A DNA stretch of 64,000 nt from Eubacteriales Family XIII. Incertae Sedis bacterium (lineage in GTDB: Bacteria > Bacillota > Clostridia > Peptostreptococcales > Anaerovoracaceae), in assembly GCA_031264295.1 (NCBI GenBank), contig JAISED010000086.1, positions 62,001 to 126,000 of the forward strand. The letters run 5' to 3'. Shown in pieces: positions 1 to 64,000 of this stretch (position 1 is the first letter of the stretch; each line of letters begins with the position of its first letter). The translations under genes were made by a program, and so were the position numbers. The notes under the pieces were generated by a model. The model was not told the origin of the DNA. It did no database searches and saw nothing but the letters and a program-made list of their open reading frames with translations.

Positions 1-149
1 GCGTCTATGGCGGCGCCGCCTGCAAGCTTCTCGTTGAAAGTGAAGCTATGACCGAATGTCTCGCCTACCTTATGGATTAGCTTTACAGATTCATTCGTGA
101 CTTCGGGACCTATGCCGTCCCCGCGGATAAGGGCTATGTTAAAATTCAT
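1..149 (-). CDS. leuB: 3-isopropylmalate dehydrogenase, N-terminal part (cut by window edge)
   Basis: Only the first 49 codons lie in the window. The start ATG is at 149 with GGAGG seven bases upstream. The translation opens with [17 protein letters not shown], the N-terminal Rossmann-like segment typical of isopropylmalate/isocitrate dehydrogenases. LeuB oxidatively decarboxylates 3-isopropylmalate with NAD in leucine synthesis. It is the last visible gene of the minus-strand leuA-leuC-leuD-leuB operon. The sequence just upstream is a diverged tandem copy of the leuD-end/leuB-start junction (see the 25-codon reading frame at 146-223). Confidence 0.9.
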   Translation of the reverse strand, partial: MNFNIALIRGDGIGPEVTNESVKLIHKVGETFGHSFTFNEKLAGGAAID

Positions 150-223
150 TTGCCACCTCCGTTCTGCGCCTTGACTCCGGAACCGACGCCGTCCCCGCGC
201 ATGAGTGCTATGTTTGAGTTCAT
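146..223 (-). CDS. 25-codon reading frame made by tandem duplication of the leuD/leuB junction
   Basis: A 74-bp unit holding the last leuD codons, the GGAGG ribosome site, the start codon and the first leuB codons is present twice, diverged. The upstream copy gives a small frame that begins [14 protein letters not shown] (compare Leu[15 protein letters not shown]) and ends KAQNGGGK (compare LeuD KAQNGGGQ). Its ATG overlaps the leuD stop as ATGA, and its own TGA overlaps the real leuB ATG as ATGA. Because 74 is not a multiple of three, the copy changes frame between its LeuB-like and LeuD-like halves. It could pass ribosomes from leuD to leuB, or simply be a harmless scar. No protein function is proposed. 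Confidence 0.55.
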
Positions 224-711
224 TGGCCGCCTCCGTTCTGCGCTTTGACATATTCGGCCAAGCCGCCGCTCTCTATCAGCTTGGATATAAAGGGCGGGAA
301 TGGCTCCGCCTGGTAAACCTCGCTTTTGGTAATATTGCGGATGAGTCCTGTGGCAAAATCCACCTCTACCTCATCACCGGCGTCGATCTTCGCGGCGGCC
401 TCTTCGGATTCTAAAATAGGCATACCGGTATTGAACGAGTTGCGGTAAAATATCCTGGCGAATGTAGGTGCAATGACGCAGGCGACCTTGGCGCCCTTGA
501 TGGCGAGGGGCGCGTGTTCGCGCGAAGACCCGCAGCCGAAATTCTTACCGGCCACGATGATGTCGCCGGGGCGTACATCGCCGGCAAAGTTCTTATCTAT
601 ATCTTCCATGCAATGAACGGCAAGTTCCTCGGGATCAGACGTCACCAGATATCGCGCCGGGATGATGACGTCCGTATCGACATTGTCGCCGTATTTAAAA
701 GCTTTTCCCAT
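220..711 (-). CDS. leuD: 3-isopropylmalate dehydratase small subunit
   Basis: The 163-residue protein starts [22 protein letters not shown] and contains [14 protein letters not shown], the swivelling-domain motif of aconitase-family small subunits. The length fits the short, archaeal/clostridial LeuD type, which pairs with a roughly 420-residue LeuC as here. With LeuC it isomerises 2- to 3-isopropylmalate in the cytoplasm. It lies 58 bp downstream of leuC in the leucine operon, with an AAAGGAAA ribosome site. Its stop codon lies inside the 74-bp duplicated unit at the leuB junction. Confidence 0.95.
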
Positions 712-769
712 AATATATTTCCTTTCCTGATTTAGAAGTCGTCTTTGAAGGTTCTAAGGGCGCGGCCGC

Positions 770-2047
770 CTAAAACTCTTCCGGATTTGCTATATAACCC
801 CTCACTGCGGACGCCGCCGCGACGGCGGGACTTGCCAAGTAGACTTCGGAGTCCACGTGTCCCATACGCCCAACGAAGTTCCGGTTTGTCGTCGATACGG
901 CTCGCTCGCCCGCCGCGAGTATGCCCATATGTCCGCCGAGGCAAGGACCGCATGTAGGCGTCGAAAGCACTGCGCCGGCCTTGATGAATATCTCGGCGTA
1001 GCCCTGCTTGATACATTCGAGAAGAATCGCCTGGGTTCCGGGGAAGATTATGCAGCGCACGCCGCCGGCGACCTTACGACCCTTGAGGATTTTCGCCGCA
1101 ATCTCCATGTCGCTGATCCTTCCGTTGGTGCAGGAACCGATCACAACCTGGTCGATGCGCACATCCCCCACATTATCGATGACCCGCGTATTGTCGGGGA
1201 GATGGGGGAATGAAACTGTCGGGCGGATCTTCGACAGGTCGATTTCAAAGCTTTGATCGTAGTGGGCGTCCTTATCGGGTGTGAATACCCTCATGCGTTT
1301 CGAAAACGCTTTATTCTTGTTTTTGTGCGCGCGCATATATTCCCTGGTTTTATCGTCCACGATGAAGATGCCGTTCTTCGCGCCGGCCTCGATCGCCATG
1401 TTGGCCATTGTGAAACGGTCGTCCATAGACAGCCATTCAAGGCCGGAACCCATGAATTCCATAGATTTATAGAGAGCGCCGTCCACACCTATCATCCCGA
1501 TAATGTGAAGAATCACGTCCTTGCCGCTTACCCACTTGCGGGGCTTGCCCGTGAGGTTGAATTTTATGGCGGAGGGCGTCTTAAACCAGGCCTTGCCCGT
1601 CGCCATGCCTGCGGCCATGTCCGTAGAGCCTATGCCTGTGGCGAATGCGCCAAGAGCGCCGTAGGTGCATGTGTGCGAGTCGGCGCCTATGACGACGTCT
1701 CCGGCTGTTACGAGTCCCTTTTCGGGCAGCAAAGCGTGTTCTATGCCCATTTCGCCTACCTCAAAATAGTTTTCTATGGATTGGCGGGAGGCAAACTCAC
1801 GGAGCATTTTGCATTGCTCGGCGGATTTCACATCCTTGTTGGGTGTGAAATGATCCGGAACGAGAACAACCTTGTTTATGTCGAAAACGTTTTCCACGCC
1901 CATGCGCGCGAATTCCCTGACAGCAGGCGGCCCGGTGATGTCATTGGCCAACACGATGTCGAGGTCTGTTTCTATGAACTGCCCGGCTTTTACGTTCTTC
2001 AAACCGGCGTGGGCAGCCAATATTTTTTGGGTCATAGTCATGCTCAT
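770..2047 (-). CDS. leuC: 3-isopropylmalate dehydratase large subunit
   Basis: The start at 2047 ([15 protein letters not shown]) is chosen because GAGAGGAGAACG lies just upstream; an in-frame extension to 2080 has no such site. The 425-residue product has the aconitase-family iron-sulfur ligands: one cysteine in VIGSCTNGR and two in [33 protein letters not shown] is the substrate-site region. It belongs to the short LeuC (HacA/LeuC type 2) subfamily. With LeuD it catalyses the isopropylmalate isomerase step. It follows leuA by 19 bp, so the genes are co-transcribed. Confidence 0.95.
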
Positions 2048-2066
2048 AGATATCGTTCTCCTCTCT

Positions 2067-3617
2067 TCAAATAGACTCAATTCGCACGGTGGTGAAACCT
2101 TCTTTTTCGGTGTATATCATTTTATTGACAGCGTTCACGTAGGCGTGTATGCTGGCCTCGATCACGTCGGTGGAGAGTCCGCGGCCGGAGAAGACTGTAC
2201 CTCCTGCGGTTTTTATCTTCACGAGAGCATCGCCGAGAGCGTCTTCGCCCTCTGTGACGGAACCAATCTGATAGTCCTCTAAAGTGAGTTCGCAGCCGAC
2301 GATCTTTTCAATCGCCTTAAACGCGGCGTCGATTGGCCCCTCTCCTCGAGACACCTTCTCTATGATCTTTTCGTCGCGGGTCATCTTGATCACCGCGGTT
2401 GAAGTGATCGTATTGCCGCTGTTTATAACAAAACTGTTCAGGCGGTAAGTCCTGGGAACCTGAACCGCTTCCTTGGCCACCAGAGCCTCAATATCTCTAT
2501 CATATACGGTTTTTTTCTTATCTGCAAGGGATTTGAATTTTTCAAAAGCGATTTCCAGTTCGGTTTCGTCCAGATCGTATCCCAAGGAATTCACGCGATC
2601 CTTGAAGGCGTGTTTGCCCGAATGCTTGCCGAGCACCAGATTGTTCTTATTGAGACCGACGGACTCAGGCGTCATGATCTCATAAGTGGCGCGGTTCTGC
2701 AATACGCCATGCTGGTGAATGCCGGCTTCGTGTGCAAAGGCGTTCTCGCCGACGATCGCCTTGTTGGGCTGTACCTTGACTCCGGTTATCCGTGTCAGGA
2801 GGTTCGAAGAGTGGACTATTTCAGAGGTGACGATGTTTGACTCCGCCTGATAATAATCCCTGCGCGTGTAGAGCGCCATGACGATCTCCTCCATAGCGGC
2901 GTTGCCCGCCCGCTCGCCGATGCCGTTTACAGTACATTCGACCTGGGTCACGCCGGCTCTGACAGCGGCCAGACTGTTGGCTACCCCCAGCCCCAGATCA
3001 TTATGGCAATGCGATGATATTGTCACTTTTTCAAGGGACGGCGCCATCTCGCGCATACGCATAAAGAAGGCGTAATGTTCATCCGGGGTAGTATAGCCGA
3101 CGGTGTCGGGCAGGTTCACAGTGCTTGCACCTGCTGCTATTACACCCTCGATGACTTTTGCCAAGAATTTCCAGTTGCTGCGGGTGGCGTCCTCAGCGGA
3201 GAATTCTATATTACTGCAGTACTTTGCGGCGCGGGCGGTCATCGCGACAGCCATTTCATAAACGTCGTCAGGCTGCATGTGAAGCTTGTATTCCATATGC
3301 AGAGGGGACGTTGCCAGAAATAGGTGGATGCGAGGGTCTACGGCCTCCTTAACGGCCTCCCACGCCCTGTCAATGTCCTTCTCCGAGGCTCGCGCAAGAC
3401 TGGCGACTGTACAATTCTTGACGGTTTCGGCGATGGTCTTGACGGAGATGAAATCCCCCTGGGACGATATAGCGAAACCGGCTTCGATCACATCCACGTG
3501 CATACGTTCAAGCTGCTTCGCCATCTCGATCTTTTCCTTTAGATTCATGCTGCAGCCCGGAGATTGCTCCCCATCACGTAAAGTGGTGTCGAAAATCTTG
3601 ATCTTTTTTACTTCCAT
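2067..3617 (-). CDS. leuA: 2-isopropylmalate synthase
   Basis: The 516-residue enzyme starts at 3617 ([21 protein letters not shown]) behind a GAAGGAG site; upstream in-frame sequence belongs to the leader [16 protein letters not shown] is the DRE-TIM metallolyase signature, and [17 protein letters not shown] carries metal-binding histidines. The C-terminal quarter (about 390-516) is the LeuA allosteric domain, so leucine feedback inhibition is expected. It condenses acetyl-CoA with 2-oxoisovalerate, the committed step of leucine synthesis. It is first in the operon, behind a T-box leader. Confidence 0.96.
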
Positions 3618-3650
3618 AATGAACTCCTTCCACATGGGATCGCGGCAGGT

Positions 3651-3688
3651 AAAAATAAAAATCCCTGAAGCATATAAAGCTTCAGGGA
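3651..3688 (-). terminator. T-box terminator hairpin
   Basis: Arms TCCCTGAAG and CTTCAGGGA around an AT-rich loop (3662-3688), followed on the minus strand by TTTTTATTTTTA. It sits 34 bp upstream of the leuA start and just after the T-box motif, the expected attenuator position. Confidence 0.88.
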
Positions 3689-3930
3689 CGATAATCATAC
3701 CGCGGTACCACCCTGCTTACCGGCCTAGGCCGGTCACTCGTCGGATTCCAACAAACCCTTGGCCTTGGTAACGGAGCCTGCCGGGATCTCTTATTTAAAC
3801 CGATGGATAAAGCGCAAGTAGACCGCGACCGAAATCCAAGCGGATTGTTAGGAAATCCTGCTCGGGAGCGAGAACCCTTACCCACAAACGTATCGGCTCG
3901 CAGCATACGCCGACTCTCTGGAAGGGACTT
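3651..3930 (-). promoter_or_regulatory. T-box leader of the leucine operon
   Basis: Read on the minus strand, this leader has a stem-I-like start near 3925 (AGAGAGTCGGC...GAGCCGA), the conserved T-box GGTGGTACCGCGG at 3700-3712, and then a terminator hairpin with a U-run. T-box RNAs bind uncharged tRNA through a specifier codon and the UGGN bulge and so allow read-through. Position directly before leuA implies tRNA-Leu sensing; I could not assign the specifier triplet with confidence by eye. Confidence 0.9.
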
Positions 3931-4108
3931 CTAAAAACCTGACGTGCGCCTTTATAGCGATGGGATTTAGAAGTTCCTAAAACGTTTTCACGGGGCGGGA
4001 AACTCCGTCATAGCATTTGTAGTGAGTTATGAGCGCTTCTGCGATCCGCCGGGGCAGTCCATATCAGAAACCGTCCATGCGAGTCAAGCATACGCGCTAT
4101 TTATGAAT

Positions 4109-4137
4109 AGTGTACAAAAATTAAAACCGCTTGTCAA
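4109..4137 (-). promoter_or_regulatory. Predicted sigma-A promoter of the leu operon
   Basis: On the minus strand TTGACA (4132-4137), a 17-bp spacer and TACACT (4109-4114). Transcription would begin near 4100 and run through about 170 nt before the T-box stem I. The -35 is a perfect match and the spacing is optimal. Confidence 0.7.
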
Positions 4138-4171
4138 TAAAAATTTTCCATTTCGAAAAGATCTGTTTTTA

Positions 4172-4199
4172 TTGAAAAATTTCTGAGCCGTAGTATAAT
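4172..4199 (+). promoter_or_regulatory. Predicted sigma-A promoter of the DUF4160/DUF2442 pair
   Basis: TTGAAA (4172-4177), 16-bp spacer, TATAAT (4194-4199). It lies just upstream of the GAGGAG ribosome site of the DUF4160 gene and is divergent from the leu promoter. Confidence 0.6.
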
Positions 4200-4222
4200 A
4201 AGGGTGTGAGGAGATGATTGGT

Positions 4223-4491
4223 ATGCCCATTATTTCAAACTTTTTTGGTATTCTTATATATATGTTTAAAGAGAAAAACAGTCCACATAACAACCCCATG
4301 TCCACGCTGTATTTGCGGGGGATAAAATGTCTATCGCTGCCGATGGTGAAATACTCGCAGGGAATCTACCGCGTAAGCAGCAAAAATATGTGGAGGCCTG
4401 GGTAGCTCTGCGTGAAGATGAGATTAATGCCGCATGGATTGCGCTGAATGAGAACAGTGAAGTAATTAAGATTAAAGGATTGGAGGGATAG
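4223..4491 (+). pseudogene. DUF4160 family protein, frameshifted
   Basis: The start at 4223 has GAGGAG nine bases upstream and gives MPIISNFFGILIYMFKEKN, the standard DUF4160 N-terminus. Family members continue with a PHxHxxYxG-type segment. Here the reading frame must shift by one base in the CCCC run near 4294-4297 to recover HVHAVFAGDKMSIAADGEIL and then the usual C-terminal half to the TAG at 4489. A missing C in this run explains everything, so this is a recent frameshift (or a sequencing error). The next gene is the customary DUF2442 partner. The function of DUF4160 is not established; the pair has toxin-antitoxin-like organisation. Confidence 0.75.
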
Positions 4492-4493
4492 GA

Positions 4494-4733
4494 GTGAACA
4501 GTTACTATCCAATTGAAGTCACGCCGCTGCAGCAGTATCAGCTTCTTATCACCTTTGACAATAATGAACAGCGGGTATTTGACATGGCGCCTTATCTGGA
4601 TGATGATTTTTTTACACCACTCCGCAATCCTTCGATCTTCAAAACCGCGAAAATAAACCCCATTACAGTCGAGTGGGCGGGAGGGATTGATATGTGCCCT
4701 GATGAGTTGTACTACAATAGCAAACCTATATGA
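4494..4733 (+). CDS. DUF2442 family protein
   Basis: The 79-residue protein (GTG start, two bases after the DUF4160 stop, ribosome site GGAGGGATAGGAG) has the DUF2442 pattern: a beta-rich start YQLLITFDNNEQRVFDM, then a mid-region with DFFTPLRNPSIFKTAKI and the end VEWAGGIDMCPDELY. DUF2442 proteins are commonly encoded next to DUF4160 proteins, as here, and are suspected antitoxin-like or regulatory proteins. No function is proven. The frame is intact although its partner is broken. Confidence 0.8.
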   Translation: MNSYYPIEVTPLQQYQLLITFDNNEQRVFDMAPYLDDDFFTPLRNPSIFKTAKINPITVEWAGGIDMCPDELYYNSKPI

Positions 4734-4754
4734 TTTCACGCGTGTAGACTTTCG

Positions 4755-5480
4755 TTAAAGTTCCATTTCGAAAACATCGGCATATTTACTTTCTATCGCC
4801 GACAGCCAATCAATTTCATTTTGCCGGGCTTTTGCTAAATCCTTTGTGGATTCCGTTGGGGCTGTTTCATCTAAAAGCGCGGCGATGACAGGTATATATT
4901 GTTCATCTCCTGTTCTCACCTCTTCGATCAAGAGTGGGATTACCATTACACCAAGTGTTTCGATCTTTATCAATTTTTCCTCTGATGTCAAATCGCTATT
5001 TTGGATTTCGGTTAATCTTGTCGGTAATTCACTTACAAAAACCGAGAATTCCTTCTCCCACTCCTTGGCAGTCGCCCATCCCCAAGTTTGGCCGCTGTCT
5101 TCAAAAGCAATTTGTTTTAAATATGTCTTAGAAATCTCTTCTGCGGCAGTTGCAAGGATGTACATTTCCAAGCCGCCGTTTGGACTATCTTGGATCATCG
5201 TCTTTATCACAGGCAAGGCATTTGGCCCCAATGATACCAATCTTTCATACTCGGGACTGATGCCTATGTAGTCATACGGATTTGAACTAAATCCGATATT
5301 CGAATCTGATTTTATCGCATTATCAATGTCGGCGGATACAGCATCCATGCTTTCTTCGATATCCGCTGCCGTTATTGAATCTGTTGGGCGCAGAAAAAGA
5401 AATAGAAAAAATAGTACCATTATCAAGGCTAAAGCCAAAATACTTACACGACTAATAATCATAATACTTGATTTATTCAT
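4755..5480 (-). CDS. Membrane-anchored protein of unknown function
   Basis: The 241-residue protein has one hydrophobic segment at about residues 7-30 (N-terminal anchor), followed by an extracytoplasmic, mainly helical domain. That domain has a GPNALPVIKTMI segment and a second VMVIPLLIEEV segment, reminiscent of HEAT-like helical repeats. A tryptophan-rich patch (SGQTWGWATAKEWEKEF) lies in the middle. I do not recognise the family. The start has a purine-rich CGGGGGAATACGG site. It is a single gene, convergent with DUF2442 and divergent from the lipoprotein gene at 5794. Confidence 0.7.
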   Translation of the reverse strand: MNKSSIMIISRVSILALALIMVLFFLFLFLRPTDSITAADIEESMDAVSADIDNAIKSDSNIGFSSNPYDYIGISPEYERLVSLGPNALPVIKTMIQDSPNGGLEMYILATAAEEISKTYLKQIAFEDSGQTWGWATAKEWEKEFSVFVSELPTRLTEIQNSDLTSEEKLIKIETLGVMVIPLLIEEVRTGDEQYIPVIAALLDETAPTESTKDLAKARQNEIDWLSAIESKYADVFEMEL

Positions 5481-5638
5481 TCCGTATTCCCCCGTTTTTG
5501 TTATGCAATTTGTTGAATTTGATTAGTGAGTGTTTAGTTCATATATTTAAGTATAGTATGAAGTTTGCGGAATGTAAATGCGTTTTTATATGGGTTTGTG
5601 CGATAATTTCAAGGGCTTTTAGAAGTCGTCTTAAATAA

Positions 5639-5682
5639 AAATATTAAGTAAATATAAAGTAAATATCAAGTAAATATCAAGC
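5639..5682. repeat. Four 11-bp direct repeats (AAATATNAAGT)
   Basis: Units at 5639, 5650, 5661 and 5672 read AAATATTAAGT, AAATATAAAGT, AAATATCAAGT and AAATATCAAGC. The 11-bp period keeps the A-tracts on about one face of the helix. They sit about 110 bp upstream of the lipoprotein start in the 313-bp divergent gap 5481-5793, so they may be a bent upstream element or a multi-site operator. The rest of this gap shows only a weak TATTAT/TATAAA region near 5735. Confidence 0.75.
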
Positions 5683-5793
5683 AAATTTGCGATTAAGATT
5701 ATTCGTAGATGCTTTTCTGAGCAATATGTGCTATTATAAATAATTGAGTCTGTTATCGTTTGTGCAACATTTACATTTCAAGGAGAACACAAT

Positions 5794-7125
5794 ATGGCAC
5801 TTGCAACAAAAAAAATCCTGCAAAACATTCTTGCGGCTTCACTCTGTTTGACGCTGCTGGGGAGCGCGACCGCTTGCGGTGGCGGTGGCGGCGGCGGGGA
5901 GAACGACGCGCTTGATGCGCTCGATGAGCCCGCCGCGCTTGATGCGCTTGATGAGTCCGCCGCTGCTGCGCCTCTCGGAGCGGAGCGTTGGAACAGCAGT
6001 TTGGACGCGACATACAGCGAGGAAGAACCTGAGGACGAGACTTCTATCGGACAGGAACCGGGGATCATGCGGGTGGGAAAAACCACCGACGGCAAAAACA
6101 TCTTCGTACTCTCACGTTTTAGGATCGGCGCGTCATGGTTGGCCGACGAGCTTACGGAGGCCCGCTTGTTTCTAAAAATGGCCGGTGAAACGACGCCGGC
6201 GCGTTTGCGCCTCTGTTTGATCGGCGGCACATGGAACGGCTTTTTCTCATCGTTGGCTGAAATTAAAGCACTTTTGGATGAAGAAAGCGTTATGACTGTT
6301 GACGTAACAAACGAACCGGGTGGCTGGATCAGCGTGCCGGTTACAGAATATGTAAGGACATGGTTGGGGGGCGGACTATATAATAACGGCCTCGCCATTT
6401 TCGGCGAAACAGAGGGCGAGACATATACATTCGCGGCAGTCGCCGGCGGAGACGATGAGACCATACAGCCCTACATCGCGGCGCGGGGCGAAGTCGGTGA
6501 CAGGACGCTTACCTATGGCAAATACGGGTACACGGGAATGCCGGCGCCGGGAGAATCGGATATAGGCGGAAACTGTATGTCTTATGCCCTGCGGGATATC
6601 AATATGATACTCGCCGACGATCTTGGCATTGATGAAGCGGAAATGGTGCGGATATATACAGCGGCCGCGGATGGGAAGGGCGTCGACGCGCTGGCGGAAT
6701 ATGCGGCGGAACGCGTACTGCGATATGTGGACGCGCACAAAGACGGACTTGTCGTTTCGCAGTTTCGGCGGATCGACGGTTTTGATTCGGAGATAGACGC
6801 GGCGGCGGAGTATCGCATCGCGTTGCGCGTAGGCGTGAGCCTCATCGACGACAAGGCGGACTTCAGCGACGACGATGCCTATGACTACCATTTTTGGATG
6901 CAGCTGAACGACGGACGCTGGGCGCAGAAGTTTCCGGCGGGTCCTTCCGAGATTGTGCCCTGCACAGCCCCCGGCATCCCGCCCGACAAATATTTATGGG
7001 ACTCAACATACGAACGCACACCCAAGAGCGCGGATTACTATACAAGCAAGGTGATTTATTTCGCGGTGACAAAGGACACAGATGAATTTACCCGTCATCG
7101 CGGGGAAATGAAAGACAGATTCTGA
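5794..7125 (+). CDS. Secreted lipoprotein: DNRLRE domain plus possible cysteine-peptidase domain
   Basis: A lipoprotein signal peptide ends at SATAC, followed by a Gly-rich and acidic linker (residues 28-60). Residues about 65-225 fit a DNRLRE/CBM96-type carbohydrate-binding domain (RFRIG...ARLFLKM, VTNEPGGWISVPVTEYVRTW). Residues about 250-443 include GGNCMSYALRDIN and DYHFWMQLNDGRWAQKFP, a Cys and His arrangement like papain-like secreted peptidases with DYHFYRQ-type motifs. That peptidase reading is an inference from motifs. A GAGAAC-type site precedes the ATG. The final codons and TGA are duplicated in tandem (7113-7136). A role at the cell surface in binding polysaccharide and cutting protein is plausible but unproven. 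Confidence 0.75.
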   Translation: MALATKKILQNILAASLCLTLLGSATACGGGGGGGENDALDALDEPAALDALDESAAAAPLGAERWNSSLDATYSEEEPEDETSIGQEPGIMRVGKTTDGKNIFVLSRFRIGASWLADELTEARLFLKMAGETTPARLRLCLIGGTWNGFFSSLAEIKALLDEESVMTVDVTNEPGGWISVPVTEYVRTWLGGGLYNNGLAIFGETEGETYTFAAVAGGDDETIQPYIAARGEVGDRTLTYGKYGYTGMPAPGESDIGGNCMSYALRDINMILADDLGIDEAEMVRIYTAAADGKGVDALAEYAAERVLRYVDAHKDGLVVSQFRRIDGFDSEIDAAAEYRIALRVGVSLIDDKADFSDDDAYDYHFWMQLNDGRWAQKFPAGPSEIVPCTAPGIPPDKYLWDSTYERTPKSADYYTSKVIYFAVTKDTDEFTRHRGEMKDRF

Positions 7126-7160
7126 GACAGATTCTGAGAAAGTCAAATCAAAGTCAAATC
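7113..7160. repeat. Nested short tandem duplications at the lipoprotein stop codon
   Basis: AGACAGATTCTG occurs twice in a row (7113-7124, 7125-7136). The first copy contains most of the true TGA stop (completed by the next base), and the second repeats it in frame. Immediately after, AAAGTCAAATC occurs twice (7139-7149, 7150-7160). Both are exact duplications. Confidence 0.9.
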
Positions 7161-7239
7161 TTGAAAAATACGTTGACAGTTTGGAGAGGCTGTGACATAA
7201 TGTACTTGTCTTATCACGTTTTAATGTTTTGATATCTCG

Positions 7240-7281
7240 GGCAGTGTGTGAAAATAAAATCTACTGTTTTTACACACTGCC
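7240..7281. other. Inverted repeat in the 7126-7556 gap
   Basis: Arms GGCAGTGTGTGAAAA and TTTTTACACACTGCC are separated by about 13 bases. Neither side is followed by a T-run, so this is not a standard terminator; it could be an operator or a non-canonical terminator of the lipoprotein gene. Apart from this and the tandem repeats, I see nothing convincing in the 431-bp gap. Confidence 0.6.
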
Positions 7282-7556
7282 TTACCCATAGAATTCGTTT
7301 GAATACCGCGCTCTATCTTCATCTTTATTTACGCGGCAAGCGGTAGCTGCGAAATGACGTTATTTGCGGTTTGCGCGTGCTTCTGCTGGCTCACGGACAC
7401 GCCTTGTGCTATCAGGAAGGAGGGATGAAGGGGATCTTTTGTCGTCCGCTTCAGGCTTTGCCGCGCAGTCTTTTACATTGTACTGCTCTCAGTATTGATC
7501 CCGGCAGCGTCTGGGCAATGTTCAAAACGTTTACACATAAGGAAAGAGAGGACAGC

Positions 7557-8147
7557 ATGAAGAGAAAAATTTTAGTCATGGTTGCCGCCGTGCTTATATT
7601 GGCGCCGGCGATCTTTGTTGCCGTTTCCGCCGCCGATACGGGTGAAGATTTCAGCATTACCTTGGATAGGGCGGGAAAAAATGTCACTGTGACAGCTACA
7701 GGCTACGCGCCCAATGAATCGGTTTCGTTGTTGGCGGCGTATGATGCGGTTCCGGAATTTAGCAATCTGGATTATATCGACCAGCTGAAGGCCGATGAAG
7801 ACGGCAACCTGTCGATCACATACCCGTCCAGATATGAGGATGAGTGGTTGGGCGGACAGTCCTATTATGTGGCGCTCAACGGCAAGGTCAAATCCGAAGC
7901 GCTTTACGCCACCGCCGTCAAGGCGAATCCAAGTGTCCGCATCAGCGTGAAGCTCAGAACGACCTATCAGCTGGATTTTGACATTGACGGCATAGCCTAT
8001 GAATTCACGACTAGCAACGCAAGTATAGCGAAGGTGAGCGAGAGCGGCCTGATCACGCCGGTGCGGGCAGGCAGCGCGGTCATAACGCTTCGAGCGACTG
8101 ATGGGAGCGATTTGGCTTCATCCATTGTCGTATCCGTAACGCCATGA
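7557..8147 (+). CDS. Small secreted protein with C-terminal Ig-like (Big2-type) domain
   Basis: The start at 7557 follows GGAAAGAGAGGACAGC; the longer in-frame extension to 7371 has no ribosome site. The 196-residue protein has a Sec signal peptide (residues 1-25, AFVAVSA/A-type cut), an unassigned beta-rich domain (30-125) and a C-terminal bacterial Ig-like domain (about 130-196) with the typical SNASIAKVSESGLITPVRAG pattern. The last 50 residues closely resemble the C-terminus of the GH30 enzyme at 19314-23042 (ITLRATDGSDLASS versus ITLRTTDGSNLTSS). It precedes the GH43 gene by 58 bp and may be co-transcribed with it. Role unknown; probably cell-surface adhesion. Confidence 0.75.
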   Translation: MKRKILVMVAAVLILAPAIFVAVSAADTGEDFSITLDRAGKNVTVTATGYAPNESVSLLAAYDAVPEFSNLDYIDQLKADEDGNLSITYPSRYEDEWLGGQSYYVALNGKVKSEALYATAVKANPSVRISVKLRTTYQLDFDIDGIAYEFTTSNASIAKVSESGLITPVRAGSAVITLRATDGSDLASSIVVSVTP

Positions 8148-8205
8148 GGACTCATCAAATAATAAAAACCTCACATTTTGATTTTGCTGAGAAAGGATAA
8201 TGGAA

Positions 8206-11200
8206 ATGACGAAAAAACGTATCTTGTCGGTATTTGCTTCGTTGCTTATTTGCACGAGCCTGATACCGATCGCTCCCTCGGCGGCAGCGGACGCGGCGGG
8301 AGACGATTCCATCGAATTGCTCGCCGCGGCTCAACCCAAGAACCCGATCATCAAAGCCATATTCACAGCCGATCCTGAGGCTCATGTATGGCCTACCAAC
8401 CCGAACAAACTTTATATTTATCCGTCACATGACCCGTACCCCTATGCCGGTTGCAACAATATGGATATGTACCATGTGTATTCAACCGAAAACATGGAAG
8501 ATTTTGTGGATGAGGGCGAGATTTTACGGCGTTCCGATCTCAACGACCTTTCGTGGATAACCCCGTCGACGGGCGCTTCGAGCTTCATGTGGGCGCCTGA
8601 TGCGGCGTATAAAGACGGATGGTATTATTTCTACAACCCGGTTTCCCGCAATGTCAACAACTGGGGCGCTACATGGGAGACCAGCGTAACCAGAAGCAGA
8701 TACCCCGACAGGGGCTTCGAGCAGATCCCGGCGGACGCGGTGGATGCGAACGAGGGCAAGCCGTGGCTGGGCTATATCAGGGATTCCGGATCTACGGACG
8801 GCTACAACAACATGTATGACGTCTGCGTCCGCGTATACGACGGAGAAGCTTACATATATAACGGCGCTGCTCAAACCCTGTGGCAGGGCAAGCTTAAAGA
8901 CGACATGGTTACACTTGACGGCAAGCTGGAGCTTGTATCAACGGACAGCCTTTCCGTAGCGAACGCTAACGGCGACCCCGCCGCTTACAACAGACTGAGA
9001 AGCTATCACGAGGGACCGTCCGCCTTTAGAAGAGACGGTAAATACTATCTCATCTATCCGGGCGGCGCGGGCAGTGTAAACGGGCTTTCCGGCGACAGCT
9101 TCTTCTACTGCATGGCCGATACCCCCTTGGGTCCTTGGGGCGATGCGCAGATATTCTTTAACCCGACAGGCTGCGGCACATCCCACGGCTCGATCTTTGA
9201 ATTCAAAGGCAAGTGGTATTGGGCATACCACACTCAGGATCTGTCGAATATCGGAGAACAAAGATCTGTCAGCATTGACGAGGTAGTGTTCAACGAGGAC
9301 GGCACGATCCAGCGGTTCAGCAAAACCTCGAACGGCGTTCCGCAAGACGGCCCTGATTATGTAAGGCCGACCGGCTTCAACCTGGGCGCCGCTCAGGCGG
9401 TTCTTGACGGTACAGGCACGCTTCCGGTTTTGACCAACGATGAGGCTGCCGGTAACGGCGGCGCTGTTCTTACAGGCAGCGGCGCGAATAACACAACTAT
9501 TACATTTAATGATGTGGACGGCGGAAGCGGCGGCCGCTCAAGGCTCGTCTTCCATTATTCAACGACGGACGCCGTACCTAAGCTGAATTTGTTCATAAAC
9601 GGCGTTGATTACAAGGCGGTCAACTTCCCGAATACCGGCGGGGTTTCGGAATATGCGGAAATCGAATTCACCCCCAAAGCGTTTAACCCCGGTCAGACCA
9701 ACACCATTCAGCTGCGCGGTTACGATCAAAACACCAGGCTGAATCTGAATTATATCGAGGTCATCCCGCTCGACGATTCCGCACCCGCTCCGGGATACTT
9801 TGATCTGACGGTTTCTCAGATGGCGGGCGGCACTGCTGAAGCCAAATGGAACTTGCAGGACGCCGGCGCCAACCTGAGCGTAGCAGCCGGATCAAAGGTT
9901 ACATTGTCGTATGAAGAAGGGACAGGCGAGTTCGACGGATGGGAGATCATAAAACCGGCGGACTTGGTCGTCACCGACAATAGCTTCGACATGCCGTACG
10001 GCGAAGTGGAGATCAAGCCGATTTTCAACAATGAGGGCAACGCGCGCAGACCGATTATCTCAAGTCAGCCCGGCGACGTAATAGTCGTACAGGATCTAGA
10101 CGCTGAGCTTTCGGTAACGGCAAGCGTAAAAGATGCGGGAACGATAAGCTATCAGTGGTACAGAAACACAGCCGACTCGAATGTCGGCGGCGCGTTGATC
10201 CCGGGCGCCGACAGCGCGGTATACGTCCCGTCCACGGCGACCATAGGACAAAGCTACTACTATGCTGTCGTTACGAACACGAATCCGGCTGCGGTCGGCT
10301 CCGTCAAGACGGCGGCGGTAACAAGCAGAGCCGCATCCGTGAGGGTTGACAGACCCCCAAGCAAAGCCTGCGACATAGTCGGCGTGGGTGATCAATTCAG
10401 CATCGACGGCGCGAACATCACAGGCATTGTGTCGAACCATGTGACCGGCATAAATCTGACCGAAATAATCGACATAAGCGACGATGCAACTTGGGCGCTT
10501 TACAGCGATCCCGGATATGCGGCGGAAGCCAATAAGGTAGTAAGCCCGCTACTATCGGGCGACAATGTCCGATACATCCGGGTCACAGCGGAGGATGGAA
10601 TAACGATAAAGGACTATACAATAACGATCACTCGCAGAACCAGCGCTATAGGCAGGCTTCAGAGCGCTCCCCCGCTTGACGGTACATTAAACCCCGCCGA
10701 TTGGGGCGAAAAGGTCTTTACCATTGCCGCGGACGAAGAGGGTACAAGCGTGATGCAGATAAATCCAGTTGACGGATATCCCCCTGCGGGATTCTCTGCC
10801 GACGTCTATCTGGCCTATGACGCGAGCAACATCTATCTGGGCATGGTCGCCAAAGACCCGCTTTGGACGGCTGCCAGACCCGGATCGGGCACACTATGGC
10901 AGGGCTGCGGCATTCAGCTCAATCTCTGGAGCGGCAGAACGGGCGCCAGATCCGAATACGGCTTTGGTCTGACCGCGTCGGGATCCGATCACGTGCAATG
11001 GGCTAACGGTTCCGGAACCACCAGTCTACCGGCAGGCTACGACAATTATGACGTCAAGAGGGTAGGCGAGACCGATACGTTTATCTACACCATCGCCATC
11101 CCGCTCAACTCATTCAGGCAAAACGCCGCGTCTAACCCGCTGACTGAGGGCGAGGAACTGTGGTTCTCAATAGCCTACAATTATCCGAACATAGGCGCTA

Positions 11201-11574
11201 ACAACATGACCTGCGCCCTTGATATGGGCTTCCACAGCAAGAACCTGAACGACGCGCGTTCACTCACCTTGGGTTCTGAGATCACTACAGGACCTGTGGA
11301 GGGTGAGCCGGAGATTATCAACAGCGCCATCGTTGGCGATGTGATATCAACCGTTACAGTACGTGTGACATCGCCGGCGGACACGATCCTGTTGATCGCC
11401 GCCTATACCGAGTCGGGCGCGCTGAAAAGCATGCAGACATTTGAACCGACGCGGGCGGGCGAGCAGGATATAGCTGTTAATGTTTCTTGCAGCGACGCCG
11501 CTCTGGTCAAGGCTTTCCTATGGAACAAGAACACGTTTACACCGTTGGCGGATTTGAAAGTTCTATACGATTAG
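8206..11574 (+). CDS. Secreted multidomain glycoside hydrolase, family 43
   Basis: The ATG at 8206 is eight bases from AAAGGA; the ATG at 8200 is only two bases from it. The 1122-residue protein has a signal peptide (1-30) and a five-bladed propeller GH43 domain (about 35-390). Likely catalytic residues are Asp56 (ADPEAHVW), Asp132 (MWAPDA) and Glu269 (HEGPSAF), with a conserved His in GTSHGSIFEFKGKWYWAYH. Then come a CBM6-like domain (395-527), a bacterial-repeat domain (530-610), an Ig-like domain (612-715), a cadherin-like domain (718-800) and a CBM9-like domain (805-1010). GH43 enzymes act as arabinofuranosidases or xylosidases on plant polysaccharide; the exact substrate cannot be read from sequence. 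There is no SLH anchor. Confidence 0.88.
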   Translation: MTKKRILSVFASLLICTSLIPIAPSAAADAAGDDSIELLAAAQPKNPIIKAIFTADPEAHVWPTNPNKLYIYPSHDPYPYAGCNNMDMYHVYSTENMEDFVDEGEILRRSDLNDLSWITPSTGASSFMWAPDAAYKDGWYYFYNPVSRNVNNWGATWETSVTRSRYPDRGFEQIPADAVDANEGKPWLGYIRDSGSTDGYNNMYDVCVRVYDGEAYIYNGAAQTLWQGKLKDDMVTLDGKLELVSTDSLSVANANGDPAAYNRLRSYHEGPSAFRRDGKYYLIYPGGAGSVNGLSGDSFFYCMADTPLGPWGDAQIFFNPTGCGTSHGSIFEFKGKWYWAYHTQDLSNIGEQRSVSIDEVVFNEDGTIQRFSKTSNGVPQDGPDYVRPTGFNLGAAQAVLDGTGTLPVLTNDEAAGNGGAVLTGSGANNTTITFNDVDGGSGGRSRLVFHYSTTDAVPKLNLFINGVDYKAVNFPNTGGVSEYAEIEFTPKAFNPGQTNTIQLRGYDQNTRLNLNYIEVIPLDDSAPAPGYFDLTVSQMAGGTAEAKWNLQDAGANLSVAAGSKVTLSYEEGTGEFDGWEIIKPADLVVTDNSFDMPYGEVEIKPIFNNEGNARRPIISSQPGDVIVVQDLDAELSVTASVKDAGTISYQWYRNTADSNVGGALIPGADSAVYVPSTATIGQSYYYAVVTNTNPAAVGSVKTAAVTSRAASVRVDRPPSKACDIVGVGDQFSIDGANITGIVSNHVTGINLTEIIDISDDATWALYSDPGYAAEANKVVSPLLSGDNVRYIRVTAEDGITIKDYTITITRRTSAIGRLQSAPPLDGTLNPADWGEKVFTIAADEEGTSVMQINPVDGYPPAGFSADVYLAYDASNIYLGMVAKDPLWTAARPGSGTLWQGCGIQLNLWSGRTGARSEYGFGLTASGSDHVQWANGSGTTSLPAGYDNYDVKRVGETDTFIYTIAIPLNSFRQNAASNPLTEGEELWFSIAYNYPNIGANNMTCALDMGFHSKNLNDARSLTLGSEITTGPVEGEPEIINSAIVGDVISTVTVRVTSPADTILLIAAYTESGALKSMQTFEPTRAGEQDIAVNVSCSDAALVKAFLWNKNTFTPLADLKVLYD

Positions 11575-11593
11575 CGATGTAATGTGCACTTTT

Positions 11594-11624
11594 GAAGGGC
11601 GAAGCCGCATAGGTTTCGCCCTTC
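11594..11624 (+). terminator. Hairpin after the GH43 gene
   Basis: Perfect 10-bp arms GAAGGGCGAA and TTCGCCCTTC with an 11-base loop, 20 bp after the stop codon. The T-tract afterwards is weak (TCTCGATCTT). Confidence 0.6.
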
Positions 11625-11764
11625 TCTCGATCTTAGCGCAATCCCCGCAATAAAATTTTCAAATAGTCCAAACTGTTTACTTATAAGCCTGCTTGTGATA
11701 TACTTTTTTCCGTGATATTGTTATATGCCGGTGTTTTCGTTGTCTGCAAAAGCGGGGGGGACGA

Positions 11765-12427
11765 ATGAACAAAGAAAGATTGAAGGGGATATTTATCGGC
11801 TTGATAGCAGCGGGATTGATATCCGGAGCGATCGCCACTGTGCACGCTTCTATGGGGACGTATCAGGTGAACGCCTCTTATTCCAATATAAAGATATATG
11901 TAGAGGGGCGGCTGGTCGATCCGCGGGATGCGAACGGCGTATATGTAGAGCCGTTCATAATAAACGGGACGACATATCTACCCGTACGCGCCGTTTCTGA
12001 AGCCCTCGGCTATGATGTGGAGTGGGACGGGGAATCGCGCTCGGTGTATGTGGGGAAACCCCCAGAATATGTGAAAAACACGCAAGGAACGGATATCACT
12101 GAAGACGCCCTAAAGGAATGGCTTAACGAGAAGGGCGGCGGCTTGGCTGAGGTGTTCAAGGAATTCTTCGGCGAGGATGTTAAAGTACAGATGAGGGCGG
12201 AAGGCAGTAAGCTGGTGCTGGAGATATCCAAAACGCCGGATTCGACGCTTTCATTCGATGAACGATCAAGACGCGAGAATGAATTCGTGCAGAGCATGTT
12301 GGGGATGGAAGGCGATTACCAGCAGATGCTTGAACTCATAAGGACGGATATCGGCCGCAAGAGCGTTACGATGACCGTGAGACATTATTTTAATGAGACA
12401 TTGGTATATATGCAGGAGTTAAGCTAG
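11765..12427 (+). CDS. Secreted stalk protein with copper-amine-oxidase-like N domain
   Basis: The 220-residue protein starts after a G-rich ribosome site and has a signal peptide or anchor (1-30). Residues 35-100 are a copper amine oxidase N-terminal-like domain: IKIYVEGRLVDP, FIINGTTYLPVRAVSEALGYDVEWDG and RSVYVG are its typical strands. Residues 110-220 form a mixed helix/strand domain that I do not assign. Despite the Pfam name, such domains in clostridia are surface domains with no oxidase activity. It is a single gene between two hairpins and thrC. Confidence 0.8.
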   Translation: MNKERLKGIFIGLIAAGLISGAIATVHASMGTYQVNASYSNIKIYVEGRLVDPRDANGVYVEPFIINGTTYLPVRAVSEALGYDVEWDGESRSVYVGKPPEYVKNTQGTDITEDALKEWLNEKGGGLAEVFKEFFGEDVKVQMRAEGSKLVLEISKTPDSTLSFDERSRRENEFVQSMLGMEGDYQQMLELIRTDIGRKSVTMTVRHYFNETLVYMQELS

Positions 12428-12523
12428 TTTTCAGCCGTAGGCTCTAAGAGCAAGCCTAGCATAAAGCGTGTGGGGCTCAAATAGCGGCATTCAGATGGTA
12501 GAACATAGTAAATGGGAGAAATC

Positions 12524-14002
12524 ATGATCAATTATATCAGTACCAGGGGGAAAAGCGAGAGCAAAAGGAGCGCCGAGGCTATAATACAAGGCATAGCGAA
12601 TGACAAGGGGCTGTTCGTTCCGGACAGGATTCCGCTGCTTTCATTCAAGCCGGAACAAAAGATAGGTTCGACGTATAAATATGTCGCATTTCATGTGATG
12701 CAGAGCTTCCTCCAGGATTTTACTGAAGAAGAATTGAAAAAATGCATAGACGGCGCATATGAGGGCACATTTGAATCGGTCGATGTGGCGCCGCTGGTGA
12801 AGACGAAGAAATCGTATTTTCTTGAGCTTTTCCATGGGCGAACCGCCGCTTTCAAGGATCTTGCGCTTTCGATAATGCCTTATCTGATGCTGACGTCGAT
12901 GATGAAAGAGAACGAGGATAAGCGTGTTGCGATCCTGACGGCGACGTCCGGCGATACAGGCAAGGCGGCCTTGGAGGGCTTTTCGGATGTGCCGGGAACG
13001 GAGATCATCGTTTTTTATCCCAAGGACGGGGTAAGTCAGGTTCAGGAGCGGCAGATGATCACGCAAATGGGCAAAAACACCCATGTATTCGCGATTTACG
13101 GCAATTTTGACGACGCGCAGACAGGCGTTAAAAGATTATTCGACGATGAGGGCTTCGCGGCGTCGGCTGCCGCAAAGGGATACAGGCTTTCCTCCGCGAA
13201 CTCAATAAATATAGGCAGATTGATACCGCAGGTGGTTTACTATGTCTACGCATATATCAAAATGATTGAGAACGGAGCGGTGCAGGCGGGCGCCCCGATC
13301 AATATAGTGGTTCCGACAGGGAATTTCGGCAATATACTCGCAGCCTACTACGCGCGTGAAATGGGGATCCCTGTGAATAGGTTCATATGCGCGTCCAATA
13401 GAAACAAGGTGCTGACGGAATTCATCAATACGGGCGTGTACGACGCGAACAGGGAATTCTATATGACCAACTCGCCGTCGATGGATATACTCATATCAAG
13501 CAATCTGGAGAGGCTGCTTTACCATCTTTCCGGAGGGGATTCCGCAGCGGTGCTGAGGATGATGGAGTCCCTCGGAGCCTGCGGCCGCTATGAGATAGAC
13601 GGAACTATAAGGGACGGCTTAAAAAGCTTCTACGGTGGCTGCGCTGACGTCGAAGAGACCAACGCCGCTATCGGCAGATTGTATGAAGAGGAAAAATACC
13701 TCATTGACACGCACACGGCGGTGGCGTATAAGGTGTACGAGGACTACAGGAAGGAATCGGGGGATGAAACGCCGACAGTCATTGCGGCTACAGCGAATCC
13801 GTACAAGTTCGCTGACAGTGTGGCGGCGTCAATCGGCCTCGCGGTCGACGCGGACGGTTTTGCGAATATCAGAGCCGTAAACGCATCGACGGGGGTGCGC
13901 GTTCCGGATTCCCTACGAAATCTTGAAGGCAAAGAGGTGAGGCACAGAGGAACGATAAGCATCGACAGTATGGCGGAGGCTGTGTTGAATTCGCTTGCGT
14001 AA
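12524..14002 (+). CDS. thrC: Threonine synthase
   Basis: The start at 12524 (MINYISTRGKSESKRS) is chosen because GGGAG lies upstream at good spacing; an alternative ATG is at 12512. The 492-residue protein has the fold-type II PLP motif FHGRTAAFKDLALSI, whose lysine should bind PLP, plus ILTATSGDTGKAALEGF and the glycine-rich phosphate loop VVPTGNFGNILAAYYA. Length matches the long bacterial/fungal-type ThrC. It converts O-phosphohomoserine to threonine in the cytoplasm. A clear terminator follows, so it is monocistronic. Confidence 0.96.
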   Translation: MINYISTRGKSESKRSAEAIIQGIANDKGLFVPDRIPLLSFKPEQKIGSTYKYVAFHVMQSFLQDFTEEELKKCIDGAYEGTFESVDVAPLVKTKKSYFLELFHGRTAAFKDLALSIMPYLMLTSMMKENEDKRVAILTATSGDTGKAALEGFSDVPGTEIIVFYPKDGVSQVQERQMITQMGKNTHVFAIYGNFDDAQTGVKRLFDDEGFAASAAAKGYRLSSANSINIGRLIPQVVYYVYAYIKMIENGAVQAGAPINIVVPTGNFGNILAAYYAREMGIPVNRFICASNRNKVLTEFINTGVYDANREFYMTNSPSMDILISSNLERLLYHLSGGDSAAVLRMMESLGACGRYEIDGTIRDGLKSFYGGCADVEETNAAIGRLYEEEKYLIDTHTAVAYKVYEDYRKESGDETPTVIAATANPYKFADSVAASIGLAVDADGFANIRAVNASTGVRVPDSLRNLEGKEVRHRGTISIDSMAEAVLNSLA

Positions 14003-14016
14003 TGCCGCGCTGTAGG

Positions 14017-14044
14017 CGCCGAAACGAAATTCGGCGCTTTTTTG
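14017..14044 (+). terminator. Rho-independent terminator of thrC
   Basis: GCGCCGAA, loop ACGAAA, TTCGGCGC, then six T residues, 14 bp after the thrC stop. Confidence 0.92.
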
Positions 14045-14104
14045 TTTGCCTTAAAAAATCAGGGGAATATAGTATTATAAACATACAGGGCGGGAGGTTG
14101 TACG

Positions 14105-14809
14105 ATGAATCCACTTATTAAGGCTGATGGGTTAGCTAAGGATTACCGGATGGGCGAGGTCACAGTTCACGCGCTAGTTGACGCGAGTTTCGAGATCAAC
14201 GAGGGCGAGTTTGTCGTCATACTAGGTCCCAGCGGCAGTGGGAAGAGCACCCTGCTCAACATTCTGGGGGGCATGGATACGCCGTCCGCCGGCAAATGCT
14301 ATATGGAGGGAACGGAGATCACGGGATTTGACGATAGACGCGCGACTTTATACAGACGCTACAGTGTGGGTTTTGTATTTCAATTTTACAATCTGATGGC
14401 GAATCTCACCGCCAAGGAAAATGTTGAGTTGGCGACGGAAATATCAGAAGACCCCTTGGATATAGGGATGATAATGGACAGCGTGGGACTTGGTGAGCGT
14501 GAAGACCATTTCCCGTCACAGCTTTCCGGCGGTGAGCAGCAGCGCGTGTCCATAGCCAGGGCTATAGCTAAAAACCCGAAGGTGCTGCTGTGTGACGAAC
14601 CGACAGGCGCCTTGGACTTTAAAACGGGAATAACTATATTGGAATTGTTGAAAAAAGTGAACAAAGAGTTGAATATGACGGTTATAGTCATAACGCATAA
14701 TTCAGACATCGCATCTATGGGAGACAGGATCATTCGTATGAGAAGCGGCGAGGTTATCGAAAATAGACTAAATGATAATCCAATAGATCCGCAGGAGATC
14801 CGTTGGTAG
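14105..14809 (+). CDS. ABC transporter ATP-binding protein, MacB/LolD type
   Basis: The 234-residue ATPase has Walker A GPSGSGKST (about residues 42-50), the Q-loop in VFQFYNLMANLTAKEN, the signature LSGGEQQRVSIARAIA, Walker B VLLCDEPTGALD and the H-loop VITHN. The VFQxxNLMxxLTAxENV pattern is typical of the LolD/MacB/BceA subfamily that works with FtsX-type permeases. GGGAGG lies seven bases before the ATG. It is first in an operon with the permease (27-bp gap) and an adaptor protein, so it powers an exporter or a mechanotransmission complex. Confidence 0.93.
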   Translation: MNPLIKADGLAKDYRMGEVTVHALVDASFEINEGEFVVILGPSGSGKSTLLNILGGMDTPSAGKCYMEGTEITGFDDRRATLYRRYSVGFVFQFYNLMANLTAKENVELATEISEDPLDIGMIMDSVGLGEREDHFPSQLSGGEQQRVSIARAIAKNPKVLLCDEPTGALDFKTGITILELLKKVNKELNMTVIVITHNSDIASMGDRIIRMRSGEVIENRLNDNPIDPQEIRW

Positions 14810-14835
14810 ACAGGGAGAACGAATAGGATGAGGTC

Positions 14836-17199
14836 ATGAAGACAATAGATAAGCGGCTTTTCAGAATGATATCGGATACAAAGGGGCAGTTCATCGCGGT
14901 GTCTGTAGTGCTTGCGGTGGGACTCATCTTCTTCATGTCTATGAGGGTGTCGGCTGTAAATATGACGCAGGGGATGAACGCGTTCTACGATGAATTCAGC
15001 TTTGCCGATCTCACATGCGAGCTTGAACAGGTGAGCAGCAGGCAGATTCGTGAAATCGAGGGCATAAGCGGGATCGCGGCGGCGGAAGGACGCGTTACGG
15101 GTACTGTTCCGCTCTTAAACGAGGATGGGGACGAGCGCGCCCGCGTTAAGATAATAACGTATAACCATAAGACTTCGTCGATCAACAGGCTGATGCTGGA
15201 GGACGGCGCCTGGCCTGTTGAGGGGCGCAGGGAGATATTGGCGATACGCCAGCTTGCGGAGGCGCGGGGGATAGAAACAGGCGATGATATAGAGCTCCAG
15301 CTGGGCGGACAGGGCATGGAGTTTTATGTATCCGGCATAGTATCAAGCCCCGAATTTGTATATCTCCTGGATCCGGATCAAGGGATATTGCCTGATAATA
15401 AGAATTATGGGATTGTCTATATGGATGAGTCGCTGGGGCAGTCGATTTTGGGTCTGCCGGGCGGCTACAATGAGATACTGATGTTGGAAGAAGCCGGATT
15501 GAGCGCGGAGAAGCGCGGCGAGATGGTGGATAAGCTTGAGAAAGAGCTTGACAGATACGGTTCCCGCGGCATCGTCAAGAAAGAAAACCAAGTAAGCAAC
15601 CTCATGATGAAGGACGAGATAAATCAGCTGAACAGCATGGCGGCGGCGTTGCCTGCGATCTTCCTCTTGATCGCGGCGATGATACTGGCTATGATGCTGG
15701 GGCGTATGGTAAAGAAGGATAAACAGCCCATAGGAGTCATGAAGGGCTTAGGTTACTCGTCGGCGCAGGTGATCATGCACTATGTGAAATACACCCTCCT
15801 TGTCGCGGCGGCCGGCAGCGCGGTGGGTTCGCTGGTGGGGATGCGGCTTGCCGGGTTTATGACGGCGTATTATATGGAATTCTTCAACTTGCCGGATCTG
15901 GGGCGGGGGCTTGATTATCGGTATATATTCGCGGTTGTGCTCATCGCCTGCGGATTTTGCGTAGCGGCGGGTCTTGCGGGGACGCGGGGCGTCGTGCGCG
16001 TTTCGCCTGCGGAATCCATGACGGTGGATTCGCCGAAAGCGGGCAAAAAGATATTCCTTGAGCATGTAAAGATCATCTGGAACCATCTGTCATTCAGTGA
16101 TAAGATGGCAGTGAAGAATGTGTTTAGAAATAAGAAGAGGACGCTTTTTATACTGATGGGCGTGACGGTGACCTTTGGCATGACGGCCTTCGTTGTTTGT
16201 ATGCCGTCAATGATGTCGGACATGATGGGAGATGGCCTGCGGGAATTCCAACCGATGGATTATAACATATCGTTCAGGAATACAGTCTCTGAAAAGGCGC
16301 TGAATGAGATTTCCCACATTGTGGACGATGTACAGGAAATCGAAGGCAAGATAGAATACCCGTTCAAGCTTTCCAGCGGCAATCATGAGATAACGCTTAC
16401 ATTGATAGGGGTTGAAAAGGATACGGTATTTTACAATTTCAAGGATCAGGAAGGGATACGCCGCGATATCCCTGAAGACGGGCTGCTGGTGAGCGACTAT
16501 GCCGCAAGGAAACTTAAGGTGGGCATCGGCGATAAGGTGCTCATGCATTCATACCTTTCGGACAATGAAGATAAATGGATGGAAGTGCAAGGTATTGTCT
16601 ACCAGGCGATGGGCGTCAACGCCTATATGGATAAGGACGCCTTGGCGGCTGAATATCTCGCTCCCGGTATGATCAACGGGTTTTTTATGAATTGCGGCGA
16701 CCCCGAGACTGTGTCGAAGCTCAAGGAATGGCCTGCAGTGACCGCCGTATCTTCCATTGTGTCTATTACGGATACATTTCAGGAATATACGCAGATGATG
16801 AATGTAATGATCTTTTTCATGCTGATACTGTCAGGCGTGTTGGGCTTTGCCATTGTCTATAATGCCACCATCATCAGTATAGGTGAGAGGGAGACGGAAT
16901 TTTCGTCACTAAGGGTGCTGGGCTTCTCGCGCGGGGAGATTTTCAGACTGATATTACGTGAGAACAACATGATAACAATAGGCGGTTTGGCGGCGGGGAT
17001 CCCTGTCGCAAACATTCTGTTGCGATACAGCTCTGAGGTGTTCAGCACTGAGCAATATACAATGCATTTGCGTGCGGGATTGTTGAATTACGCGGAAGGC
17101 TTCGCCGCGACCGTGCTTTTCATAATACTCGCGCAGATAGCCACATACAGGAAGATACAAAAATTGGATTTCATGGCTGCGCTTAAAAACAGAGCCTAA
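14836..17199 (+). CDS. FtsX-like permease of the MacB-type ABC system
   Basis: The 787-residue membrane protein has TM1 at about residues 17-38. A large extracytoplasmic domain (40-265) follows, then a first FtsX core with three helices (about 270-400) and a fifth region near 435-460. A second outside domain (470-650) precedes a final FtsX core (about 655-780). This duplicated FtsX layout is common in clostridial antimicrobial-peptide or lipoprotein exporters. It pairs with the upstream ATPase and the downstream adaptor. The substrate cannot be inferred. Confidence 0.88.
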   Translation: MKTIDKRLFRMISDTKGQFIAVSVVLAVGLIFFMSMRVSAVNMTQGMNAFYDEFSFADLTCELEQVSSRQIREIEGISGIAAAEGRVTGTVPLLNEDGDERARVKIITYNHKTSSINRLMLEDGAWPVEGRREILAIRQLAEARGIETGDDIELQLGGQGMEFYVSGIVSSPEFVYLLDPDQGILPDNKNYGIVYMDESLGQSILGLPGGYNEILMLEEAGLSAEKRGEMVDKLEKELDRYGSRGIVKKENQVSNLMMKDEINQLNSMAAALPAIFLLIAAMILAMMLGRMVKKDKQPIGVMKGLGYSSAQVIMHYVKYTLLVAAAGSAVGSLVGMRLAGFMTAYYMEFFNLPDLGRGLDYRYIFAVVLIACGFCVAAGLAGTRGVVRVSPAESMTVDSPKAGKKIFLEHVKIIWNHLSFSDKMAVKNVFRNKKRTLFILMGVTVTFGMTAFVVCMPSMMSDMMGDGLREFQPMDYNISFRNTVSEKALNEISHIVDDVQEIEGKIEYPFKLSSGNHEITLTLIGVEKDTVFYNFKDQEGIRRDIPEDGLLVSDYAARKLKVGIGDKVLMHSYLSDNEDKWMEVQGIVYQAMGVNAYMDKDALAAEYLAPGMINGFFMNCGDPETVSKLKEWPAVTAVSSIVSITDTFQEYTQMMNVMIFFMLILSGVLGFAIVYNATIISIGERETEFSSLRVLGFSRGEIFRLILRENNMITIGGLAAGIPVANILLRYSSEVFSTEQYTMHLRAGLLNYAEGFAATVLFIILAQIATYRKIQKLDFMAALKNRA

Positions 17200-17257
17200 C
17201 GGAGCTGCGATGGCGTCACCGCAAGAGGACGCCAGGACTGTCCGGGCGGATGTCAGG

Positions 17258-17310
17258 GCCGCCGCAGATGACCGCTCAAAATCAGAGCCGCCGCAGACGA
17301 CCGCTCAAAA
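17258..17310. repeat. 24-bp direct repeat between permease and adaptor genes
   Basis: Copies at 17258-17281 and 17287-17310 differ at one base (GCCGCCGCAGAYGACCGC followed by TCAAAA). The second copy ends directly at the AAGGAG ribosome site of the adaptor gene. Confidence 0.85.
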
Positions 17311-17326
17311 AAGGAGATGAAAGGGC

Positions 17327-18406
17327 ATGAAGAAAAAGAAAAGCAAGATTAAAATCGTTATAATCTTAGGCTGTTTCATAATCGCCGCTTGTGCGGGCGC
17401 TTATTATTACAGCATTTCGGGCGCTATAAGTGTTGTGACTGAGGCTGCTGCTTATGGGCGGATCGAGGAGCTTATTGACGAGACGGGAACAGTCACGGCA
17501 AGGCAGGTGAGCGTGGTGGCCGCCAAGAATAACTATGATATTATGCAGGTGCTTTGCGCTGTCGGAGACGAGGTTAATGCGGGGGATCTGCTGATAATGA
17601 CCGATACTAAGGGAGGCGACGCGGATGTGATGAGCCTTAGAGCGCAGACTGTAGGATTAGAAGCGCAGTTGGCTCAGGCGGAGCGCAATGCGGAGCAGTT
17701 GAAAGAGCTTTATGAAAGCGGCGCGGTGAGCAAGAACGATTATGATACTGCCGAGACCGCAGCGAAAGGGATAGCGTCGCAGCTTCAGTCACTGAGACAT
17801 ACGATCCAGAGCGCTCAAAGCAACATTCAGACAAATAGGGTGGAAGCGCCTGTCTCAGGAACGGTAACAGAGCTGTTGGTTTCTGTAGGGGATACAGTGA
17901 TAATGGGAACCCCGCTTATAGAAATTTCGGATCTCAATGATATGTATATCAATGTAAGCCTGATAGCGGGAGACGCAGAGAAGGTGACAGTGGGTGATGA
18001 GGTTAGGATTGAAGACTCGGAAAGAGCGGCTAAGGTGGAGAAGATATCGCCGAAGGTCGCCGAAGTGATGTCGGAGTTAGGACTCAGCCAAAAACGCGTT
18101 GACGTGGAAGTATCCGTGGAGGATCAGACGGGATTGATTCTGGGTAGCGACAAGGAGCTGGAGATAATCATTGAAGAGAAGCCTTCTGTGTTGATCGTGC
18201 CGAGAAAGTCTGTATTCTCAACAAACGAAAAGGACTATGTGTATCTGGTTGAAGAGGAAAAAGCGGCGCTGCGTGAAGTGAGCGTCGGGATAAAGGGGGA
18301 CGATGTGTATGAAATTCTGTCGGGGATCGAAGCGGGTGATTTGGTAATCGTTTCTCCTGATGATATGGTAGGCGACGGGACGCGGGTGAAAGCTCCCGGA
18401 GTTTGA
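17327..18406 (+). CDS. Membrane-fusion (HlyD/MacA-like) adaptor of the ABC exporter
   Basis: The 359-residue protein has an N-terminal membrane anchor (8-30), then a split biotinyl-lipoyl domain (about 55-90 and 170-210, the second half reading VEAPVSGTVTELLVSVGDTV). A coiled-coil hairpin (about 95-165, rich in Gln/Glu/Ala with AQAERNAEQLKELYESGAVS) and C-terminal beta-barrel and membrane-proximal domains complete the MacA/HlyD architecture. AAGGAGATGAAAGGGC precedes the ATG. As third gene of the operon it should link the permease to the outside in this Gram-positive system. Confidence 0.9.
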   Translation: MKKKKSKIKIVIILGCFIIAACAGAYYYSISGAISVVTEAAAYGRIEELIDETGTVTARQVSVVAAKNNYDIMQVLCAVGDEVNAGDLLIMTDTKGGDADVMSLRAQTVGLEAQLAQAERNAEQLKELYESGAVSKNDYDTAETAAKGIASQLQSLRHTIQSAQSNIQTNRVEAPVSGTVTELLVSVGDTVIMGTPLIEISDLNDMYINVSLIAGDAEKVTVGDEVRIEDSERAAKVEKISPKVAEVMSELGLSQKRVDVEVSVEDQTGLILGSDKELEIIIEEKPSVLIVPRKSVFSTNEKDYVYLVEEEKAALREVSVGIKGDDVYEILSGIEAGDLVIVSPDDMVGDGTRVKAPGV

Positions 18407-18457
18407 GCGCGGGCGTGCAGCCGCTCCGCGCTGTGACTGTGGGCTTTTAGAAGGCTC

Positions 18458-18667
18458 CTATTGCATGTTCCAAAGAGGTCTTACGGGGAAGTCGTTTCTG
18501 CCCCTGCCGCGCCTTTTTTCGAGAAATTGCATAAGCTCATCATCGGGCATGTTTTCAAGCACCAAGTGTAGCCTTTCAAGATCAAATTTCTCGTCCTCAG
18601 AAACGCCCAAGGCTGTAAGCATGTGCCAATATGGGTATTTTAACGGATCGGGAGTTGATTTTATCAA
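18458..18667 (-). pseudogene. Transposase N-terminal fragment
   Basis: The 69-codon frame reads LTALGVSEDEKFDLERLHL and then RGRNDFPVRPLWNMQ before a stop. That matches the N-terminal part of DUF772-type transposases, where R/K-GR-DxPVRxxWN is followed by some 300 further residues. Everything after WNMQ is missing, and the only start is a TTG within a palindrome, so this is a remnant. It lies between the exporter adaptor (plus strand) and the thioesterase. No intact inverted ends were seen. Confidence 0.65.
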
Positions 18668-18675
18668 CTCCCGAT
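18647..18675. terminator. Perfect 12-bp palindrome, probable bidirectional terminator
   Basis: ATCGGGAGTTGA, loop TTTTA, TCAACTCCCGAT. It lies 14 bp after the thioesterase stop (minus strand) and at the start of the transposase remnant. No long T-run follows on either strand. Terminator activity is an inference; it could also be part of an element end. Confidence 0.5.
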
Positions 18676-18688
18676 TCTCTTTGTTCGG

Positions 18689-19153
18689 TCAATAATCGAT
18701 CTGCTCGCGGGACTTGTAGTCCGCCCGGCGCTTTTGCGCCAGTGCGAAGAGGTTACGTTGTTCTTCGGTTTCGATCACAAGCGGCGCTACTTTCTTGGGT
18801 TTGCCATCGCCGCCTATGGAGACGTGCGTGCTGAAAGCGGAGGCGACCTTGCGCCATTCTTCACCGGTTTTCAGATTTTCGGCGTCCACGGTGATCAGAA
18901 CGTCCATGGAGGTGCTTCCGACGCATATGATTCGCGCCGTGCATCTTACGTGATCTCCCACATAAACAGGATTTGTGAATCGCATATCATCTACGCGAGC
19001 CGTCACGATGGTTGTGTTAGCGTATTGTTGGCATACCGCGCCGGCGGTCATGTCCATAAGTTTGAATATCTCACCGCCGTGCACATTGCCGCCCAGGTTC
19101 GCTTGATGAGGCAGCATGATCTGTGCCAATGTCAACTGTGTTTTCTGGGTCAT
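18689..19153 (-). CDS. Acyl-CoA thioesterase, hotdog fold (YciA/YkhA type)
   Basis: The ATG at 19153 (MTQKTQLTLAQIMLPHQANL) is eight bases from AAAGGAG, favoured over an in-frame GTG at 19162. The 154-residue protein has the hotdog motif HQANLGGNVHGGEIFKLMDMTAG, in which an Asn/His-rich segment and an Asp (KLMDMTAG) form the active site, plus VDDMRFTNPVYVGDHV. Family members hydrolyse acyl-CoAs in the cytoplasm as hexamers. It is monocistronic. Confidence 0.9.
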   Translation of the reverse strand: MTQKTQLTLAQIMLPHQANLGGNVHGGEIFKLMDMTAGAVCQQYANTTIVTARVDDMRFTNPVYVGDHVRCTARIICVGSTSMDVLITVDAENLKTGEEWRKVASAFSTHVSIGGDGKPKKVAPLVIETEEQRNLFALAQKRRADYKSREQIDY

Positions 19154-19163
19154 AGAGTTCACT

Positions 19164-19252
19164 CCTTTATCTGTGGGCGTATCGGCTCATGCTGGTAAGC
19201 GTGTCGTTGTTTCTGCCGCCAAGCCCTTTATCTGTGCGCGTATCGGCTCATG
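19164..19252. repeat. 28-bp direct repeat upstream of the thioesterase gene
   Basis: CCTTTATCTGTGsGCGTATC followed by GGCTCATG occurs at 19164-19191 and 19225-19252, 27 of 28 bases identical, 61 bp apart. On the minus strand the first copy abuts the thioesterase ribosome site, so the leader was duplicated. Confidence 0.85.
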
Positions 19253-19313
19253 GCCGTGGGAGCTTGTTAGTTTCGCCGGTCTGCGGCTGTGCCGGTTTTG
19301 TCGGTTTTGTCGA

Positions 19314-22300
19314 TCAGGGGGCGATTATTAGCAGCAGTGAGGATGTTAGATTGCTGCCGTCCGTGGTGCGGAGCGTGATGGTGACGCTGCCTGATCTGTG
19401 CAGTGTCACAAGGCCGCTGCCGTCAACGGTTGCGATTCCGGGGTTGGCGGAGATGAATTCATAGTCGGTTCCGTCTGTGCTAGGCGTTAGTTGGAATTCT
19501 CCGGCTTTCAGCTTTGCGCTAACCCTGGCGGAGTTGTGAACTTTGACGTAGCTGGCCGGAGCGCCGGGGCTTTCCAGCTTCACGAGGGAGACGTCGGCCA
19601 GATAGAAGTTGTCGTCGGTCGAGGTCGCGAACTGGATCTTCACGGTGTCGAAGTCCGCTGCGGGCGGCGTGTATGTGAATTCCGCGCCTACCTGCGCCCA
19701 GTCAAGGGTGCTGATCTTCTCTCTGGAGGCTATGAGCTGACTGCCCACCGAAGCGCCGTCTTTGTAGTAGAGCAGACTCACTTCGGCGTCTCCGCACTCG
19801 GCATAGGTGGAGGCGTGGGGATCGTTTGTGGTGATGTTGCCGGTGGGTACGGGGGGCAGGAAGAAGGCATTCAGCTTATATTTCTCTCCGCTTTCCAGTC
19901 CGTTCAGTGTCTGTGCCGCGCCTGAGCCGACAGTTCTGGCGGACACGAGCAATGAACCTGTGCCCGAGCGATAAGCAGGCGATGCAGCGCGGGCTATAGC
20001 GGCGCCGTTCCCTTCCCAGTTAGCGGCGTTCGCAAAGACGCCGTTGGTTATGAGGTTGCCTGTCAGAGGCGTGTATACCGAGTCGAAGGCTATGTTACTG
20101 AGTTTAAACAGACCGGAACGAGTGGTTTTGCCCTTGAAGACCAGATAAAGGTCGTGGAATCCGTAGGCGGCTGTGTCGCCGGTGTCGATCTGACCATAGT
20201 ATTGAGGCGCGCCGCTGCCTGCCGGGATGTCCACGACGCCCACAAGCTTACCGTCAGGCGCGTCTATACGCAGTTCTATCTGACCCCCGTAGATCGGAGC
20301 TGCGGAGGCGGCCATGCGCATGGTGCGGTTGACGGTAGCGGGAGCGATCAGTGTGCCGTCCGCAAAATTGAAATTCGAGTATTTGATCCAGCTGCCGTCG
20401 TAAACGGTGATTTCGCCTTCGGTTGCAGTTCCTGCTCCGGCGACTGTTCCGGCGGAGGCTGTAATCCCCGCGGCGGATTGACCGTCATTATCGGCGGGTG
20501 AAAGCGGGAAGGAACCGTCGCGTATGTCCAGGCCGGGGAGATTGTCCGCACCCTTATCGTTGACGAGGGTGGTCATGGACAGCGGCGGCAATGTAACAGT
20601 GAAGCTGCCGTCGGTTTTCGCTATGACAGGGAGTTTTCGGACATTCTCACTGTCAGAGGTGCGGTAGGGCACGAGGCCGTTTGCGTCATTGCCGTTTAAT
20701 GACAGCGTGATCGTATGGGCAGCCTCATCCTCGTTAAGAATCACGATGGAGAAATCCTCGCCGTTCTTGTAAGCGGTCACATTTGCGCCCTTAAAGGGTT
20801 TCCTTTCATCGACTCCCACACGATAATAGTTGGAATCCATGAATCTTGAATATTGAGCAAAGGTAAAAAAGCGTTTATAGATTCTTACCTGACCTGTAAA
20901 CGAGTTTGTCCCCACGCTCTGGAATGCAAAGAAGCCGCCGTATGTGCCGAACCAGTATTGATATGAGCTGAAACCGGGTTCACTGGCGAAGAGGTTATTG
21001 ATCAGCCGCGCCCAGTGCAGAGCGTTGCGCATGTTGATATCATTGACGCCGCCGCCGTAGGTAGCCCACTGCCTGCTGATCTCATTCATCCAGATGTCAG
21101 GGTAGTTGTACATGTAATCGGGGTAGAAATAACCGGCCTCCGCCACCTGCGGTTCATAGCGGAACTGGGTGTATTCGTATACGTGGGTGCCGAAGATGTC
21201 CACGAAGTCCTGGATTTCTTCCTTTGCCATCATCGCGCCCAATCCGGGTCTGTCGGGGGTTCCGAGATCGACAGGGCTGGTCGAGCGGTCTATACGTGTG
21301 CCTTCGGGGGCGGAAATAAGTGGCATAGGAGCGACAGCGTCATAGCCTGTTCCGCCGCCTGTCTCACTGCCTGCCGGAGCGAATCTGCCTTCCGATATGG
21401 CCTTTTCAAACTCGGGCTTGAGATACTTGAGCATGAAACGTTCGTAATCGTCGCCGTGTATGACCTGCGAGGAATAGGGATGGTCTATTTCCGGCTCATT
21501 GGTGGGACTCAGGGCGTATATCGGCAGATTCAGCCAGGCGTACATGCCCCAGGCGTATTCCACGAGATATTTGGCGTAATCGGGATAGAAAACGTCTTCC
21601 AATATCGTTTGTTGAACATCGTGAGTGCCTTTGTAACCGGAGGGATAAGGATTGTCGGGTACGTCATTTCTCACGCCCAGATTGGATTTCATCCAATACG
21701 GCGGTGTCCACGCGCAGGCGTTGATCTTCATGTCCGGATTGAATTTCAGAGCCTCACGTACATACCAGAGCTGATCCTCATCGAACTTGGCGGCCAGTTC
21801 CGGGTGGTTTTCCCAGTCTTCCTGAATCCATATGATGTTCTCTTCGCCGGGTTCAGGCCATATGGTGTCGCTGGGACCATCGGTCTGCTGGTTGCCCCAT
21901 TTGGCTTTGCTGACCGGATCGATGATGCCGCCGTCACCGATGATTATACGGAATACGTCCATTCCGGCGCCTTTTTCGGTGTCCATAGCCAGCTCCACGA
22001 GCTTGTAGGCGGGATTCTGCGCCCCGGTAATGCCGGCGTCGTCGAATTTGTTTTTAAGCTGGAGGTAATGTGCGGATCTGTGGAAAGCCAGCGAGTCGCC
22101 GAGACCGGTCATCTTCTGCTTCACGTCGCCGAAGTTTACGGTTACGGCATTGGAATACGCGGGATTTGCGTCTTCCCAGACATCGTATAGATGCAGACCT
22201 TCGCTCTTCACCCACATCATGTCGCCGGGCTTGAGTTCAAGAATCCTCTTCGCGGTGGTAGACCATCCCGCGAATACCTTGCCGGAAGGAGCGACAGTAT

Positions 22301-23042
22301 CAGCTGTCAGATCCCTGACGTTCGCTGAGCCGCCTTCGCCGTTATTGGCGCTGACTGTTTGGCTCTCGGGTACGCTTCCGACGAGGCCGGGACTGAGATG
22401 GTAAGTGACTGTATAGGGCACATTGGCGGGTTCAAAGGCTTCTGACCACTTGGCGTGGAGCACCAGATCCTTAGTTACAGTATCATCATCGAAGTCCCAC
22501 TTGAACTCTTCTCTGAAATAGGCGTCGCTGTACCAACCGCCGAAGGTATAGCCGTCACAAGAAAGATCCGCGGGTTTCAAGACTTTGCCGCCTTTGGCTA
22601 CGCTTTGAGACGCAACAGTCAGTGAGGCGACCTTTGTTCTGAACTCTACGTCAAAGGGACCCGCAGCCACATCAAGCCAAACGGCGAAAAGTTCGACTCC
22701 GTGGAGGCTCTGCGCGTCGGCGCTCAGAGTTATGGTCTTCCCCGGCGCATAATGGGCGTTGGCGACGCCTCTGTCGGCCAGGGCTTTTACCGGCGTCCAA
22801 CCAACGAATTCCTTGCCGGCAGGCGCCGCAGCCGCGCCGTCCGTGATGTCAAGGATTACCGCCTTGTTAGAAGCGGATGAGTAGGTGAGTGGATCCACCG
22901 GAGGCGTACCGTCCGCGCCGTTCAAGTTGTAGGTGACATTCCAGGGAAGCGGCTCCGCGAAAACGCTTCCCGCCGGTAGGGAAGAGATGATTAACACGAG
23001 ACATAAGGCGATTGTCCAAAGACGGTTTATTCTTTTTAGCAT
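19314..23042 (-). CDS. Secreted multidomain glycoside hydrolase, family 30
   Basis: The start at 23042 (MLKRINRLWTIALCLVL) follows GGAGGAAGAAAAC. The 1242-residue protein has a signal peptide (1-29) and three InlB-type/Flg_new beta-grasp repeats (about 35-305; GWTPV, GGWYSD, GWSTT). A GH30 barrel with its side beta-domain follows (about 310-860). Catalytic residues expected are Glu516 (SPTNEPEI, acid/base) and Glu654 (IWMNEISRQ, nucleophile); WTPPYWMKSN is also typical. Then come a CBM6-like domain (about 870-1010), a CBM4/22-like domain (about 1020-1170) and a C-terminal Big2-type domain. GH30 enzymes cut xylan or beta-glucans; the subfamily is not resolved. It is divergent from the giant SLH protein. 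Confidence 0.88.
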   Translation of the reverse strand: MLKRINRLWTIALCLVLIISSLPAGSVFAEPLPWNVTYNLNGADGTPPVDPLTYSSASNKAVILDITDGAAAAPAGKEFVGWTPVKALADRGVANAHYAPGKTITLSADAQSLHGVELFAVWLDVAAGPFDVEFRTKVASLTVASQSVAKGGKVLKPADLSCDGYTFGGWYSDAYFREEFKWDFDDDTVTKDLVLHAKWSEAFEPANVPYTVTYHLSPGLVGSVPESQTVSANNGEGGSANVRDLTADTVAPSGKVFAGWSTTAKRILELKPGDMMWVKSEGLHLYDVWEDANPAYSNAVTVNFGDVKQKMTGLGDSLAFHRSAHYLQLKNKFDDAGITGAQNPAYKLVELAMDTEKGAGMDVFRIIIGDGGIIDPVSKAKWGNQQTDGPSDTIWPEPGEENIIWIQEDWENHPELAAKFDEDQLWYVREALKFNPDMKINACAWTPPYWMKSNLGVRNDVPDNPYPSGYKGTHDVQQTILEDVFYPDYAKYLVEYAWGMYAWLNLPIYALSPTNEPEIDHPYSSQVIHGDDYERFMLKYLKPEFEKAISEGRFAPAGSETGGGTGYDAVAPMPLISAPEGTRIDRSTSPVDLGTPDRPGLGAMMAKEEIQDFVDIFGTHVYEYTQFRYEPQVAEAGYFYPDYMYNYPDIWMNEISRQWATYGGGVNDINMRNALHWARLINNLFASEPGFSSYQYWFGTYGGFFAFQSVGTNSFTGQVRIYKRFFTFAQYSRFMDSNYYRVGVDERKPFKGANVTAYKNGEDFSIVILNEDEAAHTITLSLNGNDANGLVPYRTSDSENVRKLPVIAKTDGSFTVTLPPLSMTTLVNDKGADNLPGLDIRDGSFPLSPADNDGQSAAGITASAGTVAGAGTATEGEITVYDGSWIKYSNFNFADGTLIAPATVNRTMRMAASAAPIYGGQIELRIDAPDGKLVGVVDIPAGSGAPQYYGQIDTGDTAAYGFHDLYLVFKGKTTRSGLFKLSNIAFDSVYTPLTGNLITNGVFANAANWEGNGAAIARAASPAYRSGTGSLLVSARTVGSGAAQTLNGLESGEKYKLNAFFLPPVPTGNITTNDPHASTYAECGDAEVSLLYYKDGASVGSQLIASREKISTLDWAQVGAEFTYTPPAADFDTVKIQFATSTDDNFYLADVSLVKLESPGAPASYVKVHNSARVSAKLKAGEFQLTPSTDGTDYEFISANPGIATVDGSGLVTLHRSGSVTITLRTTDGSNLTSSLLLIIAP

Positions 23043-23239
23043 GTTTTCTTCCTCCTTAAAATTAATTGTAGTATTATGTCCTTTAATTGTATCATATAAC
23101 GTAGTAATTTGCGAGATGCTGTTAAAATATCCATATGTAGTAATAAATAGTGGCGAAACTAGTGGGTTCAACCAGACGATTATTTATATACTATATTCAA
23201 TGATAAGAATCCGAGATCAAAATTTCAATAAAATAATAC

Positions 23240-23268
23240 TTGCAAAGCAGGTGTTGAAATATTATAAT
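23240..23268 (+). promoter_or_regulatory. Predicted sigma-A promoter of the giant SLH gene
   Basis: TTGCAA (23240-23245), 17-bp spacer, TATAAT (23263-23268), giving a leader of about 100 nt. The rest of the 331-bp divergent gap is AT-rich, with a possible TACAAT -10 for the GH30 gene near 23085 on the minus strand. Confidence 0.65.
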
Positions 23269-23373
23269 AGATCCAAACCCGACTAATTCGGTGCAGTTTT
23301 ATTAATGCAGTGCAGTGGACTTCGCTTTATGAGGATTCGCGGGGCTGAGGCTAGAGAGTTACAAGGAGGATTT

Positions 23374-26300
23374 ATGAAGACTAGATTTAAGACCTTACTT
23401 GCCATTGTACTATCAGTTATTTTTGCGTTTTCTTCTGTGACGCCGACATTCGCGGCGCAAAGCGGCGGAGCGCAGGAGGTTTCCGCAGGACAGGCGGGTA
23501 TGTCTGCGTCTATCGGCGGCGGAACGGTTGTGAACCTCAGCGACGCGGAACCGGGTGCTTCTTCTGAAAAGGCGCGTGATTTTGCTCCGCTGAGCGTTGC
23601 GGACTTGCTCTTCGACGGTGACGAACTCCCTATATTGGCGGGAGTCGATGAGTACGTGACGCCGTTTTTTAATCAAGCGACCGGCCGCTATGAGGAATCG
23701 TCTCTGGAATGGGTAGCCTCGTGGCCGGACGACGGATGGGCAAAGATTACTTTAATTCCAACCGGCGGTGGTGAAAACCTTGAGCGGGATCTTTACCATG
23801 ACGGCGGCGGCAATGGCTTCATCGTCTTGGGAGATTCGACGCCGGAGGGTCTTTATTCCATCAAATTCGAGGACTTTGATACGCCTTCTGCGGCGCTTAT
23901 GGTTGTTGACAGTTCAAAAAGGGTCTTAGGCGTCAGCGGCATGATCGCGAATGTGGAGATGGAAGGCTATGAGCTGACAAAGACAGTAGATTATCCGTAT
24001 TATTGGCTGTCAGCCGCCTTGAGCGGCGAGGGCGGCTATCCATATATGATGGGGGAGATAGAGGAGTATCTAAATTATTTCTATCCTTATCCGGACGACA
24101 GTATTTATGTTGTGCTTTACGGTGCAAATCTCAAAGCGGATGATATTTCCGGGGCGCGTCTTGTTCCGCAAGATGCGAGCGATAATATTTCTATGACGCG
24201 CTTTGCCGCGCAGGATGAAAGTGATGATATTCAGGCCGAGCTTGCGGCGGTGGTTCCTCTCGGGAACATAGGTATGCTGCAGCGTTTTCTTCTTAAATTC
24301 GAACCGGGCGCGGAGTTCATCGCGCTGATAAGGGACGGTGAAATCGATGAATTCAATCTGACTGTTGACTTTGATTCCGCTACGGGATTGGAGGCTTATA
24401 CGGCGGAAGGCTTAGAGACCGAATATGGCAGCGAATGGACAGGGAATTATGCGCTTGATTTCACAGATATAGATAAACTCGAACTCAAGCTTATTCCGCA
24501 ATTCACGGCGGATTCGTTTTCTGAGGAGATCGAAGTCAGCATTTGGATAGAAGGTGAAAGCGAGAATGAATTGACATTGACCGGACGTCTGACAGACGGC
24601 GTCTACATCGTGGACATTCCGGAAAATACATGCTTATTCGATGTTTCTGACAACGACAACTATTATTATTCATGGAAGGGCGCGGCGTACATTGAAATAA
24701 GCGGCGACTCCGATGATGAATATGCGGAGTATATGATAAATGCTGATGCAGCGCTTCCTGTAACATTCCTTGAAGCGGCCAATTTTAACACTTGGCAGTC
24801 GACTTACGGTGAAGAGGCGTCTGACATCTTCCCGAAATTTACATTACCTGCGGATATTGATGGTAAGCACATCATTATCGGGCACTACCCGCGGAAATTC
24901 ATGGAAGAGGTGGAAGGAGAAGGCGCGTCTGTTTACTTGAAAAATGCTTACGAGTATAAGGGAACACCGTCATTGAGCATAGCCGACGAGGATTTTGTCC
25001 CTGTACCCGGAGTGAGCGTCACGCTGGATACATCCAAACCTCACGGCGCCGAGGGCGACTATTTTGTGATAAACGCCGATAAAAGCCTGACAGAGGGCGG
25101 GAAATACTATTTGATGTACGGCGGTTTCCCCCTGTTAAGGCTGCCCTTGGAAGGCAGGCCGGAATACGACGACTATGATGTGTATAAAGAAGGCTATATC
25201 ATCGCCCCCGAGGCGATCTACGAGTCGGATGAGTTCGCGTTTTCTCTCAAGCCCCACAGCGGACTTACTGCGGAAGAGTTTTCCATAGAGTTGGAGCACG
25301 CGTCGCCAGGAACGGGGGATTATACGTATTCTGTAAGCGACGGAACCTTGCAGGCCTCATTGATATCTGGCAGATTGTATTTCAGCGTCGCGGATAAGAT
25401 CCCTCCGGGGGTGTATAGGATCAGGTGTTTGAGAAATTCTGAGCATTATAATCCATGGATGTCCATGGCGGATAGAATCGGCCAGATTACTCCACCCGCA
25501 GCGGTAGATACAGAACCGGGCGCCGGGATTCCCGGTGGACTTTTGGATTCGGGATCTGCAGCGCCTATGGCTGCGGTGGATGATGTGGGTCAGCCACCGC
25601 TTCCTCCGCCTCCAGGCGCCGGGTCTTCTGATAACTTCAAGAGAGATACATTTGAGAGCTATCTGCTGGTTCGACCGAATCCACAGCGGCTTTCCGTCAA
25701 AGACGCCGGGTTTGACACCGATAAATCGCTTTACTTGAAGGGTTTCTCGGCAGCAGGCACAGTACCGGAGATAAAGATTGACATCTATGAGAAGACATTA
25801 TATCTCATCGGGGATGAACCTGTAGCATCCGTCAGTATAAGCGGCGCCGCTGCGGACGGCGAGGGTAGATTCACGGGCAAACTGCCTATAACGCGTCTCG
25901 GACTGGATAAGGCTGGCGTATATTATATTACAGCCGCAGAAGCGGGTTCGAGCCGGCATCTTTATGGCGGACTCGCGACACTGGACGGGAGTCTACTGCC
26001 GGACGGCAGCGAAAAGGCCGCATTGTCGGGTTCGGTTCTTTTGAACGGCGTGCCCGCTGCGGACGCACGGGTGGAACTATGGCAGAACGGCGAAAAGCTC
26101 ATGGAATCCGCCGTGAACAACGGACACTTCGGTTTCTCGGGTCTTGAGGAAGGCGTTTATACTGTTATTGTGCCCGCAGGCGCCGGATGGCTTGAGTATT
26201 CATCGGAGATTGCGCTTTCCGCCGACATGAGCCTGGAAATCGTATTGAGTCCGGCGCAGGAGTCGTCTAAGGTCAGCGGCAGGGTTTTGCTGTCGGGAGA

Positions 26301-29300
26301 AGCGATCAGCGGATACACTTTACGCGTTTATTCAAAAGACGATACATCAAGGCTGATTGCGAGGGCAGTTACCGGAGCTAACGGCGAGTTTGCCATGACA
26401 CTGGGCGACGGGCAGTATGTGCTGAAGGGCACAGCGACACCAGATTATAGTGAATATTCATATGAGTTTTCGATAAGCGGAGCGAATCTGGAAATCGGAG
26501 ACATAAGCTTACTTACCAGACCGCAGATCACAGGTACAGTTACACTAAACGGCGCACCTAAGAGCGGCGCCTATGTGTATGCTGTCTCAAGCAATTGGCA
26601 TACAGCATATGCGGTGTCCGACGCTAACGGTAAATTCGTACTCAAGGCGCTGAATCCGCTTGAGACCTATACCGTAAGTGTGGACAGCGCCGACTATAGA
26701 GGTAGCGCTTCGGCGGTCACATTAGCGGACGGCGCTGTGATATGCGATCTTGTCCTTGAAGAGCTTGTCAAACTTTCGGGCAGTGTTACGCTGGACGGGA
26801 CTCCGGTGCGGGATATGTATCTAACGCTTAGCGATAGCTCGGGGAGCAGATATTACTCGTATATTGACGGAAACGGCCGGTATAGCTTCACCTCGCTGCC
26901 GAAGGCCGATTATGTCATTGAAGCGGCGGCGACATTTGATTATAAGGCTTACAGCGCCTCTATCGATCTGAAAGGGGCGTCCGGTGCGGCTGCGGTCATA
27001 CATGATATAGCTCTCACGAAGCAGACGCTCTATAAGGTAAGCTTTGCTTACACTTCAAGGATCGAAGGCGTTCCGCTTTCGTTGAACGTGTATCGCCCAT
27101 ATCCTTATCAAGCGAAGGGAGTTACAGGCGATGAGATTTTATTGCCGTCGGGTGAATACGCGTATAACGGCTATTACGGCGGCGTGTGGTTTGGAGGAAG
27201 CTTTACTGTAACAGACGCCGACACTGCTGTTAATGTGGCGCTTCCGGCGATTTATGTTGTATCGGGGCTTGTGGAAGACGGTGAAGGGAAACCCGTGGCG
27301 GACGCTGCGGTTGAGATCCGAAACGCAAGCGGAGGTATAATATCTTCGGGAAGAACCGATGAGGATGGGAAATATTACCAGGTAATGAGCTATTCCGGCA
27401 CAAGCGCGATAAATGTAAATGTCCGTCATCCTGAAAAGGGTTACGGCGCAGTTGCTGTCGAACTCTCTTCATCTACCGTAACAGCGGATACGATAAGGCT
27501 TAAGAAGAACTCGATCGAGATTCTCGTAAAGGATGCCGAGACGAGCGCACCTTTAAGCGGCGCGAAGGTGTATATTGCGGGTTATTACGCTCCTGCTTCG
27601 GACGCTTCGGGAAAGACAGTCTTGAACAATATTCCCGGCGGTGAGGCCGCGTATTACGCGACGCGTTCAGGCTATATTATGGCGAACGGTGTTGTTACGG
27701 CAGCAAGTGAGGGTACGACTCAGCTTGAAATCGCTTTGAAACCCGACTATGCCAATATGTTCAGTTTCAGTCTGGGAGCGTCTTCTTCGGAGATCGCGGC
27801 AGGCGGATATACGGATTTGTCGCCCAAGCTGACATACAGCGGCACGGCGGCGGATTCCGGAATCGTCACGATCGAGCTGCCCAGGGGGATGAGCGCCGTA
27901 GGTGCGAATCCTTATGCCGGAGACGGTTATGCCCTTAATGTTGCGCCTGGCACGTCCATAAGCCTTCCGCCGCTGCGCGTAAGCATAGATAACAGCGTGA
28001 CAAACCTCAGTGAACTACTGGTATACGCGAATTACAAAAGCGAAAAGGTGGAGAAGTACGCCAGTGTGATGATCACCGCAGTTCATTCTTCACTGAACGC
28101 GCCCGGTATCGTGAGCGCGGACGTGAATTTCCAGGTGTACGGGACAGCTATGACGGGCAGCACTGTCGCTATAAAAGAAGGCGATACGGTCTTGGCCTTC
28201 GCTGCGGTTTCCGGCAGATATTTCAGCGCAACGCTCAAGCTTGCCGCCGGTGAGCATAAGCTATACGCGGAAGCGGTCAAGAACGGCATGAACATGAGTT
28301 CGGATATTGTTAAGGTTATTGCGGAGACGGGAATCCCGCCATACATTTCGGATATTGATATAACAGAAGGTTATCTAAGCGTGAAACCTGTGGTGAATCC
28401 CATATACGGCTTCCCAACGTTCAGTACTTGGGTTCTGCCAAGCAGTGAGCACGGGGGCGAGTACAGAGGGATCTATGATATAGTAGGGACATTTAAGGTC
28501 AATAACGGCGCGGGTTACAGTGTTAAGAGTCTTACATTTGCAGGCGCCGATGCGATCCTTACTACAGGCGTCGGCGGTCAGTATGGATTCAAATTTCCTG
28601 TGGGTACATGGGGAGGACTGGGCGTCAAGCCGATCATCCTTACGCTGACAAAGGACGGCAGGGATTATCAATTCACTATCGCACTGGTGACGATCTTGAT
28701 CGACCCGTCGGGCTATGTGTATGACGCCGTTACGAATGAACGGATAACAGGCGCCGAAGCTACTTTGGAGATCAAGGTCGGCGGCAGCTGGCAGAAGTGG
28801 TCGGATCCCGATGGACTTCAGGTCAATCCGATGATTACCGATGAGGAAGGCCGGTATGGATGGGGTGTGCCTGCAGAAGGGGATTACAGGGTGCGTGTGA
28901 CCGCCGCCGGTTATGCGAACACGATAGCGAACAAGGCGGACGGCAGTTATGATGAGGCCAGTCAGGGTATACCGGTTCCACCGGTGCAGACTGAGGTTAA
29001 CGTCCCATTGGCGTATCAGGGAGCTCCCACTGCCGCGGCTAAACTTGAGAACGGAAAGGTCGTAATTAGGTTCTCTCGTCCGATGTACAGCGACGCTACG
29101 GCGAACAATATTACTGTATCGGCGGATGGTGTGGCTTCCGGCGGAAGCTTCAGCGGCCTTGAGGCGGGCGGTGCGGTCATCGGCGGAAGCGGCAGTTCCC
29201 TTGGGGGAGCCGGCAAGCCTATCGATGGAACATTCAGCGTTTCTGAGGATGAAAAGGTGTTTACATTTACGCCGCTAGAGGCTTTTTATAAAGATGCTGT

Positions 29301-30333
29301 GCTGAGTTTAGCTATAATACCGTCAACTCAGTCCAAGGATAATGTAGCCATAGGCGTGGATACTATATTGTTTACGGAAGACGGGATGCCCGGAGACGAT
29401 GTGAAACCTGGCGACGGCGAAGAAGGCGGCGGCGAGAAGCCGGGCGAAGGTGAGAAGCCGGGCGAAGGTGAGAAGCCGGGCGACGGTGAGAAGCCGGGCG
29501 ACGGTGAGAAGCCGGGCGAAGGTGAGAAACCGGGCGAAGGCGAGAAGCCGGGCGAAGGTGAGAAACCGGGCGAAGGCGAGAAGCCGGGCGACGGCGAGGG
29601 AAAAGAAGGCGAGGGCGAAAAAGAAGGTGAAGAGAAGCCGGAACAACCTGTCGACAATAAACCCGCAAGCAGCGGCAGTGCCGCGGGTCGCGGCACGCTT
29701 GGCGTAACGTCAACCGCAGCAGCCGATCAGCAGACTGCCGCGCCGAACGCCAACGGGACAACGTCAAGCGATACCGCAGCGAGCGCATTTGGAGACACTG
29801 CGGGGCACTGGGCGCTGTCATACATAAACTATGTCGTGTGGCGGGGTCTATTTAACGGAACCGGCGCTGCGACATTCAGTCCCGATGTTGCGATGGATCG
29901 CGGAATGTTCGTTACCGTTATCGGCAGACTGGCCGAGATAAATCCTTCGGAATACGCCGCGCCTGCTTTCACCGATGTAGCGGCAGGCGAGTACTACGCG
30001 CCGTATGTGGAATGGGCGGCGGCAAACGGGATAGTAAGCGGTGTGGGCGGCGGTTTGTTTGCGCCGACCCGCCAGATAACAAGGCAGGAAATGGCGGTCA
30101 TGCTTAACAATTATGCGAAGTATGCAAAGATAGAGTTCGCGTCCACTGCGTCCGCGTTGTTTGCGGACAGCGCTCAGATAAGCGACTGGGCGATTGAAGG
30201 CGTTCGCGCGTTGTCCGAGGCAGGTCTTTTGAACGGCGTCGGTGATGGATATTACTCTCCGCTCAAATCGGCGACAAGGGCTGAGGTCGCCGCATTATTC
30301 ACACGTTTCAGTCAACAGTATGTGACGAATTAA
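23374..30333 (+). CDS. Giant SLH-domain cell-surface protein
   Basis: The start at 23374 (MKTRFKTLLAIVLSVIFAF) follows AAGGAGG. The 2319-residue protein has a signal peptide (1-28), an unassigned beta-rich N-terminal region (to about 880), a run of carboxypeptidase-regulatory-like/SpaA-like beta domains (about 880-1450; LSGSVLLNGVPAADARVELW, VSGRVLLSGEAISGYTLRVY) and further beta domains. A charged linker of nine GEKPG(E/D) hexapeptides spans residues 2020-2073. Three SLH domains sit at the C-terminus (about 2139-2190, 2200-2255, 2262-2315). SLH domains bind pyruvylated cell-wall polymer, so the protein is displayed on the wall. No catalytic domain was recognised; adhesion or scaffolding is inferred. 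Confidence 0.9.
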   Translation: MKTRFKTLLAIVLSVIFAFSSVTPTFAAQSGGAQEVSAGQAGMSASIGGGTVVNLSDAEPGASSEKARDFAPLSVADLLFDGDELPILAGVDEYVTPFFNQATGRYEESSLEWVASWPDDGWAKITLIPTGGGENLERDLYHDGGGNGFIVLGDSTPEGLYSIKFEDFDTPSAALMVVDSSKRVLGVSGMIANVEMEGYELTKTVDYPYYWLSAALSGEGGYPYMMGEIEEYLNYFYPYPDDSIYVVLYGANLKADDISGARLVPQDASDNISMTRFAAQDESDDIQAELAAVVPLGNIGMLQRFLLKFEPGAEFIALIRDGEIDEFNLTVDFDSATGLEAYTAEGLETEYGSEWTGNYALDFTDIDKLELKLIPQFTADSFSEEIEVSIWIEGESENELTLTGRLTDGVYIVDIPENTCLFDVSDNDNYYYSWKGAAYIEISGDSDDEYAEYMINADAALPVTFLEAANFNTWQSTYGEEASDIFPKFTLPADIDGKHIIIGHYPRKFMEEVEGEGASVYLKNAYEYKGTPSLSIADEDFVPVPGVSVTLDTSKPHGAEGDYFVINADKSLTEGGKYYLMYGGFPLLRLPLEGRPEYDDYDVYKEGYIIAPEAIYESDEFAFSLKPHSGLTAEEFSIELEHASPGTGDYTYSVSDGTLQASLISGRLYFSVADKIPPGVYRIRCLRNSEHYNPWMSMADRIGQITPPAAVDTEPGAGIPGGLLDSGSAAPMAAVDDVGQPPLPPPPGAGSSDNFKRDTFESYLLVRPNPQRLSVKDAGFDTDKSLYLKGFSAAGTVPEIKIDIYEKTLYLIGDEPVASVSISGAAADGEGRFTGKLPITRLGLDKAGVYYITAAEAGSSRHLYGGLATLDGSLLPDGSEKAALSGSVLLNGVPAADARVELWQNGEKLMESAVNNGHFGFSGLEEGVYTVIVPAGAGWLEYSSEIALSADMSLEIVLSPAQESSKVSGRVLLSGEAISGYTLRVYSKDDTSRLIARAVTGANGEFAMTLGDGQYVLKGTATPDYSEYSYEFSISGANLEIGDISLLTRPQITGTVTLNGAPKSGAYVYAVSSNWHTAYAVSDANGKFVLKALNPLETYTVSVDSADYRGSASAVTLADGAVICDLVLEELVKLSGSVTLDGTPVRDMYLTLSDSSGSRYYSYIDGNGRYSFTSLPKADYVIEAAATFDYKAYSASIDLKGASGAAAVIHDIALTKQTLYKVSFAYTSRIEGVPLSLNVYRPYPYQAKGVTGDEILLPSGEYAYNGYYGGVWFGGSFTVTDADTAVNVALPAIYVVSGLVEDGEGKPVADAAVEIRNASGGIISSGRTDEDGKYYQVMSYSGTSAINVNVRHPEKGYGAVAVELSSSTVTADTIRLKKNSIEILVKDAETSAPLSGAKVYIAGYYAPASDASGKTVLNNIPGGEAAYYATRSGYIMANGVVTAASEGTTQLEIALKPDYANMFSFSLGASSSEIAAGGYTDLSPKLTYSGTAADSGIVTIELPRGMSAVGANPYAGDGYALNVAPGTSISLPPLRVSIDNSVTNLSELLVYANYKSEKVEKYASVMITAVHSSLNAPGIVSADVNFQVYGTAMTGSTVAIKEGDTVLAFAAVSGRYFSATLKLAAGEHKLYAEAVKNGMNMSSDIVKVIAETGIPPYISDIDITEGYLSVKPVVNPIYGFPTFSTWVLPSSEHGGEYRGIYDIVGTFKVNNGAGYSVKSLTFAGADAILTTGVGGQYGFKFPVGTWGGLGVKPIILTLTKDGRDYQFTIALVTILIDPSGYVYDAVTNERITGAEATLEIKVGGSWQKWSDPDGLQVNPMITDEEGRYGWGVPAEGDYRVRVTAAGYANTIANKADGSYDEASQGIPVPPVQTEVNVPLAYQGAPTAAAKLENGKVVIRFSRPMYSDATANNITVSADGVASGGSFSGLEAGGAVIGGSGSSLGGAGKPIDGTFSVSEDEKVFTFTPLEAFYKDAVLSLAIIPSTQSKDNVAIGVDTILFTEDGMPGDDVKPGDGEEGGGEKPGEGEKPGEGEKPGDGEKPGDGEKPGEGEKPGEGEKPGEGEKPGEGEKPGDGEGKEGEGEKEGEEKPEQPVDNKPASSGSAAGRGTLGVTSTAAADQQTAAPNANGTTSSDTAASAFGDTAGHWALSYINYVVWRGLFNGTGAATFSPDVAMDRGMFVTVIGRLAEINPSEYAAPAFTDVAAGEYYAPYVEWAAANGIVSGVGGGLFAPTRQITRQEMAVMLNNYAKYAKIEFASTASALFADSAQISDWAIEGVRALSEAGLLNGVGDGYYSPLKSATRAEVAALFTRFSQQYVTN
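29431..29592. repeat. Nine 18-bp tandem repeats coding the GEKPG(E/D) linker
   Basis: The unit GGCGARAARCCGGGCGA(A/C) with small third-base changes is repeated nine times in frame (9 x 18 = 162 bp). Near-identical units imply recent copy-number change, so linker length probably varies between strains. It lies between the last beta domain and the SLH domains. Confidence 0.92.
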
Positions 30334-30386
30334 ACGGAGTTCAGTATTAGATGCTTAGAGAGGCTCGTTGACAGCGCATACTACAC

Positions 30387-30421
30387 AAAACCCTCGCTTT
30401 TTAATAAGGCGGGGGTTTTTC
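30387..30421 (+). terminator. Rho-independent terminator of the SLH gene
   Basis: Arms AAAACCCTCGC and GCGGGGGTTTT with an AT-rich loop, ending in a T-run, 54 bp after the stop. Confidence 0.88.
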
Positions 30422-30514
30422 TAGGCATAGGTGCAATCTAATGGGTGCGAGATCTAAGCGTTTGCTAGTAGGGAATACAGCCGGGTGTAAAAACGAATAA
30501 GGGTAAATGAATGC

Positions 30515-31219
30515 TTATAGCTCTTTGAGGTAATCCACTTCCTGCTTTGTCAATTTCCTGTAATGTCCTTCTTTCAGATGGCCGAGGTATATTTCGCCGA
30601 TTGCCACTCTTTCCAGATCGACGACTTTGTTGCCTACCGCAGAGAACATCTTCCTCACTTGCCGGTTTTTCCCTTCGCGGATCTTTATTTCTACAAGGGT
30701 AGTTCTCTCCGCTTGCTTGATCACATGCACTATGGCCGGTGATGTTACGAAACCGCCTATATCAACGCCCTTTCTGAGCTTAGCGGCGCGTTCGTCCGAC
30801 AGAACGCCTGCAACCTTCGCGCGATATGTCTTATATACGCCGTGCTTGGGATGTGAAAGCCTCTGCGAGAGAGAACCGTCATTCGTCATTATCAATAGAC
30901 CGGAAGTATTGTAATCCAGCCTGCCAACGGGGAAAATCCTCTCCGGAACATCCCCTACAAGCTCCATTACAGTCGGTCGTCCGCGCTCATCGCCCGCCGA
31001 GGTGATGAATCCGCACGGTTTGTTAAGTGCGAGGTATACCTGCTTGTGGACGGCGTTAATACGCCTGCCGTTTACTTCAACCACGTCGCTGTCTTTTACA
31101 TCGTAACCGAATTCACGTGTGACAGCTCCGTTGATCTTTACATTACCTGCAGCGGTCAACTCGTCGGCTTTGCGGCGGCTGCATACGCCCGCTTGCGCTA
31201 TGTATTTGTTCAGTCTCAA
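30515..31219 (-). CDS. rluB: rRNA pseudouridine synthase, RsuA/RluB family
   Basis: The 234-residue protein starts at a TTG (31219) nine bases from GGAG; no in-frame ATG gives a better N-terminus. It opens with an S4 RNA-binding domain (MRLNKYIAQAGVCSRRKADEL) and has the catalytic motif GRLDYNTSGLLIMTNDG, where the Asp is the nucleophile, then EGKNRQVRKMFSAVG. The family modifies 23S (RluB/E/F) or 16S (RsuA) rRNA; RluB-type is likely given the common gene order near scpB in Bacillota, but the target is not certain. Here it stands apart from scpAB. Confidence 0.9.
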   Translation of the reverse strand: MRLNKYIAQAGVCSRRKADELTAAGNVKINGAVTREFGYDVKDSDVVEVNGRRINAVHKQVYLALNKPCGFITSAGDERGRPTVMELVGDVPERIFPVGRLDYNTSGLLIMTNDGSLSQRLSHPKHGVYKTYRAKVAGVLSDERAAKLRKGVDIGGFVTSPAIVHVIKQAERTTLVEIKIREGKNRQVRKMFSAVGNKVVDLERVAIGEIYLGHLKEGHYRKLTKQEVDYLKEL

Positions 31220-31345
31220 GATTCGACTCTCCAGTCTTATACCGAACTAAGTCTAAATCATAAGCAGATAGAGCCTGCCAAGCTCATTTTATCTATGCTT
31301 CGAACTGAGTTCATTATTATATTAGATATAGGGTGTGAACATCTA

Positions 31346-31846
31346 TCAATTCCATTTACCATACCGTTCAAGATTGTTACGCAATATATCCGGTTGTGTA
31401 AACTCACTCCAGCTATACTCGGTCGATTTAATAGAAGCAGCTTTAGATTCCAGCAAAAAACTCTTCTGCATGTTTCCATAGGAAAGTTTTATGTCAGAGT
31501 AAGCCGCACAATGTTCAATTCCGCTTTTGCTGTTAAAAAATCCGATACCGGTATCATGAATGAATAGGGTGTCAAAGACTTGTTTTTTTGTAATAGTGAG
31601 GACTGTGCCAACCAGTAGAGGAATGGCAATAATCCAGAGACCGTTTATGATGAAGTTCACCATGTCTGTAAGCCAAGTCACTGCCATCGAACCGCTGAAC
31701 TGTGTGATTGCGTGTTGAACGGCGGGAATCCTTGTTATACCGAACAGTAGTAGAAAAATCACCCAGCCTGAGATTATCCCTTTGAGTTTACCTCTTGTGC
31801 TGTAATCCGAAGTCAATTTATGCATGGATATAAGATTCTTTTCCAT
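31346..31846 (-). CDS. Membrane protein of unknown function, two TM helices
   Basis: The 166-residue protein has hydrophobic segments at about residues 25-45 and 65-90, then a soluble C-terminal domain of about 75 residues (FDTLFIHDTGIGFFNSKSG). The layout resembles YcxB-like proteins (two TM helices plus a small beta domain), but I cannot confirm the family. It starts two bases after the stop of the upstream membrane protein gene at 31849-32181, so the two are translationally linked and probably act together. Confidence 0.65.
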   Translation of the reverse strand: MEKNLISMHKLTSDYSTRGKLKGIISGWVIFLLLFGITRIPAVQHAITQFSGSMAVTWLTDMVNFIINGLWIIAIPLLVGTVLTITKKQVFDTLFIHDTGIGFFNSKSGIEHCAAYSDIKLSYGNMQKSFLLESKAASIKSTEYSWSEFTQPDILRNNLERYGKWN

Positions 31847-31848
31847 GC

Positions 31849-32181
31849 TTAAATCCCCTCTAAATATGCTACTATTTTCATATTCTCACGGGTAAGAGAA
31901 TTATCCTTAAGCTCTTTAAAAGCCGAGACTCTGTATTGTTTGCCCTCATAGGCGACTCGCATATTGACTTTGTATTGTTCATAAAAACGCTTTGTGCGCG
32001 CCGTCTGCAGTCCTCCGAAATCGTAAAATTCCATATTTATACTTCCGTCGCTTAAACGCACAAACTTAGGTGTGAAGGCTGATTTGTGAAGGTGACGGTA
32101 TATGCCTACTATGATAATGATAAGAAGAATGAGCAGAACCCCGCAAAAAATAATAAGCAAAGGGATGTATTCTGAGAACAT
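31849..32181 (-). CDS. Small membrane-anchored protein of unknown function
   Basis: The 110-residue protein has one N-terminal helix (about 6-29) and a soluble basic domain (FVRLSDGSINMEFYDFGG). First gene of a two-gene operon with 31346-31846 and behind a good sigma-A promoter. The C-terminal domain could be related to that of its partner. I do not recognise the family. Confidence 0.65.
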   Translation of the reverse strand: MFSEYIPLLIIFCGVLLILLIIIIVGIYRHLHKSAFTPKFVRLSDGSINMEFYDFGGLQTARTKRFYEQYKVNMRVAYEGKQYRVSAFKELKDNSLTRENMKIVAYLEGI

Positions 32182-32238
32182 AAATGATTACCTCCGTGAA
32201 TATGTTTTCTCGTTTATAAATGATATAGCTTTCTAAGT

Positions 32239-32267
32239 ATTATATCATATAATCGTGTGCAAATCAA
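32239..32267 (-). promoter_or_regulatory. Predicted sigma-A promoter of the two membrane-protein genes
   Basis: Minus strand: TTGATT (32262-32267), 17-bp spacer, TATAAT (32239-32244), about 58 bp before the start at 32181. Confidence 0.65.
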
Positions 32268-32414
32268 CACAAAATCGCCCATCCGGCATGGCATTTGAAA
32301 TAGCATATTTCCGTTTGGAAATGCGTTTAGAAATGGTAAAGAATTTAAAAATCATGAGGAATTTCGAGAACGGTTCAAGAGTTTGAAGAATTTTGAAGAA
32401 TTTAAAAAAAATCA

Positions 32415-32443
32415 TTGAAAATCTAATGAGGATATGTTATGAT
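32415..32443 (+). promoter_or_regulatory. Predicted sigma-A promoter of the metallophosphoesterase cassette
   Basis: TTGAAA (32415-32420), 17-bp spacer, TATGAT (32438-32443). The 415-bp gap 32182-32596 is very AT-rich, with A/T runs and repeated GAATTT/GAAGAATTT words; nothing else was recognised in it. Confidence 0.55.
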
Positions 32444-32596
32444 TTAACGAAGAAATTGAGGAATTAAAAAAACTATTGTAAATTCATTTGGAATGGGCTT
32501 ATGCATGCGTTAATTTCTTCATTTAAATGGAGATACGACAGGTATAGGCTTAAATTTAGGGGGGTTTTAGAAGAACCATAGAAGAGAGGTGTTTTT

Positions 32597-32791
32597 ATGT
32601 TATTCAATGAGCAGCAAATAAATGAATTGGTTTCTGATTTTGAACGCCGCTTGTGCAGCGGTGAAATTAAAAAAACCGTACTATTGAATTCTGCAGTTGA
32701 ATACACTAAAGGGAGAGATGAACAAGATAAGCAAACAATTTTTAATGTGGATACGAAAGCGCCTTTGTTTACCATGTCCATGAAGGCCTGA
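32597..32791 (+). CDS. Small protein of unknown function (first gene of AT-rich cassette)
   Basis: The 64-residue protein (MLFNEQQINELVSDFERRL) has a helical, charged N-terminal half and a clear GAGAGG ribosome site eight bases before ATG. No family recognised. It precedes the helical protein gene by 19 bp and the metallophosphoesterase in the same direction, so it is probably the first member of a three-gene unit. Confidence 0.6.
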   Translation: MLFNEQQINELVSDFERRLCSGEIKKTVLLNSAVEYTKGRDEQDKQTIFNVDTKAPLFTMSMKA

Positions 32792-32810
32792 TAAAATAGG
32801 GAGTATATGC

Positions 32811-33398
32811 TTGAACATCAAATCATATGCAGCGGATTGTCCGGATTATCGTTATCTGTTTGAAGGCGATAATCCGATTCCTGTAGAAAAGATAACAAAG
32901 CGATTTAAGGATAGGCTTGAAATGCTCCAAAAACTCATTCAAGATTACAAGTTGGATAATGAATGTTCAGTTAATCCAGGGTTGCTAGAAACAGCAGTCA
33001 TGGATTATTTTGCGGATATAAAGAGGCTTAAAGACTTTCATGGGAGCGAACATATACAGTATGACAAAATATATGCTTATGAGTCGTACTGGCTGCTTAG
33101 GAATCATCCCATACAACTTAAAGCCGAATGTGCTCTTGAGGACGACAAGCTGCACATTAATGAATTTATCATATCTTATATGTATATAAGGCTCTTAGCC
33201 ACCGAGTTAGAATACAGAGTTGAGGCTGATATCCAAGTTGACAACTTGGTGAGGAAGCTGGAGCATAGTGAATTTACCATAGAATTACGACGCAAGTTAT
33301 ATTATGCGTTCAGGTATTGTACATTTACTGCGCAGACAATTCTATTTGCATTTGAATCATATTTGGCGGCAGCGCAGTTTACCTTACAAGTTACATAA
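32811..33398 (+). CDS. Helical protein of unknown function (second gene of AT-rich cassette)
   Basis: The start is a TTG at 32811 seven bases from GGGAG; an ATG at 32807 is out of frame. The 195-residue protein is predicted to be largely alpha-helical (EKITKRFKDRLEMLQKLIQD, YMYIRLLATELEYRVEAD), with no signal peptide or membrane segment. I do not recognise it. It sits between a 64-residue protein and a metallophosphoesterase gene and shares their low GC, which suggests a horizontally gained functional unit. Confidence 0.65.
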   Translation: MNIKSYAADCPDYRYLFEGDNPIPVEKITKRFKDRLEMLQKLIQDYKLDNECSVNPGLLETAVMDYFADIKRLKDFHGSEHIQYDKIYAYESYWLLRNHPIQLKAECALEDDKLHINEFIISYMYIRLLATELEYRVEADIQVDNLVRKLEHSEFTIELRRKLYYAFRYCTFTAQTILFAFESYLAAAQFTLQVT

Positions 33399-33413
33399 TA
33401 GAGGTTGGCGCCA

Positions 33414-34358
33414 ATGCGTATTTTGCAAATCTCCGATCTTCATTTACAAAAATCTTATAAAACGGCAGAAGTAGTGAAGAAAATACTTGACCGTTTTTTT
33501 GACATACTGTCTAAAAATGCTGGAAAGGAAGCGTTTGATTTTGTTGTTATAACAGGAGACATAAGAAACGGTTCCAACGGCATCACGGTCAGCGAGGCAA
33601 ACGAGCTATTGGAAGAGTTAGTTATGTCGGCCGGTTTAACTACGAAGAGGCAACTTCACATCGTCCCAGGCAACCATGATTTAGAAAGAAAAAAAGAAGA
33701 AGATAGTGTAAAAGCGGCAAGAGATTCTTATGATTATGATAATGGCGTTTTTGCCGACGGTGAAAAGACATTATCTGCGCTGAACGAGCGATTTATCCCA
33801 TTCTTCTTTAAAATGTGTAACGAGTTTTATGGTGAAGATGACTACTGGGTTCATCGAAATGTTAATCCGCATTATTTGATTCAAAAGGATGAAACTGCTT
33901 TAATATTTCTCAACAGCGCCATCTCTTGCTTAGAAAGTGAGAAAGATGGCAAATTGATTTTGGGGAGAACTTATGTATTGCAACTGTTAGAGCAAATAAA
34001 CGCGGAAAGTACAAAACGCATATTGATTTTTGCTCATCACCCGATTGAGAATATGCGCAGTCGGGAGAAAACGGCACTGACAAATCTGCTTAAAGCATAT
34101 TCAGATAAAGGGATTTCTATCTGTTGGTTTTGCGGTGATGTACATGCTAACACAAGCGGTGATGTGGACGGCATTCCTTATTATCAGGCTGGAAGTTTGT
34201 GCGTGACAAATAGAGATAAAATGGTCGTAATACCGGAATTCGTTATATACGATATTGATGACGACAACAAAATAAACCACAGAGTGTTTAGATTTTTGCA
34301 ACACTTAAATAGCCATTCATTGCCGCCAGGCGGATGGAAACTCGTTTATGATGATTGA
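33414..34358 (+). CDS. Calcineurin-like metallophosphoesterase
   Basis: The ATG at 33414 (MRILQISDLHLQ) is nine bases from AGAGG; an upstream in-frame TTG is at 33405. The 314-residue protein has the full metal-site series: DLHL, VITGDIRNG, PGNHDLE, FAHHP and CGDVHA. It is of the single-domain cytoplasmic type (no signal peptide). Substrates of such enzymes range from cyclic nucleotides to DNA ends (SbcD/Mre11). The C-terminal part (about 250-314) holds no recognised domain. Its place in an AT-rich three-gene unit hints at a nucleic-acid or nucleotide signal role, but this is an inference. Confidence 0.88.
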   Translation: MRILQISDLHLQKSYKTAEVVKKILDRFFDILSKNAGKEAFDFVVITGDIRNGSNGITVSEANELLEELVMSAGLTTKRQLHIVPGNHDLERKKEEDSVKAARDSYDYDNGVFADGEKTLSALNERFIPFFFKMCNEFYGEDDYWVHRNVNPHYLIQKDETALIFLNSAISCLESEKDGKLILGRTYVLQLLEQINAESTKRILIFAHHPIENMRSREKTALTNLLKAYSDKGISICWFCGDVHANTSGDVDGIPYYQAGSLCVTNRDKMVVIPEFVIYDIDDDNKINHRVFRFLQHLNSHSLPPGGWKLVYDD

Positions 34359-34618
34359 AGATATGTATTAAAATATGTGGAATCTATGATGCTCGGCACG
34401 AAGAACTCGTAGTCTTTGAGATATTCTTTATATTCTAGGCGGCCTGTGCTGATTTGAGAAAGTATCTTCCGACAGGGCAGTTTCGATCTCAGCCTAAATC
34501 TCAGGCGCAGTTCCGGGCGCAAATCAACCGAAAATCCCCAAGAAGCGCTGAAAGTAGGTATTCCAGCCATTTTTGAGAATATGATTCGTAAATAAAAAAA
34601 TTCATAAAATCCTATCAT
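34346..34618 (-). other. Doubtful 90-codon frame in the 34359-34693 gap
   Basis: The frame covers most of the 335-bp gap on the minus strand and ends with a protein-like stretch (TGRLEYKEYLKDYEFFVPSI). It overlaps the metallophosphoesterase 3' end by 13 bp and has no ribosome site at either ATG (34618, 34570). It may be a remnant of a displaced gene. I see nothing else in the gap except a TATAAT near 34635 that could serve the next gene. Confidence 0.25.
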
Positions 34619-34693
34619 CTGGATCCGGGCTGTAGTATAATAAAGCTGATTAGTGTTAAAATTCGGTAAGCCAGTAAATAGGAGGTAAATGTT

Positions 34694-37495
34694 ATGGAAA
34701 GAAGATCGGGATTCTTGAAAATGATTTGCGTCTCAGTTGTCATAGTTGGCTGTATATTCGGCATGACTATCGTGGCTGCGGCGGCGCAGGAAGGCAGTTT
34801 GTATCCCAAGGCGCCTTCTGAGGATCCAAGCACGGATTACGGTTGGTTTGAGCAGTTTCGGGCGCTTCAGTTCACTCCTGACACTGAACCGCTGATCGAG
34901 CAGGCGCTCGGTGGACAACTGGAGTTCGACGCGCAGGCGGATTGGCTGTATTCGTCGTATTATTCAGCAGCGGTGGGCTTTGCCGTCAATATGCCCGCGG
35001 TTACGGTGGTGGAGTACGGACTTACCACTGACTACGGCATGACTACCGATACGCAGGATTTCTATTACTATAACCATTTGCATTATTTGACCGATCTGGA
35101 ACCTGGGAGGGACTACCATTATCGTTTGTTCGCTCAGACTAAGGACGGTAAATGGCTCGCTTCTGAGGACCGCGAGTTTTCCACGGCGGCATTGGACGAC
35201 GGCATAATTCGTATACCGCAGGATATGCCGGATGGAACGCCGTACATACTTGATTCGCCGGGGAAGACCTATTTGCTCACTCAAGATATGACGCTGGACG
35301 CGTCATTTGCGAAGATTACGGCGCCGCATGTGACTATCGACTTGGGCGGGCACACTGTTGTATACGACAATGGCGAACCGATATCTGAGCTTCAACCTGA
35401 TATACCACCGTACTATCAGGACGACGCTACATTCGGCATCAGAGCGACAGCATGGAATCTGCCGGGAATCCGCATATACAACGGCGCTATAGTGCAGGGC
35501 GCTCACGGAGGCGGAGGCGGATACAATCCCATTAATTTGTACATGCTTAATTTCACCCAAGAGGGCAGCGAAATAGCGGGCGTAAGCATCGACTACTATG
35601 GCTATGATGTGAGCGGCTTCGAGTCGGTCTATGTTTGGAAGTTGCACCACAATGTGGCGGTTGATCGAGGCATTGGAATAAAGGATCGCCATAGCGGCAT
35701 TAAGGCGATGAGCGGGGAGGTCGAGGAGGTTTCATATAATTCCTTCAGGCGATTCCGGCACCAAGGCGCAGTAGGCGGTAGGAATGTGATCGGCAATGAA
35801 TTCTACGGGGACAGTTACGACACAAATTCCTATATGATCTTGCAGAAACCCGACAGCGAGGTTGCCGGAAATAGGCTGTTTGGCGTTGGCTATATGCCCG
35901 TCGGTATAGGCGCTAATACAAATTCATGGATTCACGATAATCTTATCTACATACACGGGACGGCAAATCGCTTGCGTTCACCGGAATACGACAGAATTTC
36001 AGGTATATCAGGTATACGCTACATCCCTTACAACCAGGCCACCAACGACTACGACGCCGTATACGGCGATCCCATTGAGAATCTACGTTACGAAGATAAT
36101 CTCATCGTGATGAAACCGTGGGAGGGTTGCAATTCGGCGCGGGGCTTATGGTTCAGTACAGGCCCTCGCAGTGTTAATACGGTTTTCAAAAATAACATTA
36201 TTAAAGTGGAAGCGCTGAGCGATAATCTCAATCAATATGAGCACAGATTCGGCATGTCCATCACATGTGTGGATACGAATGGAACGCATCCGCCGGAGGA
36301 CATGGCGTTTCCGGTCACATTGCTTGAGGATAACACCCTCATTTCCAATGTGCAGTTCATATCATTCGGCTCCGAATATGGCAGCGGAAGACATAATGTG
36401 ATTTTCAAGAACACGCGTTTGGTAAAGATCAATCATCATAACGCGAATTATGAGCCATTTACATTGTCATACTGGAATTACGGCTCAAGTGAGAATCATA
36501 TGATGGACACGACGGTTGACGGCGTAGATCTCAGCGCGGCGCCGGTATTTTACGGGCAGACATTTTCCGAGATGGACTTAGGAAATACGTATGATCTGAG
36601 ATTTGTGGACTCAAACGGCAATCCTATAGCTAACACGCAGGTTTCTGTTAAGGTCACGGGCGACTGGAGTTACGGTCAGCATTACTTTTATAGCATGCCG
36701 CCGGAAGCGCCGCAGCAGCCTACGGATACGGAATATACGGTAATATTGTCTACTGATGCTCAAGGCAGGGTGCAGGCGGCGTTTAAGGAGACTTACCATT
36801 TTGTGAAGGTGTGCGGTATCCAGGAACGTGTAGACTACAATGCGGCGCTATTTAGCGCGCAGGGCTATGAAGAGGCGGGATTCGCTCTTGCAGAGTTGAA
36901 AGAGGATGGTACTGTGGTTTTGCGGTCTACTGAAGAGGCGGAAGCATCGCTTGGCCTTCCGCTATGGACATGGTTCCACGAGGCAAGTACAACATCAGCG
37001 GTTCTGGAATTCAGTGATTATCATGACGGTATGGAATTTTTCAGGGCGGACAGCGTCAACGGAAACTATGTATATATAGGCAGCGCCGCGATTTCGGAGC
37101 GCCAATACATAGACAGCGGGCTTGTCCCGGGAAAGACGTATTATTATAAGGGGCGTCTGTATCAAAATGACGGAAGCCGCGGCGTTATGACAGATCCTGT
37201 GGCAGTAACCGTTCCCTTGCCCAAGGTCACCTGGTCGTGGATTCGATATGATCATTCTTCGGCGGATGTTAAGGTTTACGTGAACTGGAATTCGTGGTAT
37301 GATGTGGATTATGCTAATCTTTACCGCTCTGACGCAGCGGACGGCGACTATACGCTGGTAGCCGCAGTGGAAATGAATACGGACTTTTCAGCAGATGTGC
37401 CGGACGTACCGGAAGGCGGTGTGTGGTATTACAAGCTTCAAGCGGTTAAAAACGGGGTCGGCGGTGAATTTACCGAAGCAGCGGCGAGTTTATAA
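34694..37495 (+). CDS. Secreted right-handed beta-helix surface protein
   Basis: ATG at 34694 is eight bases from AGGAGG. The 933-residue protein has a signal peptide (1-31) and a fibronectin-III-like domain (about 85-170; YHYRLFAQTKDGKW). A parallel beta-helix (about 195-600) shows the repeated N-x-I/F-x-G/N pattern (NVIGNEFYGDS, NSWIHDNLIYIHG, NTVFKNNIIKV). A beta domain and two FN3-like domains make up the C-terminus (about 750-933; GKTYYYKGRLYQNDG). Such beta-helices are polysaccharide lyases, epimerases or adhesins. No catalytic signature could be fixed, and there is no SLH or sorting signal. Confidence 0.78.
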   Translation: MERRSGFLKMICVSVVIVGCIFGMTIVAAAAQEGSLYPKAPSEDPSTDYGWFEQFRALQFTPDTEPLIEQALGGQLEFDAQADWLYSSYYSAAVGFAVNMPAVTVVEYGLTTDYGMTTDTQDFYYYNHLHYLTDLEPGRDYHYRLFAQTKDGKWLASEDREFSTAALDDGIIRIPQDMPDGTPYILDSPGKTYLLTQDMTLDASFAKITAPHVTIDLGGHTVVYDNGEPISELQPDIPPYYQDDATFGIRATAWNLPGIRIYNGAIVQGAHGGGGGYNPINLYMLNFTQEGSEIAGVSIDYYGYDVSGFESVYVWKLHHNVAVDRGIGIKDRHSGIKAMSGEVEEVSYNSFRRFRHQGAVGGRNVIGNEFYGDSYDTNSYMILQKPDSEVAGNRLFGVGYMPVGIGANTNSWIHDNLIYIHGTANRLRSPEYDRISGISGIRYIPYNQATNDYDAVYGDPIENLRYEDNLIVMKPWEGCNSARGLWFSTGPRSVNTVFKNNIIKVEALSDNLNQYEHRFGMSITCVDTNGTHPPEDMAFPVTLLEDNTLISNVQFISFGSEYGSGRHNVIFKNTRLVKINHHNANYEPFTLSYWNYGSSENHMMDTTVDGVDLSAAPVFYGQTFSEMDLGNTYDLRFVDSNGNPIANTQVSVKVTGDWSYGQHYFYSMPPEAPQQPTDTEYTVILSTDAQGRVQAAFKETYHFVKVCGIQERVDYNAALFSAQGYEEAGFALAELKEDGTVVLRSTEEAEASLGLPLWTWFHEASTTSAVLEFSDYHDGMEFFRADSVNGNYVYIGSAAISERQYIDSGLVPGKTYYYKGRLYQNDGSRGVMTDPVAVTVPLPKVTWSWIRYDHSSADVKVYVNWNSWYDVDYANLYRSDAADGDYTLVAAVEMNTDFSADVPDVPEGGVWYYKLQAVKNGVGGEFTEAAASL

Positions 37496-37512
37496 TAAAC
37501 GAGGAGGGTTCT

Positions 37513-38712
37513 ATGAAAAAAATTACCGGATTTTCTTTCCACATGTATACTGAGATATTGTTTGGGAAGGGCGTGGAGTTGAGAGTCGGCGAGTTTGTGC
37601 GCAAATACGGCGGTTCAAAGGTCATGTTGGTATATGGCGGAGGAAGTATCAAGAGGAACGGGCTTTATGAGAGGGTCACTGAGGCACTGAAAGCTGAAGG
37701 TATTGATATCGTAGAGTTCGGAGGGGTAAGCCCCAATCCACGCCGCAGTTTTGTTGACCAAGGGCTTAAGCTTGCGCAGGCAGAGAAGGTTGATTTTCTG
37801 TTGGGCGTGGGCGGAGGCAGTTCTATAGATACAGCGAAAGCGATCGCGCTGGGACTCGCAAATAATGGAGAATACTGGAAATTCTATAACGGAGTAGAGG
37901 CGCTGAAAATGGCGCCCCTCGGCGTTATTCACACCATCGCCGCAGCGGGCAGCGAGACCAGCTGTTCCAGTGTTCTGGTGGACGACGGCGCGACCGGCCT
38001 TAAAAAGGGTTTTATGTGGACGGCTTGCAGACCCTTATTCGCCATAATGAATCCGGAGCTGACATATTCCCTGCCGCCTTATCAGACCGCATGCGGCGCC
38101 GCTGATATATTCGCCCACACATTTATGCGCTACTTCACTGAAAGTGACAGTTATCTCGGCGACGAGTACTGCGAGGGAACACTTCGCACGGTTGTAAAAT
38201 ACGCGCCTATTGCCGTCAATAATGCAAATGACTATGAGGCGCGCGCTGAGTTGATGCTCGCCGGATCGTTCAGTCATAACGACCTTACAAGTATCGGCAG
38301 GAGTCCTGCGGGACGCGGCGGCGAGCATCCGCTTGAGGCGCAGCTTAGCGGCCATTATGACACGGCGCACGGGGCGGGACTGTCCGTCGTCATGCCCGCT
38401 ATGCTCAGTTATGCGATAAAGCATGGGACGCCTAAGCAGGCGGCGCGGGTCGCTCAATTCGGCGTCAAGGTATTCGGGGTAACGCCCGACATGAACGACG
38501 TCATAGGCGTTGCTGAAAGCGGCGTCAGAGGCTTCCGCGCATGGCTCAGGAGCATAGGTATGCCGCTGACGCTTCGGGAACTCGGCGTACCCGAGGGGGA
38601 TCTGGAAGATGTAGTGCGCAGATGCATGGAAGATAACGGCGGCCTGATCGAAGGCTTCCTCAACATGGACGAGACCGTTGTACGGGAAATTTACAGTTCC
38701 ATCTTGAAATAG
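37513..38712 (+). CDS. Iron-containing alcohol dehydrogenase (butanol-dehydrogenase like)
   Basis: The 399-residue protein has the group III ADH folds: the nucleotide loop GVGGGSSIDTAKAIA, and the metal site with Asp198 and His202 (CGAADIFAHTFMRYF), His272 (GGEHPLEAQLSG) and a further His in DTAHGAGL. The PLEAQLSGHYDTAHG pattern is that of YugJ/BdhA-type NADPH-dependent butanol dehydrogenases. It starts 17 bp after the beta-helix gene behind GAGGAGG. A role in reducing butyraldehyde or acetaldehyde during fermentation is plausible. Confidence 0.92.
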   Translation: MKKITGFSFHMYTEILFGKGVELRVGEFVRKYGGSKVMLVYGGGSIKRNGLYERVTEALKAEGIDIVEFGGVSPNPRRSFVDQGLKLAQAEKVDFLLGVGGGSSIDTAKAIALGLANNGEYWKFYNGVEALKMAPLGVIHTIAAAGSETSCSSVLVDDGATGLKKGFMWTACRPLFAIMNPELTYSLPPYQTACGAADIFAHTFMRYFTESDSYLGDEYCEGTLRTVVKYAPIAVNNANDYEARAELMLAGSFSHNDLTSIGRSPAGRGGEHPLEAQLSGHYDTAHGAGLSVVMPAMLSYAIKHGTPKQAARVAQFGVKVFGVTPDMNDVIGVAESGVRGFRAWLRSIGMPLTLRELGVPEGDLEDVVRRCMEDNGGLIEGFLNMDETVVREIYSSILK

Positions 38713-38774
38713 GAGCAACACACAAAGAATACTGAGTTCGGTATAAATAATTCGCTATGAGGAGGGATACAAAA

Positions 38775-40733
38775 ATGAACAGGTATAAACCGATTAGAAA
38801 ATTGACCGCCCGAGTACTTACACTGGCCGCGGCGCTGATTTTATCGGCGGCATTTACACTTCCGGCTTCGGCGGACACGCTCCCTATCGTATCAGGCTAC
38901 GCTTTTCAGCCAGATGGTACGCCCTATCATTATTATGGTTTCGGGGACGAGTTGTTCTACAACGTCTCTTATGACGGCGTTGGTAAATCGTACGGCGTCA
39001 CCTTGGAGGGCATGCCCGAAGGAACGCCGACGGATGAATGGATGCGCGACATTATGCCTATAAATGGAATGTATCAGCTGATTAACGCCCGCTATAAGCA
39101 GGATGTAACGGACGATTCCCAGTATCCGAAAGCGAATAGGGATATGCTTTTAGCGGTGATTGCCGAGGGGCAGAACGGCTCCGCGCAGTTCGACCGCGAA
39201 AACGGAAGCATTACATTGTACATGAAGCCCGGCGCCGACGCGGCGGCGACGGAAATAGGCGTTGCCGTTACCTCACTCGGGTATCAATATTTTCAGGGTC
39301 AGGTATGGTGGTCGCTCACCAATGACATGACGGAGAAAGCGAAGTTGGAGGAACTGTATAGAAAAGGTGTTGAAGGCACTGCGGCCTCTGACGATAGCGG
39401 CTGGGAAGCGTTTGGCGAGCTTTTCAACGCTTCTATGGATAATAGCGTTGATTTGAGCAAGGAGACGTGGCTGACCGTCTGCGGCGGTATGGTAAGCGGC
39501 TATTATTTGCCGGTGTTTGCGCAGTACAAACTCGTATGGTCGGTCGGAGAAAATCCGCTGAAGCTTCAGCCCGTACTCACGCCGCGAACCGCTGAGTTTG
39601 ACAAGCGCCTGCTCTATCGTTCAAACGTTATATTCAATATTACCGATTACACGAAGCAACCCGTGAACTTCTTGATCAATGGGAATGCAGTGCCTGAAAA
39701 CGCCGTAACATACAGTAACTTCATGTGCGTCGTCAATGCTGAATACCTCTCATCCCTGGCGAACGGCGACGCCGTTTCGCTCACTGTAAAGTTCAGCGAC
39801 AATTCCGAAGACACTGTAAGTATAAATGTTAAGGACACCACGGCGGAGGCGTATAAAGCGATCTTCAGCGATGTGGGGACGGACACTGCCGCGTGGGAGT
39901 ATATACATCCCCTGATTCAAAAGGGGATTATAGATGGAAGCGGCGGCGAGTACCGACCCGGTGAAGCCGTGAGCCGCGCCGAGTTTTATGATATGCTGAA
40001 AAAGGCGGGAGCGCAGATGGAAACGGATTTACCGCTTTCAGAGGCGATTCCGGCAAGCGAGGCGGAGAAGCTGCTTTTCGATACGCTCACGTCAAAACAG
40101 TTTGAAACCAGGTATAAGGCGCTCAATAAGCAGCATATCTGGATGCCGAATGTATATAATGATCTGACTGTTGATAATTTCATTTTTTTAGATGCGGCGG
40201 GGGCTTCCGCAGATGCGGCTGTAACGCTTACGCGGGCGCAGGCCGCCGAGGCAGTATACCGGTTTGTTCGTCTTTTAGAGTATGCGGATGAATTGATCGT
40301 CAAGCAGAACCCCGCAGTCACGCCGACGTCGTCGACCATATTGATCGACAGCAAGGAGATCGCATTTGAGGCGTACAATATCGAGTGGTCAAACTATTTC
40401 AAGCTGCGCGATCTGGCATATGTGCTGAACGGGACGTCAAAGCAGCTGTCGGTAGATTATAGCAGCGAAACCAAAGGTGTCACGCTGACGCCCGGAGAGC
40501 CGTATACCGCAGTGGGCGGCGAAATGGAGGGCAAAGGAGGCGTGCAAACTGCCAGCATGTCCAGGGTAGAACTGTATCTCGGCGGAAGGTATTATACAGT
40601 AATGGCATACAATATCGGCGGCAACAACTATTTTAAACTGCGCGACGTAGCTACCTTGCTGAACTTCGGTGTTGACTGGGACGGAACGAAGAATACTGTC
40701 TCGATCGATACGAGCAAGGCGTACACGCCATAA
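38775..40733 (+). CDS. Secreted protein with SLH-like segment and C-terminal CuAO-like domain
   Basis: The ATG at 38775 follows GAGGAGGGATACAAAA; an ATG at 38757 would lie upstream of that ribosome site. The 652-residue protein has a signal peptide (1-35) and an unassigned region rich in aromatic residues (40-360). One SLH-like segment is at about 365-415 (AWEYIHPLIQKGIIDGSGGEYRPGEAVSRAEFYDML). A copper-amine-oxidase-like stalk domain (about 525-652) carries the repeated NYFKLRDLAYVLN and NYFKLRDVATLLN strands. A single SLH copy would bind the wall only weakly. Function unknown. Confidence 0.78.
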   Translation: MNRYKPIRKLTARVLTLAAALILSAAFTLPASADTLPIVSGYAFQPDGTPYHYYGFGDELFYNVSYDGVGKSYGVTLEGMPEGTPTDEWMRDIMPINGMYQLINARYKQDVTDDSQYPKANRDMLLAVIAEGQNGSAQFDRENGSITLYMKPGADAAATEIGVAVTSLGYQYFQGQVWWSLTNDMTEKAKLEELYRKGVEGTAASDDSGWEAFGELFNASMDNSVDLSKETWLTVCGGMVSGYYLPVFAQYKLVWSVGENPLKLQPVLTPRTAEFDKRLLYRSNVIFNITDYTKQPVNFLINGNAVPENAVTYSNFMCVVNAEYLSSLANGDAVSLTVKFSDNSEDTVSINVKDTTAEAYKAIFSDVGTDTAAWEYIHPLIQKGIIDGSGGEYRPGEAVSRAEFYDMLKKAGAQMETDLPLSEAIPASEAEKLLFDTLTSKQFETRYKALNKQHIWMPNVYNDLTVDNFIFLDAAGASADAAVTLTRAQAAEAVYRFVRLLEYADELIVKQNPAVTPTSSTILIDSKEIAFEAYNIEWSNYFKLRDLAYVLNGTSKQLSVDYSSETKGVTLTPGEPYTAVGGEMEGKGGVQTASMSRVELYLGGRYYTVMAYNIGGNNYFKLRDVATLLNFGVDWDGTKNTVSIDTSKAYTP

Positions 40734-40763
40734 GAACATAATAATCTATGATAAATTTACATA

Positions 40764-40792
40764 TTGTGTCGTCCCCAATAATAGCGTATAAT
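40764..40792 (+). promoter_or_regulatory. Predicted sigma-A promoter of citrate synthase
   Basis: TTGTGT (40764-40769), 17-bp spacer, TATAAT (40787-40792), 28 bp before the ATG. Confidence 0.6.
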
Positions 40793-40820
40793 CAACATAT
40801 GGATTGAAAGGGGGTGCTTT

Positions 40821-42206
40821 ATGTTACCGACAGGATTTGATACTCTTGATGATAGATACTCGGAGATTACACAGGAAATAGAGGCGCTATCGAAGATTTG
40901 CGTTGAAAACAGCGCGATCCAACCGGAGCTTTACCGTGAATATAAGGTCAACAGGGGCTTGCGCGATTTGAACGGCAACGGTGTGTTGACCGGTCTTACG
41001 GAGATTTCAGAGATACAAGCTTTCGACACGTCGTCCGGCGAGAAGACGCCTATGGACGGCAGGTTGTTCTTTCGCGGGGTGAATGTTGAGGATCTGGTGC
41101 AGGGCTTCATCACGGAGGATCGTTTCGGCTTCGAAGAGACCACATATCTACTCATTTTCGGCAAACTGCCCGATAAGAAGCAACTTGCGGATTTTACGCG
41201 ATTGCTCGAAAAATACAGAACCTTACCGACGAGTTTCGTGCGCGATATCATTATGAAGGCGCCGAACGCGGATATGATGAATACGCTGGCGCGAAGCGTC
41301 CTTACGCTGCATTCATATGATACAAAGGCGAACGACGTCAGTATACCGAATGTACTGAGACAGTCGCTGCTGCTCGTCGCGGTATTTCCGCTGTTGTCCG
41401 TCTACGGTTATCAGGCGTTTAGGCATTACTTCGCAGGCGATGATCTGTTCATACATACGCCGAAGGCGGGGCTTTCCACGGCGGAGAACATATTGATCAT
41501 GCTGCGCAAGGACAGTAAGTACAGCAAGCTTGAAGCGCGGATACTTGACGTCGCTCTGGTGCTGCACGCAGAGCACGGGGGCGGCAATAACTCGACATTT
41601 ACAACGCACGTCGTATCGTCGTCAGGTACGGACACGTATTCGTCGGTCGCGGCGTCGATCTGCTCGCTTAAGGGGCCGAAACACGGCGGCGCGAATATAA
41701 AGGTCGTTCAGATGTTTGACGCGATTATGAAGACGGTGAAGGACTGGAATGACGATGAAGAGGTGGAGGCGTACCTTCACGCCTTGCTTTCCGGAGAGGC
41801 TTTCGACAAGGCGGGACTGATCTACGGCATGGGACACGCGGTCTATTCATTGTCGGATCCGCGGGCGAATATATTCAAGAAATTCGTTGAAAGTCTGTCG
41901 CGTGAGAAGGGACGTCATGACGAATACCTTCTATACAATAAGGTCGCGGAGCTTGCGTCAAAGGTGATAAGCGACGAGCGCAAGATATACAAAGGCGTCA
42001 GTGCCAATATTGATTTTTACAGCGGTTTTGTGTATAGTATGCTCGATCTGCCGCTGGAACTCTACGCGCCGATCTTCGCTATCGCGCGCATTTCGGGATG
42101 GGGCGCCCACCGGATCGAGGAACTTATCAACGCGGGCAAGATCATACGCCCCGCCTATATGAACGTGTGCAAACGCAGGGCGTATACGCCTTTAGAAGAG
42201 CGGTGA
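40821..42206 (+). CDS. Citrate/2-methylcitrate synthase
   Basis: The 461-residue enzyme has the citrate-synthase motifs LHAEHGGGNNSTFTTHVVSS, GPKHGGAN and MGHAVYSLSDPRA, with catalytic His residues in the HGG and GHAVY segments and an Asp in NIDFYSGFVY. The long N-terminal part and the HGGGNNSTF variant belong to the clostridial type II-like group. It condenses oxaloacetate with acetyl-CoA (or propionyl-CoA). AAAGGGGGTG precedes the ATG. It is alone; no aconitase or isocitrate dehydrogenase gene is nearby. Its stop codon is inside the first unit of a tandem duplication (42202 onward). Confidence 0.92.
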   Translation: MLPTGFDTLDDRYSEITQEIEALSKICVENSAIQPELYREYKVNRGLRDLNGNGVLTGLTEISEIQAFDTSSGEKTPMDGRLFFRGVNVEDLVQGFITEDRFGFEETTYLLIFGKLPDKKQLADFTRLLEKYRTLPTSFVRDIIMKAPNADMMNTLARSVLTLHSYDTKANDVSIPNVLRQSLLLVAVFPLLSVYGYQAFRHYFAGDDLFIHTPKAGLSTAENILIMLRKDSKYSKLEARILDVALVLHAEHGGGNNSTFTTHVVSSSGTDTYSSVAASICSLKGPKHGGANIKVVQMFDAIMKTVKDWNDDEEVEAYLHALLSGEAFDKAGLIYGMGHAVYSLSDPRANIFKKFVESLSREKGRHDEYLLYNKVAELASKVISDERKIYKGVSANIDFYSGFVYSMLDLPLELYAPIFAIARISGWGAHRIEELINAGKIIRPAYMNVCKRRAYTPLEER

Positions 42207-42311
42207 GGTGAAACCTGCCGCAACCGCAGAAGAAGGGTGGTGAGGTGAAACCTGCCGCGACCGCAAATAGAAGGGCAGCGGGCGCTTTGGTGAGGTGAAC
42301 CGCCGCAACCG
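42202..42311. repeat. Threefold diverged direct repeat over the citrate synthase stop codon
   Basis: Units begin at 42202, 42239 and 42289 with GGTGAGGTGAA(A)CCTGCCGC (third copy lacks CCTG), continuing RACCGCA. The first copy contains the TGA stop of citrate synthase. Confidence 0.85.
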
Positions 42312-43148
42312 TCAATTATTAAATACGAACTTTTCAATGGCGAAGGCGACACCGTCTTCGTCATTTGATTTTGTCACGAAATCCGCCGCGGCTTTGGCGT
42401 TCGGCGTGGCGTTTGCCATTGCCACGCCAATACCCGCGAACTCCAGCATACTGGCGTCGTTGTCATTGTCGCCGCAGCTCAGGGTGTGAGACGGATCGAT
42501 GCCGAGCATGCCGCAGAGCGCGGACATGGCGCCGGCCTTGCTCATGCCGCAGGCGCCTATCTCAAGGTTGAATCCGAGGGAAGTCGTCACTTCGATAGAA
42601 CTACATTCTTCCAAAATATTCCATATAGACATTCTCCGCTCATCGTCTGCGAATATCAAGTTGACGACTTCGATCTTATCCTTCCTGTCCTCAATAAAGG
42701 CGGCCAGATTCTTTACGGGTTTCCGTGTCGCCTTATAATACTCAAGAAAGTCGTCGAAGACGCCAAAGGCGGCCATATCCCTGTAGTATATCTCATCGGT
42801 ATATGGGCTGCCGTCATAGAATGCCTCCTTCATGAAAGAGGTGTCGGCTAAAAGCGGCTCTATTTGATCGATTCCCTCGGAAGGGATGAGTTTTTCATAG
42901 AGCTTTTCCCCGCTTGAAAGGTCGAAAATAAGTGCGCCGTTACCGCATATCAAGTAACGGGCGCCTAAATCCAAAATCTCAGCAGAGACAGTTGATTTCG
43001 CACGGCCTGTAGCAGGTGCCACTATTATGCCCATTTCTATCGCCCGTTCAAGGGCTTTACGATTAGTCTCGGAAAGCTTTCCTTCCGAATTGAGAAGAGT
43101 TTTATCTAAATCTAATGCAATCAATTTAATATCTGACATTTTCCCCAT
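42312..43148 (-). CDS. HAD-superfamily Cof-type phosphatase
   Basis: The 278-residue protein begins MGKMSDIKLIALDLDKTLLNSEG; the start could also be 43139 (MSDIK) or 43166, as no ribosome site is decisive. It has HAD motif I DLDKTLL (Lys replaces the usual Gly), motif II VAPATGRAKS, motif III Lys (SKAGAMSAL) and motif IV GDNDNDASML. The C2B cap of Cof/YwpJ-type sugar-phosphate phosphatases lies in between. Substrate unknown. It faces citrate synthase tail-to-tail. Confidence 0.88.
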   Translation of the reverse strand: MGKMSDIKLIALDLDKTLLNSEGKLSETNRKALERAIEMGIIVAPATGRAKSTVSAEILDLGARYLICGNGALIFDLSSGEKLYEKLIPSEGIDQIEPLLADTSFMKEAFYDGSPYTDEIYYRDMAAFGVFDDFLEYYKATRKPVKNLAAFIEDRKDKIEVVNLIFADDERRMSIWNILEECSSIEVTTSLGFNLEIGACGMSKAGAMSALCGMLGIDPSHTLSCGDNDNDASMLEFAGIGVAMANATPNAKAAADFVTKSNDEDGVAFAIEKFVFNN

Positions 43149-43238
43149 ACTGCCGCCTTGCGGCATCCTTTCATGTTATCTATATTATGCGCTGCCGTTT
43201 GTCATAACGGCGCGTCGCACAGATATCGCCTATTGGCA

Positions 43239-43916
43239 TTACGCGTCGCCGCTTGCGCCGCCGCTGTTTGCGCTGCCGCTTGCGCCACCGCTGTTTGCGC
43301 CGTCGTCAGTGTCTGCGTCCGTGTTGTCAACCGCGCTCATATCGATCCGCAATTGCTCGAAATCCGGGGATTCCGCGTCGTCATTATCCTGTATGGCGCT
43401 CTCTATATCCTCGATTTCGGGCAGTTCACCCAGGCTTTCGAAGTTGAAATGCCGGAGAAACTCTGCGGTCGTGCCGTAGAGTATGGGCCTGCCTATGGCG
43501 GCGGATCTGCCGACCTCATCCACCAGACCCTTTTTCATCAGGCTTTCTAATGTTCTTTCGCATTTGACGCCGCGAATGGCGTCGATCTCACCCTTTGTCA
43601 CGGGCTGGCGGTAGGCGATTATCGCAAGTACTTCTAAGGCTGCTTGTGAGAGGCGCTTTTCCTTTATAGGGGTGCAGAGCCGCCGCAGATACTCGTAGTT
43701 GCCGGGGGCGGTCACGAACTGAAATGTCATATCAATTTCGCGGATCCTGACACCTCTGTCCGCCGCTTGGTATTCAGCTTGTAATTCCTTGAAATACCCA
43801 TACGCCGTTTGTTTATCGATGCTCATGACGTCCGCCGCCGCCTTGACTTCAAGCGGGTCTCCCCAGACGAACAGCATAGACTCGAACGCGGATTTAATCT
43901 CTTTTTTGTCAGGCAT
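43239..43916 (-). CDS. scpB: Segregation and condensation protein B
   Basis: The ATG at 43916 (MPDKKEIKSAFESMLFVWG) is six bases from GGAGG and overlaps the scpA stop by 8 bp. The 225-residue protein has the two winged-helix domains of ScpB; AALEVLAIIAYRQPVTKGEIDAIRGV is the hallmark. An unusual C-terminal tail of Gly/Ser/Ala repeats (GGASGSANSGGASG) extends beyond the family core. ScpB dimers bridge ScpA and SMC in the condensin complex. SMC itself is not in the window. Confidence 0.95.
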   Translation of the reverse strand: MPDKKEIKSAFESMLFVWGDPLEVKAAADVMSIDKQTAYGYFKELQAEYQAADRGVRIREIDMTFQFVTAPGNYEYLRRLCTPIKEKRLSQAALEVLAIIAYRQPVTKGEIDAIRGVKCERTLESLMKKGLVDEVGRSAAIGRPILYGTTAEFLRHFNFESLGELPEIEDIESAIQDNDDAESPDFEQLRIDMSAVDNTDADTDDGANSGGASGSANSGGASGDA

Positions 43917-44661
43917 TTTCCGCCTCCTTATTTTCACGCAATTCAACAGTTATATCTGAGAAGCTTCGCCGCTGCCGCGCTCTTATGAACTTGCTCCGGA
44001 TCATTTCAAGCACCGACATAAATGTGAGCACTTCCTCATAGCGGTCGTTTTCGTTTTCCAGGAGTTCACGAAAATTCAGCGATTTAATCTTCCGCGTTTT
44101 GAAGATAGTCTTTATGGAAATGATCTTGGATTCCATAGTCTTCTGCTGCTGTTCAACTCGTTCATAACGCCGTCTCACCTCGTCGATTCGGCGTTTTTTG
44201 CTTATGAACGCTCTGAAAGCGCTGATGAAATGTCCGATATCCATTCGGAGATATATATCCGGTTCATCCGTGTAGGGACTGAGATCCTCCGTGGGTTTTT
44301 CGAATATCATTCCCGCGTATTCTTCCTGTTCCATGAGGAGTTCAGCCGCCATTTTGTATTTCTTATACTCAAGGAGTTTCTGCACCAGTTCAGAGCGCGG
44401 ATCCTCGTCGCTCACGGCCTCGTCGGCCTTGACCCTCGGCAGCAGCATTTTTGATTTCAGCTCGATCAAAGCGGCGGCAAGTACCATAAACTCTCCGCTG
44501 AGCGCCAGATCCCGCGACTGCATATCTTCGATGTACGCCAGATACTGGCGGGTGATCTCGGAAACCTGGATATCATAGATGTTCATCGCGGCCTTTTCGA
44601 TCAGGGATACAAGCAGATCAAAGGGACCTTCATAAATTTCAAGTTTGACTTTATACGCCAT
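43909..44661 (-). CDS. scpA: Segregation and condensation protein A
   Basis: The 250-residue kleisin starts MAYKVKLEIYEGPFDLLVSLIEKAAMNIYD, the conserved SMC-binding N-terminus, and has ALIELKSKMLLP and the C-terminal winged helix (VLTFMSVLEMIRSKFI). GGGGAATC lies before the ATG. Translational coupling with scpB by overlap is standard. The complex compacts and segregates the chromosome. Confidence 0.95.
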   Translation of the reverse strand: MAYKVKLEIYEGPFDLLVSLIEKAAMNIYDIQVSEITRQYLAYIEDMQSRDLALSGEFMVLAAALIELKSKMLLPRVKADEAVSDEDPRSELVQKLLEYKKYKMAAELLMEQEEYAGMIFEKPTEDLSPYTDEPDIYLRMDIGHFISAFRAFISKKRRIDEVRRRYERVEQQQKTMESKIISIKTIFKTRKIKSLNFRELLENENDRYEEVLTFMSVLEMIRSKFIRARQRRSFSDITVELRENKEAENA

Positions 44662-44914
44662 ATTTGATTCCCCTTATGGTATGGGATTGATTAACGCGGG
44701 TTTGTGGTTCTAGTTGTGGTTCTAAAGGAGGCTTCTGAAAATCTGCCGTCCGGATGCCTTGCAAAGGGGTTTGGAAGCCACCTTAAATAGTTTAACATAC
44801 TTAAAGGGTCGTGCGGAAATAAAGTTTATAAATTCGGTATGGAAATTTTTAACAAATTTCCGACATGAATTAGAGGCGATGCGGTTTCGCTATTAAAATT
44901 AAAGTTTTTGTTGA

Positions 44915-44943
44915 TTGACGGATAGTATCGCATATGGTACTAT
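44915..44943 (+). promoter_or_regulatory. Promoter and probable operator of hicAB
   Basis: TTGACG (44915-44920), 17-bp spacer, TACTAT (44938-44943). An inverted repeat ATAGTATC (44922-44929) and GGTACTAT (44936-44943) covers the spacer and -10, the right place for a HicB autorepressor site. Confidence 0.65.
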
Positions 44944-44966
44944 ATTGGCATAGGAAAGTGATAAAG

Positions 44967-45188
44967 ATGCCTAACGTGGATAAGATAATCGAAAAAATGA
45001 AGCGCCAGCCGAATGGCATAGTCATGCCGGAGGCCGACAAAGTTCTAACTGCCAAGGGGTATAAGTTCGTCCGGCAAAAAGGCTCTCACTGCCACTACAT
45101 CAATACAAGCGGCGATGTTATTACAGTCAAGAAAGACAATCCGCTAAAGGCTGTATATGTCAAAGATATTTTAAACCGGATATTATAA
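44967..45188 (+). CDS. hicA: HicA-family mRNA interferase toxin
   Basis: The ATG at 44967 (MPNVDKIIEKM) is behind GGAAAGTG; the upstream in-frame ATG at 44934 falls inside the promoter. The 73-residue protein has the dsRBD-like HicA fold: helix MPEADKVLTAKGYKFV followed by RQKGSHCHYIN, where the conserved Gly-Ser-His gives the catalytic His, then VITVKKDNPLKAVYVKDIL. HicA cleaves mRNA until bound by HicB. hicB follows by 14 bp. Confidence 0.9.
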   Translation: MPNVDKIIEKMKRQPNGIVMPEADKVLTAKGYKFVRQKGSHCHYINTSGDVITVKKDNPLKAVYVKDILNRIL

Positions 45189-45202
45189 AGGAGCTTATCC
45201 AA

Positions 45203-45547
45203 ATGAAGGTACACGAATATTTGAAACTTCCATATAACTACATCATCAAGCCTATACATGACGAAAGCGGTTTCTACTTCCATGCAACCGTGTTAGAATT
45301 TGATGGTTGCCAAAGTACAGGGGAGACATTCCAAGAAGCCTACGATGGTCTTATGGAAGCTATGGAGGGTTGGATTGAAACCAAGCTTGAAAATGGTTTT
45401 TCCGTCCCTGCTCCACTGGATAGCGATAGGTTTAGCGGTAAATTTCTCATTCGGCTTCCAAAATCACTACATGCCCGTCTTGCCGTTGAAGCCGAGAAAG
45501 AAGGGGTTTCTCTCAACCAGTACACGCTTTACAAGTTGAGTCATTAG
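45203..45547 (+). CDS. hicB: HicB-family antitoxin with ribbon-helix-helix tail
   Basis: The 114-residue protein combines the partial RNase H-like HicB domain (YIIKPIHDESGFYFHATVLEFDGCQSTGETFQEAYDGL, residues 14-60) and a C-terminal Arc/MetJ-type DNA-binding segment (GKFLIRLPKSLHARLAVEAEKEGVSLNQY). AAAGGAG precedes the ATG. It should neutralise HicA and repress the promoter at 44915-44943. Confidence 0.92.
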   Translation: MKVHEYLKLPYNYIIKPIHDESGFYFHATVLEFDGCQSTGETFQEAYDGLMEAMEGWIETKLENGFSVPAPLDSDRFSGKFLIRLPKSLHARLAVEAEKEGVSLNQYTLYKLSH

Positions 45548-45659
45548 ATGCCTGTAGGCAGCTTATCAAGCGGCACAATAAAGTTACAGCGAATCTTGCC
45601 AAGAAGTGATCAAGCAAGGAGTAGGAAGAAAAATAACGCTTAACCAATTTGATGAATGA

Positions 45660-45728
45660 TACCCTAACGCCATATTTGAGCAAATATTTTAAAAAATCCT
45701 TAGACGCAATAATCGGGATTTTAGGCAT
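45660..45728 (-). pseudogene. hicA remnant, first ~22 codons only
   Basis: On the minus strand, ATG at 45728 overlaps the stop of the upstream hicB by 8 bp and gives MPKIPIIASKDFLKYLLKYG, a clear HicA N-terminus. After that, family similarity stops and the conserved GSH segment is absent. The adjoining 45548-45660 stretch holds protein-like fragments in other frames (for example LIKRHNKVTANLAKK on the plus strand), so the toxin was truncated by a rearrangement. Confidence 0.65.
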
Positions 45729-45939
45729 TTGCAATGCCCATTGTAACAGAATCCTCAATGACAAGTTCAGGGACATAACCATCAAGATACAAGGCGATCG
45801 CTTCGAGCATGTTTGCCTTGATTTCTTCGATAGTATCCCCCTGTGTGTTGCAACCCTTTAGAACTGGGCATGTGGCCCAGTAGGAACCGGTTTCGCTATC
45901 CTTATGAATGATGATTCGGAATGTTGTCATTTCGTCCAT
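45721..45939 (-). CDS. hicB: HicB-family antitoxin, orphaned
   Basis: The 72-residue protein (TTFRIIIHKDSETGSYWATC) is the short HicB type: one partial RNase H-like domain with GSYWATCPVLKGCNTQGDT and no DNA-binding tail. AAAGGAG is nine bases before the ATG at 45939. It faces the intact hicAB convergently; its own toxin downstream is truncated. An intact orphan antitoxin could still bind a foreign HicA. Confidence 0.85.
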   Translation of the reverse strand: MDEMTTFRIIIHKDSETGSYWATCPVLKGCNTQGDTIEEIKANMLEAIALYLDGYVPELVIEDSVTMGIANA

Positions 45940-46132
45940 GGCGCCACGCTCCTTTGCTTGTTTCGAACCACAGCCTCGTGTGGAGACCGACTATTTAATT
46001 TCATTATACCCAAAACAGGGACGGTGTTCAAGATTTTATTTGATTGTGATCATCGTCTGCTATGCGGAAATAAAGTTTGCAAAATTACGCGAAAATTTTG
46101 CCGTCAATTAAAGGGAGCTTCTAAGCGCCATA

Positions 46133-46161
46133 TTGATAAAATGGACGACATTGGTTATAAT
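46133..46161 (+). promoter_or_regulatory. Predicted sigma-A promoter of the HipA-like gene
   Basis: TTGATA (46133-46138), 17-bp spacer, TATAAT (46156-46161). The expected transcript begins at the 36-bp repeats, leaving a leader of about 120 nt. Confidence 0.7.
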
Positions 46162-46171
46162 AATTAAAAAA

Positions 46172-46258
46172 GAGAGAAACGCAATTTCAAAAACTCTTGC
46201 TTCCGGTGAGAGAAACGCAATTTCAAAAACTCTCGCCGCCGGTGAGAGAAAGGCAGTT
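46172..46258. repeat. 36-bp tandem repeats in the leader of the HipA-like gene
   Basis: Two units, 46172-46207 and 46208-46243 (GAGAGAAACGCAATTTCAAA... ending CCGGT), plus a partial third from 46244. Each unit contains GAGAG and CTCTY arms that could form hairpins in the RNA. Apart from these and the promoter, the 349-bp gap 45940-46288 shows nothing. Confidence 0.85.
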
Positions 46259-46288
46259 CCTTAGATGAGTAGCGGATAGGAGCGGGTA

Positions 46289-47440
46289 ATGGATTACACC
46301 CTCATGCACAGAGAAATGCCTGTCATGGAGATCGAGATAGACGAAGAGACCGGCGTAATCAGTAAAATCGGTGAGCTTATTAATGCGCCGCATCTTCCTG
46401 TCGGGCTTAAAATGGTTAATGGGATTCCGAGTCGTCGAGCGCTTAACGAGTGGTGGACGGGGCGGGCTATCCCGGCAAGCAGGGTGGGACTTCGCGATGC
46501 GCTGAAACGTATGAATGTGTCCTCGCCGCAATTTCTGTTGACGAGGTGTTTTGGCTTGTCGCTCTCGGATCAGTACTGGGTGCGCTCCGAAAAGAAGTTG
46601 ATCGAATGGAAAGACGTGAATTTTTTCGACAATGCGTTTTCGGATGACGTCGGTGAAATTCTTTTCGGCGGAATGTCGGTCGGCAGACCGGATCTAATGT
46701 CGCCGGACAATACTTCGGACGGATGGCTCAAGAAGAAGTGGATTATAGTTAACGGCGAACGCTGGTTGGTAAAGGACGGAAGTCCGGCGTTTTACCAGGA
46801 ACCGCTTAATGAAGCGCTGGCAAGCGCGATTATGCGGCGACTGGGTGTGGCTCACGCGCATTACAATATTGTGTACGAGCACGGACGACCGTTTTCGGTA
46901 TGCGCCGACTTTGTAGGCTCTGAGACTGACCTGGTATCCGCACGGAGTATAATAAGCACGGCGAAGAGACCGAAACATATATCGGAATACAGGCACTACC
47001 TGGATTGTTGTGAACGTCTGGGCATACCCGGCGTAGAGCAAAGCCTTAATGAAATGCTGACGGTCGATTTTCTGATTGCGAATACAGATCGGCACTTCAA
47101 TAATTTCGGCGCGATACGAAACGCCGAGACCCTTGAATGGATTGGCGCGGCGCCTGTGTTCGACTGCGGCGCATCAATGTATTACGACAGGCTGACTGAA
47201 TTGATAAACCCCCGGCTTCCGGGTGAGAGCAAGCCGTTTTGCCCGTCACATGATGAGCAGATAAAACTTGTTACAGATTTTGGATGGCTTTCGATGGAGT
47301 CGATGCACGGTATCGACGAGGAATATTCTGATATACTGAAGGGCAGTGAATATATAGACGGCGCCCGCCGGGCCAACCTGTGCAGCGCTATTGAAACGCG
47401 GGTGGGGATTTTGCGGGATATCGTCGCCGGGGCTTTTTAA
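46289..47440 (+). CDS. HipA-like serine/threonine kinase, orphan
   Basis: The 383-residue protein carries an N-terminal domain (1-150; ALNEWWTGRAIPASRVGLRDAL and GLSLSDQYWVR) typical of Bacillota HipA-like proteins and a HipA_C kinase core. Lys/ATP-site WLVKDGSPAFYQEPLNEALA, catalytic Asp267 in NTDRHFNNFG and the metal-binding Asp292 in FDCG are present, so it should be active. E. coli HipA phosphorylates glutamyl-tRNA synthetase. No HipB-like DNA-binding partner is adjacent, although hicB/hicA genes are. In frame after the stop, another 23 open codons follow. Confidence 0.85.
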   Translation: MDYTLMHREMPVMEIEIDEETGVISKIGELINAPHLPVGLKMVNGIPSRRALNEWWTGRAIPASRVGLRDALKRMNVSSPQFLLTRCFGLSLSDQYWVRSEKKLIEWKDVNFFDNAFSDDVGEILFGGMSVGRPDLMSPDNTSDGWLKKKWIIVNGERWLVKDGSPAFYQEPLNEALASAIMRRLGVAHAHYNIVYEHGRPFSVCADFVGSETDLVSARSIISTAKRPKHISEYRHYLDCCERLGIPGVEQSLNEMLTVDFLIANTDRHFNNFGAIRNAETLEWIGAAPVFDCGASMYYDRLTELINPRLPGESKPFCPSHDEQIKLVTDFGWLSMESMHGIDEEYSDILKGSEYIDGARRANLCSAIETRVGILRDIVAGAF

Positions 47441-47635
47441 ACACTAGCCTTTGAGATTGATAAGATTGAAGAATATGAAAAAACTAAGGATGCGCCACAT
47501 TTTCGGTTTGATTGATGCATGTTCGGAGCTTGCCTATAAAAGTCCCGGAGAGGTATTAAGGGCGGACGGCGCTTAAAAGCTATTTTTAGTGCGCCGCTCG
47601 CCGATTTTTATTAGCCGCCGGGTTTACATGCGGTC

Positions 47636-48025
47636 TTACTTGCGTTTGCTCTCCTTCGGCGTGACGCATACGCCTTTGGCGCGGCAGACGACTATAGGTT
47701 CGTCGAGTGAATCCGCCGCCGACGGGCTGATGTCGGGTCTGGCAGCGACGACCTTTCTGGCTTCGAATTTCATCTTTCTCGAGGTGTTACCGATCTCGGT
47801 AATCTCGCCATAGGCTTCGATGTAGTCGCCCGCGTAGATCGGCGCGAGGAATTCAACCTCATCATAGCGCAAGAATAAGCCCTCGTCTCCGTCGAGCTTG
47901 ATAAGCAGTTCTGTGGCGACGTCGCCGAACAGATGAACCGAATGAGCGCCGTCAACTAAACTGCCACCGTAGTGCGCATCTTTGTGGGACATCCGCAGTC
48001 TCAATAAACTTGTAATTTTTTCCAT
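47636..48025 (-). CDS. kal: 3-aminobutyryl-CoA ammonia-lyase
   Basis: The 129-residue hotdog-fold protein ([20 protein letters not shown]) matches Kal of the lysine-fermentation pathway, with the [20 protein letters not shown] segment. It removes ammonia from L-3-aminobutyryl-CoA to give crotonyl-CoA. AGGAGGG precedes the ATG. The gene is divergent from kdd and has its own sigma-54 type promoter at 48142-48157, 117 bp upstream, facing the kdd promoter across shared inverted repeats. Confidence 0.9.
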
Positions 48026-48141
48026 CTTCTACCCTCCTGACATATGATATAACATAAAGCAACTGATTGGGACATCCGGCAAAATTCGCGTAAGATCCCC
48101 CTTGCAAACCGATAAAAACGGTCATTTTGTTATGCTTAAAA

Positions 48142-48157
48142 TGCAAATAACGTGCCA
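48142..48157 (-). promoter_or_regulatory. Sigma-54 promoter of kal
   Basis: Minus strand TGGCAC-GTTAT-TTGCA, a perfect match to the -24/-12 consensus TGGCAC-N5-TTGC(A/T), with the kal start 117 bp downstream. Confidence 0.85.
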
Positions 48158-48217
48158 TAAGCGCTGAAACCGCGCCCGGCGTGTACAACAGATGTTTCGG
48201 TTTTTCAATCTTCACAC

Positions 48218-48266
48218 TGAACCGCAAACTGAGTCATAATCGGTTCAATATTGACGGGATTGAACC
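48218..48266. promoter_or_regulatory. Inverted repeats, candidate activator (enhancer) sites between kal and kdd
   Basis: TGAACCG (48218-48224) and CGGTTCA (48241-48247) are an exact inverted pair; GGTTCAAT (48242-48249) and ATTGAACC (48259-48266) form a second exact pair around a 9-bp spacer. Three TGAACC half-sites in all. They lie about 60-110 bp from the kal sigma-54 element and 145-190 bp from the kdd one, the usual distance for an enhancer-binding protein. Confidence 0.7.
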
Positions 48267-48408
48267 TGAATCTGTTCATCGGCATAGCGCTGACGGGGTG
48301 TTTATGAGGATGGGGGCGGCGTGAAATGCGGCCTGCATTTTAGTCTGACGCGGAATATCAAGCAGTGTACAGGAGGCGGCACAGGCGCCATATGGCGGCG
48401 AAGCCGGT

Positions 48409-48424
48409 GGCACGGCATTTGCAT
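48409..48424 (+). promoter_or_regulatory. Sigma-54 promoter of the kdd-kam operon
   Basis: TGGCAC-GGCAT-TTGCA, a perfect -24/-12 match, 163 bp upstream of kdd. The remaining gap (48425-48587) holds a leader with no clear riboswitch. Together with the kal promoter and the inverted repeats this explains the 562-bp gap 48026-48587. Confidence 0.85.
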
Positions 48425-48587
48425 GTAGTAAATGTAAGAAAACTATATTGCTCTAGTGCCGCGCGGCCTTTAAAAGTTGCCAGATTGTCGGAAATCGCGG
48501 GGTACTAGGTAAGCCTGATAATAAGTTCGAGGAATAAACGGCTTACGTTTCGCCGGCTGTGATGGTCGGCAAGAAAGGAGATTAGAG

Positions 48588-49619
48588 ATGAAGAAAGGAT
48601 GCCCGTTCGGAACACACAGAGTTATTTCCCCGAAAGGCGTTCTGCCCCAACCGGCGGACGTGATTGATAACACGATGGAGATTTATGACAATGAAGTCCT
48701 CATTGATGTGCAGACTTTGAATGTCGACTCAGCCAGCTTCACGCAGATCGAAAAGCAGGCGGGCGGAGACATTGAAGAGATCAAGAAGATCATGAAAGGC
48801 ATTGTCGCAAAGGCGGGCAAGCATAAGAATCCCGTTACAGGTTCGGGCGGTATGCTCATAGGCACGGTCAAGGAGATAGGTCCTGCGTATGAAGGTCCCC
48901 TGAAGGTGGGTGATAAGCTTGCTACATTGGTTTCACTCTCATTGACGCCGTTGGTGATCGAGGAGATCTTGGACGTTAGACCTGCTATCGATCAGGTGGA
49001 CATCAAGGGTCAGGCGATACTGTTCCAGAGCGGGATATATGCGGTGCTTCCGAAGGATATGCCTGAAACGCTGGCCTTATCGGCCTTGGATGTGGCGGGC
49101 GCTCCGGCGCAGGCGGCGCGGCTCGTGCAGGCCGGAGATATTGTCGTGGTTATCGGCGGCGGCGGCAAGTCGGGCTTGCTGTGCCTGCATGAGGCGAAGA
49201 AGAGGGCAGGCGTGACAGGAAAGGTCATTTGCGTCGGCGGGAGCGAAAAATCGACTGAAAGAGCAAGGAAATTGGGGTTGGCTGATGAGTATTTCCCGTT
49301 TGACGCTACAGATGCCGTGGGACTTTATAATAAGGTCTCTGAATTGACGGGCGGAAAGCTGGCAGATCTTGTGATAAACTGTGTTAATATTGAGAATACT
49401 GAAATGGCGTCAATACTGGCGTGCAGGGATCGCGGAACTGTGTATTTCTTCTCAATGGCGACGAGCTTTACGAAGGCAGCTTTAGGCGCCGAAGGCGTAG
49501 GCAAAGACGTGAACATGATCATTGGCAATGGATATTGCAAGGATCACGCGGATATAGCGCTCCAGGTTCTTCGCGAGAACGAGGGACTGAGGAAACTTTT
49601 TGAAGAAATGTATGCGTAA
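48588..49619 (+). CDS. kdd: L-erythro-3,5-diaminohexanoate dehydrogenase
   Basis: The 343-residue protein (MKKGCPFGTHRVISPKGVLPQPAD) has the characteristic Kdd N-terminus and a Rossmann segment IVVVIGGGGKSGLLCLHEAKK. It oxidatively deaminates 3,5-diaminohexanoate to 3-keto-5-aminohexanoate with NAD. AAAGGAG precedes the ATG. First gene of the sigma-54 operon kdd-kamA-kamB-kamC-kamD-kamE-ctfA-ctfB. An intercistronic hairpin follows it. Confidence 0.93.
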   Translation: MKKGCPFGTHRVISPKGVLPQPADVIDNTMEIYDNEVLIDVQTLNVDSASFTQIEKQAGGDIEEIKKIMKGIVAKAGKHKNPVTGSGGMLIGTVKEIGPAYEGPLKVGDKLATLVSLSLTPLVIEEILDVRPAIDQVDIKGQAILFQSGIYAVLPKDMPETLALSALDVAGAPAQAARLVQAGDIVVVIGGGGKSGLLCLHEAKKRAGVTGKVICVGGSEKSTERARKLGLADEYFPFDATDAVGLYNKVSELTGGKLADLVINCVNIENTEMASILACRDRGTVYFFSMATSFTKAALGAEGVGKDVNMIIGNGYCKDHADIALQVLRENEGLRKLFEEMYA

Positions 49620-49630
49620 GTGATAGAACG

Positions 49631-49664
49631 CGGCGCCGGGGTTCTGACTTAAAGCCCGACGCCG
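49631..49664 (+). terminator. Intercistronic hairpin between kdd and kamA
   Basis: CGGCGCCGGG pairs with CCCGACGCCG (one C-A mismatch), followed by TAATTTTATC. Strong stem but short T-run, so partial termination or a processing/stability element is likely, as the operon clearly continues. Confidence 0.5.
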
Positions 49665-49714
49665 TAATTTTATCAATGGCGAGTAATGAAGGCGGAATAT
49701 GAGGAGATTTTGTG

Positions 49715-50977
49715 ATGAGTAAGATAAGGAATTGGAAAGATGTACCTCTCTGGAAAGATGTCAGCGATGCGGATTGGAATGATTGGCGGTGGCAGATCAG
49801 AAACAGGTTGTCAAGTGTAGATGAGATCAAACAGATCGTCAACCTGACGCCGAAGGAAGAAGAGGATATCGCGAAGGTAATGGACGGCTTCCGTGTGGGC
49901 ATTACCCCGTATTATGCCTCTTTGATGGATCCGGACGACCATAGATGCCCGGTCAGGATGCAGGCAGTGCCTATATTGTCGGAAACCCACAGAGGCGAGG
50001 CGGATATGTTGGATCCCCTTCATGAGGACGAGGATTCGCCCGCTCCGGGATTGACACACAGGTATCCCGACAGGGTGCTGCTGCTTATAACGGATCAGTG
50101 TTCTATGTATTGCAGGCACTGTACAAGGCGCAGGCTCGCGGGCGAGAATGACGGCGCAAGGAGCAGAAGCGATATTGAAAAGTGCATTGAATATATACGC
50201 AAGACGCCGGAAGTGCGGGATGTGCTGCTCTCGGGCGGCGACGCTCTGTGCGTTTCGGATGAGATGCTGGAATTCGCTATAAGTGAATTGAGGAAGATAC
50301 CCCACGTGGAGATCGTGAGAATCGGCTCCAGGACGCCTGTTGTAATGCCGATGCGTATAACCGACGACTTGGTGAATATGTTGAAAAAATACCATCCTAT
50401 ATGGCTGAATACGCATTTCAATCACCCGAAGGAGATGACGGAGGACGCGATTAAGGCGGTGACGAAGCTGGCGGACGCGGGTATTCCGCTGGGGAATCAG
50501 AGCGTGTTGCTGCGTGGTTTGAACGACTGTCCGCACATCATGCGTGAACTGGTGCATGTGCTGGTGAAGAACAGGATAAGACCGTATTATATCTATCAAT
50601 GCGATCTTTCGCTGGGCATTGAGCATTTCAGGACGAAGGTGTCGAAGGGTATAGAGATAATCGAAGCGCTGCGCGGGCATACGTCGGGCTTTGCTGTTCC
50701 GACCTTTGTAGTGGACGCTCCGGGCGGCGGCGGGAAGACGCCTGTGATGCCGCAGTATATGATCTCGCAGATGCCTGACAGGGTGGTGCTCAGGAATTAT
50801 GAGGGCGTGATAACTACCTATACGGAACCGCGTCATGAAGTTGATGTTGAGTGTACATGCGATTATTGCACAGGCAAGAAGAGCTATCATTATGAGGGTG
50901 TTGCGGCGCTGGTCGAAGGCGATAGGCTTTCTCTGGAGCCGGAGGGCCTGCTGAGACATACAAGAAATAAAAAATAG
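49715..50977 (+). CDS. kamA: Lysine 2,3-aminomutase
   Basis: The ATG at 49715 is eight bases from GAGGAG; a GTG at 49712 is closer. The 420-residue radical-SAM enzyme has the cluster motif C129-x3-C133-x2-C136 (CSMYCRHCTRR), the PLP-binding region near VVDAPGGGGKTPV and the C-terminal zinc/tetramer segment with CTCDYC. It interconverts L-alpha-lysine and L-beta-lysine, the entry step of lysine fermentation. Length matches clostridial KamA. Confidence 0.97.
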   Translation: MSKIRNWKDVPLWKDVSDADWNDWRWQIRNRLSSVDEIKQIVNLTPKEEEDIAKVMDGFRVGITPYYASLMDPDDHRCPVRMQAVPILSETHRGEADMLDPLHEDEDSPAPGLTHRYPDRVLLLITDQCSMYCRHCTRRRLAGENDGARSRSDIEKCIEYIRKTPEVRDVLLSGGDALCVSDEMLEFAISELRKIPHVEIVRIGSRTPVVMPMRITDDLVNMLKKYHPIWLNTHFNHPKEMTEDAIKAVTKLADAGIPLGNQSVLLRGLNDCPHIMRELVHVLVKNRIRPYYIYQCDLSLGIEHFRTKVSKGIEIIEALRGHTSGFAVPTFVVDAPGGGGKTPVMPQYMISQMPDRVVLRNYEGVITTYTEPRHEVDVECTCDYCTGKKSYHYEGVAALVEGDRLSLEPEGLLRHTRNKK

Positions 50978-51047
50978 AACCCGCAGGCGCTGGACGGCGG
51001 AGATAGCATAGGATCAGGCGGCGGATGAGGGCTTGAAAGGTGTGATA

Positions 51048-52088
51048 ATGGGACTGTTACGCGAGATTTCAAGTAAATATAGGGTCGTATCGGTGATAGG
51101 CATGGCCAAGAACGCCGGGAAGACTACCACACTTAATTATCTCATCGCGGAGGCCGAGGACGAGGGTCTGCGCCTGGGTATAACGTCCACCGGCAGAGAC
51201 GGGGAAACGGTTGATCTGGTGACGGGTACGGAAAAGCCCAAGGTGTTTCTCCCGGAGGACGCTATCGTAGCCCTGCCGTCGGAGCTCTATGAGCTTTCCG
51301 ATGCGGGGCTTGAGATATTGCGCTTGACGGAGCATTCGACGTCTATGGGACAGGTGATGCTCTGCAGGGTTGCAGAAAGCGGATATGTGCAGATCGCGGG
51401 GCCGGTGTCGACGTCCGGGCAGAAGGAAATATGCGCGGAGATGCTTGGTCTGGGCGCGGAGATGGTGCTTATAGACGGCGCCATCGACCGGAGGGCTATA
51501 GCCAATCCGGAGGCGTCGGATGCTGTGATACTGGCGACGGGAGCGGCGCTTTCGCGCAGCATGTCTAAGGTGGCGGAAGAAACGGCATGTGTAGCCGAGC
51601 TTTACGGTCTCCCCGAGATCGATGAGGCATGGATGAGGGATGAAATCCTGAAAGAATCAAATGCGGGCAAAATCATCATCTTCAAGGGTGATCGCGCCAG
51701 GGTGTCAGAGCTTAAAACGGGACTAGCCGCAGGCGCGGCGCTGGGCAATCTGATAAAAAAGGATGAGGGGTATGTGTATATACCCGGAGCCTTGACGGGC
51801 AGCGTCATAGCAGGTTTGCCGACGGACGTTCTGCGAAACACCGCTATCATAGTCGCCGATCCGACACGTATATTTCTGGACAGAACGGAGTGGATGCGGC
51901 TTAGAAAAAAGGGACTTAGGGTTTTTCTGATGGCGGGGGTCAAGATCGCCGCGATAACTGTGAATCCTTGGTCGCCGGAGGGTTATTCCTTCGACAGCGA
52001 CGCCCTTGTAGAGAGCATCGGCGCTTTCGTGAGCGGAATACCTGTTATCGACATCAGGAAGGGTAAACGCGATGAAAATTTCAAGTGA
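51048..52088 (+). CDS. kamB: KamB-type P-loop protein of the lysine-aminomutase operon
   Basis: The ATG at 51048 is seven bases from AAGG; a TTG at 51033 is possible. The 346-residue protein has Walker A at GMAKNAGKTTTLNYLI (about residues 18-33) and an NTPase fold of the MinD/MobB kind; MVLIDGAIDRRAIA may hold the second acidic motif. KamB is found with KamC between kamA and kamD in fermentative clostridia and fusobacteria. Its role is unproven; reactivation or cofactor delivery for the B12 mutase has been suggested. It overlaps kamC by 17 bp, so the two are probably made together. Confidence 0.78.
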   Translation: MGLLREISSKYRVVSVIGMAKNAGKTTTLNYLIAEAEDEGLRLGITSTGRDGETVDLVTGTEKPKVFLPEDAIVALPSELYELSDAGLEILRLTEHSTSMGQVMLCRVAESGYVQIAGPVSTSGQKEICAEMLGLGAEMVLIDGAIDRRAIANPEASDAVILATGAALSRSMSKVAEETACVAELYGLPEIDEAWMRDEILKESNAGKIIIFKGDRARVSELKTGLAAGAALGNLIKKDEGYVYIPGALTGSVIAGLPTDVLRNTAIIVADPTRIFLDRTEWMRLRKKGLRVFLMAGVKIAAITVNPWSPEGYSFDSDALVESIGAFVSGIPVIDIRKGKRDENFK

Positions 52089-53751
52089 AAGGACGAAGCG
52101 AGAAATCGGGTTTCCGGAAATATTGGCGGGAATCAGCCCTTCCACACCGTTTGGCAAGAAGAGGATGGCGGATATGAAGCCATATTTGCCCGGTGATGAA
52201 GCACGGCTGGAGGGTGAATTTGACAGACTTGAAAAAATTTGCTATATATTGCTTGCTTACAAAGAAGAAACAGATAAGATCATAAGTATATTTTCGCACT
52301 TCAAAGAGATATCGGCGACGTTCAGGAAGAGCAAGGATGAAGTGCTGTCTACGATAGAATTGTTTGAGGTAAAGCGTTTCCTTTTATATACGGACGAACT
52401 CAGAAGCATTTGTGAAAGAATCGGTGTGGATATGCCGGGCAGTTTTTTAACGGAGGATACGACGGAGTTGCTTAGCGAGTTGGATCCGGAGGGGAACAGA
52501 TTGCCGACGTTCTATATATATGATTTCTTTTCAGAGAAGCTGGCGGAGCTGCGTGGTGAGAAAAAGGGGCGGGAACGCGATTACCGCAGTGAGCAAAAGC
52601 GGCTTGCGGCGGAGCTTCAAAGGGAATATGGCATAACGTTGACGCCGAAGTTCGATCTTACTGTCGCCAGGAGCGACGCGGCGAGGCTTGAGGCGGCGGA
52701 ACATGCGGCAGCGCTGCAGCGGGGCGACGAGGACAATTTCTCGGTCACATTTAAGCTCAGAGCCGGGGAAAAGGGACGCGGTCTGCAAGCAGAGATTGAT
52801 GAGTTGTCGGCCTTGATAGAGGACGAGGAGTTTATCGTCAGAAAGAGATTGACTAAATTAGTCAATAAACATTCTAAGAGGCTGATAAAGAATTGCCAGC
52901 GAATCGGGGAGCTTGATTTCGTGATGGCAAAGGGGATTTATGCGGTAAAACATTCGTGTGTGCGTCCAAAGATTGTGAGGATCCACACACTGAGGATAGA
53001 AGAGGGAAGGTATCTTCCTTTAGAACGCTTTCTGAAAAGCAAGGGACAGGAGTACAACCCGGTAAGCATAATCCTTGATGAAGGCGTTACATGCATTACC
53101 GGCGCCAATATGGGCGGCAAGACCATTTCGATGAAGTTGGCGGGACTTGTGGCTATGATGGTGCAGTACGGGCTATTCGCGCCGTGCAAGTCGGTTTTCG
53201 CCGGGCTCTCGTCGTCTATACATATATTAATAGGCGACAGTCAGGATATTCAAAGGGGGCTTTCGAGTTTCGGCAGTGAAATGGAGGAGTTGAACAGGAT
53301 ACTCACGGACAGCGGTGATAGGGCGATGATATTTATAGATGAGATAGCGGGTTCCACGAATCCGCAGGAAGGGCGCGCTCTCACCAAGAGTCTGCTGAAA
53401 TATCTCTCGAACAAGCCTTATATAAGCCTGATGACGACGCACTTCGATCATGTGGCGGATGGGCAGCAGGGCATTGTGAATCTGCGGGTTCGGGGACTTG
53501 CGGACGCGGATTTCGATAAACTCGCCGGCGTACTTAAGACGGCGGGTATGAAGGAACGGATAGAGATATTGACGAGGTTGATGGACTTCAGGCTTGAACG
53601 TGTAGGCGGCGACGTGGAAATCCCCAGAGAGGCGCTGCGTATAGCGGAGATCCTTGGCTTGAAGGATGAGATAATAGAAGGCGCGAGGGAAATACTCAAA
53701 GCGGACGTACAGCCAGGCGCGATGGAAATGTTCAAAGCGGACGTGCAGTAA
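52072..53751 (+). CDS. kamC: KamC, MutS-like ATPase of the lysine-aminomutase operon
   Basis: The 559-residue protein has a helical MutS-core-like half (1-330) and a MutS C-terminal ATPase: Walker A GANMGGKTISMKLAGLV, Walker B MIFIDEIAGSTNPQEG and the switch TTHFDHV. It lacks the mismatch-recognition domain, so it is a MutS relative rather than a repair protein. AGGAAGGG precedes the ATG. Its last 24 codons are two 36-bp tandem units, the second ending with the stop codon. Role in 5,6-aminomutase maintenance is assumed from context only. Confidence 0.8.
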   Translation: MKISSERTKREIGFPEILAGISPSTPFGKKRMADMKPYLPGDEARLEGEFDRLEKICYILLAYKEETDKIISIFSHFKEISATFRKSKDEVLSTIELFEVKRFLLYTDELRSICERIGVDMPGSFLTEDTTELLSELDPEGNRLPTFYIYDFFSEKLAELRGEKKGRERDYRSEQKRLAAELQREYGITLTPKFDLTVARSDAARLEAAEHAAALQRGDEDNFSVTFKLRAGEKGRGLQAEIDELSALIEDEEFIVRKRLTKLVNKHSKRLIKNCQRIGELDFVMAKGIYAVKHSCVRPKIVRIHTLRIEEGRYLPLERFLKSKGQEYNPVSIILDEGVTCITGANMGGKTISMKLAGLVAMMVQYGLFAPCKSVFAGLSSSIHILIGDSQDIQRGLSSFGSEMEELNRILTDSGDRAMIFIDEIAGSTNPQEGRALTKSLLKYLSNKPYISLMTTHFDHVADGQQGIVNLRVRGLADADFDKLAGVLKTAGMKERIEILTRLMDFRLERVGGDVEIPREALRIAEILGLKDEIIEGAREILKADVQPGAMEMFKADVQ

Positions 53752-53794
53752 GGCGCGAGGGGAATGTTCAAAGCGAATGTGCGGGCAGGCGCGG
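53680..53794. repeat. 36-bp tandem repeat across the kamC stop codon
   Basis: Units at 53680-53715, 53716-53751 and 53752-53787, then the first seven bases again. Each begins GGCGCGANGG. The TAA stop is the last codon of unit 2 (CAGTAA against CAGCCA in unit 1). Unit 3 stays open in the same frame, to a TGA at 53812. Confidence 0.92.
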
Positions 53795-53879
53795 ACGGAT
53801 CGTCGGCGATGTGAAAAATAGAGGGCGGATGTATAAAGTCCGTATGTTAAATAGAACTTATCCGAAAGGAGACAGACAA

Positions 53880-55424
53880 ATGAGCAAACTAAATCTTGAC
53901 CCGAAAATAATCGACAGCGCGCGAAACTGCGCGGGCAGTGTTGCGGGCAGCGTGCAGGAATTCATAGACAAGCACACCACGGTCAGCACGGAGAGAACCA
54001 TCGCCAGGCTGCTCGGCATCGACGGTGTGGACGAAGTGGAGTCGCCGCTTCCTAATGTGTTGGTCGATCAGTTGAAGGACGCGGGTGTGCTTGACAGGGG
54101 CGTGGCGTACTGGATAGGCGGCGCTATGAAGGCGACAGGCATGAGGCCGCAGGAGATCGCGGAGGATGTGGCAACCGGCAAGTTGGACATGACAAAGCTG
54201 CCGGCGGTTTCAGCCGATGAGGCTCTGGCGCAGGTGCTGCCTATAGTCCATGAGTCGCTGAAGAAGATCAAGCTGCAGCGCAAGGCGCGAGAAGATATGA
54301 TAGAGACTATAGGCGAGGGACGCAGACCTTATCTATATGTTATAGTCGCAACCGGCAATATCTATGAAGACGTGGTGCAGGCGCAGGCTGCCGCCAGACA
54401 AGGCGCTGACATAATAGCGGTCATAAGGACGACGGCGCAAAGTCTGCTCGACTATGTGCCATACGGTCCCACGACAGAAGGCTTCGGAGGAACCTATGCC
54501 ACACAGGAGAATTTCCGTATTATGCGTACTGCTCTTGATGAGGTGGGCAAGGAAGTCGGCAGGTATATTAGACTTTGCAATTATTCGTCGGGCATGTGTA
54601 TGCCTGAGATCGCCGCGATGGGCGCGTTGGAACGCTTGGACGTGATGCTCAATGATGCGCTCTATGGCATATTGTTCAGGGATATCAACATGCAGCGCAC
54701 GCTGGTCGACCAATATTTCTCAAGAGTGATAATAAATTACAGCGGAATAATATTCAACTCGGGCGAGGATAACTATCTTACGACGGCGGACGCCTTTGAA
54801 GAGGCGCATACGGTGCTTGCGTCGCAGTTTATCAACGAGCAATTTGCGGTATTGGCGGGGATACCAGAGGAACAGATGGGTCTGGGACACGCCTTTGAGA
54901 TGGATCCCAATATAGAGGACGGATTCCTCTATGAGCTTGCGCAGGCGATAATGGCGAAGGAGATATTCCCGAGGGCGGCGCTGAAGTACATGCCGCCGAC
55001 GAAATTCATGACGGGTAATATCTTCAAGGGGCATATTCAGGACGCGCTGTTCAACATGATAGCCGTCTGGTCGGGGCAGTCCCTGCAGCTTTTGGGGATG
55101 CTCACGGAGGCCATTCACACACCGCATCTGCAGGACAGATTCTTGTCAATAGAGAATGCTTCTTACATTTTCAATAATGCACGGCATCTGGGTGATGAGG
55201 TGGAGTTCAAGAAGGACGGGATTATCCAGAAACGCGCCCAGGAGGTGCTGGCCGAGGCGGAGCGCTTGCTCAAGCAAATAGAGAAGGAAGGCCTGTTCGC
55301 CACTATCGAACAAGGTAAATTCGGAGGGGTGAAGAGAGCCAGAGACGGCGGAAAGGGTCTTGAGGGCGTGGTCGTCAGACACAGCGATTATTTCAACCCC
55401 TTTATCCCGTTAATGATGCAGTAG
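53880..55424 (+). CDS. kamD: Lysine 5,6-aminomutase alpha (large) subunit
   Basis: The ATG at 53880 (MSKLNLDPKIIDSARN) follows AAAGGAGACAG; upstream in-frame codons lie in the repeat tail of kamC. The 514-residue protein is the TIM-barrel subunit of the PLP- and adenosylcobalamin-dependent mutase, with the segments YVPYGPTTEGFGGTYATQENFRI and NDALYGILFRDINMQRTLVDQYFSR well conserved in the family. It moves the terminal amino group of L-beta-lysine to give 3,5-diaminohexanoate. KamE supplies the cobalamin domain. Confidence 0.96.
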   Translation: MSKLNLDPKIIDSARNCAGSVAGSVQEFIDKHTTVSTERTIARLLGIDGVDEVESPLPNVLVDQLKDAGVLDRGVAYWIGGAMKATGMRPQEIAEDVATGKLDMTKLPAVSADEALAQVLPIVHESLKKIKLQRKAREDMIETIGEGRRPYLYVIVATGNIYEDVVQAQAAARQGADIIAVIRTTAQSLLDYVPYGPTTEGFGGTYATQENFRIMRTALDEVGKEVGRYIRLCNYSSGMCMPEIAAMGALERLDVMLNDALYGILFRDINMQRTLVDQYFSRVIINYSGIIFNSGEDNYLTTADAFEEAHTVLASQFINEQFAVLAGIPEEQMGLGHAFEMDPNIEDGFLYELAQAIMAKEIFPRAALKYMPPTKFMTGNIFKGHIQDALFNMIAVWSGQSLQLLGMLTEAIHTPHLQDRFLSIENASYIFNNARHLGDEVEFKKDGIIQKRAQEVLAEAERLLKQIEKEGLFATIEQGKFGGVKRARDGGKGLEGVVVRHSDYFNPFIPLMMQ

Positions 55425-55592
55425 CGCAGCGGGCGAATGTTGCGGCGGGAGCCAGGTGACGCGCAAGGTGCAATGTCGCGGCAGGCGGCCGGACGGCGCC
55501 AGATGTAGTGCCGAAATGGGCACTTGGACGGCGCACAAGATGGGAACAGTATAATTATTTTGCTGCCATAAAGCGGCAGAACGGAGGCAAAA

Positions 55593-56360
55593 ATGGCTGG
55601 TGATATAGCGACCACCAAGGTCGATCTGACAAGGGTTAAGCCTTATGGGGATACAATGAACGACGGCATGACCGAGGTGACGTTCACGTTGCCCGTCCCC
55701 TACGGACCCGAGGCGGATGAGGCGGCTAAGCAAATCGGTTCCAAGATGGGGCTAGATGAAGCAAGCGTCGCGTTTTCAAAGGATCTGGGGCAGGGCTTTA
55801 CATTCTTTGTAATGTACGGGAAATGTCAGCATACGGTGGATTTCACCACTATAAAGGTGGCGAAAGCGGATGTTGAGATTATGAGTCGTGAAGAGTGTCA
55901 GGAATATATTTTGAATAATATAAAAAGAAATGTTATAATAGTAGGCGCGACATCGGGCACGGACGCGCATACTGTAGGCATAGACGCTATTATGAACATG
56001 AAGGGGTTCCATGGGCATTACGGGCTGGAAAGATACAAGGGCATCGAGGCCATAAATATGGGTTCGCAGGTGCCGAATGAGGTTTTGATCGCGAAGGCGA
56101 TAGAACTGAACGCCGACGCGATAATCGTTTCGCAGATAGTAACGCAGAAGGATGTACATGTAAAAAATCTGACCAATCTGGTTGAGTTGATTGAGGCCGA
56201 GGGGATTCGCGACAAGATTGTACTGTGTTGCGGAGGACCGCGTATCTCGTATGAATTGGCGCAGGAACTCGGCTATGACGCGGGATTCGGTTCCCACACA
56301 TATGCGGAGGATGTGGCGTCATTTATACTTACTGAAATGGTGCGGAGGAATTTAATATGA
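55593..56360 (+). CDS. kamE: Lysine 5,6-aminomutase beta subunit (cobalamin-binding)
   Basis: The 255-residue protein has the B12-binding DxHxxG signature GTDAHTVGIDAIMNMKG, with His126 as the expected lower cobalt ligand, and a Rossmann-like domain (about 115-250). The N-terminal part holds the PLP lysine and dimer strands in this family. GGAGG precedes the ATG. The 168-bp gap after kamD contains a CTGCC/GGCAG hairpin and a TATAAT-like word near 55550, so an extra internal start of transcription is possible. Its stop overlaps the next gene as ATGA. Confidence 0.95.
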   Translation: MAGDIATTKVDLTRVKPYGDTMNDGMTEVTFTLPVPYGPEADEAAKQIGSKMGLDEASVAFSKDLGQGFTFFVMYGKCQHTVDFTTIKVAKADVEIMSREECQEYILNNIKRNVIIVGATSGTDAHTVGIDAIMNMKGFHGHYGLERYKGIEAINMGSQVPNEVLIAKAIELNADAIIVSQIVTQKDVHVKNLTNLVELIEAEGIRDKIVLCCGGPRISYELAQELGYDAGFGSHTYAEDVASFILTEMVRRNLI

Positions 56361-57037
56361 TCGACAAGATTAAGACGGCAGACGAGGCGGTGGCGGTGAT
56401 CGGAGACGGGGCAAGTGTCATGATAGGTGGATTTATGGCCTGCGGAACCCCCGAGATTCTCATCGACGCGCTTGTTCGCAAGGGATCGAAAAACCTGACT
56501 ATTATCTGTAATGACGCGGGTGTTCCCGGCAGGGGCGTGGGCAAGCTTCTTTCGAACGGTCAGATAAAAACCCTGATCGCGTCCCACGTCGGCTTGAACC
56601 CCGAGGTTGCGCGGAGAATGAATACAGATGTACCTGAGGATAAGCTTGAATGCATACTGGTTCCTCAGGGTACATTGGCTGAAAGGATAAGAGCGGGCGG
56701 CAGCGGTCTCGGAGGCTTTCTTACGCCGACCGGCGTCGGAACCATCGTCGCGGACGGCAAACAGGTGATCAATATCGAAGGGAGGGATTATTTGCTTGAA
56801 CTCCCTCTAAAGGCTGATTTTGCGTTTATACGCGGAACAGTTACGGATAAATTCGGAAATACAATATATAACGGTACGACAAAGACCTTCAATCCGATGA
56901 TGGCTACTGCGGCGAAGCACGTGATAGTCGGCGCTTGCAAGATCGTAGAGGTCGGGGAGATCGACCCTAATAATGTCGCCACATCCGGGATATTTGTTGA
57001 TGTTATCGTAGGAGGTGAGCAGCAATGGCAGATATAA
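56357..57037 (+). CDS. ctfA: CoA-transferase subunit A (butyryl/acetoacetate type)
   Basis: The 226-residue protein ([20 protein letters not shown]) has the SCOT-family alpha motif [19 protein letters not shown], with GTxGxxN-type phosphate region [14 protein letters not shown]. It is the AtoD/CtfA subunit that, with subunit B, moves CoA between butyryl-CoA and acetoacetate/acetate, closing the lysine-fermentation pathway. Start overlaps the kamE stop by 4 bp; its own 3' end overlaps subunit B by 13 bp. Confidence 0.92.
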
Positions 57038-57675
57038 AAGCTGTGATCGCGGCGCGTGTAGCGAAGGAACTTAAAGACGGCGACGTCGTAAATCTTGGAA
57101 TCGGTCTGCCTACTATGGTAGCGGATTATCTGCCGGAAGGGGTCAGTATAATACTGCAGTCCGAGAACGGCATAATGGGCATGGGTTCGGCCGCTGAAGC
57201 CGGGAAGGAAGATGTGGACGTCGTGAACGCCGGCGCTCAGTATGTTACCATAAATCCGGGCGGCATGTTCTTCGACAGCGCCACTTCATTCGGGATCATC
57301 AGAGGCGGGCATGTAGACGCGACGGTGCTCGGAGCGCTGGAGGTGGACGATAAGGGGAATTTGTCTAACTGGATCGTGCCGGGAAAGATGGTGCCGGGCA
57401 TGGGCGGCGCGATGGATCTGGTAGTGGGTGCGAAAAAGGTGATAATAGCCATGACCCACATGCAGAAGGGTAAGCCGAAGATCTTGAAAGAGTGCACCCT
57501 TCCGTACACCGCCGTAGGGGTGGTGAATCTCATCATTACGGAAATGGGCGTTATGGAGATCACCCCTGAGGGGATCGTTCTGAAGGAAATACATCCGGAC
57601 TTCACACCGGAACAGGTGCAGGAAGCTACAGAAGCGAGGATTATCATAAGTCCTGATCTTATTCCTATGAGGTAG
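57025..57675 (+). CDS. ctfB: CoA-transferase subunit B (butyryl/acetoacetate type)
   Basis: The 216-residue protein has [16 protein letters not shown] and the catalytic glutamate motif SENGIMGMG, which forms the enzyme-CoA thioester. GGAGGTGAGCAGCA precedes the ATG inside the end of subunit A. As last gene of the operon it is followed by a good terminator. Confidence 0.93.
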
Positions 57676-57692
57676 ATGATGCTGTTATGAAG

Positions 57693-57720
57693 CGGTCGCT
57701 GTTATCGGCGGCCGTTTTTT
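57693..57720 (+). terminator. Rho-independent terminator of the kam operon
   Basis: CGGTCGCTG and CGGCGGCCG pair (two G-U pairs) with a short loop, then six T residues, 17 bp after ctfB. Confidence 0.85.
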
Positions 57721-57756
57721 AATTTCAGAATTTGTTGGAAGATGTCAAAATCATAC

Positions 57757-57799
57757 TTGAACAGATGTTCTGGATATGTTAAAATAAGAACATAGGTTC
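57757..57799 (+). promoter_or_regulatory. Promoter with two LexA (SOS) boxes
   Basis: TTGAAC (57757-57762), 17-bp spacer, TAAAAT (57780-57785). Box 1 GAACAGATGTTC (57759-57770) overlaps the -35; box 2 GAACATAGGTTC (57788-57799) lies just after the -10. Both match the Gram-positive LexA core GAAC-N4-GTTC exactly, with centres 29 bp apart. Confidence 0.8.
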
Positions 57800-57827
57800 T
57801 TAATGCGATCTTCTGAAAGGGGCGGAT

Positions 57828-59246
57828 ATGGACGGAGTGATTTTTGAAAAGCTGAAGATCCTAAGCGACAGTGCAAAGTATGACGTCTCCTGCGCGACCA
57901 GCGGGGTTGATCGCACAAATGTCGGTCGCATTGGTAACGCCTGCGCCGCCGGGATATGTCATTCGTGGACTGCCGATGGCAGATGCGTCAGTCTTCTCAA
58001 AGTGCTGTTTACAAATAAATGTGTTTACGACTGCAAGTATTGTGTGAACAGGCGCAGTGCGGATGTTTCACGGGCTAGCTTCGAACCGCAAGAATTGGCG
58101 GCGCTCACTATGGAATTCTACCGCAGAAACTATATTGAGGGATTATTCTTGAGTTCGGCGGTTGAAGTTTCACCGGATGAAACGGCTGAAAGGATCTATC
58201 GCTGCTTGAATATGCTCAGAGAAGAATATCAGTTTGCGGGATATATACACGCAAAGATAATACCTGGGGTGTCCCCTGAGATAATTCACCGTATAGGCAT
58301 GGTAGCCGATAGGCTCAGCGTTAATATAGAACTCCCGTCGCAGGAAAGTCTTTCCAGGCTGGCGCCGCAGAAGAAGAGCGGGGGCATATTCAGACCGATG
58401 AGGCAGATAGAACAGACGCTGGCAGAGCAGAAAACGCTTAAAGGGGCAGGAAACATGGGGCATTTCGCCCATTTGGGCGCTAATATCGCAGCGGGCGATG
58501 GAAGCTTGACCGAAATGACAAGTTCGCAAAATCCCATAGCCGTAAAGGAGACGGGGAGAAAATACGCTGAGAGGTTTGCTCCGGGTGGACAGTCAACTCA
58601 GATGATCATAGGCGCTTCCCCGGAGAACGACAGGCAGATCATAAAGACATCCGAATCTCTTTACACGACATTTAAACTGAAACGGGTATATTTCTCAGCC
58701 TATATAGCGATCTCTGAAGCGCCGGAGCTGCCGGCGAGGTTCACGCCGCCGCAGTTGAAACGGGAACACAGGCTCTATCAGGCGGACTGGCTGCTGCGAT
58801 TCTACGGGTTTCGCGCTGATGAGATATTGGATGAAAGGCATCCGTTTTTGGATACGGATCTCGATCCTAAGATAGGCTGGGCATTGCGCAACATCGAACT
58901 TTTCCCCATCGAAGTGAATAAAGCCAGTCTTGAAGAGCTACTGCGGATTCCTGGCGTAGGTACAGTATCGGCCATGCGGATCATTCGGCAGAGGCGAATT
59001 TCCGCCGTAAAGTATGACGACCTTAAAAAAATGGGTGTGGTGCTTAAACGAGCACGCTTCTTTTTCACATGCATGGGGCGTTATTATGGAGGGAAAGAAC
59101 CGGATCCTGTATATATAAAGGGAATAATGCTTGACGCAGAGGGGATCAGGGATAATCTGACAGATAAAAAATCGTGGCAACAGATATCAATCTTCGATAA
59201 TCATTTAGTGGAAAATAAGGCGGCGAATAATGAATTATCTATATGA
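57828..59246 (+). CDS. Putative DNA modification/repair radical-SAM protein
   Basis: The 472-residue protein has the cluster motif C65-x3-C69-x2-C72 (CVYDCKYC), an AHLGANIAAGDG segment and a helix-hairpin-helix DNA-binding motif near residues 365-390 (NKASLEELLRIPGVGTVSAMRI). This is the TIGR03916 family. It is regularly paired with a TIGR03915 protein, as here with a 17-bp overlap. The reaction is unknown; the spore-photoproduct-lyase-like core and HhH suggest action on DNA. GAAAGGGGCGG precedes the ATG. Two LexA boxes upstream predict DNA-damage induction. Confidence 0.9.
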   Translation: MDGVIFEKLKILSDSAKYDVSCATSGVDRTNVGRIGNACAAGICHSWTADGRCVSLLKVLFTNKCVYDCKYCVNRRSADVSRASFEPQELAALTMEFYRRNYIEGLFLSSAVEVSPDETAERIYRCLNMLREEYQFAGYIHAKIIPGVSPEIIHRIGMVADRLSVNIELPSQESLSRLAPQKKSGGIFRPMRQIEQTLAEQKTLKGAGNMGHFAHLGANIAAGDGSLTEMTSSQNPIAVKETGRKYAERFAPGGQSTQMIIGASPENDRQIIKTSESLYTTFKLKRVYFSAYIAISEAPELPARFTPPQLKREHRLYQADWLLRFYGFRADEILDERHPFLDTDLDPKIGWALRNIELFPIEVNKASLEELLRIPGVGTVSAMRIIRQRRISAVKYDDLKKMGVVLKRARFFFTCMGRYYGGKEPDPVYIKGIMLDAEGIRDNLTDKKSWQQISIFDNHLVENKAANNELSI

Positions 59247-59982
59247 TAACACTTTTGAAGGCTTTCTCTGTTGCATATATGCGCATTATTATGATGAAAA
59301 AGCGGATGGCGTATTTCCGGTGTCAACATATCAAGAGGACATGCTTATTTCGCGCTGCATTATTGATACAGATGAGAAAAAGGCGGGGATAGTGTATGAA
59401 GCCATAGAAAATAAGATATCCAAGTATGATATCAAGAGGGTTTATACGGTGTTTTGTTCATCAATTCCGGGGAAGGAGACCATGCTTCTCAGATATATAA
59501 GCTTAGGATTTCATGAGGGCTCAAAGGTGGGCTTACTTTATGGAAATCCGGTAGTGTTTAATGTTCTTCAGATTGAAAAGAAGGTAGTCAGTGAAATTCA
59601 CAGGATGTGCGGGCTGATTCGATTTTCTGAGATGACACGTGCGGACGCGCAAAACTCAAGAAGCATACTCTATGCGCCAATGGAACCGGATCATGACATC
59701 ACTGAGTTTCTCGCGCCGCATTTTTGCGACAGATATAAAGAGGATCCGTTTATCATCCACGATAAGAGGCGGAACAAGGCATTGTTCGCGGCAGCCGGAG
59801 AATGGTATATAACAGATTTTTCGGCGGGGGACGTACTTATGGAAACGGATCCGGAGACGCAGTACAGGAAGCTCTGGAAGGAGTACTTTGAGACAGTAGC
59901 CATAAAAGAGAGAACAAATCCAAAATGCCAGCGGCGCTTTATGCCTGCAAGGTATTGGAGGAATCTGACTGAATGTTGCTGA
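59230..59982 (+). CDS. TIGR03915-family DNA metabolism protein (DUF4130)
   Basis: The 250-residue protein (MNYLYDNTFEGFLCCIYAHY) has the standard family N-terminus, DGTFEGLLT-like, and the end FMPARYWRNLTE. Proteins of this family carry a uracil-DNA-glycosylase-like or DUF4130 domain and act with the radical-SAM partner. It overlaps the upstream gene by 17 bp, so both share the LexA-controlled promoter. The chemical role is unknown. Confidence 0.9.
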   Translation: MNYLYDNTFEGFLCCIYAHYYDEKADGVFPVSTYQEDMLISRCIIDTDEKKAGIVYEAIENKISKYDIKRVYTVFCSSIPGKETMLLRYISLGFHEGSKVGLLYGNPVVFNVLQIEKKVVSEIHRMCGLIRFSEMTRADAQNSRSILYAPMEPDHDITEFLAPHFCDRYKEDPFIIHDKRRNKALFAAAGEWYITDFSAGDVLMETDPETQYRKLWKEYFETVAIKERTNPKCQRRFMPARYWRNLTECC

Positions 59983-59984
59983 TG

Positions 59985-60337
59985 GTCAAAAAGCCCGAGT
60001 AGTGATGATATACAAGAAGTAAAGTTCAGCAATTATTCTTCTATAACTGCCAGCAGGATAGACTGGAGAAAAGGTTTTTCAAAATATAGGAACCTTCGAT
60101 TTCGAGGTGAGAAAACGAGTAAAATGGCGGCAGCCATTTGATTAGCTGACTCTAACCAAATGGCTGAATGATGAGGTGAAGGCTTGCAATGTCTTATGGT
60201 TTTTTAATTTGTGCGGTTTGTGTATTTGTGTTTTATTTTGAGGAGTGATTTGTGCCGGAGAACCGGCATACAAGTTATTACTTGTCATGGCAGGAAAAGT
60301 AATAATATGCTCCACCTAGGTTAGCCGCCGCTAACAA
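59985..60337 (-). ncRNA. Candidate structured non-coding RNA in the 59983-60423 gap
   Basis: The gap has no credible gene but strong nested structure. A long-range helix pairs ATTATTCTT/CTGCC (60032-60051) with GGCAG/AAG-T-AATAAT (60289-60306). Inside are a 9+4-bp hairpin (AGCCATTTG at 60132, CAAATGGCT at 60157-60165) and GCCGG/CCGGC (60254-60267). GTTAGC/GCTAAC lies just outside near 60330. On the minus strand TTGACA (60365-60370), 17-bp spacer, TAAATT (60342-60347) would start a transcript just before the helix, and a T5 run ends it near 59988. Strand and ends are inferred; I cannot match it to a named family. An alternative hairpin TTATTACTT/AAGTAATAA (60275-60305) competes with the helix. 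Confidence 0.4.
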
Positions 60338-60423
60338 TTATAATTTACCACATTTTGAGCCGCCTGTCAATAAGAAATTTAAAAAAAGTTAAAAAGTTTT
60401 TGTGCCGTTAAAGTATCAATACA

Positions 60424-61132
60424 TTACTTCGCCGAACTGAACAAATGCCCGAGCGCCACTATGTGGACGCCGTCGGAGCGTGTGTAGCTGTTTTCTCCCG
60501 CAGTGATGATATTGCATGAAATCAGATCGGAACGTCTTCTCTCCGTCAATCTGTTTTTCAGCCTTTTGAAATTTGAAACGGCAGCTTGGATAGCGCTTTC
60601 GCCTCCAAGCTTGACTTCGACCGCTGCGAACAATTTTGTTCGCATAATCCTCAACGGTAAGACCGCCGAAACCGCCGAGTTCCGCGTCTCTATAAAAAAG
60701 CTGCGCAAAATCCACCTGCATGGTGGATTCATTGCTTTCGCAAAGCGTCATGGGTTTGAGCGTAAGCCGAGAAAAACGCCCCGCTCCGGTATGGCGCGTT
60801 TTATCTTCACTCGGCGCGGCGGAACCCGTAAGAATGAACTGTCCTTGCTGCGAGCGCGCATCAATTTCATGCCGAACAGCGTTCCAAATGCTCGGAACAA
60901 GCCGCCACTCATCTATAAGACGCGGGGTGTCGCCGGACAATAGCGACTTAGGCGCTAGAGAAGCCTGTGTCAGAATTTGTTCCGACGCATCTAAACTAAC
61001 AAAGCTGTTCGCATGATGAAGCGCGGTCGTCGTCTTTCCGACAGCGCGAGCTCCTTGCAAAAGAACCCCGCCTGACGCCTGCAATTTGCGCTTGATTAAA
61101 CTGTCTATCAATCTGGGCGTGTATGTTTTCAT
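60424..61132 (-). pseudogene. AAA+ ATPase with DUF4143, broken by deletion and frameshift
   Basis: The N-terminal half is a normal member of the archaeal-type/DUF4143 ATPase family: Walker A GARAVGKTTTALHHA, RLIDEWRLVPSIWNAVRHEID and LTGSAAPSEDKTRHTGAGRF. After GGLTVEDYANKIV the frame is lost. The family C-terminus reappears in another frame (AVEVKLGGESAIQAAVSNFK ... FSSAK, stop at 60424). About 150-200 codons between these blocks are missing compared with typical proteins of some 400 residues. It is therefore an inactivated gene. Its promoter contains 23-bp repeats. Confidence 0.8.
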
Positions 61133-61151
61133 TCTTAAATTATATCATGCG

Positions 61152-61220
61152 TTCACGATTTCGCAAGGTTTTCATTCACGATTTTGTAAGGTTTTCATTC
61201 ACGATTTTGCAAGATACATA
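61152..61220. repeat. Three 23-bp direct repeats over the ATPase promoter
   Basis: Units at 61152, 61175 and 61198 (TTCACGATTTYGYAAGGTTT followed by TCA; third diverges at its end). On the minus strand TTGCGA, 16-bp spacer, TATAAT (about 61141-61168) overlaps the unit nearest the gene, so the repeats look like operator sites. The rest of the 309-bp gap to 61441 shows nothing clear. Confidence 0.8.
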
Positions 61221-61441
61221 ATGTACAGAAATAACGCCCCTACTGGAGCCTTCACAAATAGAATTCGCAAGCACAGAATTTGAAGTAAAATACTAAATAC
61301 GCGCAAAATGGAACGTAACTTAGGTGCGTGGTGATGCAAAAAGGTGTATACTTGAAAGAGGCGACAGAGGGAGTTTAGCGTGAAAGTCTGTATTTCATCA
61401 TTATTTGTGCCGCACGCGGCAGCGGCGGAAGGGTGGTTAAA

Positions 61442-62284
61442 ATGTTACGGTTGAAGCTTATAAAACAGCTCTTGCTCGCATTTGGTATGGCGGTGCTGCT
61501 TACAGCGCTTACTATAGGATTTATACGATCGCCGCTAAATGATTCAGCTGATTTAGAAGCACCTGCAACTGATTTAGAATCACCGTCAGTCGATACTGTG
61601 GGTATGCTTATGCATGACGTCGTTACACCGCCGCTATGGCACTTTCTCGAACATGACGCTTGGGAGCCGCTTCCAAACGGCAACTCGCAGCTTTCCGTCA
61701 TTGAAAATTCATTATTGGTATGTGAAGGCACGGTTGTTGACGCTATAGGCGAACTTCGCGGCTACGACGGATCGGAAGGCGAAAGGTCTTTGTGGTTCAC
61801 TATCAATAAGGTGCAAATCAACAAGATACTGGCGATGACTCCGGAAGAGTCGAAAAACGTATTCGCCAGATCTCAGGCTTTAAATCCCGAGTCTGCACTG
61901 GGAGTATCGGATGAGGCAGCAAGACAAGAGTTAACTATAAACGTTGTCCAAGTAGGCGCCCTTGCGAATAGCGGGTATCGTTTTAATGTAATGGAAGACG
62001 CGCCATTACTAAAAAAAGGTAAGACTTATACCCTTTTTCTAAGCGCTTTTGATGATGGCAACTATGTCCCGGTAGGCGGCCGCTTTGGCGTCGCCAGGAA
62101 CGAGTGTGGGATTCTGCATTTCACTAACGCACAGGCTGAAAAAATGATGATCCTGTTCGAAGGAAAGGCGAAAGACGCTGCCGCCACTGCCATCGCTTCA
62201 TTAAAGCAGGATTTCCCTATGGATATTGAGGTAAACAACAGCAATATAAGCGCCCTTGATTTTATCTCCAGCATGCAGGACTAA
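61442..62284 (+). CDS. Membrane-anchored extracytoplasmic protein of unknown function
   Basis: The ATG at 61442 is nine bases from GGAAGG; a GTG at 61433 touches that site. The 280-residue protein has an N-terminal anchor or signal peptide (4-28) and an acidic linker. A soluble domain follows with a beta-barrel-like stretch (LLVCEGTVVDAIGELRG ... LLKKGKTYTLFLSAFDDGNYVPVGGRFGV), a pattern I have seen in OB-fold-like clostridial surface proteins. No family is assigned. Confidence 0.7.
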   Translation: MLRLKLIKQLLLAFGMAVLLTALTIGFIRSPLNDSADLEAPATDLESPSVDTVGMLMHDVVTPPLWHFLEHDAWEPLPNGNSQLSVIENSLLVCEGTVVDAIGELRGYDGSEGERSLWFTINKVQINKILAMTPEESKNVFARSQALNPESALGVSDEAARQELTINVVQVGALANSGYRFNVMEDAPLLKKGKTYTLFLSAFDDGNYVPVGGRFGVARNECGILHFTNAQAEKMMILFEGKAKDAAATAIASLKQDFPMDIEVNNSNISALDFISSMQD

Positions 62285-62373
62285 TACTGAGTTCAGAATT
62301 AGCGAAGAAATAGAATCAACAGGTACATAAATTTAAACGAAAGACGCCGCGCGGCGGCAGACGGGAGTTAATT

Positions 62374-63165
62374 ATGAGCGGACAGGTAACAAACGAACAG
62401 GGCATGAGCGAGCAAGACAAGGCTAGATTTGCGGATATGATCGAAAGCAGCAAGGCGATTGTATTCTTCGGGGGCGCGGGCGTCTCCACTGAGAGCGGGA
62501 TACCGGACTTTCGCTCTGAAACGGGGCTTTACAACGCTATGACTAAATACGGCTGCTCTCCGGAAGAGATAATTTCGCATTCTTTCTTCGTGCGAAAAAC
62601 AGAGATATTCTATGAGTATTACAAGGAAAATCTGATATATCCGGACGCCAAGCCGAACAAGGCGCATCTCGCGCTGGCGAAATTCGAAAGAGAAGGCCGG
62701 ATGAAGGCAGTGGTAACTCAGAATATTGACGGTCTTCACCAGTTGGCGGGGAGTAAAACAGTCTTTGAACTGCACGGGTCGGTGCTTAGAAATATATGCA
62801 TGAAATGCGGCGAGGTGTATGATCTTGACTATATAATGGCGCCGGAAAACTGTGTCGATAAACACGGCAAGGCAGGCAGCGTTCCCTGGTGCAAGAAATG
62901 CTCAGGTATGGTGAAACCGGATGTGGTTCTGTATGAAGAAGCTCTGAATTACGGTATTATGATGAACGCTGAAGCCGCAATTAAGAGTGCGGATATGCTC
63001 ATAATAGGGGGCACATCGCTTATGGTTCAGCCTGCAGCGAGTTTTATAAACTATTTCAAAGGTAAGTATCTCGTGGTGCTGAATAAGACGCATATAAGCT
63101 ACAGCGACAGAGCGGATCTTGTGAGTTATGGACCGATTGGCGAGGCGCTCAGACAGTTTCTGTAA
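62374..63165 (+). CDS. NAD-dependent protein deacylase (sirtuin)
   Basis: The 263-residue protein has the sirtuin NAD motif FFGGAGVSTESGIPDFRSE, TQNIDGLH, catalytic His134 (ELHGSVLRN), two zinc CxxC pairs (ICMKCGE and WCKKCSG), VKPDVVLYEEA and IIGGTSLMVQPAAS. This is the class U/CobB-type bacterial sirtuin. It removes acyl groups from lysines with NAD in the cytoplasm. GGGAG lies before the ATG. Its 3' end abuts a decayed flavodoxin-like gene on the other strand. Confidence 0.95.
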   Translation: MSGQVTNEQGMSEQDKARFADMIESSKAIVFFGGAGVSTESGIPDFRSETGLYNAMTKYGCSPEEIISHSFFVRKTEIFYEYYKENLIYPDAKPNKAHLALAKFEREGRMKAVVTQNIDGLHQLAGSKTVFELHGSVLRNICMKCGEVYDLDYIMAPENCVDKHGKAGSVPWCKKCSGMVKPDVVLYEEALNYGIMMNAEAAIKSADMLIIGGTSLMVQPAASFINYFKGKYLVVLNKTHISYSDRADLVSYGPIGEALRQFL

Positions 63166-63660
63166 CTGAGCGGCAGGATCAATCTTGTATCAGCGCCGAG
63201 CATAGCGGCGAGCGACAAGCCGGCGACAAGAGGGATGCTGATCTGTTCATATAAGACAGGCTTAAAAAGCAGCCACGCCAAAGGAAGCAGCGCCGCTGTG
63301 ATTATGCCTGCCGCACCGCCGAATAACTCATCCCAGTGGTGCATAATACTGAAATCACCGATAACTTTATATTGCCGTTGGAACAATGCGTCCTCCCCGG
63401 ATATTTCACCCCTTGCGATAGAGCGCCAAACGGAATATGGCGTTTCAATCCTTGTGGTATAGGGCTTGGCGGACGAACTCCAAATATTCGTCTGTTCGAT
63501 TTCGAAGTTCCGGAACACCGAACAGTTCCCCCTGACCGCAAAGGATCTTGGCGTATTTATCGGCGCCGCAAAAATGGTCAAACATCGCCAAAACACCGTC
63601 GTAATTGTTCTCGGCAGTCCAAAAACCGCAGCTTAAGCAGTATGATAACTAAAACAAAAT
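63166..63660 (-). pseudogene. Flavodoxin / SCP2-like flavoprotein gene, decayed
   Basis: On the minus strand one frame gives a flavodoxin C-terminal stretch (CGFWTAENNYDGVLAMFDHF then ILCGQGELFGVPELRNRTDE). Another gives the next domain (TPYSVWRSIARGEISGEDAL, QRQYKVIGDFSIMHHWDELF) and two membrane segments. In intact relatives (roughly 380 residues) these follow in one frame. Here the N-terminal flavin-binding part is missing, a frameshift or deletion separates the blocks, and the C-terminus is cut off after LPLSY where the sirtuin end begins. So it is a pseudogene with at least three lesions. Confidence 0.7.
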
Positions 63661-63718
63661 GCTTTTCCATTTTCAACCTCTCCCAAGCCAGTATAACACA
63701 AAATAAGGTGGAATTTAA

Positions 63719-63871
63719 AGTGGCAAGGTGTTTGTGACAGCCTTTCCTGATGATAAGACATTCAAGAGATTTTACGAGGAATTAGCGTGGGAAACTGAGG
63801 TGTGGATCGCGGATAAGCCGGATCATCTTATTCATCTTGACGGCGAACGGTTTTTGGTAGCAAGGAGATAA
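63719..63871 (+). pseudogene. C-terminal fragment like BsuBI/PstI-type restriction endonuclease
   Basis: The open stretch reads [40 protein letters not shown] and then a stop at 63871. The VTAFPD...F...AWETEVW...HLIHxxGxRF layout recalls the C-terminus of the BsuBI/PstI restriction endonuclease family. Only about 50 codons exist; a stop lies directly upstream (TAA at 63716) and there is no start with a ribosome site. No methyltransferase is nearby. Family assignment is from memory of the motif and is tentative. To the right, a minus-strand frame open at the window edge (63832-64000) cannot be judged. Confidence 0.5.
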
Positions 63872-64000
63872 TTATCAGGCATTTTATTGTAACCAACTGT
63901 AGCTCCAATAGTAAAATGAATAAAAAAATCCGGATAGCCGTCTAGCAGCAACCAGTAGGAGATGATTTCATTTATGTAAAATTTAAGTGCCTCTACTAGG

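Follow-up and report, generated by a model that had tools for sequence, protein, structure and literature searches.

Sigma-54 regulons were reconstructed in 57 Clostridiales by Nie et al. 2019 (PMC6615313), who distinguished 39 activator groups. The sensor domains named in the part of that survey considered here include PAS, GAF, PrpR_N, ACT, CBS, V4R, ferredoxin, and hydrogenase-like domains, among others. The same part lists neither a lysine-fermentation regulon among the 39 groups nor a dehydrogenase-like sensor domain in its catalogue. The open-access literature contained no account of a regulator for lysine fermentation or of the KDD-domain activator presented below, and no description of an enzyme-derived dehydrogenase sensor in sigma-54 activators was found there. 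Lysine fermentation is one route to butyrate in animal guts. Here, the gap between the divergent lysine-fermentation genes kal and kdd was analyzed in a 64-kb window (the whole stretch of DNA under study, 64,000 nucleotides) and compared with the corresponding gaps of related genomes.

Gene organization of the kal-kdd region

The gap (48026-48587) is flanked by kal on the minus strand and by the gene series kdd-kamA-kamB-kamC-kamD-kamE-ctfA-ctfB on the plus strand. The gene names in the region were checked against NCBIfam models, and all of them were confirmed.

47636-48025, minus strand, kal, 3-aminobutyryl-CoA ammonia lyase, 129 aa (NF052388, 187.7 bits; cutoff, 160)
48588-49619, plus strand, kdd, L-erythro-3,5-diaminohexanoate dehydrogenase, 343 aa (NF052381, 262 bits; PDB 7DL3, E 1.4e-113)
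49712-50977, plus strand, kamA, lysine 2,3-aminomutase (TIGR03820)
51033-52088, plus strand, kamB, lysine 5,6-aminomutase reactivase subunit (NF052386)
52072-53751, plus strand, kamC, reactivase ATPase, MutS-like (NF052383)
53811-55424, plus strand, kamD, lysine 5,6-aminomutase alpha (NF052384)
55593-56360, plus strand, kamE, lysine 5,6-aminomutase beta (NF052385)
56357-57675, plus strand, ctfAB (atoDA-like), CoA-transferase subunits (TIGR02429 and TIGR02428)

The host genome, that of a gut bacterium, is a 2.79-Mb draft of 88 contigs and is 86% complete. The kdd of a sister species (L018) is 97% identical to that of the window. An Rfam search of the region matched no RNA element. A gene for a HipA_C-domain protein of 383 aa (window positions 46289-47440) is located near the 3' end of kal. 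The lysine-fermentation gene absent from this series, kce, sits apart from the kdd-kam genes, at G000:C8:15728-16534 (L217; NF052387, 413 bits). Neither a sigma-54 element nor the palindrome described below was found near kce on contig C8, and its membership in the same operator regulon in this genome was rejected on that ground. How kce would be coexpressed with the kdd-kam genes is unexplained, given that it has no such elements.

Divergent sigma-54 promoters

Analysis of the gap revealed two -24/-12 elements of the sigma-54 type, one directed toward each set of genes, with kal as the gene served by the minus-strand promoter.

48142-48157, minus strand, sigma-54 -24/-12 element of kal, TGGCACGTTATTTGCA; exact match to TGGCACG-N4-TTGCW, predicted transcription start at about 48131
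48408-48423, plus strand, sigma-54 -24/-12 element of kdd-kamABCDE-ctfAB, TGGCACGGCATTTGCA; exact match to TGGCACG-N4-TTGCW, predicted start at about 48434

The original prediction of perfect TGGCAC-N5-TTGCA elements, one per strand, was confirmed by the sequence. The minus-strand position was correct; the plus-strand element is present, but its earlier position of 48409-48424 was off by one. Both elements conform to TGGCAY-N5-TTGCW, with GG and GC 10 bp apart, and they are the only exact TGGCAC-N5-TTGCA sequences in the window. Genome-wide, just four exact TGGCAC-N5-TTGCW sequences exist, two of them in the kal-kdd gap. The pattern TGGCAYR-N4-TTGCW has five exact matches, including the two in the gap and one ahead of an amino-acid permease gene on contig C77. 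Sigma-54 control presupposes rpoN, the absence of which from the genome had been named as a result that would speak against the proposal; the gene was found at G000:C52 (Sigma54_AID, 65.7 bits). At the level of sequence, these results support the reading of the kal-kdd gap as a divergent sigma-54 control region.

Another exact sigma-54 element, at G000:C19:49727-49742 (L017:1501-1516), is positioned between a gene for a CBS-PAS activator (L004) and an acyl-CoA dehydrogenase-like gene. It probably belongs to a separate regulon.

A palindrome pair between the promoters

The unit that recurs in the gaps of relatives is an 18-bp palindrome, YGAACC-N6-GGTTCR, and therefore the true operators of the window are imperfect rather than exact copies.

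48230-48247, no strand assigned, putative upstream activator site A, TGAGTCATAATCGGTTCA; 2 mismatches to YGAACC-N6-GGTTCR
48261-48278, no strand assigned, putative upstream activator site B, TGAACCTGAATCTGTTCA; 1 mismatch, 31 bp from site A
48218-48223, plus strand, extra TGAACC half-site

Sites A and B stand between the two promoters, and their 31-bp spacing matches that of the pair ahead of kdd in relatives (usually 31-33 bp). The L018 counterpart of site A is a perfect palindrome, TGAACCGAAAACGGTTCG. The extra half-site may still matter because it is conserved in this sister species, as the window/L018 alignment demonstrates. Overlapping, exact inverted repeats with TGAACC half-sites had been proposed for this stretch. 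Three TGAACC/GGTTCA half-sites are indeed present (48218-48223, 48242-48247, and 48261-48266), but the proposed 30-bp and 25-bp units do not recur in relatives. The 30-bp TGAACC-N18-GGTTCA repeat and the everted 25-bp repeat were therefore rejected as the operator in favor of the 18-bp unit that the relatives have in common. Palindromes with no more than one mismatch number about 24 genome-wide among the matches listed. Two of these palindromes lie no farther than 200 bp from one of the five exact sigma-54 sites, against an expectation of 0.017.

Conservation of promoters and palindromes in relatives

Mapping by tblastn gave 110 kdd loci, some of which are two copies of one locus. In most relatives of the family, kal and kdd are separated by a gene, about 690 codons long, that is read on the kdd strand. 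Its flanking gaps (44 non-redundant kal-side gaps and 53 kdd-side gaps) were scanned for sigma-54 elements with at most one mismatch, and dinucleotide shuffles of the gaps served as controls. An element directed toward kal was detected in 38 of the 44 kal-side gaps (reversed, 0; shuffled mean, 0.09), and one directed toward kdd was detected in 48 of the 53 kdd-side gaps (reversed, 0; shuffled mean, 0.20). The palindrome, with up to two mismatches allowed, was present in 43/44 kal-side gaps (shuffled, 0.5) and in 53/53 kdd-side gaps (shuffled, 1.1). The alignment of relatives' gaps that the original prediction had suggested as a check thus showed both promoters and the shared operator to be very strongly conserved.

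Among the nearest relatives, L018 has both promoters and a better-preserved palindrome pair, and the conserved blocks of its alignment with the window include the promoters, the palindrome sites, and the kdd ribosome-binding region. The kal promoter element is conserved in L018, L020, L021, and L022, the last three being clade members with likewise divergent genes. In L023, kal and kdd are codirectional and are preceded by one promoter and one perfect palindrome. The stretch of L024 that was examined has the promoter and no clear palindrome. Tandem kdd pairs occur in many relatives (L034, L038, L040, L042, L057, and others), with about 70-77% and 78-85% identity to the kdd of the window.

In order-level relatives, the activator encoded ahead of kdd has no KDD-like domain; the sigma-54 element there is perfect, and the GAACC palindrome is absent. 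Because the perfect element is kept there with a different activator, sigma-54 control of the kdd operon probably predates the KDD-domain activator.

Domains and fold of the KDD-domain activators

In most relatives, the product of the gene that separates kal from kdd is an enhancer-binding protein, and about 340 aa at its N terminus are homologous to KDD. The host genome of the window has a single KDD-domain activator, a protein of 696 aa encoded on contig C77 (G000:C77:11185-13275, minus strand) and referred to below as the C77 protein. Its N-domain matched NF052381 with 130.5 bits (E 6e-38), which is below the equivalog cutoff of 200, and it matched PDB 7DL3 across the whole domain (E 4e-24). 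This domain is accompanied by a Sigma54_activat AAA+ domain (PF00158, 211 bits) in which GAFTGA is present and by a Fis-type helix-turn-helix (HTH_50 and HTH_8). In an AlphaFold2 model of the Aminicella lysinilytica relative (mean pLDDT 78), the N-domain matched 7DL0 with a TM score of 0.80 (Foldseek), and the AAA+ domain matched NtrC1. No NCBIfam model spans the whole KDD-AAA+ fusion. A search of 350 family genomes returned a match in 184, about 21 of which match just at the level of the kdd enzyme; therefore, about 160 of the 350 genomes have a KDD-domain activator, and many have several.

The KDD-like domain as a probable sensor

The nucleotide loop of the activators was compared with that of 101 KDD sequences. 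Neither the kdd-adjacent activators nor those of the window clade retain the NAD(P)-binding loop GGGGKSG. The kdd-adjacent group has lost nearly all loop positions past the first glycine, and SSDLLSA replaces the loop in the C77 protein. Many other invariant enzyme residues are altered in the same two groups, and GK 77-78, NP 81-82, Gly88, Gly92, Pro121, Asp260, Glu272, and Glu302 (numbering of the window KDD) are kept in activators. Glu302 aligns with Glu310 of the solved 3,5-DAHDH, a residue reported to contact the NADPH amide (PMC9902596); all kdd-adjacent activators and those of the window clade retain this residue. Nucleotide binding has likely been lost in the activators, though not certainly so, because the Glu302 equivalent is kept. 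A third group of activators (L218:2980-5052, L219:5916-7988, and L220:2894-5011) keeps the nucleotide loop in part or nearly whole and has a KDD-like N-domain 40% identical to the enzyme. These proteins are possible intermediates between enzyme and sensor.

The simplest inference from these comparisons is that the KDD-like domain would sense the substrate or the product of the enzyme. It might instead still be a working dehydrogenase, or a redox sensor responding to NAD(P)H/NAD(P) and not to an intermediate. The loop of L220 (IIGANGKIG), which is near-intact as in the enzyme, and the retained Glu310 equivalent would fit such a role. We regard it as unlikely, as both the kdd-adjacent group and the window clade have another sequence in place of the loop, and many further invariant residues have changed.

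Which activator serves the gap

The search for an activator gene inside the window with PF00158 gave no match. The nearest AAA+ match on the same contig, G000:C3:52897-53397 (L011), is a short member of the activator family without GAFTGA or a helix-turn-helix and was rejected. The original prediction had suggested looking for a sigma-54 activator near the kam genes; in the window genome, the candidate is encoded on another contig, and in most relatives, a paralogue of it lies between kal and kdd.

A tree of the activators (quick search, SH-aLRT only, with several long branches) separated the kdd-adjacent activators from a second branch, which holds the C77 protein. A simple move of the kdd-adjacent activator to contig C77 was rejected, since the tree places the C77 gene in the other branch. 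The window-clade genomes in which an activator was found (eight or nine) have the C77 type only, with no kdd-adjacent-type copy, and for this reason the kdd-adjacent activator appears to have been lost in the lineage of the window. In the second branch, the activator genes of L165, L173, and L169 adjoin CoA-transferase, thiolase, and aminotransferase genes, and that of L166 adjoins a gene for an NhaC/ArcD-like transporter. These gene neighbors suggest that the KDD-domain activator family controls other amino-acid fermentations. Tandem KDD-domain activator genes were also observed at L221:3071-7312 and L222:2258-6423, ahead of a kamA homologue (67-68% identity) and ctfAB, and an exact sigma-54 element precedes the kamA homologue.

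As the C77 protein belongs to a paralogous branch, shared operator recognition has to be argued from its recognition helix and from the permease site. The recognition helix reads GISQSQLMRKKQKY, similar to GISQTQLVRKKKKY in the kdd-adjacent activators; the eight other activators of the genome have dissimilar recognition helices. The permease gene downstream of the C77 activator gene has a sigma-54 element and the only perfect palindrome of the genome, and the permease of a sister genome carries the same element and palindrome. In four sister genomes, the C77 orthologue is located directly behind kce. These three links between the C77 protein and the gap are good circumstantial evidence, short of proof, and the protein may be taken with fair confidence as the activator of the gap. 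This paralogue would have taken over the kal/kdd operators after loss of the kdd-adjacent gene. Firing of both transcripts by one enhancer-binding protein, as originally proposed, agrees with the shared operator pair and the single candidate activator.

The divergent sigma-54 region could, however, depend on a different activator of the genome (PAS, CBS, or response-regulator type), with control by the C77 protein confined to the neighboring permease. The genome encodes eight further full activators, and the non-KDD activator ahead of kdd in order-level relatives indicates that this operon can exchange one activator for another. That reading is quite improbable in view of the tie between the palindrome and KDD-domain activators in 43/44 and 53/53 gaps, the recurrence of the palindrome beside the C77 gene, the lack of a matching recognition helix in any other activator of the genome, and the coupling of the C77 orthologue to kce in sister genomes. 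Because the genome is 86% complete, an unseen activator elsewhere in the host is possible. The mismatches in both gap sites and the lack of an element or palindrome near kce likewise weigh against the C77 reading.

Spacing of the sites

The C77 reading treats the palindromes as enhancer sites. On the kal side of the intervening gene, the palindrome center lies 48-50 bp from the -12 element in 37/37 gaps that have both; on the kdd side, the palindrome is usually paired, with 31-33 bp between copies. Half-sites of the GAACC sort are common palindromes, and the sites might be bound by a repressor, or by a global regulator, with no relation to sigma-54. We hold this to be very improbable, given the rigid distance to the -12 element, the tandem copies at three helical turns, and the co-occurrence of the sites with the activator gene. 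Fixed spacing and tandem copies are the usual layout of enhancer sites for sigma-54 activators. Chance matches, already called very unlikely in the original prediction, have a negligible probability, as 0.03 exact TGGCAC-N5-TTGCA elements are expected per window, two occurred in 0/100 shuffles, and the elements are kept in relatives.

Discussion

The kal-kdd gap is, in our judgment, likely to be a divergent sigma-54 region that is activated through the 18-bp pair, most likely by the KDD-domain protein of contig C77 sensing a pathway intermediate. Promoters, operators, rpoN, domain make-up, fold, and conservation are features of the sequences themselves; from them we infer binding, activation, and ligand. 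Sigma-54 RNA polymerase would wait at the two -24/-12 elements, for kal and for kdd-kam-ctf. A hexameric enhancer-binding protein on the site pair, about 95 and 125 bp from the kal -12 and about 150 and 180 bp from the kdd -12, would open both promoters by looping. This activator would most likely be the C77 protein, in which the KDD-like domain is followed by the GAFTGA-containing AAA+ domain and then by the Fis-type helix-turn-helix. The KDD-like domain would probably be a sensor of 3,5-diaminohexanoate or 3-keto-5-aminohexanoate. Such a sensor of the enzyme's substrate or product would place the pathway under induction by one of its own intermediates; the original prediction had proposed lysine or a pathway intermediate as the inducer. 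The C77 protein probably drives the adjacent amino-acid permease too.

On balance, we favor an origin of the activator family by capture of the lysine-fermentation dehydrogenase as a sensor. The family would have shed the nucleotide loop stepwise and given rise to paralogues for neighboring amino-acid fermentations, with the sensor reporting the enzyme's own substrate or product. In the lineage of the window, one paralogue would have assumed control of another's operators once the gene in the kal/kdd gap was lost. If true, a sigma-54 activator that senses with a reused pathway enzyme would clearly exemplify how ligand specificity is acquired by regulators, and forms in which the loop is kept, partly kept, or lost coexist in living genomes as intermediates of this change. 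The defined operator YGAACC-N6-GGTTCR, the activator family, and the ligand hypothesis make the control of lysine fermentation directly testable.

The system resembles the sigma-54 regulons of Clostridiales amino-acid fermentation (PrdR, OrdR, LeuR, and others), which, as described in the part of the survey considered here, likewise have palindromic sites ahead of the operons and are run by one-component activators sensing intracellular signals, as is proposed for lysine fermentation (PMC6615313).

With the NtrC/NtrC1 family of AAA+ activators (bEBP), the KDD-domain activators have in common the Walker motifs, GAFTGA, the Fis-type helix-turn-helix, and the NtrC1 AAA+ fold; they differ in an N-domain that is a homologue, about 340 aa long, of a pathway enzyme. 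With the KDD enzyme (PDB 7DL0/7DL3), the sensor domain shares whole-length homology and fold, whereas the kdd-adjacent and window-clade activators are without the nucleotide loop and are fused to AAA+ and DNA-binding domains. The logic is like that of MocR/GabR, where a transcription factor for related metabolism senses through a retained enzyme fold. GabR, however, is of the GntR type, has an aminotransferase fold, and is not a sigma-54 activator. The promoters of the gap are sigma-54 promoters of a familiar type, and the novelty is the activator with its KDD-like domain.
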